NCBI GenBank assembly: GCA_029258735.1
Contig: JAPDKD010000051.1
Location: forward strand, 1 to 34,429
DNA length: 34,429 bases
Reading direction: 5' to 3'
DNA from: an archaeon
Lineage (GTDB): Archaea; Thermoproteota; Thermoprotei; Thermofilales; JAPDKD01
Part shown: positions 1 to 34,429 of the stretch, one piece after another
Layout: every line of letters begins with the position of its first letter
Numbering within the stretch: the stretch's first letter is position 1
The notes under the pieces: model-generated
Databases searched by the model: none
What the model was told of the DNA's origin: nothing
Seen by the model: the letters and a program-made list of their open reading frames with translations, nothing else
Translations under genes and position numbers: made by a program

Positions 1-762
1 ATAGAGACTCCTGACCACGAGGGGGATTTGGACACAGTGCCGTTCGACAACCTCGTCAAGTACATCGGGGCTTTGAGGGAGATAACTGCTAGCTACTGCG
101 GCGACAGTAGGATAGAGTATGTGCTTCCTTTCAGGAATAAGGGCGAGGTTATCGGCGTCAGCCTTACTCACCCGCACAGTCATGTCTATATTCTTCCCTT
201 TGTTCCTCCCCGGGTTGCCCGCGAGCTGGTAATGTTCGAGAAATTTAAGGAGGAGAGGGGCGGCTGCTTGCTCTGCCACGTATTAGAGCTGGAGAGAGAA
301 GATGGGGTTAGAATGCTCTACGATAATGGGGGCTTTGCTGCTTTCCTTCCGTTTTATGCTATGTGGCCCTACGAGGTGCACGTAGTTTCTAAAAGGCATT
401 TTCCGAGCCTATTAGAGCTTAGTAAAGATGAGGTTGAGGAGCTGGCTGATACGTTAAAAGTTGTCGTAGCCGGATATAACAGTCTTTTCGGATTTAGTCT
501 TCCCTACATCATGGTTATGCATCAGGCTCCCTGTAGGCATGGCAGAGATCTTTATCACTTCCACCTGGAGTTCTATCCTGTTCATAGGACTATGGATAAG
601 CTGAAGTACCCGGCGGGTATTGAATGGGGCGGCTGGGTATTTACGTACGATGCATTGCCCGAAGAAAAAGCCTCCGAACTAAAGGAGGCTTTCAAAAAAG
701 GAATAGATAGACTTAGAAATTTACCTGAAAAATACGAGGTTAAAGGCAAGGTATACGTCTAG
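1..762 (+). CDS. galT: Galactose-1-phosphate uridylyltransferase-like protein (5' truncated by window edge)
   Basis: Frame is open to base 1. Contains LTHPHSHVYILPFVPPR, CLLC and YHFHLEFYPVHR motifs of the GalT/HIT superfamily; lies in a cluster with an alpha-galactosidase. Confidence 0.88.
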   Translation: METPDHEGDLDTVPFDNLVKYIGALREITASYCGDSRIEYVLPFRNKGEVIGVSLTHPHSHVYILPFVPPRVARELVMFEKFKEERGGCLLCHVLELEREDGVRMLYDNGGFAAFLPFYAMWPYEVHVVSKRHFPSLLELSKDEVEELADTLKVVVAGYNSLFGFSLPYIMVMHQAPCRHGRDLYHFHLEFYPVHRTMDKLKYPAGIEWGGWVFTYDALPEEKASELKEAFKKGIDRLRNLPEKYEVKGKVYV

Positions 763-796
763 AAGCGAAAAGTAGAAAAAAGAACTTTTTTACAGA

Positions 797-1813
797 CTAT
801 GATATATAGGCTTCTGCTATTTCTATTTTACTTATTCCTTTGGGCTCGTACACTAGCCTTATAAATGGAAAGTCTTCTTTCACCTTATATGTTACTAGAT
901 TGTCCTCTACATTTATAGAGTTTATGGTTGACCACGTGTTTCTGCGAGTATAGGCCTGTATTGATAGTTCGCCTTTGCCGGAGGCTTTAAACAAAAAGGT
1001 GGTGTTTACTCCTAAGGCTGGAACGGGGTGCGACGCGACTTTTTCCTTGTACATGATTCCATCTATGAACAAGTTTTTCCCGAATTCTCTAAGCCTTATT
1101 ATTATGGAGGGAGAGGGAGACCCGTCTAGCACGCGGAGCTGCCATGGATGTATATCGTTCCATGTCCATTCCTTATCGAGCGGCCCGCCATCAATATCCA
1201 GTAACATTGCCATTGACGGCGACGGTCTTAACGCTGTTATGCCTAGAGAATATGGGGCTCCCTCATGTATTAATTGAGACCTTTCACCATCTGCTAGTAC
1301 CGCCACTGCTTTGAGCTTCGAGTCTACGAACCATAGTGCTAGGTGCTCGTGGACTCTTATCGTAAAGGTGTGCCTTAATAGGCTCAGGTTTAACCCGTTG
1401 ACTGGTATAGTCATTACCAAGGGCCCTTCATCTGACCAGGCTCCGGCGTAGGCTGAAAGTGCCTTGTTTTTGTAGAGGAAGTGCACGACTCCGCCTCCGA
1501 ACAGGTCCTCTACTTCGAAGCCGAACCAAAGCATTGGGCCATCTTTCCAAGCTGGGAGCCTGGCGATTAGCTGGAAAACGCCGTATTTGAATACATCTTT
1601 TGACCTTATTGAGAGCGTTGTTAGGCCTGGGGGGCGGCGAAGCATTGCTTTTTTGAAGACTGTGTATTTGGATTCTTCCCAATTAATGATCCAGTATTTG
1701 GATGGATCTTCCCGCCGAAATACTTCACCATCGTCTTTCGGCTCGCGAACCCAGCAGTAGAAGTAGCCTTCCAAGCCTTTTTCCATTATTTCGCCGAACC
1801 TTATTTTTCCCAT
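797..1813 (-). CDS. Hypothetical protein, beta-rich, possibly concanavalin-like/GH16-like fold
   Basis: 338-aa ORF. Segment 'FKYGVFQLIARLPAWKDGPMLWFGFE' resembles the GH16/laminarinase-like 'YGxFExRxKLP' strand region. TATA-like tttaaaaac lies upstream on the minus strand. Confidence 0.6.
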   Translation of the reverse strand: MGKIRFGEIMEKGLEGYFYCWVREPKDDGEVFRREDPSKYWIINWEESKYTVFKKAMLRRPPGLTTLSIRSKDVFKYGVFQLIARLPAWKDGPMLWFGFEVEDLFGGGVVHFLYKNKALSAYAGAWSDEGPLVMTIPVNGLNLSLLRHTFTIRVHEHLALWFVDSKLKAVAVLADGERSQLIHEGAPYSLGITALRPSPSMAMLLDIDGGPLDKEWTWNDIHPWQLRVLDGSPSPSIIIRLREFGKNLFIDGIMYKEKVASHPVPALGVNTTFLFKASGKGELSIQAYTRRNTWSTINSINVEDNLVTYKVKEDFPFIRLVYEPKGISKIEIAEAYIS

Positions 1814-1980
1814 TTTTATCCAAAATAGTTTTTAAAAGAAGAAACTTTAATACATGATTCTTACTTATTTTAGGTCTATCCCCTTTATTTGCCTAAATAC
1901 TAAAATCCTTAAATAGACTTAGTCGCTATAATACTTAAAAAGAAACGAAAGGAGAAAGGACTAGGTAAATATTATTAGTT

Positions 1981-2877
1981 TTGTGCTGTTTCTTAGCGGT
2001 GACATATTTGAAGATATGGCCTCGATGTATCCCGTGCATTTACGATGTTCGCGTTAGAGAGATACTGGAGTCCAAGCTTGAAGGCGAGAAGAAAATCGAG
2101 GCTCTGAGAGAGTTCACAAGATACTTTGCTGATCTTATTACCCCTGGAGCATCAACCATAGTCTTAGCTACTGTAGGCTTCAGAAAGGTTAAGGAGCTTC
2201 TTGGGGAAGAAGACATCTACAGGGAGTTTAAGGAGAAATCTTATAGGATGGCTTTAAGCGTGGTCGGAGATGTTAGGAAAGAAGCGTTGGGTAAAAGCGC
2301 CTATGAAAAGTTCCTCTACCTCGTTAAGGCTAGCATAGCAGGCAACATTTTAGACCCCGGCGCTCCCTTGGGTAGGGGGCCGGAAAATTTTCTCGAAACT
2401 ATACGAAGACTAAAGCTCGCAAGGAATGAGACTAGAAAACTTTACGATCAACTTGAGAAAGCGAGTAAAGTAACATTTCTGTTAGATAACGCTGGCGAGG
2501 TTATTTTCGACGCCTTGCTTCTAGAGGAGTTGAAAAATATGGGTCTAAGCTTGGATATCGTTGCTAAGAGCCTGCCTTATCAAAATGACGTTACAGTCGA
2601 AGAGGCTAGGCGTATAGGTTTAGACAAGTTTGGAAGAATATTGGGAACTGGCTCTGACTCTGGCGGCGTAATTAGGGGAATGATATCCGAGGAAGTTTTC
2701 AAGTCTATGGAGGAGGCTGACCTCGTAATCTCTAAGGGGATGGCAAATTTTGAGTCTTTTCTAGATGAAATGCCGAGGGCTAAGATTTTCGTGATGCTGG
2801 TTGCTAAGTGTCTTCCGGTTGCTATTGCCGCTGGCGTTAAGCCGGGCGAGGCTGCAGCTTTCTTCCTAAGGGTTTAG
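1981..2877 (+). CDS. DUF89/ARMT1-like damage-control phosphatase family protein
   Basis: N-terminal CIPC, DNAGEVIFD, and ISKGMANFE motifs typical of archaeal DUF89. The start may be the TTG at 2008. Confidence 0.85.
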   Translation: MCCFLAVTYLKIWPRCIPCIYDVRVREILESKLEGEKKIEALREFTRYFADLITPGASTIVLATVGFRKVKELLGEEDIYREFKEKSYRMALSVVGDVRKEALGKSAYEKFLYLVKASIAGNILDPGAPLGRGPENFLETIRRLKLARNETRKLYDQLEKASKVTFLLDNAGEVIFDALLLEELKNMGLSLDIVAKSLPYQNDVTVEEARRIGLDKFGRILGTGSDSGGVIRGMISEEVFKSMEEADLVISKGMANFESFLDEMPRAKIFVMLVAKCLPVAIAAGVKPGEAAAFFLRV

Positions 2878-4959
2878 GCGGAGTATTACTGTATCTTTTT
2901 TAGGTTTTACTTTGGCGAGGGTCTCCTCTTTAAGCTCTTCTTCATCTGCTCTCATTCTCTTTAACGGGTAGACTAGTATCTCCTCTTTTTGGCGTAGAAG
3001 TATAATGTATTTGCTGTTTGAGCGTATAATTTTGCTCAGTATTCCAGGCATTACGTATAGTTGGGGCGTGCCGACTATGTAAACTTCTCCTAGTTTTGGC
3101 GCAAAAACGTATAGGCGGACTTCGTCGGGGCCTAGCGTTCCCTCTATACCTTCCCCGCTCCTTATTATGCCGTGCTCGCCTGTGAAGTATTCGTAGTAGA
3201 AGTATTCGCCGCTGAGCTCCGCGTCTTCAGGCTTTACGCTGTAATTTAGATCTTCTTCTCCTCTGTATATGTTGAACACGGCCACTAGCCCGTAGTTTCC
3301 AGCCCCCTCTACGTAGTAGTGGTTGAAGATTTTTAGCGGAACCTTCTGGTTGTAGGGGTCCAGCATTAGTATGTCTTTGCACGGTAACGCTGGCTGAGCG
3401 GGGCGTGGCAGCCTTCCATCTCGAAGAGCAAGTGGACTTGCAACTTTTTCCACGATTTTCTCTGGCTCGTCTGTTATGTATACTGGGCCTCCACTGACTG
3501 CTCTGGCCACTGCCTGGGGCACGGCTAGCGGGTCGTGGGTTTGGAACATGTCCCAGTCTGGCCATACTATCTGCGACATCCAGAGAGCATTATATGCATT
3601 AAAGTAGAGGTGCAGCCTGTCGCGGGATTTTAAATGAGGCACAATGTAGTCTACGCAGTTTCTTGATACTGCGCTTCTCAGCCAATTAAAGGCGTGGTCG
3701 GGGTTCATGGCCATGCAGTTTAGGACTTCTAATCCGTTTACGTACGCAGCTCCTTCCAGCCCTTCGTGAAGCATGCGTGATGCTTCTTCGACTGCGAAGT
3801 GCTCAGCGTATGCGAGGCCTACCACGAACTGATTGTCTACCTTAATGAAGTCTATGCCTGCTTCTCGGAGAATTTTGAACCATTTGTTGTAGAAGTGGAA
3901 CGCGCGTTCCGGCTTGGGGGCTAGCATATCGTCTATCTTTACGAGTTCCTCTGAGAGCTTTTCTGCGAGAACGCTTTCCTTGTCTATGCCTTTCCAGTAT
4001 CCGTTAAGGGTAAGCCAGAGCCCGACATAGCGTGCCCCTAACTTTTTGATTTTATCTACGACACCCTTAAGCCCCGTAGGGAATTTTACGGGATCCGCTT
4101 CAAAGTCTGATAGTGCCACTTCTCGCTGCTTCATCCAGCCGTCGTCGATGAGGAGATACGTTATTGGAACTTTTTCCCTTATTTTTGTGAAGCCTTCTAC
4201 GATCTTTTTCTCGTCGATATTTCTCCAAAAGGCGTTCCACGTGCACCAGCCGAGGTACTCAAAGACTTCGGGTAGCCGCTTGTTCCTTCTAAGCGCGTGC
4301 TCCTTTCCCAGGAACTTGAAGGCAGCCTCATAGGCCTTTGACACCGCTTTATAGGGGTTCTGGTCGAAGGAGAAGACGAGTAGGCCTAGCTTGCTCCACT
4401 CCCTCTGCGTCCAGGCGTTATGCACGGCTCTGAAAGAGCTTTTGCCGGGCTCTGTTAGGTAGCCTACGAAGCCTTCGCCGCTAATTGGGAGGACGTATAA
4501 GTAGCCTTTCTCTCCCTCGAAAAGTATCTGAGATATTTTCAATTTTGCTGGAAGTTCGGCTAAGTCTTCTCCGTGCCAGGGATAGGTCCATGGGCTCACC
4601 ATGTCCTCGCCTATGTCTAGCTTTACGGGGTATTTGTAGGGCTCGACTTCTTTTCTGAAGTAGTCTGGGGGGTCGTAGGAGTAGTTGAAGGCTAGGAACC
4701 TCTTGCTCCCGCCTATATCTACCTGCACCTCTACGGCTTTTCCGTTGGCCGCTGCTTTGCCATCTTCTATCCATAGTAGTTTAAGTTGGGGCTCGTCCCT
4801 AATCCCTAGGGATGCTTTGCCGTCCCTTGAAATTAGCTTGTAAACCGAGTTTTCGGATAATATTTTTTCGACTGCTGATAGGTCTCCTCTTATGGATATC
4901 TTGAAGCCTAGTTTTAAGCTGAAGCCGGGAAAGAGGAGAGTAAGCGTGTCTGAATCCAT
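2866..4959 (-). CDS. GH36 alpha-galactosidase (raffinose synthase/Sip1-like, GalS type)
   Basis: WCTWNAFWRN, YLLIDDGWM, FIKVDNQF and PDWDMFQTHDP motifs of the GH36 Sip1-like subfamily. Confidence 0.9.
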   Translation of the reverse strand: MDSDTLTLLFPGFSLKLGFKISIRGDLSAVEKILSENSVYKLISRDGKASLGIRDEPQLKLLWIEDGKAAANGKAVEVQVDIGGSKRFLAFNYSYDPPDYFRKEVEPYKYPVKLDIGEDMVSPWTYPWHGEDLAELPAKLKISQILFEGEKGYLYVLPISGEGFVGYLTEPGKSSFRAVHNAWTQREWSKLGLLVFSFDQNPYKAVSKAYEAAFKFLGKEHALRRNKRLPEVFEYLGWCTWNAFWRNIDEKKIVEGFTKIREKVPITYLLIDDGWMKQREVALSDFEADPVKFPTGLKGVVDKIKKLGARYVGLWLTLNGYWKGIDKESVLAEKLSEELVKIDDMLAPKPERAFHFYNKWFKILREAGIDFIKVDNQFVVGLAYAEHFAVEEASRMLHEGLEGAAYVNGLEVLNCMAMNPDHAFNWLRSAVSRNCVDYIVPHLKSRDRLHLYFNAYNALWMSQIVWPDWDMFQTHDPLAVPQAVARAVSGGPVYITDEPEKIVEKVASPLALRDGRLPRPAQPALPCKDILMLDPYNQKVPLKIFNHYYVEGAGNYGLVAVFNIYRGEEDLNYSVKPEDAELSGEYFYYEYFTGEHGIIRSGEGIEGTLGPDEVRLYVFAPKLGEVYIVGTPQLYVMPGILSKIIRSNSKYIILLRQKEEILVYPLKRMRADEEELKEETLAKVKPKKDTVILRLNP

Positions 4960-5101
4960 ATTTTATACTCTAAGATGCATCTACTTAAACTAGTCTTCTG
5001 TTGTGAGGCTGTTTTGGAGCGACAAAACTGCGATAAGTAGAAGAATTCGATTTTCTAAAACATTTTTAAATTTGCGTTTTTCTTATCTGTGTTGGGCTGT
5101 T

Positions 5102-5437
5102 ATGATGGTCTCCTCGAATTTTACTGTAGGCGCGTGGTTCGTCGTCATGATTTTCTGCATAGCTTTTGATTTAGGCTTCACCGTCTACAAATACGTCAAG
5201 AGAAGGTTTGACGAGATTTACAGTGCTGAGAGCGTTCTCCCGAAGAGGATAATTCACGGTGTGGTTTACCTCATATTTCTCGTGCTGGCTTATGAGGCGA
5301 TTAGGGTTAGAGTGGAGGGAGAGCTGTTTGCTGGCCTGCTTTTCCTAGTGTATATAGCGCTCTCGGCCGTCGCGTTCTTTATAGCTGTGGATATAGTTGT
5401 TTCGCTTCGTAAGTTAAGGAGGAAAAGGATAGCTTGA
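5102..5437 (+). CDS. Small multi-TM hypothetical membrane protein
   Basis: ORF restarted at ATG 5102 because TATA-like ttttaaat at ~5063-5070 lies inside the longer ORF of the track. Several hydrophobic helices. Stop overlaps the next start (TTGA). Confidence 0.65.
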   Translation: MMVSSNFTVGAWFVVMIFCIAFDLGFTVYKYVKRRFDEIYSAESVLPKRIIHGVVYLIFLVLAYEAIRVRVEGELFAGLLFLVYIALSAVAFFIAVDIVVSLRKLRRKRIA

Positions 5438-6720
5438 CACCGATAGAAACTTTCTCACTTATATTTCTCGCTACCATACTTCTCTTAGTCAGCGAGATAG
5501 AGCATAAAGTAGTTGTAGCGCTACTAGCGGCTGTCTTTAGTGTCTATTTTGGCGTCTCGTATGGGCTTTACGAGATAGAAGACGTTTATCACATGATGGA
5601 CATGGAAACTGTGCTCTTCATTGTCGCGAGCCTTATTCTTTTTGAGTCGCTTAACGAGACAGGGTTCTTCAAGTTTTTGAGTCTTTTAGTTTTTAAGAAG
5701 CTTAGGCTTAAGGGGCTTTTCGTAGTTTACTTGTTGCTGGCTTTCGCGACGCTGTTTTCTGGCATTGCCGAGAACACTATTACTATGATTATTATGACGG
5801 AGATTACTTTGAGCGTCTTTACGCCTAGGAGGATCGATCCGCGAGCCACCGTAGCAATGGAAGGCGTAATGAGCAATGTTGGTGGGCTGCTTCTACCTAT
5901 AAGCTCTATTCCCGGGCTTATAGTGGCTACTCGAAAGAACATAGGAGCAGAAGAGTTCCTCGTAATAGATACTCCGCTGATATTTATCTTGCTGGGAGTC
6001 GCCATTCTATACTACAGGTTAGTGCTGGCTAAGCAAGAAGCTAGGATAGAAGAACTTCAAGTTGTCGTTGACGATCCTTGGAAAGCTGTGGAAAATAGGA
6101 GCGTTTTAGCGCGTTCTCTCTTGATTTTTTCCTTGTTTATAGTTGGAGTTCTGGTGTCAGATAAGCTTGGCTTTACTCCTTCCTATGTTGCCTTCTTCTT
6201 CGTTACTCTAATGTTCATGTTTAGCGGCGAGAATCCCGGGAGAATTCTTTCAAAAATTAGCTGGGATGTGCCTTTCTTCGTGGCATGCTTTTCTATATTT
6301 GTTGAGAGCTTAGATAGGGCTGGCGTGCTGGCCCTTGTTGGCAGTTACTTGGAGCCTCTCATCAGTGCGAGCGCCTTTCTCGGGCCTTTCGTGCTTCTCC
6401 TGATTTCTGGGGTATTCTCGTCGGTTATTGCTAACGTTTCTGTGGTTCTTCTGCTTCTTCCCATAGTAGACAGGATTTCCAGCATCAGCGGGCTTAATCC
6501 GCATCCCCTATACTGGTCGATGATAATTGGCAGCAATATTGGGGGCGGGTTAACGCTTTATGGCTCTGTACCTGTCTTAATGGCCGCCTCCTTAGCCGAA
6601 AAAGGGGGGCACAAGATTAGTTTCGGCCTTTATGCGAAGAAAATTGCTCCGGCTGTATTTCTTCAGCTGTTAGTTTCTGATTTTTACATTCTTTTGCTTG
6701 AGATTCTGGGCGTGCTTTAA
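5434..6720 (+). CDS. ArsB/NhaD-type ion transporter (SLC13/P-protein superfamily)
   Basis: About 11 hydrophobic segments; 'FSGIAENTITMIIMTEITL' and 'GSNIGGGLTLYGSVPVLMAA' are typical of the NhaD/ArsB superfamily. Confidence 0.82.
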   Translation: MTPIETFSLIFLATILLLVSEIEHKVVVALLAAVFSVYFGVSYGLYEIEDVYHMMDMETVLFIVASLILFESLNETGFFKFLSLLVFKKLRLKGLFVVYLLLAFATLFSGIAENTITMIIMTEITLSVFTPRRIDPRATVAMEGVMSNVGGLLLPISSIPGLIVATRKNIGAEEFLVIDTPLIFILLGVAILYYRLVLAKQEARIEELQVVVDDPWKAVENRSVLARSLLIFSLFIVGVLVSDKLGFTPSYVAFFFVTLMFMFSGENPGRILSKISWDVPFFVACFSIFVESLDRAGVLALVGSYLEPLISASAFLGPFVLLLISGVFSSVIANVSVVLLLLPIVDRISSISGLNPHPLYWSMIIGSNIGGGLTLYGSVPVLMAASLAEKGGHKISFGLYAKKIAPAVFLQLLVSDFYILLLEILGVL

Positions 6721-6770
6721 TTTGAAGGAATCCTTATTTCCACGATTGCCATTATTTAATATTGATTTAT

Positions 6771-7598
6771 ATGGAGGAGGGGCTTTTAGCTCTGTTTGCG
6801 GGTATTATTGAAGAAATTGCAAAGCTTATTCCCAGCATTTTAACCGCTATCGCTGTCCTCGTAATTGGGTATATTGTGGGTAAGGTTACGTCTAAGGTTG
6901 TGGTTGAAATTGCTAGGATGGTAAAGCTGGACGAGAGCTTCGAGAAGTCTATGGTTGGCGAGCAGTTTAGGAAGGCTGGCTATCCTCTCTCAAGGATGCT
7001 TAGCATTGTTACCCGCCTAGTTATCTACACGCTCACAATACTCGCTGCACTCTCTTTCTTGAATATACCGTATTTCGAAGAGGTTAGCGTTTCGATAGCT
7101 CTATATCTTCCCAGGCTTGCAGCTGCCATAGTAGTGTTCCTTTTCGGCACAATACTTATTGAGTGGCTTTCCAACATGTTTGAAGGCATTGTTCTCGAGG
7201 AATCTGTTCCGGAGAATATAAAGACTATTTTAGGGGCAGGATTCCGCTTCTTCTTCTACATCTTTCTTATCTTCATTGTTTTCGAAGTTGCTGAAATAGC
7301 TCCCGCCGTTACCGCGTCTATAGCGCAAGCAGTTTTTCTCACAGTCGCTTTAAGCATTGCACTGTCTTTGGTACTTATTGTGGGCTGGGGGCTTAAGGAC
7401 GAGGCTCTCTTCATAATTTCTAGAGAAGGCGAACTCATTAAGACGGGAATGTACGTTGAGGTTGGAGGAATTAAGGGAACCATCGTTGGCATAACTTCCT
7501 TTATGGTTCAGATAAGAGATGAAGAAGGCAATGTTCACGTAGTTCCGAAAAGGATGTTTTTCAAAAGTGGCTTTAAAATTCTCAAAAAAGAAGCGTAA
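6771..7598 (+). CDS. MscS-family small-conductance mechanosensitive channel
   Basis: N-terminal TM helices, then the MscS beta domain 'IKTGMYVEVGGIKGTIVGITSFMVQIRDEEGNVHVVPKRMF'. ATG at 6771 preferred over TTG at 6762. Confidence 0.85.
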   Translation: MEEGLLALFAGIIEEIAKLIPSILTAIAVLVIGYIVGKVTSKVVVEIARMVKLDESFEKSMVGEQFRKAGYPLSRMLSIVTRLVIYTLTILAALSFLNIPYFEEVSVSIALYLPRLAAAIVVFLFGTILIEWLSNMFEGIVLEESVPENIKTILGAGFRFFFYIFLIFIVFEVAEIAPAVTASIAQAVFLTVALSIALSLVLIVGWGLKDEALFIISREGELIKTGMYVEVGGIKGTIVGITSFMVQIRDEEGNVHVVPKRMFFKSGFKILKKEA

Positions 7599-7653
7599 CA
7601 TTGCTTGAGCTATATTTTTATCCTACGGCTGATATTTTTACAGTAACGAGGAA

Positions 7654-8460
7654 GTGGGAGAGATGGTGGAGGAAACGGAGCCTCTGATAATTGATTTACA
7701 TTTAAGGAGTATTAAAAATAAAACGTTATTCGTGCCTTTAACTGATCCTATTATGATCTTGTATTCAGTCGCCGACTATATTGTTAACAGGCTTGACATG
7801 TCCCCGAAGCTCTATGTGAGGCTTCCCGGCATGCAGTCGACAATGTTAGCTGTAAAGGGTGCCGCAGTGCATCCAATAGTGATTTTCGGAGCCGCGGGTC
7901 TCCCCTTAATGGTTCTAAGAACACCTCCTCGCATAGGCGAGGAGGCATTTAAATTATATAGTTATTTAGCGAAGGTAATTGTTGACTGGGCTGAACGCAA
8001 CGAGTTTGAGCGAATAGTTATGATAGATGTTAAGCCTGCTACTTCAGAAGATTCTAAGGTTTATTTTGTAACTGAGGAAAAGCTTGTGGAAAAGATTGCG
8101 GGCATGGGGTTTACGCCGTACTCTGGTGTCTTCACTTCTGAAGCTTCATTTTTCTTGGATGAGTGTTTGCGAAGTAGGGTTGACGCTATATTGTTCATAG
8201 TAGAGTCGAAGAAGGTGAAGATACTGCTGGACGCTTATAGGAAGAGGTCTCCAGAGGCTGTTGAAAGAGCTCTTCAAAGTGTGGCTGAACATGATGAAGA
8301 AGCGGTTAGGAACGCTATTAAGGCTTTAAGTAAAGTGTCCGGCGTTAATATTCCGCTGGATAGGCTGCCAGACTTCATTAAAGAGGTCAGCGAGGCTTTA
8401 AAGGAATCTATACCGCAGCTAGCTAGGCGGGCGAGGCCGAGCACGTTTGGCATAGCTTAA
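7654..8460 (+). CDS. PAC2 (proteasome assembly chaperone) family-like protein
   Basis: Overall alpha/beta pattern with a C-terminal 'SGVNIPLDRLPDFIKEVSEAL' tail resembling archaeal PAC2 proteins. No decisive motif seen. Confidence 0.5.
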   Translation: MGEMVEETEPLIIDLHLRSIKNKTLFVPLTDPIMILYSVADYIVNRLDMSPKLYVRLPGMQSTMLAVKGAAVHPIVIFGAAGLPLMVLRTPPRIGEEAFKLYSYLAKVIVDWAERNEFERIVMIDVKPATSEDSKVYFVTEEKLVEKIAGMGFTPYSGVFTSEASFFLDECLRSRVDAILFIVESKKVKILLDAYRKRSPEAVERALQSVAEHDEEAVRNAIKALSKVSGVNIPLDRLPDFIKEVSEALKESIPQLARRARPSTFGIA

Positions 8461-8489
8461 AAGGTTTCTCTAATATTTTCTTTGAGAAA

Positions 8490-8499
8490 ATTATAAATT
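8490..8499 (+). promoter_or_regulatory. TATA-box-like element upstream of leuS
   Basis: attataaatt, about 45-50 bp upstream of the proposed start, with SD aaggaggg at 8528-8535 in between. Confidence 0.5.
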
Positions 8500-8542
8500 T
8501 GTTTGAAGTGTATTCGCTACTTGCTATAAGGAGGGATGTGAT

Positions 8543-11470
8543 ATTGTTGAAAGTATCAACGATAGAGGGCGTTTTTTAGAATTTCTCCGCAGCATAGAGT
8601 CTAAGTGGCAGAAACGCTGGGAGGATGCTAGGATCTTCGAGGCCGACTCTAACGCCTCTAAGCCTAAGTTTTTCCTGACCGTTCCCTACCCGTATACCAG
8701 CGGGCCTCTGCACATAGGCCATGGTCGAACCTACACTATAGGAGATGTAATTGCACGCTACAAAAGGATGCAGGGACTTAATGTGCTGTGGCCGATGGCT
8801 TTCCATATTTCAGGCACCCCTATAGCTTCTATAAGCGCTAGAATAGCTAGGGGCGAAGAAGAAGCCATCAGCCTTTACAAGTCATATGTGTCGCTTTACG
8901 TCAAGGATTCCCAAGAAGTAGACCGTATTGTTAAAAAATTTGTTGACCCGCACGAGGTGGCGCGGTTTTTCTCAACTGTCATTATAAATGATTTTAAGAG
9001 TCTAGGTTTCAGCATTGACTGGCGCCGCAGATTCACTACAGGAGACCCCGAATATCAGGCTTTTATCACGTGGCAATATCTTCACCTAAAAGAAAAAGGC
9101 GTGCTTAAACGTGGGGCTCATCCCGTTCTGTACTGCGTGTGGGATAAGCAGGCAGTGGGCGAAGATGATATTAAGGGCGGTGACGAGATAGGGCCCAGCG
9201 TAGCTGAGTACGTTGGCGTAAAGTTTGAAGTAGAACCCGGTAAGTACCTGGTTGCTGCTACCTTTAGGCCCGAAACTGTCTTTGGGGTCACAAACGTCTG
9301 GATAAATCCCGAGGAAACTTACGTTGAAGCTGAGGTTGACGGTGAAACATGGATAGTTTCTAAGCAGTCAGCTTGGAAGCTGAGCTACCAGAACAAGAAA
9401 GTGAAGATAAAAAGGGAGTTTAAGGGTAAGGAGCTGGTGGGTTTAAAGGTTGAGGCGCCTCTAACTGGGCGCGTGGTTCCAGTTCTTCCAGCCAAGTTCG
9501 TTAACGTGGATGAGGCTACTGGCGTCGTTTACAGCGTGCCTGCTCACGCTCCTTATGATTACGCGGCGCTAATGGATATTAAGCGCGACCCCGAAAAGTA
9601 CGGCGTAACTAATGAACTCGTCGCAGATATAGAGCCAATAAGCATTATTAAAATTGAAGGTTATAGCGACTATCCAGCCAGAGATGCAGTTGAGAAACGC
9701 GGAATAAAGTCTCAGGAGGAACACTATAAACTTGACGATGCTACCCAGGAAATATATAAGGCCGAATTTTACGGGGGTGTGCTTAAGGATAATTGCGGCG
9801 AATTTGCCGGGATTAAAGTCGCTGAAGTCAAGGAGGCCGTCAAGAAGAAGCTTAAAGAGATTGGCCGCGGCGAAACGATATATGAGACAAGCCCTAATCC
9901 CATGTTCTGTAGATGCGGCGGGAGGATAGTTGTCGCCGTTCTGCCCGACCAGTGGTTCATCAACTACGGTGACCCTAGATGGAAGCGACTAGCATGGGAG
10001 TGCCTTAACTCGATGAAGATTATACCTGAGAAGTACAGGAGGCTTTTCGAGGAGACTTTTAACTGGCTTCAGATGAGGCCTGTGGCTAGGAAGAGGGGGC
10101 TGGGTACGCCCCTACCATTCGACAAGGAATGGGTTATTGAGAGCCTCAGCGATTCTACAATTTACATGGCTTTCTACACTATTGCTCACATAATTAGGGA
10201 GAACGGTATAACTGCCGATAAGCTGAAGCCCGAAGTGTTTGACTATGTCTTCTATGGTAATGGTGACGTTGAAGAGGTTGCTAAGCTTAGCGGCATCGAA
10301 ACCGCAGTTCTCGAGCGAATGAGAGAGGAATTTACTTACTGGTATCCGAACGACCAGAGGCACACTGCTATTGGGCATATTACGAACCATCTCAGCTTCT
10401 TCATTTTCCACCACGCACTCCTGTTTCCACGTGAGCACTGGCCAAAGATGATAACGCTGAACGAGTTCGTGATACGAGAAGGCGCCAAGATGAGCAAGAG
10501 CAAGGGTAACGTGCTCCCGCTTGTCGAAGTTCCGCGGAAATACAGCGCCGACTTATTCAGGCTTTACGTAGCTTCAGCCGCTAGCCTAGAAAGCGTAGTA
10601 GACTGGCGGGAGAAAGACGTTAAGGTAGTTCTTGGCAGGCTTATCGACTTCTGGAATTGGATAGCGAAGATCTCTAAGATGCCTGAAGCTGACGAGCCAG
10701 AAAAACTCTCAATTCAAACAAAGTGGCTTATTTCAAAGATAAACTCTGTTGTAAAGGCTTCTACGGAGGCTCTTGATAGCCTGAAAATTAGAGCTTACAT
10801 TTTACAGACATTCTACGGTGTTTTAGAGATCGTTGAAAAGTATGAGGAAATATCTACTAAAATAAGCGAAGCTGAACGGGCTTGGGCGTTAAGGGAAGCC
10901 GCTAAAACATGGGTGAAGCTTCTAGCCCCTGTCATACCTCATCTAGCCGAGGAAGCTTGGAGCGCTCTCAGCTGTAAAGGATTCGTGTCAACTTCTCCAT
11001 GGCCAAAATACGATGAAAGCAAGAGGGACGTGGCTCTAGAAGATGCAGTTGATGCAGTTTTCTCCACTATCCAAGACATCAGGGAGATTATGGAGCTAAC
11101 CGGGGAAAAATACGTCCGCGCTCACGTTTACGTTGCTCCTGCCGAATGGAAATATAAGGTCGTTAAGGCGATTACCAACAGTGAGAACGCGCCCAAGAAG
11201 TCCATCATCTCAGCTATTATGAAGGACCCAGAAATACGCCGCCATGGAAAAGACGCTGTTAAGCTGGTTGACTGGATACTGGAAGGAAGAATCCCGAGAT
11301 CCCACGTTGACAGAGAGATGGAACTAAGGACCTTTACAAGCCTTAAAGAGTACATTGAAGAAAAAACGAAGCTCCAGGTCATTATACATGACGCCACTTC
11401 TCCTGAATACGATCCAGCTGGAAAGGCGAAAACAGCTTCGCCCTTAAAGCCTGGAATTTTCTTAGAATAA
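8543..11470 (+). CDS. leuS: Leucyl-tRNA synthetase, archaeal type (proposed ATT start)
   Basis: ESKWQKRWEDARIFEAD, PYTSGPLHIGHGRTYTIGDVIARYKRMQG (HIGH) and KMSKSKGN. Reading frame is open upstream of the track ORF (8768) back to 8507. SD-preceded ATT at 8543. Confidence 0.93.
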   Translation: MVESINDRGRFLEFLRSIESKWQKRWEDARIFEADSNASKPKFFLTVPYPYTSGPLHIGHGRTYTIGDVIARYKRMQGLNVLWPMAFHISGTPIASISARIARGEEEAISLYKSYVSLYVKDSQEVDRIVKKFVDPHEVARFFSTVIINDFKSLGFSIDWRRRFTTGDPEYQAFITWQYLHLKEKGVLKRGAHPVLYCVWDKQAVGEDDIKGGDEIGPSVAEYVGVKFEVEPGKYLVAATFRPETVFGVTNVWINPEETYVEAEVDGETWIVSKQSAWKLSYQNKKVKIKREFKGKELVGLKVEAPLTGRVVPVLPAKFVNVDEATGVVYSVPAHAPYDYAALMDIKRDPEKYGVTNELVADIEPISIIKIEGYSDYPARDAVEKRGIKSQEEHYKLDDATQEIYKAEFYGGVLKDNCGEFAGIKVAEVKEAVKKKLKEIGRGETIYETSPNPMFCRCGGRIVVAVLPDQWFINYGDPRWKRLAWECLNSMKIIPEKYRRLFEETFNWLQMRPVARKRGLGTPLPFDKEWVIESLSDSTIYMAFYTIAHIIRENGITADKLKPEVFDYVFYGNGDVEEVAKLSGIETAVLERMREEFTYWYPNDQRHTAIGHITNHLSFFIFHHALLFPREHWPKMITLNEFVIREGAKMSKSKGNVLPLVEVPRKYSADLFRLYVASAASLESVVDWREKDVKVVLGRLIDFWNWIAKISKMPEADEPEKLSIQTKWLISKINSVVKASTEALDSLKIRAYILQTFYGVLEIVEKYEEISTKISEAERAWALREAAKTWVKLLAPVIPHLAEEAWSALSCKGFVSTSPWPKYDESKRDVALEDAVDAVFSTIQDIREIMELTGEKYVRAHVYVAPAEWKYKVVKAITNSENAPKKSIISAIMKDPEIRRHGKDAVKLVDWILEGRIPRSHVDREMELRTFTSLKEYIEEKTKLQVIIHDATSPEYDPAGKAKTASPLKPGIFLE

Positions 11471-11542
11471 CAATTCTGATTCCTCTTTTTCTCTTATCTG
11501 GAAATTTAGGCGATATTTTTATTTTTCTAGGAATTATATTTA

Positions 11543-12046
11543 TTGGTGGTAAAAACGGAAGAAAGTAAATCTGAAGTCAAAATAGAGGATGTAATCAAGA
11601 CCCTTGAAAAAGCCCTCGAAGAAATCGAGACGGGAATTGCCGAAAAAAGCTTTCCTGAGGTTTACAGGAGCTATGTACAGGGGCTCGGAAGGAGCATTAG
11701 GGAGACGCTTAAGGTTCTCAAGATTATGGCTGAGCCTGATACCATTCAGACTCCGCTTAGCGCAAGTGGCCGAGGAGCAATGTATAATTTAAGGAGAGCG
11801 TTTTACGCCCGCCTGTCGAGGTTAACTAAAGAGGAAAATGTGGATAAGGATAGGAGCACTTCCGAGTGGAGAAATGCAGCACAGAAGCTTATTGAATATA
11901 TGAACAGCGAAGGGTTAAGTGAAACACCATGTAAAATCGTATTAAAATACGAAATTGTGGAAGAAAATGAAACTAAATACTTAAAACCCGTTAAAGCAAC
12001 TGTTCTCTACTTTGAGCTTGAAGGAATTAAAGAAGTAACCTTATAG
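11543..12046 (+). CDS. Hypothetical protein, helical N-terminal half
   Basis: Uninterrupted 167-aa ORF in an otherwise gene-free stretch, plausible amino-acid composition. TTG 11543 or GTG 11546 start. Confidence 0.6.
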   Translation: MVVKTEESKSEVKIEDVIKTLEKALEEIETGIAEKSFPEVYRSYVQGLGRSIRETLKVLKIMAEPDTIQTPLSASGRGAMYNLRRAFYARLSRLTKEENVDKDRSTSEWRNAAQKLIEYMNSEGLSETPCKIVLKYEIVEENETKYLKPVKATVLYFELEGIKEVTL

Positions 12047-12050
12047 AATG

Positions 12051-12221
12051 CTAAGGCGCAATAATAAACATATATAACGCCAATAGTAATGTTAAAAATA
12101 GTGTAGCTAAGAAAATAATATTTTTACTAAATCTCTCAGTCTCTCTGTCTCTAATCGTTCTTTCTAAAAACTCTTTAATGTATTTATCGCGCCAATCCCC
12201 ATTAGATTCCCTAGAGTTCAC
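12051..12221 (-). CDS. 56-aa tail-anchored membrane microprotein (absent from the supplied ORF track)
   Basis: GTG-start ORF: VNSRESNGDWRDKYIKEFLERTIRDRETERFSKNIIFLATLFLTLLLALYMFIIAP*. Charged N-terminus plus one C-terminal TM helix. TATA-like atttaaatt centred ~26 nt upstream of GTG. Confidence 0.6.
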   Translation of the reverse strand: MNSRESNGDWRDKYIKEFLERTIRDRETERFSKNIIFLATLFLTLLLALYMFIIAP

Positions 12222-12280
12222 AATTATTTTTTATATATCGTAAATTTAAATATAATGGCAAAAATACGCATACATATAGT

Positions 12281-13156
12281 TTATTCGATTTCTTTTAGCG
12301 TTGAACTCCATACTTTTAGGTAGTCTTTGAGCAGCCTTCTTCTGCTGACGTGAGCGTATACTTGTGTTGTTTTTAGGCTCGCGTGTCCGAGGAGTTCCTG
12401 TATTTCTCTTATGTCCATTCCCATCATTAGCGAGTGAGTGGCGAAGCTGTGCCTTAATACGTGCGGCGATACTTTGCGCTTTATTCCCGCCTTTCTAGCT
12501 AGTCGTTTTAATATTCTTTCAACTGTTACGTAGTGCATTTTTTTGCCGTTTCTTCCTTGGAAAAGATAGGCTGACCTTGGTTTCGAGTCCATTAGTTTCT
12601 CTATGTCTTCTCTGAGAGAGGGATGGAAGAAGACTTCTCTTTCCTTTGCTCCTTTTCCCTTTATTCTTATCGAATGTCTCTCCAGGTCTACGTCGCCTAC
12701 CTTTACGCCTACAAGTTCGCTTACACGCATACCTGTAGTGTAAAGTAGGAGGACAATTAGCTTGTCGCGAAGGTTATTGCCTGCTGCTTTGACTAGTGCG
12801 GCTACTTCCTCTATTTCGAGATAGCGTGGCAGGTCTGCGGGGCGTTTCGGGTATTCGAAGCCTTTAAGGTTTTCCTCTAGTCCGAGGTATTGCATGAATC
12901 TTTTGACTGCTACGGCTGCGGTGTAGATGCTTCCTTCCTTGTAGCCTCTTTTTCTCAGCCATGCTAGGAAGCCATCTATATCCCAGACTGTGGCTTCTGA
13001 TATGTGACGTCCTTTTAGGTATGCGATGAATTGCTTGATTATGCTGCGGAAAGTTTTGATTGTTCTTTGTGACTTATTTCTGGCTAGGAGATGGTCTAGG
13101 TATATTTCGAGAAGTTCTTCGTTGCTCTTGCTTTTTATGTTCATTTGGCTTTTCAC
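12281..13156 (-). CDS. xerA: Tyrosine recombinase, XerA/XerC/D type
   Basis: TTGMRVSELVGV, HVLRHSFATHSLMMGMDIREIQELLGHASLKTTQVYAHVS: Arg...His-x-x-Arg...His...Tyr catalytic set. N-terminal SAM-like core-binding domain. Confidence 0.93.
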   Translation of the reverse strand: MKSQMNIKSKSNEELLEIYLDHLLARNKSQRTIKTFRSIIKQFIAYLKGRHISEATVWDIDGFLAWLRKRGYKEGSIYTAAVAVKRFMQYLGLEENLKGFEYPKRPADLPRYLEIEEVAALVKAAGNNLRDKLIVLLLYTTGMRVSELVGVKVGDVDLERHSIRIKGKGAKEREVFFHPSLREDIEKLMDSKPRSAYLFQGRNGKKMHYVTVERILKRLARKAGIKRKVSPHVLRHSFATHSLMMGMDIREIQELLGHASLKTTQVYAHVSRRRLLKDYLKVWSSTLKEIE

Positions 13157-13620
13157 TCCGGGAGGATGAGGTCGTCTTCGTTTACTGCGTATTTTCTGAG
13201 GGATTCTGAGACGTATATGGGGGCTCTGGTTCGCAGAGCTATTGCTATTGAGTCGCTGGGCCTGGCGTCGATGTGATGTCTTATTACTTTGCCGTTGCGA
13301 ACTTCTTTTAGGACGATAGTGGCGGTATAGATGTTATTGATTAATGCGTCTATTGTTATTTTTTCGACTTCAATGTCTAGTTCGTTTAAGATATTTACTA
13401 TTAGGTCATGAGTCATTGGTCTTTGGGGAGTGTAGCCTTCGAGGGCGTCGTTTATTGATACTGCTTCGAATCCTCCTATAGATATTGGCAATACTTCGTT
13501 ATCCCATGTCTCACCTTTTACTAAAACGATGTAGTATGGTATTATGGTGTTTTCTTTGCTTTCGTAGACGCCAACAATATGTGCTTTAGTGTACTCTTCA
13601 GACATGATGCCTCTAGTCAA
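13153..13620 (-). CDS. DUF151 / bifunctional nuclease family protein
   Basis: LPISIGGFEAVSI, IDARPSDSIAIALRTRAPIYVSE. 4-bp ATGA overlap with xerA. Confidence 0.88.
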   Translation of the reverse strand: MTRGIMSEEYTKAHIVGVYESKENTIIPYYIVLVKGETWDNEVLPISIGGFEAVSINDALEGYTPQRPMTHDLIVNILNELDIEVEKITIDALINNIYTATIVLKEVRNGKVIRHHIDARPSDSIAIALRTRAPIYVSESLRKYAVNEDDLILPE

Positions 13621-13652
13621 AACATACTCTTTTCAAGTATTTAACAAATGCT

Positions 13653-14324
13653 CTAGAAGAAGCCTTCTGGCATTAGGCTGTCTCTGAATAGCCTCTTTTC
13701 TATTCTTATTGTGACTAGAGGTCCCTTAAAGTTCTTTATAGATTTTACTTTCTTTAGTACTGCCTCGAGGATTATGTGGGGGTTTTTCTCAAGTATTTGG
13801 ATCATTTTGTTTTTGTCAGTGTAGTATTGCGCCACGGACATTAGTGCGGCTTTTATAATATTATCTGCTAGCAGGTCTGTGAAGCATATTTCTCCGCTTT
13901 TCACGAGCGAGCCTATGACTATGTCTCTGAGTTCTTCAATGAAAGTTAGGCGGGACATTACCGGGGCTATCTGCATTTCCATTTTTTGAATGTCTTTTTC
14001 TTCCTTTATAGGCGAGAGAGTGAGCTTAACGCGTTGCCTCCATTTGATTAGCCAATTATCGAGCCATTCCTCTATCTCTTTAATCATTTCCACAGGGTGT
14101 TCTTCCAGCTCATCTTCAAGCATGTATTTCGCGTTTTCGGTACTGCCAGGAATTCCCAGTAAGTTTCTTGTAGTTTTATAGTAGTTTAGGAAGTCTTTTA
14201 CCGCTATTTCGCTCATTGTATGGTTTTCGGGCGTTGATAACCCCTCTATTTTCTTCGCCAGTAACCTGTAGATTACGACTTTTAGGCTATTGCTTCTCCA
14301 TAGCCCTGCCCGCCAGTACTTCAT
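13653..14324 (-). CDS. Hypothetical protein, predominantly helical
   Basis: 223-aa ORF with promoter-like tttataaat upstream on the minus strand. No family recognised. Confidence 0.6.
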   Translation of the reverse strand: MKYWRAGLWRSNSLKVVIYRLLAKKIEGLSTPENHTMSEIAVKDFLNYYKTTRNLLGIPGSTENAKYMLEDELEEHPVEMIKEIEEWLDNWLIKWRQRVKLTLSPIKEEKDIQKMEMQIAPVMSRLTFIEELRDIVIGSLVKSGEICFTDLLADNIIKAALMSVAQYYTDKNKMIQILEKNPHIILEAVLKKVKSIKNFKGPLVTIRIEKRLFRDSLMPEGFF

Positions 14325-14412
14325 TATCTATCTTACACCTTCGCAGGTATATTAGTGGCACGTTTTATTTATAAAGGCTGCATATAAAAGTTTTTGATTC
14401 ATATACTTTACT

Positions 14413-14508
14413 ATGCTAAATGTTCTTCCAAAAATCGGCCGCAAATTTTTAGGGTTATTTACGGCTGAAATAGAGGAAATGTTTTATAGTTCACGTTTCA
14501 TTCGTTAG
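14413..14508 (+). CDS. Possible leaderless 31-aa microprotein
   Basis: MLNVLPKIGRKFLGLFTAEIEEMFYSSRFIR*. TATA-like catataaaag (14381-14390) is centred ~27 nt before the ATG. Confidence 0.25.
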   Translation: MLNVLPKIGRKFLGLFTAEIEEMFYSSRFIR

Positions 14509-14520
14509 TGGCTGAGAAGC

Positions 14521-14850
14521 ATGTTTGAGAAAATTTCTTTTGAAGAGTTTAAGCGCGTTAGGCTGGTTGTGGGCAAAATTACTAGCGCTGAGAGACTTGA
14601 GGGCACTAAGAAGCTTTTAATTCTTAAGGTTGATATTGGCTCCGAGGAGAGGCGGCTGGTTGCCGGTATCGCAGAACATTATAAACCAGAAGAACTTGTA
14701 GGTAAAAATATCGTGGTTGTGGCTAACCTTCAGCCGAAAGTTATTAGAGGCAGAAAGAGTGAGGGGATGCTTTTAGCAGCCGTGCATGATGGCGTGCCTG
14801 TGCTATTAATCCCTGAGAAGAATGTGCCTCCTGGCACTCCCGTCGAATAG
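14521..14850 (+). CDS. metG: Stand-alone tRNA-binding (OB-fold) protein, methionyl-tRNA synthetase beta subunit type
   Basis: FKRVRLVVGKITSAERLEGTKKLLILKVDIG...LVAGIAEHY...VVVANLQPKVIRGRKSEGMLLAA: Arc1p/EMAPII/MetG C-terminal domain. Confidence 0.9.
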   Translation: MFEKISFEEFKRVRLVVGKITSAERLEGTKKLLILKVDIGSEERRLVAGIAEHYKPEELVGKNIVVVANLQPKVIRGRKSEGMLLAAVHDGVPVLLIPEKNVPPGTPVE

Positions 14851-14853
14851 CAT

Positions 14854-16371
14854 TCATCTATATTTTTCTATTTCTTTAAATGCTTCAGGTATTTTTTCGA
14901 TTACGTCGTAAGCTGTTATGTGGAAGCCCTTTTCTTTAAAGACTAGGTCGCCGGCCAGTCCATTTATGAAAGCTGCTGAAGACGCGGCATAGAGGGGGTT
15001 CCCTGAATGAGCTAGTAATGTAGCGACTATTCCCGTTAAAACGTCTCCCGTGCCTCCTACGGTCATTCCCGGATTGCCTGTAGCATTAACCTTATGTTTG
15101 ACGCCGTCTGTTATTACATCCTCGTGTCCCTTGAGAAGAACTACTGTGCCATAAATTTTAGCGGCCTTTTTAACCAACGCTATCCTGGTCTCTAGATCGA
15201 TGGGGACTTTCTCGCCTAGTAGTGCAGTTAGCTCGCCTGCGTGAGGAGTTATTACGCTCGGCTTTTCTTTTAGCACGTTTTTTCTAAATGAAAGTGCGTG
15301 CAACGCGTCTGCGTCCACAACTACCGGTTTTTTGAGCTTTTCTAATAGGTTTCCTGTTGCCTTTAATGCTTCTTCGCTTCTGCTAAGTCCAGGCCCTATT
15401 ACTATTACGTCAAATTTTGCGCTCCAGCCGAGTATTTTTTCAATATGCTCTTCTTTTAACGTTTCTCCTGGTAAGCTCCAGACAATTAGGTTGGGCGAGA
15501 AACTTCTTATAGTTGGCGCTGCGGATTTGGGCGCCGCGATTACAGCTATGTCTGCTCCGGTTCTTAGAGCCGCTAGCGCGGATAGGGCTGGAGCTCCTGT
15601 GTAGAGGTTGGAGCCGCCTATTACGAGTATTTTGCCAAAGTCTCCTTTTTTCGACCACGGTTTTCTTTCCTTTAAGGTTGCTAGAACATCTCCTGGGCCA
15701 GCGATTAACTCCGCTTCCCGGGGTATGCCAATATCAGCCACTACAAGTTCGCCCACATATTCTTTAGCTTCGGGCTTTACAAGGCCGGGCTTTGCTGCAT
15801 GAAAAGTCACTGTGAGGCTTGCTTTTACCGCTATGCCGTGTACTTCTCCTGTGTCTGGGTTGACGCCTGAAGGAACATCTACTGCTACTACCTGCCTTCC
15901 CGATTTATTGATTATTTCAATTGCTTTTCTAGGAAGCCCTCTTATTTTCCCCTTTATTCCCGTACCGAATATGGCGTCTACTATGACGTCGGCATCGCGG
16001 ATCACGTTTTCGAGTTCGGCGAGCGTGGATTCAGACTTTGCTTGGAAAATTGTCACTGTGTGCCTAAGGTTTTTTAGTCTGTTCCAAGCTTTTATGGCGA
16101 GAGCTGTTTTTATTTGAACTTCGCTGCCTAATAGTATAACGCTTACCTCATTGATTCTGGTCAGGTATCTTGCAGCTACCAGCCCGTCTCCTCCGTTGTT
16201 TCCCAGCCCAGAAACCACTGCTACTTTAATGTTTTGTCCAAATTTTGATTCTAAAGCTTTAGCTACTTCTTTACCCGCATTTTCCATTAGGATTTCTCTC
16301 GATACGCCCAAGTATTCGCTGTTCCTTTCTAATATTTTCATTTCCCAAGTATTCAAAAAATTAGAACTCAT
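14854..16371 (-). CDS. nnr: Bifunctional NAD(P)H-hydrate epimerase / ADP-dependent NAD(P)H-hydrate dehydratase
   Basis: YjeF_N domain (VVSGLGNNGGDGLVAARYL, AVDVPSGVNPDTGE) fused to a carbohydrate-kinase-like domain (VIGPGLSRSEEA, NATGNPGMTVGGTGDVLTGI). Confidence 0.95.
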   Translation of the reverse strand: MSSNFLNTWEMKILERNSEYLGVSREILMENAGKEVAKALESKFGQNIKVAVVSGLGNNGGDGLVAARYLTRINEVSVILLGSEVQIKTALAIKAWNRLKNLRHTVTIFQAKSESTLAELENVIRDADVIVDAIFGTGIKGKIRGLPRKAIEIINKSGRQVVAVDVPSGVNPDTGEVHGIAVKASLTVTFHAAKPGLVKPEAKEYVGELVVADIGIPREAELIAGPGDVLATLKERKPWSKKGDFGKILVIGGSNLYTGAPALSALAALRTGADIAVIAAPKSAAPTIRSFSPNLIVWSLPGETLKEEHIEKILGWSAKFDVIVIGPGLSRSEEALKATGNLLEKLKKPVVVDADALHALSFRKNVLKEKPSVITPHAGELTALLGEKVPIDLETRIALVKKAAKIYGTVVLLKGHEDVITDGVKHKVNATGNPGMTVGGTGDVLTGIVATLLAHSGNPLYAASSAAFINGLAGDLVFKEKGFHITAYDVIEKIPEAFKEIEKYR

Positions 16372-16412
16372 CAAATTTATTTACGGCAATTGCATAATAA
16401 AAATGACCGCCC

Positions 16413-16426
16413 GCTGAATCTTCAGC
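16413..16426 (-). terminator. Possible terminator/hairpin between the RHH gene and nnr
   Basis: Inverted repeat GCTGAA-TC-TTCAGC next to CCCCGGGGG. On the minus strand it is followed by ggtcatttttatt. Confidence 0.3.
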
Positions 16427-16438
16427 CCCGGGGGAACA

Positions 16439-16654
16439 CTAGCCTAACATTAATCCTACCGGCGGGCGGGTCCTTATTCTCCTATGATAATCAATATAGA
16501 AGCGCAGTGCTGCTCTTACTAGGTCGCTGAAGTGCACGTAGTCCTCTGTTTCTAGGAGCTTGAGGAGCTCCTTGTAGAGTCCTGCTGGAAGATTTACGCT
16601 TACGACTATTCTTTTGTCCATCCTTCTTACCCGCTTATTGTTTTTTTCTGCCAT
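16439..16654 (-). CDS. Ribbon-helix-helix (CopG/MetJ-like) DNA-binding protein
   Basis: DKRIVVSVNLPAGLYKELLKLLETEDYVHFSDLVRAALRFYIDYH. Confidence 0.85.
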   Translation of the reverse strand: MAEKNNKRVRRMDKRIVVSVNLPAGLYKELLKLLETEDYVHFSDLVRAALRFYIDYHRRIRTRPPVGLMLG

Positions 16655-16904
16655 TTTCCTTCACCGTTAATACTAAGGTAATGTAGAGTATTTAGAGGCG
16701 ATAGGTAAAATCTGCAGTAGTGATGTAGGACAAATTGCGCTATTTTCTCGAAAACATATGCGCATTTTCGGTTCATCAGAAGCTTTATTTCGGATATTTG
16801 TGTAGCATTTTGAGTTCGATTTTTGATGCTTTTTACTCAAATTGCTTTAAGGAAAAGTTGATGGGCATTAGAATTTTATTTCTGTTTTCTCAATATAAAG
16901 AGCT

Positions 16905-17660
16905 ATGAGCGTGTTTAGCGGCGATGTAGTTAGAGCTAAAGAAAAAATTAGGAAAAAAGTTTGGAACCGCCTAACCCGCAATAATCTGGCAATCTATCCC
17001 AGGCCTTGTAAGGGGAGTATTCCGGCATTTAGAGGTATTTTGTACGCTACTACTCGTCTAACAAGGCTGAGTGCTTTTAAAGACTCTCAATACGTGTTTT
17101 CATCGATTGATCATCCTCTAGCTCTTTTTAGAGCTGAAGTTTTAAGGCGTGGTAAAGTTTTGGTTACGTCTTCTCCAGGCCTCCGAAATGGCCTCCTAAT
17201 TGTGCGGCCAGAGAATGTTCGGGGCGGTTTATCTCGTCGTCCCCTCTCGTTTAGGCCTCTTCTGCGTTGGGGGGAGCTTATTCGAAGCGAGAGCGACTTG
17301 GCAAAGCTTGGCGGCGTCGAGATTGGGTTTGTTGCTATAAGTAGCTTGGCTGTTACGTCTGATGGGGCTAGGTTGGGTGATGGAAGGGGCTTGGGGGATT
17401 TTGAGTTTGCGGTTTTGAGGGAGCTTAAGTTGTTGAGGAGGGATTCGGTTGTAGCTACTTTGGTTCACGACGAGCAGTTTGTGGAGGAGATTCCTATGGA
17501 GCTGCATGATGTTCCGGTTGATTTTATTGCTACGCCGTCGAGGCTTATCAAGGTTGAGCAGAAATATTCGAAGCCTTTAGGGCTTATTAGAGATGAGATT
17601 ACTATTGATTTCCTGGATAGAATGCCTTTTCTGAGGGTGTTTATTTCTTTTAGCCCTTGA
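16905..17660 (+). CDS. 5-formyltetrahydrofolate cyclo-ligase family protein
   Basis: AKEKIRKKVWNRL start region and VEIGFVAISSLAVTSDGARLGDGRGLGDFEFAVLREL, typical of MTHFS-like proteins. Confidence 0.8.
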   Translation: MSVFSGDVVRAKEKIRKKVWNRLTRNNLAIYPRPCKGSIPAFRGILYATTRLTRLSAFKDSQYVFSSIDHPLALFRAEVLRRGKVLVTSSPGLRNGLLIVRPENVRGGLSRRPLSFRPLLRWGELIRSESDLAKLGGVEIGFVAISSLAVTSDGARLGDGRGLGDFEFAVLRELKLLRRDSVVATLVHDEQFVEEIPMELHDVPVDFIATPSRLIKVEQKYSKPLGLIRDEITIDFLDRMPFLRVFISFSP

Positions 17661-17679
17661 TTTATCGTCTCTTTTGCTT

Positions 17680-18225
17680 TTATAGCCTGAGCAGTCGGGG
17701 ATATTTTCTTGAGATTGTTATTCGGCATCTTGTGCAGTAGTTTAGGGATTTTCTGTCTACGTCTTCTATGGATTTGTCGAACCACATTATGCATGAAGGG
17801 TTGTTGCAGTGTGTTAGCCCGATGCTGTGGCCGAATTCGTGGAGTGCCACTTTGAGTATTCTTACGTGGAAGAGAAGTGGGTGGAAGGGTTGTCCGTAGA
17901 GTTGCGGGTTTAGCCTGTAGGTGAAAACTATTCCTCCCCAGTTTTCTTCAGCTATTCCAAAGACGAAGTTTAGTCCTTCTACGTAGGCGTCGTATGGGAG
18001 GATTACTATTATTCTTCTGTTTTCCCGGGGCGGGAATTTCTTTTTTAGGTGGGCTGATACTTTTTCCGCGTTGTATTGTTTTCTTAGATAGTTGTAGTAT
18101 TTTTTAATATTTAGCTGAGTTATCTCTACGTATGATTTGGCATTGAATATTTTTTGGAAGTATTCTTGGAGGTATTCTATTGTCCGCTTGAGCTGGGTTG
18201 TTTCAGCGACGAACTCGATTTCCAT
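17680..18225 (-). CDS. amzA: Archaemetzincin (zinc metallopeptidase)
   Basis: VALHEFGHSIGLTHCNNPSCIMWF...LNYCTRCR: HExxHxxGxxHCxxxxCxM plus CxxC, the signature of archaemetzincins. Confidence 0.93.
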   Translation of the reverse strand: MEIEFVAETTQLKRTIEYLQEYFQKIFNAKSYVEITQLNIKKYYNYLRKQYNAEKVSAHLKKKFPPRENRRIIVILPYDAYVEGLNFVFGIAEENWGGIVFTYRLNPQLYGQPFHPLLFHVRILKVALHEFGHSIGLTHCNNPSCIMWFDKSIEDVDRKSLNYCTRCRITISRKYPRLLRL

Positions 18226-18305
18226 ATAAGATGCCCTTACTCTTTATTTTATCTTTGAAATATTTAAAGAGAGAGGTCTAGTCAATTTAAGGTAAAAATA
18301 AAAAA

Positions 18306-21300
18306 TTAGCTTGAATATTTGCCTCGTTTTGTTCGATTTTTGCCGTTCATTAGTAGTAGAATTAATAAAGGTATTCCTATTAGCCAGGCGTAATTTAGAT
18401 AGGGTAAAACTATAATTAGCACGTTTTTGGTCTCAGTCGTGCATGTAACTCCGCTGCAATATTGTGCAGTTAGCTTTACCGCCATGTTATTTACTGGAAT
18501 TTTTATTGTTTTTTCTGCTAGAGGGGGCAGCGAAATTCGCTTGCTAATTTTTTGTTCATTTAAGGTTACGTTTACTAGCAGGTTTAGAAGCCAGGTTTGG
18601 CGGGAATCTGATTTTAGCGTTATTTTTGCGTAGGGCTGTTCCATTTCTTCGACGAATTCTATTTTTCTTTGGAAGTTTATTTTGTCTTTGAATATCGGGC
18701 TGTTGCTCTTCCACGTGTATAGCGTTTGCTCCTTGTTTCCTATGGCGGCAGCGTTCTCCACGTATAAATATACCTCACCTAGTGAAGCGTTGAAAGATGC
18801 TATGGCTTGTCCGTGCTTGTCGAACTGGATTTTTGTTGAGTTGATGTAGGCAAGCGTGTTTGGTTTTGTTTTGAGGATTATTTTTAGTATTCCATTGGTG
18901 TAGGTTGCGTTTAATACTTCAAAGTGCAGCGGCTCTATTTTTATGTAAGCATTGAATACTTTCCTTAGCTTGGGGGTTTGTGGGATAAATGTTAGCTTGG
19001 TCAGCTTTTGCAGGTTATATTTTGTTAACGCTATTATGGTGGTTCCATCTTTTATCCGGTATTTTTCAGCAGTTTCGACACACTTTATGTCCATGGCTGG
19101 AGCCTGCGAGTTGTTGTGTAGCCAGTAGAAGGATATTTTAGCGTAAATCTTTGATGGTGATATTTCTATGGCTTGGATTTTAGCTTTTATTTCAGTTACT
19201 ATTATGGTTACTTTGGGCTCGTTGCTTGTTACACCTTCAATAATTATTTTTCTTGAGTGTATGCCGGGTTTGGGCTCTCTCCATCGTATTGTGGCTTGTC
19301 CGTTGGTTATGTTCCATTGTTGTTCAAGACCGTCTAGTCTTATTTTTCCCTTCTTAATTGGCGTTCCGTTTAGCCAGTTTATTTTTAGGTGTGCTTCGGC
19401 TAGGCTGCCTGGGCGTACTATGCGGGTGTAGTTTATTATTTCTATGAGGGCTTGTAGGTTTGCGAATTTAATTGTAGCTGTGTGGTAGCATTTTATCCCG
19501 TGTGGCGCGGAAATTAGCTTTATTTCGTAGCTGGCTTCTCGCGGAGATTCCAGTAATAGCTTTGCTTTGCCGTTCCTTACCGTGTATTTTGTTCCGTTTA
19601 TTTCTATAGTTGCTTCTTCTACTGGTTGCCCATTGTGTAGCCAGTATGCATCTAGCGTTATTTGACTTCGAGTATTTGTTGGGAGCGTTGATGGGTCGGC
19701 GTCGAGAACTACGCATGTTGATATTATTGTTGCTGTGCTGGAGTTGTAGGCCGTGATTCCCCTGAAGGGTTCAGCAAGCTTCGTGCTTATTATGTATTCT
19801 CCGGGAGGCAGCTTTACCTCTATTTCGCCTGGTGATGTTAAAGTCTTGTTCGCGATTTTGACCCTTACTCCTCTTATTTCTTGGAGATTATGCGTGAATA
19901 GAGCTTTTACCTGTAGTGTTAGGGGCTTCCAAGCGTCTATCCAGGCATTTTGTGGAGATATTTTGATCAGTATTGAGGTAAATGTTACTTTTATTTTTAG
20001 CGTGTTGCTCACTTTTTTGCCGTTTTTTACAACGTAGAATGTTAGGGTTTTTTCCTCGTTTTCGCCTTCAATGGTGAAGGTTTGCTTCTCTTTAAGGGGC
20101 GCCGTTTTTCCCGTTTCTTCGCATTTTAAAACGGCGCCGTCCAGGTTAAGGCCTTCGGGCAGGCTGCTTTCAATGGTTATGTTGACTTGTTGTCCGTTGT
20201 TCGCCCATATTTCGGGGGAGCGCGTTAATATTAGTACGCCGTTCCATTCTACGGTTAATTCTAAGGGTTTAAGGGTTGAGATTCCCTGGCTGACAGCTTT
20301 TATTAAATATTTTTGTATGCCTATTTCTTCGGACGACAGCTGGATTATGGCTGAACCATTTGAGATATGCTCCGCCTTCTTTTCGTCAATAAGTATTTCC
20401 CCCAAATTTACGGGCTTGTTGTTGTGAGCCCACGAGGCGTATATTTTTACTTGTAGTGGTTGTTTTATGTATCCTTCAAGCTTCTGCTTGTCGGTTAAAA
20501 GCTTTATGTACGTCCAAGTGAGCTTCAGCGAGTTTGCTGCAGAGTAACTAATGTTGTGGGGGGCTTCAATGAGTATGGGCTTTAGCTCTAGGGTCTCGGG
20601 TTCGTCTCTGGATATTTTTATGGTACCTTGCCCTTCCGCGTTTAGGGTTAGATTTATGCCGTTTAATGATATTTTTGCTCCCGCAGCGGGCTCTCCATTG
20701 TGAAGCCAGGTTCCTGAAATTTTTATTTCTATTTCTTTTCCTAACATCTGGAGGGTGCGACTAGCTTCTATTTTTAGCGCTATTCCGGTCGATATAATCG
20801 TGATGCGGTCCGGCGTTATAGACGTGATGTTGTGTGGCGTGTTTACAGGTTTTAGAGAAATTGTATGGGTACCAGCCGTGAAAGGCCCTAAATCTAGCTT
20901 CTCCGGAAGTTCTGCTTTTATTCCCCCTATCTTTATCATTATGTTTACGTTTTCGCCGTTGTGCGTCCAGGTTGCGTGGACCTCTAGCTGTAACTTTTCG
21001 TTTACGTTCAGCCAGATCTGAGATGGCAGGTCGAGTTTAATTGAGGTGAAGATTATGTCCAGCATTTGAGGATTGAACGTAACATTGTAGCCGTCTATTT
21101 CGGCGTATACGAGCGTCTTTATATGCCTATTCTCTCCTAAAAGCGTAAATAATAGCTCGTTTCCTGTGTACTTTTTCTCCTCGCCGGCGAAGTGTATTAC
21201 GGCATTGATTGCCTGACTTCCGTTTGTCCACAGTGCTTTAACCTTTACTTTCAATTCTTCGCCGTTGTTAAGCCAGATTTTGCCGTCTGGTTCTGGCTTT

Positions 21301-21330
21301 TTGCTTAGCTCCAGCTGTATTTTGACAGCT
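18306..21330 (-). repeat. Divergent tandem protein repeat (~85-100 aa unit) within the surface protein
   Basis: Recurring LWTNGSQAINAVIHF, TWTHNGENVNIMIKI, TWLHNGEPAAGAKISL, SWAHNNKPVNLGEILI, LFTHNLQEIRGVRVKI, YWLHNGQPVEEATIEI, NWLNGTPIKKGKIRL, YWLHNNSQAPAMDIKC. Recurring late element TPHNIT/APHNIS/APHGIK. Confidence 0.8.
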
Positions 21331-22604
21331 TCCACTTTTACCTTAAAGCTTAGTTGTCTGCTGCATCCCTGTGCCTCGATGAGTATTTGATATGTTTTCT
21401 CTCCGAATGTTCTCTCCGTTATTTGGAATTCGGCTTCTCCATTTTTATCCGTCTCTTTTTTCCATTCTTGGAGGGAGATTTTAACTCCCTTGAGCGGCTT
21501 TTGATCGTACTTTCTGAACACGTAGACTTTAACATGAAAAGGCTTGTTTATTAGGGCTTGTGAGGGCGATATTATTTTTGCCTCTATTTCTGAAATCACA
21601 ATTTGGAAGTTTTTAAATCCAAGCCTGTAGTCGCTTTTCACTACTGCCGTAAGAGTGTATTTTCCCTGAGCGTTAGGAAGAGTTAATTCTCCGTTGTCTG
21701 ACGTTTTTATTATGCTTCCGGAGGAATCGTAAAGCTCTAGATTTGCCGTTAAATCTGTTCCGCATATTTTAACTTCTTCGCCGGGCAGGTAAAACGCTCT
21801 TGATGGGTTAATAGAGGCATTTTTCAGCAGGTTTTCGGATTCTAGCTCTATTTGGACTGTGCCTTGAAGCTTAACGGTGTTACTGTTTAATACACGGCAT
21901 GATCCTTGCAAGCATTTAGTAAAGGTTAGGTCTGGCGGTAGCTTGAGCACGGATTTCGTTGGGACGTTACCAGTTAGTCTATGTATAATTTTTGTTCCGC
22001 TTGGCGTTGCAGTATGCCTTAGCTCGTACTTCTTTAATTCCTCAAACTGAACGTTGTATGTATTGGTGAAATCTATTCCCACAACGTAGCCATTTACCTG
22101 AATTTCTTGACTAAATACTATTTTTACTACGTCGTTTTTTGAGGCGTTTAGGGTAACTGTTGCTTGCCTATTGCTTAGAGAGGCGATGAGCACTTCGTTG
22201 AGGTATATTTTCACTTGTAGGGAGTAGCTTGCGGAGCCGCATGTAGGCGGATTTCCGGAAGTCGTTCCACAGCTTCCCACGTCAACCTGCATGTTAGAAG
22301 TCATAGAATACTTTAGCTTGGTGGCTGGCTTATCCAGCGTGAATTGGACAGAAACGACTATTGACGATGGAGAAGGGTCTCCATTTACTATGTCCACGTG
22401 CTTTGATAAGCTAGTGGAGGAAGAAAAAGTGCCAGTGCTCCACCTTCCCTCGATGCTGGTCCAGTCGTACCCTACGGCGTAGAGAGTTTTTAAATTGTAA
22501 GTTGGCGTTGACGATTCTTTTTCAATAAGGTATGCTGACGAAACCAGCAAAACGGTACATGCCATTACGAATATAGTTAGTTTGAGCAGGTTGGTTTTCA
22601 TCAT
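18306..22604 (-). CDS. Large cell-surface protein: signal peptide/TM, N-terminal domain, ~8 tandem Ig-like repeats, C-terminal TM anchor
   Basis: N-terminal KTNLLKLTIFVMACTVLLVSSAYL; repeated 'W-x-H-N-G-x-P' segments; C-terminal LNYAWLIGIPLLILLLMNGKNRTKRGKYSS; many N-x-S/T sequons. Confidence 0.85.
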   Translation of the reverse strand: MMKTNLLKLTIFVMACTVLLVSSAYLIEKESSTPTYNLKTLYAVGYDWTSIEGRWSTGTFSSSTSLSKHVDIVNGDPSPSSIVVSVQFTLDKPATKLKYSMTSNMQVDVGSCGTTSGNPPTCGSASYSLQVKIYLNEVLIASLSNRQATVTLNASKNDVVKIVFSQEIQVNGYVVGIDFTNTYNVQFEELKKYELRHTATPSGTKIIHRLTGNVPTKSVLKLPPDLTFTKCLQGSCRVLNSNTVKLQGTVQIELESENLLKNASINPSRAFYLPGEEVKICGTDLTANLELYDSSGSIIKTSDNGELTLPNAQGKYTLTAVVKSDYRLGFKNFQIVISEIEAKIISPSQALINKPFHVKVYVFRKYDQKPLKGVKISLQEWKKETDKNGEAEFQITERTFGEKTYQILIEAQGCSRQLSFKVKVEAVKIQLELSKKPEPDGKIWLNNGEELKVKVKALWTNGSQAINAVIHFAGEEKKYTGNELLFTLLGENRHIKTLVYAEIDGYNVTFNPQMLDIIFTSIKLDLPSQIWLNVNEKLQLEVHATWTHNGENVNIMIKIGGIKAELPEKLDLGPFTAGTHTISLKPVNTPHNITSITPDRITIISTGIALKIEASRTLQMLGKEIEIKISGTWLHNGEPAAGAKISLNGINLTLNAEGQGTIKISRDEPETLELKPILIEAPHNISYSAANSLKLTWTYIKLLTDKQKLEGYIKQPLQVKIYASWAHNNKPVNLGEILIDEKKAEHISNGSAIIQLSSEEIGIQKYLIKAVSQGISTLKPLELTVEWNGVLILTRSPEIWANNGQQVNITIESSLPEGLNLDGAVLKCEETGKTAPLKEKQTFTIEGENEEKTLTFYVVKNGKKVSNTLKIKVTFTSILIKISPQNAWIDAWKPLTLQVKALFTHNLQEIRGVRVKIANKTLTSPGEIEVKLPPGEYIISTKLAEPFRGITAYNSSTATIISTCVVLDADPSTLPTNTRSQITLDAYWLHNGQPVEEATIEINGTKYTVRNGKAKLLLESPREASYEIKLISAPHGIKCYHTATIKFANLQALIEIINYTRIVRPGSLAEAHLKINWLNGTPIKKGKIRLDGLEQQWNITNGQATIRWREPKPGIHSRKIIIEGVTSNEPKVTIIVTEIKAKIQAIEISPSKIYAKISFYWLHNNSQAPAMDIKCVETAEKYRIKDGTTIIALTKYNLQKLTKLTFIPQTPKLRKVFNAYIKIEPLHFEVLNATYTNGILKIILKTKPNTLAYINSTKIQFDKHGQAIASFNASLGEVYLYVENAAAIGNKEQTLYTWKSNSPIFKDKINFQRKIEFVEEMEQPYAKITLKSDSRQTWLLNLLVNVTLNEQKISKRISLPPLAEKTIKIPVNNMAVKLTAQYCSGVTCTTETKNVLIIVLPYLNYAWLIGIPLLILLLMNGKNRTKRGKYSS

Positions 22605-22662
22605 CTTTTTTCTTTAAAAAACTTTTAAACCGAAGGCAAGTTAGGAGAAGTGGGCGAATATT
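22605..22662. promoter_or_regulatory. Bidirectional promoter between the surface protein and the Lon-like protease
   Basis: Only 58 bp between two divergent starts. Contains the palindromic AT core tttaaaaaacttttaaa, giving a TATA-like element in each direction. Confidence 0.55.
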
Positions 22663-24486
22663 ATGAGAAGAGCAGCTATATTATTCATTTTACTTGTTGC
22701 CATTGGATCGATTGCCTATCAAGCCCCATATATTAAAGTAATTGGAGAGGGATGGATATACGCTCCTGCGGTTTCTCAGGTTGGCGGGAGGTATGTAGGT
22801 GCTCTTGTAAATATTTCATTGACAGTTACTGAGGGGTCTGGAAACGTCTATGTATCTACGTCTCCCCTAACGGAGATAGATATGCAAGCCACTGCGCAAA
22901 TAGCTGCCAGGACGGCATGCAACCTTCTCGGCCTAAACTTCTCTAAATATAATTTTCTCTACATGGTGCGGGCTGACAGCATAATCGTCGGCGGACCAAG
23001 CGCGGGAGCCGTAATGACCATACTAACTTACTCCGTTCTCTCCGGAAAGCCAATAAACCGTAGCGTGATGATGACTGGCACAATAAACCCAGACGGAAGT
23101 GTGGGCCAAGTCGGAGGCGTGAAGGAGAAAATGGAGGCGGCAATCAGCGGCGGCGCCAAGCTATTCCTAGTACCTCCAGGCCAAAGCGTAGTTACAACTT
23201 ACTCGTACTCATACAAGAAAATAGGCCCCTTCACTGTTCGCTACATCACATCGCAAAAGGTAAATCTGACAAAGTTAGCCCGCGAAAAGTACGGCGTAGC
23301 CGTTAGAGAAATTGGAGACATAAGGGAAGCATTATCCTATTTCCTCGGAGTAAAAATTTCAGAGAAAGAGTCCGTTAAGCCTCCTTATCCCAGCACGATA
23401 GAAACGGTCATAAATGAGGTAAACTCGAGGATAAAGTTAGAGACTCTTAGAATTCTTGGAGAAGCTTCCACGCGAAAAAGTCAAGCTAATCCCCTCCTTT
23501 ACTATACTATAGTTCAGCTCATCGCCAAGGCAAACAGCACTATTAGACTTGCAGAGCAAGCCCCAACGTTTCGAAAAATGTTGTTGTACAGAGAGAGCCT
23601 AAGCTTGGCAAAGGAGGCAGAGCTTCTGACGTACTCGGAAACAAGTGACGCCCTTGAGAAGAAAGTAAAGGAAATAGTTTCCGACTTTTCTAATCTTGCG
23701 AATAGAACAGCGCCGTGCTGGTGCGACACGTGCATAATAGGTCTGCAATACTTAATTCAGGCCGAAATAGAGCTTGCCGACGCAGAAAAGATGTGGAAGG
23801 AAAGCCTTTTAGACGCTCTATCAGCCGCTTCTAAAGCATACGCCGATATCTTCATAGCAAAACAGCTGACTGAACAGCAAGCCGAAAAATTCCGCAACAG
23901 ATTAATCGCATCAAAAGATCTGCTAACAGATACCTCAGCAATCCTGGCGTATTCGCAAGCCCTAGTTCAGGGTCCGGGCAAAAGCTACCTCACAAATGCA
24001 CGTATACTTTACGATTTAGCAAAAAAATACCTTTTAAACGGTGAAGAATGCAAAGCAGCAATAGCTCTAGTCGAGTCACAATCCTACGCTGAGCTAGCGC
24101 TGTCTTACGAGCAAGCCCTAATAAGTCAGAAAGCAACTCAAAACATACTTGAAAGGTCCAGAGCAAAAGCGGCGCTGCTTGCAGGCGAGGCCCAAAACCG
24201 CAGCATGCTACCAGCCTACTACTATTATCTCGCGGACTCTTCACGTAGCTTCCAAGAAAAATACCTCTACTATAGGTTGGCGGCACACTTCTCGCAGCTA
24301 CTCTCAGGGAATCACATAGTATCTTATACTCAGACTCACTCCAATAAAAGTAAAGAAAAACCAAGGAACCCGATAACGCCTCCACAGCCGCAAACTGAGG
24401 CCGAGAATGAAATCGATCTTAAAAAACTAGCCTTGCTTGTAATACTTATAGCTTTAATAGTTTACCTCGTTCTTCGCAAACGCTAA
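22663..24486 (+). CDS. Membrane-anchored Lon-like (S16-type) archaeal serine protease
   Basis: N-terminal signal/TM; IVGGPSAGAVMTILTY (catalytic Ser) and GSVGQVGGVKEKMEAAISGGAKLFLVP (catalytic Lys region); helical C-terminus and terminal TM LKKLALLVILIALIVYLVLRKR. Confidence 0.9.
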   Translation: MRRAAILFILLVAIGSIAYQAPYIKVIGEGWIYAPAVSQVGGRYVGALVNISLTVTEGSGNVYVSTSPLTEIDMQATAQIAARTACNLLGLNFSKYNFLYMVRADSIIVGGPSAGAVMTILTYSVLSGKPINRSVMMTGTINPDGSVGQVGGVKEKMEAAISGGAKLFLVPPGQSVVTTYSYSYKKIGPFTVRYITSQKVNLTKLAREKYGVAVREIGDIREALSYFLGVKISEKESVKPPYPSTIETVINEVNSRIKLETLRILGEASTRKSQANPLLYYTIVQLIAKANSTIRLAEQAPTFRKMLLYRESLSLAKEAELLTYSETSDALEKKVKEIVSDFSNLANRTAPCWCDTCIIGLQYLIQAEIELADAEKMWKESLLDALSAASKAYADIFIAKQLTEQQAEKFRNRLIASKDLLTDTSAILAYSQALVQGPGKSYLTNARILYDLAKKYLLNGEECKAAIALVESQSYAELALSYEQALISQKATQNILERSRAKAALLAGEAQNRSMLPAYYYYLADSSRSFQEKYLYYRLAAHFSQLLSGNHIVSYTQTHSNKSKEKPRNPITPPQPQTEAENEIDLKKLALLVILIALIVYLVLRKR

Positions 24487-24749
24487 CTTTCTTTGAATTC
24501 TTTTTCTCTCAACCTATAAATTTTTAGGCCTAAGTTATGTTCTCCACATATGGGCCTTAAGAGACATGTCTGGCATTTTAGGCTGCACTTTTCCTCTATG
24601 AGTATGCCTTTTTTAATTAAGTAAGCTAGAATTTTCTCGACCGCGCCTGGGGGTAAACCTGTTTCTCGAGATAAAGCCTCAACACTTATGAAACCCTTTT
24701 CTCCCACTATTCGAACTATGTCCCTAATAACACTCGTGTTTAGACTCAT
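24483..24749 (-). CDS. Winged-helix protein with Cys cluster (FeoC-like architecture)
   Basis: wHTH 'FISVEALSRETGLPPGAVEKILAYLIKKGILIEE' followed by CSLKCQTCLLRPIC. Confidence 0.65.
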   Translation of the reverse strand: MSLNTSVIRDIVRIVGEKGFISVEALSRETGLPPGAVEKILAYLIKKGILIEEKCSLKCQTCLLRPICGEHNLGLKIYRLREKEFKES

Positions 24750-24750
24750 T

Positions 24751-25194
24751 CTATCCTTTGCTCCTAGACTGGTATACTCTAATTTTGATGCGGCATTTCG
24801 CGTTCTTGTGAACTACAAACCTCCTGTTTTCCCACCTTAGCGGGAAGACGATTTTGCCTGTAGCTTTCTCCAATATACTACATAGAAAGCCTGGAATAAG
24901 GCAAAAGTCTGGTAAAGGTTTTCCTTTAAGGGAGCAGATTAGGCACTGAGATGTCCCTATTTCTACTATGATGTCTTCCCGCTCGTCACGTTGCACGTTA
25001 AAATCTTCTAAGCCTATCTTCTTTAGAGCTGTCTTTATAGCTTCAGGGGCTGGTGTTTGACCTATATTTTCAGCGAATATTCGCCCCACCGCTTGAGATG
25101 CTTGGTAAACCACTCCTTCGGTAAGTACTCCTATTCCGCATATCTCGGAGTACACTGCTCTGAGAAAGTTGAGCCTTAATTCGTACTTGTCCAT
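24751..25194 (-). CDS. V4R-like (4-vinyl reductase-type) small-molecule/metal-binding domain protein
   Basis: CLICSLKGKPLPDFCLIPGFLCSILEKATGKIV...AKCRIKI resembles the V4R-domain cysteine pattern. Confidence 0.5.
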   Translation of the reverse strand: MDKYELRLNFLRAVYSEICGIGVLTEGVVYQASQAVGRIFAENIGQTPAPEAIKTALKKIGLEDFNVQRDEREDIIVEIGTSQCLICSLKGKPLPDFCLIPGFLCSILEKATGKIVFPLRWENRRFVVHKNAKCRIKIRVYQSRSKG

Positions 25195-25198
25195 GCGC

Positions 25199-25450
25199 TC
25201 ACCTGAGCAGCAATGGAAGCAGTACTGCTAGGATAAAAAGGGCAGCAGCTATCAAGGTAAAATACAGCGCTAACCTCATTGTTTCTTTATCTGATGCCCC
25301 TATTATTGGGGAAGGCCCTATAAAAAACACGAAACCTGTCTTTGTCTCTCCTTTGTTTCGCCCTTTTAATGCAAGTATGAGCATTAAAAGTATACCTACA
25401 AATATCATCAAAAACCCAGCAAATATTATTAATAATCCCAGGCTCCACAT
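25199..25450 (-). CDS. DUF131 family membrane protein
   Basis: Two TM helices flanking 'GFVFFIGPSPIIGASDKE'. Confidence 0.8.
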   Translation of the reverse strand: MWSLGLLIIFAGFLMIFVGILLMLILALKGRNKGETKTGFVFFIGPSPIIGASDKETMRLALYFTLIAAALFILAVLLPLLLR

Positions 25451-25478
25451 ACTTACTCAATGTATTAATACGGGCATG

Positions 25479-26132
25479 CTAATAAGCTTCAACTAGAACA
25501 ACGATTAGCGTCAACAGCGTCGTCAGGTGAGCAAGTATTAACAGCACTATAGTAGCGGGAGAATATATGAGTACATACGTGTATCCCAGCAAATTATAAG
25601 TGAAATGCGTCAGAAAGGCGCCCGCTAAACCGCTTTTCCTATAAATTCTGCGTAAAATCTCTCCTAGCAAAAAGTAAGGTAGAAAAAGAAAGACTCCAGA
25701 AGCAAAATTAAAAAGCGGAATATTGAATAAAGCAAAAAGAAAGCTAACAAAATAACCGCCAAACTTGTATCCGGAAAGCTCGCGCAGCATAGAGCCCCTA
25801 AAAAATGCTTCCTCCGCGATAGCCGAAAAAGCTGACCACAGCACCCTATATGCTCCAACTGGAACTATAAAAGCCCAGCTCAAGACACCCGCCAAGGAAA
25901 ACACGATAACATGCGGCATGACACCAAAAAGAATGTTGAGAAAGGAGAACTCGCCAGCTTGCACCTTTGAAAATAAGAGAGAGTAGCACAGAAAAGACAC
26001 AAAAGCTGCTGCGAAATATATTGAAGAATAACCGCTTATCGAGGCTAAAACACCCATAAAAATCAATGTACTGTAGACCCAAAGACTAGGTAACTTACCT
26101 AAAGCATTGTAGTTTGCTTGAGCATTTACCAT
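25479..26132 (-). CDS. CPBP/CAAX-type (Abi) intramembrane metalloprotease-like protein
   Basis: Multi-TM with AIAEEAFFRGSML (EExxxR) and FLTHFTYNLLG (HxxxN). GAGGG SD precedes the ATG. Confidence 0.8.
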   Translation of the reverse strand: MVNAQANYNALGKLPSLWVYSTLIFMGVLASISGYSSIYFAAAFVSFLCYSLLFSKVQAGEFSFLNILFGVMPHVIVFSLAGVLSWAFIVPVGAYRVLWSAFSAIAEEAFFRGSMLRELSGYKFGGYFVSFLFALFNIPLFNFASGVFLFLPYFLLGEILRRIYRKSGLAGAFLTHFTYNLLGYTYVLIYSPATIVLLILAHLTTLLTLIVVLVEAY

Positions 26133-26266
26133 TTATATCCCTCTTACTAACCTCAAGAAGGATATTAATGCCACGTCAACGCTGGATAGAACGCTGGCCC
26201 ATTTAGCGGGTTGCCGCTGAAATCTCAGCTAAAGTTGAGTCTGAGAGGATCTCTCTTCGCAACGCT

Positions 26267-27484
26267 ATGGAATGGTACATGGCACGCCACCGCTTTCTTG
26301 AGCCTATAAAAGGGCTCATACGGGCTTTCTGCCTAGGATTATTTAGGAAGGCTCTTCAGCTGGACTGGCTCGCTGAAACACTTCTAGGCGTAAATCCGTT
26401 GAGCTTGCCTGCATATGAGAGAAACCTGCTACGTGTTATTCTCTACGAGGCTCGATATAGAAATGTAGAGTACGATAGGCTATTAAGATTTGCGAGGGAA
26501 GTCCACGAGTTAAACTTGTCTAGAAGAGACCTAAACCTTATTAAAAAAGCGAATCTACGCAGCCTAACCCGGGGCATGAAACGGGAGAAGCGGCTGGCTG
26601 CGATGTATTCTGTCCCTGAGTGGATAGTTAAGTATCTTCAAACAATACTGGACAAAAGGGAGACCTTAGAGTTTCTGCGGAGAATAAACGAGCCCTCAAT
26701 AATGTGGATACGCGTCAACACTCTCAAAATAGATAGAGATAGCTTGTTGAGCAGGCTACACAGGCGCGGAATAAAGGCCTATGCGGATGCTGATCTTCCA
26801 GACATTATACGCGTACCTAGACTCTCCCAAAATCTCAGCCGCCTAGAAGAGCATAGAGAAGGCTTTTTCTACATTCAGGATAAGGCCAGCGCCGCTGTTT
26901 GCCACGCCATAGGAAAAATAAAAGGCATAATATACGACGCATGCTCCGCGCCAGGAGGAAAGGCAACACATGCTTTTCAGCTTTCACGGCACCAGGCATT
27001 AGTCCTAGCGGCTGAGCTTAAGAAAAAACGGTTACGTAGCATGATTAAAGCTGTTCGCCGGCTAGGTTTCGATATAAATGTCGTTAATACGGATTCGACT
27101 AGACCGCCCATACGTAGAGCAGACATAATAATTTTGGACCCAGACTGCACGGGATTGGGTAGATTAGGCCATAGCCCCGAGATAAGGCTATGGATCAAGC
27201 CGGGCCACGTGAGCTATTACGCGAAACTGCAACGTAGGCTACTCGCATCATTAGCACCATTGTTAGCGCGCAAAGGGAAGCTAGTTTATTCTACATGTAC
27301 CATTACACTCGAAGAAAATGAGGCAAATACTCGCTGGGCAATGGAGAAATACGGACTAGAACTTTGCAAACCTAAAGTGGACGTAGGAGTGGAGGGGTTG
27401 GAGGGGCTTTGCGAGGCACGAAGGTTTTACCCTCACCTTCACGACACGCAGGGCTTTTACTTCGCCGTTATGTGTGCCTCTTAA
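26267..27484 (+). CDS. Nop2/Sun (RsmB/NSUN) family RNA m5C methyltransferase with NusB-like N-terminus; N-terminus may extend upstream
   Basis: YDACSAPGGKATHA, NTDSTRPPI, DPDCTGLGRLGHSPE, LVYSTCTITLEENE. Confidence 0.9.
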   Translation: MEWYMARHRFLEPIKGLIRAFCLGLFRKALQLDWLAETLLGVNPLSLPAYERNLLRVILYEARYRNVEYDRLLRFAREVHELNLSRRDLNLIKKANLRSLTRGMKREKRLAAMYSVPEWIVKYLQTILDKRETLEFLRRINEPSIMWIRVNTLKIDRDSLLSRLHRRGIKAYADADLPDIIRVPRLSQNLSRLEEHREGFFYIQDKASAAVCHAIGKIKGIIYDACSAPGGKATHAFQLSRHQALVLAAELKKKRLRSMIKAVRRLGFDINVVNTDSTRPPIRRADIIILDPDCTGLGRLGHSPEIRLWIKPGHVSYYAKLQRRLLASLAPLLARKGKLVYSTCTITLEENEANTRWAMEKYGLELCKPKVDVGVEGLEGLCEARRFYPHLHDTQGFYFAVMCAS

Positions 27485-28358
27485 ATTGCCATACTAGCTT
27501 ATCGCCGCTTACTGAGGGCTCCGCGATTCCCTCTTCGAAGGCTTCAGCTAGTATAGACCTTACTGTTCTTTCCGCCAAAACGACGGATGTGGCATCACAG
27601 GCGGCGCCCAGCCTCTTTAATATACGTAAAGCTATTTCTGAAACGCATCTCTCCCTTTTTTCAAGTTCTTCGAGAACGAGCTGCCTGATTCGTTGAATAG
27701 TTGAAATATTCTGTTCTACTAGGCTGACCGCTTGTTTATCCTGAACCACGGGCCCGTGTGATAGGACCAGCTTGAAGCCCTTCTCCGCATATTCCAGCAG
27801 TTTGTTCATCGATTCTAAGCCTTGCCTGTGGTCGAAAAAGTATGGCACTCCTACTCTTGCTATCAGCTTGTCGCCGAAAACCGCATCCCCCACATACAAT
27901 ACGTTTCCTAATAGGAAACCCTTCTGGCAGGGGCTATGCCCCGGCAAATCCACGACGTGAAACGGGCCAGCATTGCTTTCTAAAAATTTATAGGAAAAAA
28001 GCACGGCGGGTTCAAACAGCGTGAGCTTTTCGCATTTCACGTGGAAAGGGTAGCATAGCGCCACTCCCTCCCTGACATTCGGCTTTACAGCAAAAGCTTC
28101 ACCGGGTGGAATAAAGATTTCATTTGGCTGTAAGTATTCTACCGCGAGCAGATGGTCGCCATGTAAATGAGTCAGTAAAGCGACGATTTCAGAGACGCCG
28201 AGCTTTAGGACCGCCTTCCTGAGAAGTTTGCCCCTATCTTTAGGCATCCCAGGATCTACCACATAGGCTTTTTCTCCCTCCACTGCTATTAGAGAAGCCG
28301 GAGATCCTTTAGCGTAGTAAACGTTGTCCGCTATTTTTAGGAGCCTGATTGATGGCAT
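27468..28358 (-). CDS. Metallo-beta-lactamase-fold hydrolase
   Basis: ALLTHLHGDHLLAVEYL, DLPGHSPCQKGFLLGNVLYVGDAVFG. ATG at 28358 preferred over 28424, which runs into moaD. Confidence 0.9.
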   Translation of the reverse strand: MPSIRLLKIADNVYYAKGSPASLIAVEGEKAYVVDPGMPKDRGKLLRKAVLKLGVSEIVALLTHLHGDHLLAVEYLQPNEIFIPPGEAFAVKPNVREGVALCYPFHVKCEKLTLFEPAVLFSYKFLESNAGPFHVVDLPGHSPCQKGFLLGNVLYVGDAVFGDKLIARVGVPYFFDHRQGLESMNKLLEYAEKGFKLVLSHGPVVQDKQAVSLVEQNISTIQRIRQLVLEELEKRERCVSEIALRILKRLGAACDATSVVLAERTVRSILAEAFEEGIAEPSVSGDKLVWQFKRHT

Positions 28359-28413
28359 TTTAGAGCACCGTGGCAATAAATATAGTAAAAGCTTCCTTTT
28401 GTTTCCTACGTAG

Positions 28414-28644
28414 CTACCCGCCACCGATAGGCGGCATCACGGCTACTTTATCGCCCTCCCTTACGCTTGTTTCAAGCTTTGCCGCTATACCGTTAACTAA
28501 GACTATGATATTCTCTCTCGGCACTTCAAGTATTTTGGGAAAGAATTCGAGTAAGTCTTTAACCTTACCCTTTCTCATTTTTATGGTTGCTTTTTTGCAG
28601 CCCGCTAGGTCTGCAAAGTAGCCTAAAAATTCTATCTCGATCAT
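28414..28644 (-). CDS. MoaD/ThiS-like ubiquitin-fold sulfur carrier
   Basis: 76 aa, LVNGIAAKLETSVREGDKVAVMPPIGGG with C-terminal Gly tail. 1-bp gap to AOR. Confidence 0.88.
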   Translation of the reverse strand: MIEIEFLGYFADLAGCKKATIKMRKGKVKDLLEFFPKILEVPRENIIVLVNGIAAKLETSVREGDKVAVMPPIGGG

Positions 28645-28645
28645 G

Positions 28646-30475
28646 CTACTCGGAAAGCGGCACGTGCTTGCTCAGCTCTTCTGCGACATCCTCCAGTCCT
28701 AGTTTTCTAAGGGTTGAGATTCTCGGAACCCCTCTCTCGTCCCAGCCCCGCATGTTATAATACCAGGAAAGCATTTTCTCGTAGCCGTCCCAGCTCAGCT
28801 TGGCTCCCTTATACGGCCCCTTGGTTAGGGGCTGCTCGAACCACTTTGCGGGCGGGCGGTCCATTTTTCTGCTCCATCCTCCATACTCTCTTACCCAGTA
28901 GCTTCTTATCAGCGCGTATACGCGGTCGGCAACCTCGTAGAGATAGTCCATGGTGACAGAGAATCCCGTGGCTGCTCTGAAGAGCTTCAAGTACCAATCA
29001 AGACTGAAGCCTAGCTCTACCCATGGTAGGCGGCAAGCAACGAGGGTTTCAAAAACTCCTCCTCTGATCCTCTGCATCCAGATAAGCTTCTCAACTTTCT
29101 CCCTGGTGTATCCTAGCCGCTCTGTCTGCACTTCCCATGAAATAATCCACGCATCTTTGTGATGTGCGCCTATTGGGCTCGTACCATAGGCCAAGGCCAT
29201 AGCTGGAGCCGCATGACAGTCATATCCCGTTACTTCCAGTCCCTTAACGTGAACCGCGATTTTCTCAGCGCCGTTGCCTACTGCTTTTGCCGCTCTTTTT
29301 ACCCCTCGTGCCAACATCTTGCCGAGCTCTGTTCTTCCGTAGGCTATATCTTCTATTAACTCTCTTACGGCTTTTGAGTCGCCCCACTCCGGAACATCCT
29401 TTAGCAGGCCTTTTTCGCCAGCTTCTATTGCAAAGCCTATGGTGTTTCCTAGGCTTATTGTGTCGAGTCCTAGCATGTCCGCTATCCTGTTAAGCGCTGC
29501 AACTACCCTTAGGTCTCCTATTCCCAAGTTAGAGCCGAGAAGCGCTACGTTCTCGTAGTCCAGCTCGGCGAGCATTTTATCTGAGTCGTGGATTACGTTT
29601 CCGCACTGCATGTTGCACAGTGGGCAGCCTCTTCTCTCCACCTTTATTTTTTCCATGGCATCTCCACTTATCTTGTCCGCGTGGTCGAAGACTCCTTCGC
29701 TGAAGTTGTAAGTAGGAAGAACGCTGTTCGCCTGGGACCATTGAATAGCCGCCATCGTGCCCTGCCTTATCCAGAACTCATAATTGGGTTTGGCTTCTAT
29801 GTCTCTGTAAGCTTCTGCAACCAGCCTGCTGTAGCGCTGCTTATCATGTATTTCCGGCTGTTTGGTGCCCTTGAAGACTACAGCCTTAAGATTCTTCGAA
29901 GCCATTACAGTGCCGATGCCGGGCCTTCCCCCCGCTCTTCCCTCCTGGGAAATAATAGTCGAATAAAGTACGCCTCTTTCGGCGGCTGGTCCCACTACCA
30001 GTATGCCGGAGTTCTTTCCATGCCTCTCTTTAAGCTTGCGCTCAGCAGCGAATGTATCCAGACCCCACAGGTCCTCCGCATCTAAAAGTTCTGCTTTTCC
30101 GTTCTCAACATAGAGGTAAGAGGGCTTTCTAGCCTTACCCTCTACAACTAAGGCGTCGAAGCCACTCCACCTCAAATGTACGGCGGCTAGTGAGCCCAGG
30201 TTGCCGTCGCCATAGCCTCCTGTTAGGGGGCTCTTGGCAGCTACTACGAACTTTCCCGTGCTTGGGCCTGGTAAGCCAGTTAACGGGCCTGCTGCGAATA
30301 CCAGTGGATTAGCAGGCGACAGGGGGTCTACGCCAACCGCCCTCTCCCATAGTATTCTGGCGGCAAAGCCCCTACCACCAACATATTTCTCTGCGAAATC
30401 TCCTCCATATTCCCATACTTTGAACCTAGCCTTAGATAGGTCATAAAACAGGATTTTTCCCGTCCAGCCTTTCAA
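28646..30475 (-). CDS. aor: Aldehyde:ferredoxin oxidoreductase (tungstopterin enzyme)
   Basis: MKGWTGKILFYDLS, YVGGRGFAARILWE, GGRPGIGTVMASKNLKAVV, CPLCNMQC (FeS), YGTSPIGAHHKDAW. Confidence 0.95.
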   Translation of the reverse strand: MKGWTGKILFYDLSKARFKVWEYGGDFAEKYVGGRGFAARILWERAVGVDPLSPANPLVFAAGPLTGLPGPSTGKFVVAAKSPLTGGYGDGNLGSLAAVHLRWSGFDALVVEGKARKPSYLYVENGKAELLDAEDLWGLDTFAAERKLKERHGKNSGILVVGPAAERGVLYSTIISQEGRAGGRPGIGTVMASKNLKAVVFKGTKQPEIHDKQRYSRLVAEAYRDIEAKPNYEFWIRQGTMAAIQWSQANSVLPTYNFSEGVFDHADKISGDAMEKIKVERRGCPLCNMQCGNVIHDSDKMLAELDYENVALLGSNLGIGDLRVVAALNRIADMLGLDTISLGNTIGFAIEAGEKGLLKDVPEWGDSKAVRELIEDIAYGRTELGKMLARGVKRAAKAVGNGAEKIAVHVKGLEVTGYDCHAAPAMALAYGTSPIGAHHKDAWIISWEVQTERLGYTREKVEKLIWMQRIRGGVFETLVACRLPWVELGFSLDWYLKLFRAATGFSVTMDYLYEVADRVYALIRSYWVREYGGWSRKMDRPPAKWFEQPLTKGPYKGAKLSWDGYEKMLSWYYNMRGWDERGVPRISTLRKLGLEDVAEELSKHVPLSE

Positions 30476-30527
30476 GGCCTTCCCCAGTATTATTAAACGC
30501 CCTGCCTATATGATTGTATTTCTAAGC

Positions 30528-31067
30528 CTATGTTAACCCAAGCTCCCTTAATATGTCGGTTAAATCTGGTATGCGTTTTTTCAAATTGCCCAGCGCCTTG
30601 ATGCTTGACTCCATGATTTCCCTTACCCCTCTTATTCCTTGGTCGTAGTAGCGTCGAGCTTGCAGGTATGTTGAAGCATAATCACCTGCTTTTGCAACTT
30701 TCGACTCTAGAGTGTCCTGCTTCATCCATTCTTCAAGAAGGCTTTTGACCTCACCTTGAAGGGGCAACGCATTCAATGCTTGCCTTTCTATTTGTTCCCT
30801 AGTTTCACCGCACGCGTCGGAGGTCCACTTAGGAATATCGCCCATAACTGATTCGGCTAGGTCGTGGATTAGCGCTAGTGCTGCCGCTTTCTCAGGCGAT
30901 ATCTCGTATCCCTTCTCTTTGAGTTTGTAAGCTATTAGAAGCGCTAGAACAGCAGACTCCCATGAGTGCTCCGCCACTGTTTCCGCCTCTGAGTGTGGCA
31001 CGCCTCGTAGCATCCACCCAGTTCTAGAAAGATTCTTTAAAGCTTGAAGTAGCTCGTCTAGCATCAT
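30528..31067 (-). CDS. HD-domain phosphohydrolase (YfbR/HDDC2-like 5'-deoxynucleotidase family)
   Basis: RTGWMLRGVPHSEAETVAEHSWESAVLA...ALIHDLAESVMGDIP. Confidence 0.88.
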   Translation of the reverse strand: MMLDELLQALKNLSRTGWMLRGVPHSEAETVAEHSWESAVLALLIAYKLKEKGYEISPEKAAALALIHDLAESVMGDIPKWTSDACGETREQIERQALNALPLQGEVKSLLEEWMKQDTLESKVAKAGDYASTYLQARRYYDQGIRGVREIMESSIKALGNLKKRIPDLTDILRELGLT

Positions 31068-31300
31068 ATCTATTCCACGAAAAATGGATGCATAGGGTAA
31101 AAACCTTTAGCTTCACTTTATGGAAAACTCGTAGCGGCAGGTTTCGTTGAAGATATACACATCTTCTATTCGATTAGGTTGAGAAGATAGCTATGCGCGC
31201 TTTAAAGTTTAATTCTGCGCTGTTATTCTATTACTGGGGGATGAGGAGGCGGTGGCTGTACGAGTGGTGAGTGAAGGGTAAGCTGCCTGACCCTGTTCTT

Positions 31301-31612
31301 TTAGCCCTTTTTAAAGCCTAGTGCAGTTCCGCCTAAGAAACCTGTTCCGAATACTAGTTTACCTGTATCGCTTATTTTTGAAGCTGCTGTGATTATCCAG
31401 TTTAACGCAGTAGATGTTTGTAGGAGCATATTTTCCAGAGATTTTAGGTTAATGTAGATTATACCCTGCGAGGCTAGGAAAAGAATAACTAGTAATATTA
31501 TGCCTAGGAAGATAGCCACTATTTTTGCGAGTTTTTTGATTGCGTAGCCTACGAGAAAACCAGCTATTGCCCCCACTGCACCCGAGAATATCAGTGGTTC
31601 AAGGTTTTCCAT
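31301..31612 (-). CDS. FUN14-family small membrane protein
   Basis: MENLEPLIFSGAVGAIAGFLVGYAIKKLAKI...GFLGGTALGFKKG. TATA-like tatatcct just upstream of ATG 31612; the longer track ORF would overlap the divergent gene. Confidence 0.72.
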   Translation of the reverse strand: MENLEPLIFSGAVGAIAGFLVGYAIKKLAKIVAIFLGIILLVILFLASQGIIYINLKSLENMLLQTSTALNWIITAASKISDTGKLVFGTGFLGGTALGFKKG

Positions 31613-31691
31613 CGTTTTGAAAGAATAGAAAATGAGGATATAAAGATGAAGACGGCATCCATGATATATGAATAGCATATTACTGGCGTAG

Positions 31692-32141
31692 TTGATGATA
31701 CTTTCAGGGTTGTTAGAGTTGACTGGTCCTGGGCCGGGCAAAATCAAAATCGCTGACAGCGCTTCACTTTGCGGCAAGGCGCGATGTATTGAAGTGACCT
31801 GCGAAGTTTATCTTCACGTTAAGGGCTGGAGTTTAGCTAGAGTTACGCATATAGACGTTGAGTGTCCGGAAATGAATTCGATTTTAAAGCCGGGTGAGGG
31901 GGTCTACGTGAGAACTGTTTTTAGGAATTGCACTCTGAGAATTTTTCTGAGAAGACGCGTTTACCTACCCTCCCTAGGCATTGTTATAAACGAGATCCGT
32001 GTTAGATCTGATCTTTTCAGCACACTAGAGAACAGGTATTCCTGGGCTTATCTTGGCGGAAAAGTAGGTGGTGTTTTCATAGGCTTCAGGAAGGAAATTA
32101 TTACTGAACTTGAGAAAGTAGCCAAAAGCATGGGCGTATAG
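31692..32141 (+). CDS. Hypothetical protein, Cys-containing, beta-rich
   Basis: 149-aa ORF divergent from FUN14. No family recognised. Confidence 0.5.
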   Translation: MMILSGLLELTGPGPGKIKIADSASLCGKARCIEVTCEVYLHVKGWSLARVTHIDVECPEMNSILKPGEGVYVRTVFRNCTLRIFLRRRVYLPSLGIVINEIRVRSDLFSTLENRYSWAYLGGKVGGVFIGFRKEIITELEKVAKSMGV

Positions 32142-32147
32142 CCGAAA

Positions 32148-32163
32148 TAGTAGGTGACTACTA
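32148..32163. terminator. Perfect hairpin between convergent genes
   Basis: TAGTAG-GTGA-CTACTA, in the 31-bp gap between converging stop codons. Confidence 0.3.
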
Positions 32164-32172
32164 CCTAAGGAA

Positions 32173-34005
32173 TTACCAGGGGGTTTCTATTTGGCTTATT
32201 TCTGTATATTTTATTTTGATGCCCCAGTCCTTCACGTAGTCTGGCATGAGGCTCGCGTATTTTATGTATCTTTCGTCGCCTAGCGCGAATACCGCTTTAT
32301 CTTCTGGAGAGCGGATAGCTCTTCCAAGCGCTTGAGACGCTCGTCTAAGTGCTGGCAATATATATCCGTAGAGTATGCCTTTCTCCTCGCCATATAGTTC
32401 TTTGTAGTAGTCTAGGTAGAGCCTGGTCCTAGTTGTAGGCTTTTCGAAGGGTATCCCCGCTAGAAATATTGCCTGTAACTGTTCACCTGGGAAATCCGCT
32501 CCTTCCGCAAACCTCCCGCCCATGGGAGCTATTAGAACACCTCTTCCCTGCGAGTTCTTAAAGGCTTCTAGCATTTTCCTGGACTCCTGCCCCCTCATGT
32601 TTTTTCTCTCGACAAAAACCTCTAGCCCTAAGCTTTCTAGCCTGTTTTTAAGCCCTTTCTTGATTAGCTCATTTTGAACCCTATAACTCGCCGTAAATAC
32701 TGCAGTGTTAATACCAACCCTGCGCCTGAAGTCCACTATCGTTTGAACGTATTTCTCAGCAATCTCAGGAGAAAGCTCCTCGCCTCTCGTCGAAAGTCCC
32801 TCCACAATATAAACCTTAACGTTTTCAGGATTGTAAATATTCGGCACGCTCATCGCTATATAGCGGCGCAATCCTACTACTTCGGCAAAGGCCTTTATCG
32901 GCTTAAGAGTACCCGACATAAATACGCAGCGCTTAAAGCGCCTCCAACGCTGAGACAGTATTTCCGCCGCCCTCATGTCCCAAATATTAAGCCTGAGAGT
33001 TTCTCTTTCCTTTTCAGCGATAAAGGCTATGCCTCTCATCCCCCTTAATTCTAGGGCACTAAGCCAGAATACTGAAAACCTGTATAAAGACGATCTAGGC
33101 CTCTTTCCCTCACGCAACCTTTCTCTCCTAACTCTCTCTCCGAGCTTCAATGCTACCTCAAGCTTTGGTTCATCTTCCCCGCGCACGAAGTCTTCAACCT
33201 TGAATTCGACGTCCTCCTCTTCGCCAAGACTTTCAAAATAGCGTTTTGCCTCGTCCGCTACTCTGCCTAAGAGCTCGACGACACCTTCATCGCAGCCTAC
33301 TTCATCACATTCCTTTAATGCGCGCTCAATAGTTCCTGTCGTTATAACGTCCGAGCCCAGCTCTATTCTCTGCAAATTATGAGCTTCGTCGACGACTAGA
33401 AAGGACTCCTTGAAGTCTATGAGCCCCTTGATGCTCCACTCAAGCCTCGGGTCTACCACGTAGTTATAGCTTAGAGAGACTACATCCACATAATGTAGCA
33501 GCTCTCTTTGCACGAAGTAGGGGCACATGTTCTCAGCCACTGCGAGCTCATATACTTCGCTGTAAGTTAAGGGGCCCTCAGACGTGAACATCTCGGGCTC
33601 AAAGTTTTCTCGAAAGGCCCTGTAGTAGGGGCATCGCCTTCTCTCGGTCCTGCATAGATACGTTACATCGCTGTGGTCCATTTCACCGTATTTCCGCGCC
33701 AGGGGACACATGTCGCGTTTGCCCCTGTAGCTTAGCCCGAACAGGTCTAGCCCCGTTTCCTCCGCGATTACCTTGAGCTCCTCGATGGGCCTGTCAGTTT
33801 CGTTGCCGGTCCGTACAGCCCATATGACCTTGTATCCTTGCCTGATGTAGGGTATAAGCGATGCAAGTATTACGGGCGTCTTTCCGAAGCCCGTGGGCGC
33901 ATGTAGGCATATGTGCCACTGCCTAAGAGCTCTATAGATACCCCTCACTGCTTCGAGTTGAAAGCGACGAGGCTTATAGGGGAAGTACCTAAACGGATCC
34001 GACAT
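32173..34005 (-). CDS. XPD/Rad3-like superfamily 2 helicase with Fe-S cysteines
   Basis: HAPTGFGKT, four-Cys Fe-S region (C...CRTERRRC...NMC), VVDEAHN, GRAIRSPEDKA. ATG at 34005 preferred over 34089. Confidence 0.9.
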   Translation of the reverse strand: MSDPFRYFPYKPRRFQLEAVRGIYRALRQWHICLHAPTGFGKTPVILASLIPYIRQGYKVIWAVRTGNETDRPIEELKVIAEETGLDLFGLSYRGKRDMCPLARKYGEMDHSDVTYLCRTERRRCPYYRAFRENFEPEMFTSEGPLTYSEVYELAVAENMCPYFVQRELLHYVDVVSLSYNYVVDPRLEWSIKGLIDFKESFLVVDEAHNLQRIELGSDVITTGTIERALKECDEVGCDEGVVELLGRVADEAKRYFESLGEEEDVEFKVEDFVRGEDEPKLEVALKLGERVRRERLREGKRPRSSLYRFSVFWLSALELRGMRGIAFIAEKERETLRLNIWDMRAAEILSQRWRRFKRCVFMSGTLKPIKAFAEVVGLRRYIAMSVPNIYNPENVKVYIVEGLSTRGEELSPEIAEKYVQTIVDFRRRVGINTAVFTASYRVQNELIKKGLKNRLESLGLEVFVERKNMRGQESRKMLEAFKNSQGRGVLIAPMGGRFAEGADFPGEQLQAIFLAGIPFEKPTTRTRLYLDYYKELYGEEKGILYGYILPALRRASQALGRAIRSPEDKAVFALGDERYIKYASLMPDYVKDWGIKIKYTEISQIETPW

Positions 34006-34036
34006 TGCATCAGCCTTTAAATAAGATCGTTCAAAT

Positions 34037-34429
34037 CTAACGCGTCCCCCGTTTTTTACATTTTTCTTTATATTTCTCCTCCAGTTCAAGTAGGTACCTT
34101 TTAACTTTTATACCGGCCGTGTATCCTCCCAGCTTACCGTTGCTTCGAACAACGCGGTGACACGGTATTAATATTGGTACGGGATTGCGTGACAAAGCAT
34201 TTCCCACAGCCCTAAAAGCCCTTGGGCTTCCTATTTCCGCAGCTATATCTTTATATGTCCTAGTCTCCCCGTAAGGTATGCGCTTCACTGCATTCCACAC
34301 CTTAAGCTCAAAGTCTGTTCCTTGGGGATTGACTGGCACTGTGAATTCACACTTTTCTCCGGCGAAGTATTCGCTGAGTTCCTTTAATGCCCTATCTAGA
34401 AGCGTTTTGGCACGGGACGAGCTTGGCGC
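34037..34429 (-). CDS. ogt: O6-alkylguanine-DNA alkyltransferase (5' truncated by window edge)
   Basis: ELKVWNAVKRIPYGETRTYKDIAAEIG, GNALSRNPVPILIPCHRVVRSNGKLGGYTAG. Frame stays open upstream to the window end (APSSSRAKTLLDRALKELSEYFAGEKCEFTV). Confidence 0.95.
   Translation of the reverse strand, partial: APSSSRAKTLLDRALKELSEYFAGEKCEFTVPVNPQGTDFELKVWNAVKRIPYGETRTYKDIAAEIGSPRAFRAVGNALSRNPVPILIPCHRVVRSNGKLGGYTAGIKVKRYLLELEEKYKEKCKKRGTR

Follow-up and report, generated by a model that had tools for sequence, protein, structure and literature searches.

Bacterial infC, the essential translation gene for initiation factor IF3, has an AUU start codon accompanied by a Shine-Dalgarno (SD) sequence, and because IF3 itself rejects AUU the gene is under direct feedback from its product. 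Leucyl-tRNA synthetase (LeuRS) is not a start-selection factor. Bacterial prfB, encoding release factor RF2, contains a programmed +1 frameshift with a UGA codon that is read by the product's own pathway.

The archaeal start codons named in excerpts of an initiation review are AUG, GUG and UUG (PMC7531240), and a study of S. solfataricus (Saccharolobus) indicates that aIF1 favours discrimination against non-canonical starts (PMC6237735). In hungry-codon frameshifting an A-site codon left without its aminoacyl-tRNA leads to slippage of the tRNA in the P site (Gallant and Lindsley, cited in an excerpt of PMC8211752). Excerpts of two reviews on recoding (PMC8211752, PMC5009743) describe no example in leuS, and searches of the open-access literature on archaeal AUU starts and on frameshifting in leuS returned nothing on point, so an earlier report is possible.

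The leuS gene of the window

The window, which is the whole 34,429-nucleotide stretch of archaeal DNA analysed here, is the leuS contig (C6) of a 1.41 Mb metagenome-assembled genome (MAG) of 139 contigs that is 85% complete and has one full-length leuS. The gene occupies 8543–11470 on the forward strand, stop codon included, and encodes a predicted archaeal LeuRS of 975 aa with matches to TIGR00395 (1035 bits against a curated cut-off of 648.5, covering positions 2–938 of the 938-position profile), PRK12300 (1204 bits), PF00133, PF08264 and PF13603. A PAC2-family gene (7654–8460) precedes it, and 82 nt separate the stop of that gene from the proposed ATT start. A tyrosine recombinase gene (Phage_integrase, PF00589; 12281–13156, reverse strand) lies close downstream of leuS and may belong to a mobile element. 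Further along, a 1432-aa protein encoded at 18306–22604 (reverse strand) has no Pfam match above the gathering score and is adjoined by a Lon-type protease domain protein (22663–24486).

The leuS frame opens after a TGA (8504–8506) and then runs for 87 codons without ATG, GTG or TTG until the ATG at 8768; this absence, reported in the preliminary description, is confirmed by codon reading. Elsewhere in the gene 33 of 900 codons are ATG, GTG or TTG, so that 3.2 would be expected in such a stretch (P(none) = 0.039), and taken alone the deviation is only mildly unusual. The stretch matters because the conserved LeuRS N-terminus is encoded there: on the protein read from ATT 8543 the NCBIfam leuS_arch match begins at residue 17 and that of PRK12300 at residue 14, and the HIGH motif is also encoded 5' of 8768. 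The gene thus has no in-frame ATG, GTG or TTG 5' of its conserved coding sequence, as expected for an AUH start. The open reading frame list begins leuS at ATG 8768, the first canonical start, which lies 3' of HIGH. That LeuRS truly starts there, with the preceding 75 residues untranslated, is extremely improbable, since the product would lose HIGH and a conserved KWQKRW segment kept by the relatives, and the family models already match from residue 14 of the longer protein. Loss of the HIGH motif contradicts a functional class I synthetase.

The other elements previously described around the start were all recovered. The proposed LeuRS-frame start codon, ATT (8543–8545), lies 8 nt after an SD core GGAGG (8530–8534), a spacing suited to an AUH start, and a putative TATA-like element, attataaatt (8490–8499), lies further upstream, all on the forward strand. 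ATT is not rare within the gene, accounting for 29 of 68 isoleucine codons. The AUU also falls within the 5' arm of a 9-bp hairpin, UAUUGUUGA-aagua-UCAACGAUA (8542–8564, forward strand), that would sequester it (fold z -2.3 for segment 8521–8600, and -2.8). The hairpin was rejected as a common regulator, being present in this genome only, with fold z-scores of relatives scattering around zero.

One base after the ATT, and absent from the preliminary description, is an overlapping TTG TTG in the +1 frame (8544–8549, forward strand), consisting of a standard start codon (8544–8546) and a leucine codon (8547–8549); this frame is closed by TAG after GTT TTT. The TTG and the leucine codon are kept in relatives, a pattern that points to this putative decoy as strongly as to the AUU. 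The TTG frame and leuS can be joined by a single base at one place only, a T6 run at approximately 8572–8577, where one additional T would fuse them, as would a -1 slip. Translation could accordingly be imagined to begin at UUG 8544, whose SD spacing is fair (9 nt), or at GUG 8538, yielding a protein MLKVSTIEGVFLEFLRSIE... through a -1 shift at the run or because a T has been lost from the assembly by homopolymer error.

The start site in the window's order

We gathered the leuS 5' ends of almost every genome of the class with a match. The labels Thermofilum-, Sulfolobaceae-, Caldivirga- and Vulcanisaeta-like used for these genomes were assigned from kinship, among other cues, and with names so assigned the window MAG shares its order with Thermofilum-like genomes. 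Its own family (f1) consists of this one genome, and relatives start at the level of the order; when GTDB was scanned for a nearer leuS, the highest identity, counted on a best segment, was 52%. The window LeuRS is 57–61% identical to those of f8, f11 and f6 (genomes of other orders of the class and one of its own order), and only 38–46% identical to those of most members of its own order, which suggests either gene transfer or the existence of two ancient LeuRS lineages.

Of the 24 leuS genes of the order, 19 contain ATTG(C/T)T, always in frame and usually with an SD-like sequence (GGTG-, GGTGR-, GGAGG- or similar type) 3–9 nt before it. The remaining five genes have TTTGCT (L130, L133 and L136), GTG after GGAGG (L007, family f6) or ATG (L153, family f3). 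Comparison of leuS 5' ends among relatives, as originally called for, therefore upholds the site and its frame, and departs from the expectation in the three genomes with UUU and the two with canonical starts. Five genes of the order lack any canonical in-frame start (the window, L031, L138, L130 and L133), and two of these, L031 (G003) and L138 (G013), are in complete genomes. The ATTGCT sequence is also found in three of four genomes of the distant family f27, in which L202 (complete genome G244) has no canonical start. Scanning of the other families for ATTG(C/T)T gave only two matches, both 5' of canonical ATG starts; single matches in f20 and f23 are not counted among these. Complete single-contig genomes without an in-frame leuS start further include those of L227 (G214) and L233 (G141).

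This recurrence bears directly on the T6 run. A single base there would restore a canonical start to the window gene; however, 18 other genomes of the order, and some outside it, share an ATT-G(C/T)T at this site in the LeuRS frame, the start-less relatives include complete genomes, and no T-run is conserved at the matching place. An error or shift at the run would fit the window alone, because an error here would not create recurrence in relatives. An indel, which the preliminary description had itself named as the finding that would overturn its reading, thus appears unlikely in the window assembly, and a start at UUG 8544 or GUG 8538 joined to leuS through the run is improbable.

About half of the 24 members carry an in-frame GTG or ATG 6–18 nt 5' of ATT-GCT, and a conventional start is therefore possible for these. 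The GTG contained within GGTG was rejected as a universal start, because its distance from the AUN (6, 8, 9, 10 or 11 nt), and hence its frame, varies. Conservation of ATT-GCT as a protein motif, Ile-Ala, is also ruled out, as the same codons are always chosen in spite of the genes' own usage: in eight such leuS genes ATT provides 12% of isoleucine codons and GCT 22% of alanine codons, and in L028 ATT is 1 of 40 isoleucine codons. The nucleotides themselves are therefore under selection. In the LeuRS frame the signal amounts to AUU with a small residue (Ala or Val) in second place. A frame set one base further on makes it UUG with leucine always as the next residue, encoded by CTA, CTC, CTT or TTG with the third base free; the two readings fit equally. 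The A of AUU has been lost in L130, L133 and L136 (TTTGCTA), yet the TTG-CTA is retained.

Controls indicate that the abnormal start is specific to leuS. All 17 valS genes analysed, from 17 of 30 loci and nearly all in the window's order (the mini-ORF families described below lying outside it), have a canonical start and none is start-less; the four genes of the second LeuRS paralogue all begin with ATG or GTG.

Probable initiation at AUN in the Sulfolobaceae-like family

All 30 leuS loci of the Sulfolobaceae-like family f29 carry AUN at the corresponding site (15 ATT, 8 ATA, 3 ATC and 4 ATG), in most cases 5–7 nt after GGTGA. A canonical start is missing from twelve of the 30, and the ATT of L236 directly follows a TAG. 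Within-genus pairwise differences at codon positions 1, 2 and 3 number 89, 62 and 255 after the AUN, 38, 29 and 42 upstream of it, and 0, 0 and 1 inside it; third-position periodicity begins right after the AUN, and the f29 leuS reading frame therefore starts there. The second codon mostly encodes a small residue (Ser, Pro or Thr), as at true N-termini. Among the comparisons, none supports AUH initiation of leuS more strongly than these data and the controls; the periodicity is that of the Sulfolobaceae-like genomes, the window's family being a single genome.

Taken with the 19 of 24 genes of the order and the canonical-start controls, the 30 AUN loci support the earlier assignment of ATT 8543, and AUU 8543 is probably the LeuRS-frame start of the window leuS. 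The SD GGAGG would position the small subunit, and leuS would be translated from this codon. Alternatively, LeuRS could be made by frameshifting, with initiation at the UUG, a -1 slip of the initiator tRNA, and the AUU as merely the landing codon. The TTG and its leucine codon (CTA, CTC, CTT or TTG) are constrained as closely as ATT-GCT, genomes of f2 and g12 retain TTG-CTA without the AUU, and a leucine codon also features in the out-of-frame mini-ORFs of other families; against this, the Sulfolobaceae-like genes, in which a UUG-Leu overlap was looked for and none was found, have AUN nonetheless, and slippage of the initiator tRNA would be needed. We consider this route possible but clearly less likely than direct initiation at AUU. 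The two are inseparable by sequence because both reach the same LeuRS-frame codon, and the slip overlaps our preferred explanation rather than excluding it.

Candidate out-of-frame starts in other families

A different arrangement is present in f8, f11, f13 (g25, g26 and g27) and f14, where leuS is preceded by an out-of-frame ATG (GTG in f14) from which a +1 shift is needed to reach leuS. The resulting mini-ORFs are mostly 4–11 codons long and contain (A/T)TT followed by a leucine codon, CTN, in 18 of 18 sequences, a count that is descriptive and no independent test because the sequences were picked after the pattern was seen. A +1 slip at this position yields TTC as the LeuRS-frame codon. The leucine codon varies at its third base only (CTA, CTC or CTT) while the codon in the LeuRS frame may stand for Ser, Leu, Phe or Tyr. 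The g25-type mini-ORF is ATG CGG TTT CTT CTC AAG TAA. Among the five g25 genomes, 210 comparisons within a 21 nt block showed no difference, whereas its flanks gave 120 differences in 180 comparisons on the near upstream side and 85 in 390 on the near downstream side. An internal GGTGAT-like sequence lies 3 nt 5' of ATT-CTN in f8 and f11. L005, L006, L151 and L012 have no in-frame canonical leuS start, and a shift or other unusual event is therefore needed; in g26 an in-frame ATG follows the mini-ORF and re-initiation is possible. A bulge-helix-bulge mRNA intron at the leuS 5' end was rejected by inspection, as the spacing between element and leuS leaves no room for one in the mini-ORF families.

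The (A/T)TT-CTN loci (L003–L006, L151, L012, L014, L015, L115, L142, L008–L011, L112–L114, L150, L155, L013, L116 and L120) are candidates for +1 programmed frameshifting at a leucine codon. In one MAG (G036) the contigs C215 (L006) and C155 (L151) carry either two similar leuS copies or strain variants, and their mini-ORFs differ by one base, which is synonymous in the mini-ORF and non-synonymous in the leuS frame.

A possible leucine-sensing step

The abnormal leuS starts in relatives across the phylum suggest that translation of this gene is deliberately restrained or regulated. At the window gene, two overlapping codons with one mismatch each, AUU and UUG, could both be open to the initiator tRNA on the SD-bound small subunit; of these, AUU sets the LeuRS frame and UUG, one base later, a dead-end frame that continues into a leucine codon. 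With plentiful Leu-tRNA, initiation at UUG would enter the short dead-end frame and LeuRS output would be low; with scarce Leu-tRNA the A site would be empty, the initiator tRNA could settle back one base onto AUU, and LeuRS would be made. We propose this leucine-sensing step only tentatively, on the ground that two distinct layouts both place a leucine codon in the competing frame. Leucine sensing would not be general, because f29 lacks UUG-Leu.

It is conceivable, if somewhat doubtful, that leuS is gated by the supply of leucyl-tRNA in much of the phylum. An out-of-frame UUG, ATG or GUG would lead directly or soon into a leucine codon, and if this were left unfilled the ribosome would shift into the LeuRS frame, by -1 to AUU in the window's group and by +1 to UUC in the mini-ORF group. 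If the starts proposed here are right, one essential synthetase gene keeps a non-canonical start over much of an archaeal phylum, as AUU in the window's group, as AUU, AUA or AUC in the Sulfolobaceae-like genomes, and elsewhere as a +1 frameshift that probably takes place at a leucine codon. Gene callers limited to ATG, GTG and TTG would shorten these LeuRS proteins or give them a wrong start. The questions as to whether AUU, AUA and AUC act as starts in vivo, and whether a synthetase gene has its frame chosen according to tRNA charging, could be addressed in culturable Sulfolobales.

Comparison with known systems

The window leuS resembles infC, after which the preliminary description suggested that a rare start could tune expression, in the combination of an AUU start and an SD in an essential translation gene; it differs in being archaeal and in that IF3 acts back on its own AUU, whereas LeuRS has no role in start selection. 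The factor aIF1 would be expected to oppose AUU initiation, and the excerpts of the study describing it make no link to leuS (PMC6237735). Hungry-codon frameshifting shares with our proposal the slip of a P-site tRNA at an unfilled A-site codon but is a starvation effect, and in the excerpts of two reviews it is not described as a control of the cognate synthetase gene (PMC8211752, PMC5009743).

A layout of the prfB type is found in f8, f11, f13 (all three of its groups) and f14 and not in the window, where a TGA directly follows ATG 8536, a codon from which a +1 shift would be required. In f8 and f11 the resemblance to prfB extends to the out-of-frame start, the internal SD-like GGTGAT, the 3 nt spacing, the slip codon and a codon of the product's own pathway (Leu in place of UGA); the differences are that charged tRNA rather than release factor would be sensed and that the genes are archaeal. 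Gating of leuS by leucyl-tRNA, if true, would be to a synthetase what the frameshift switch is to RF2.
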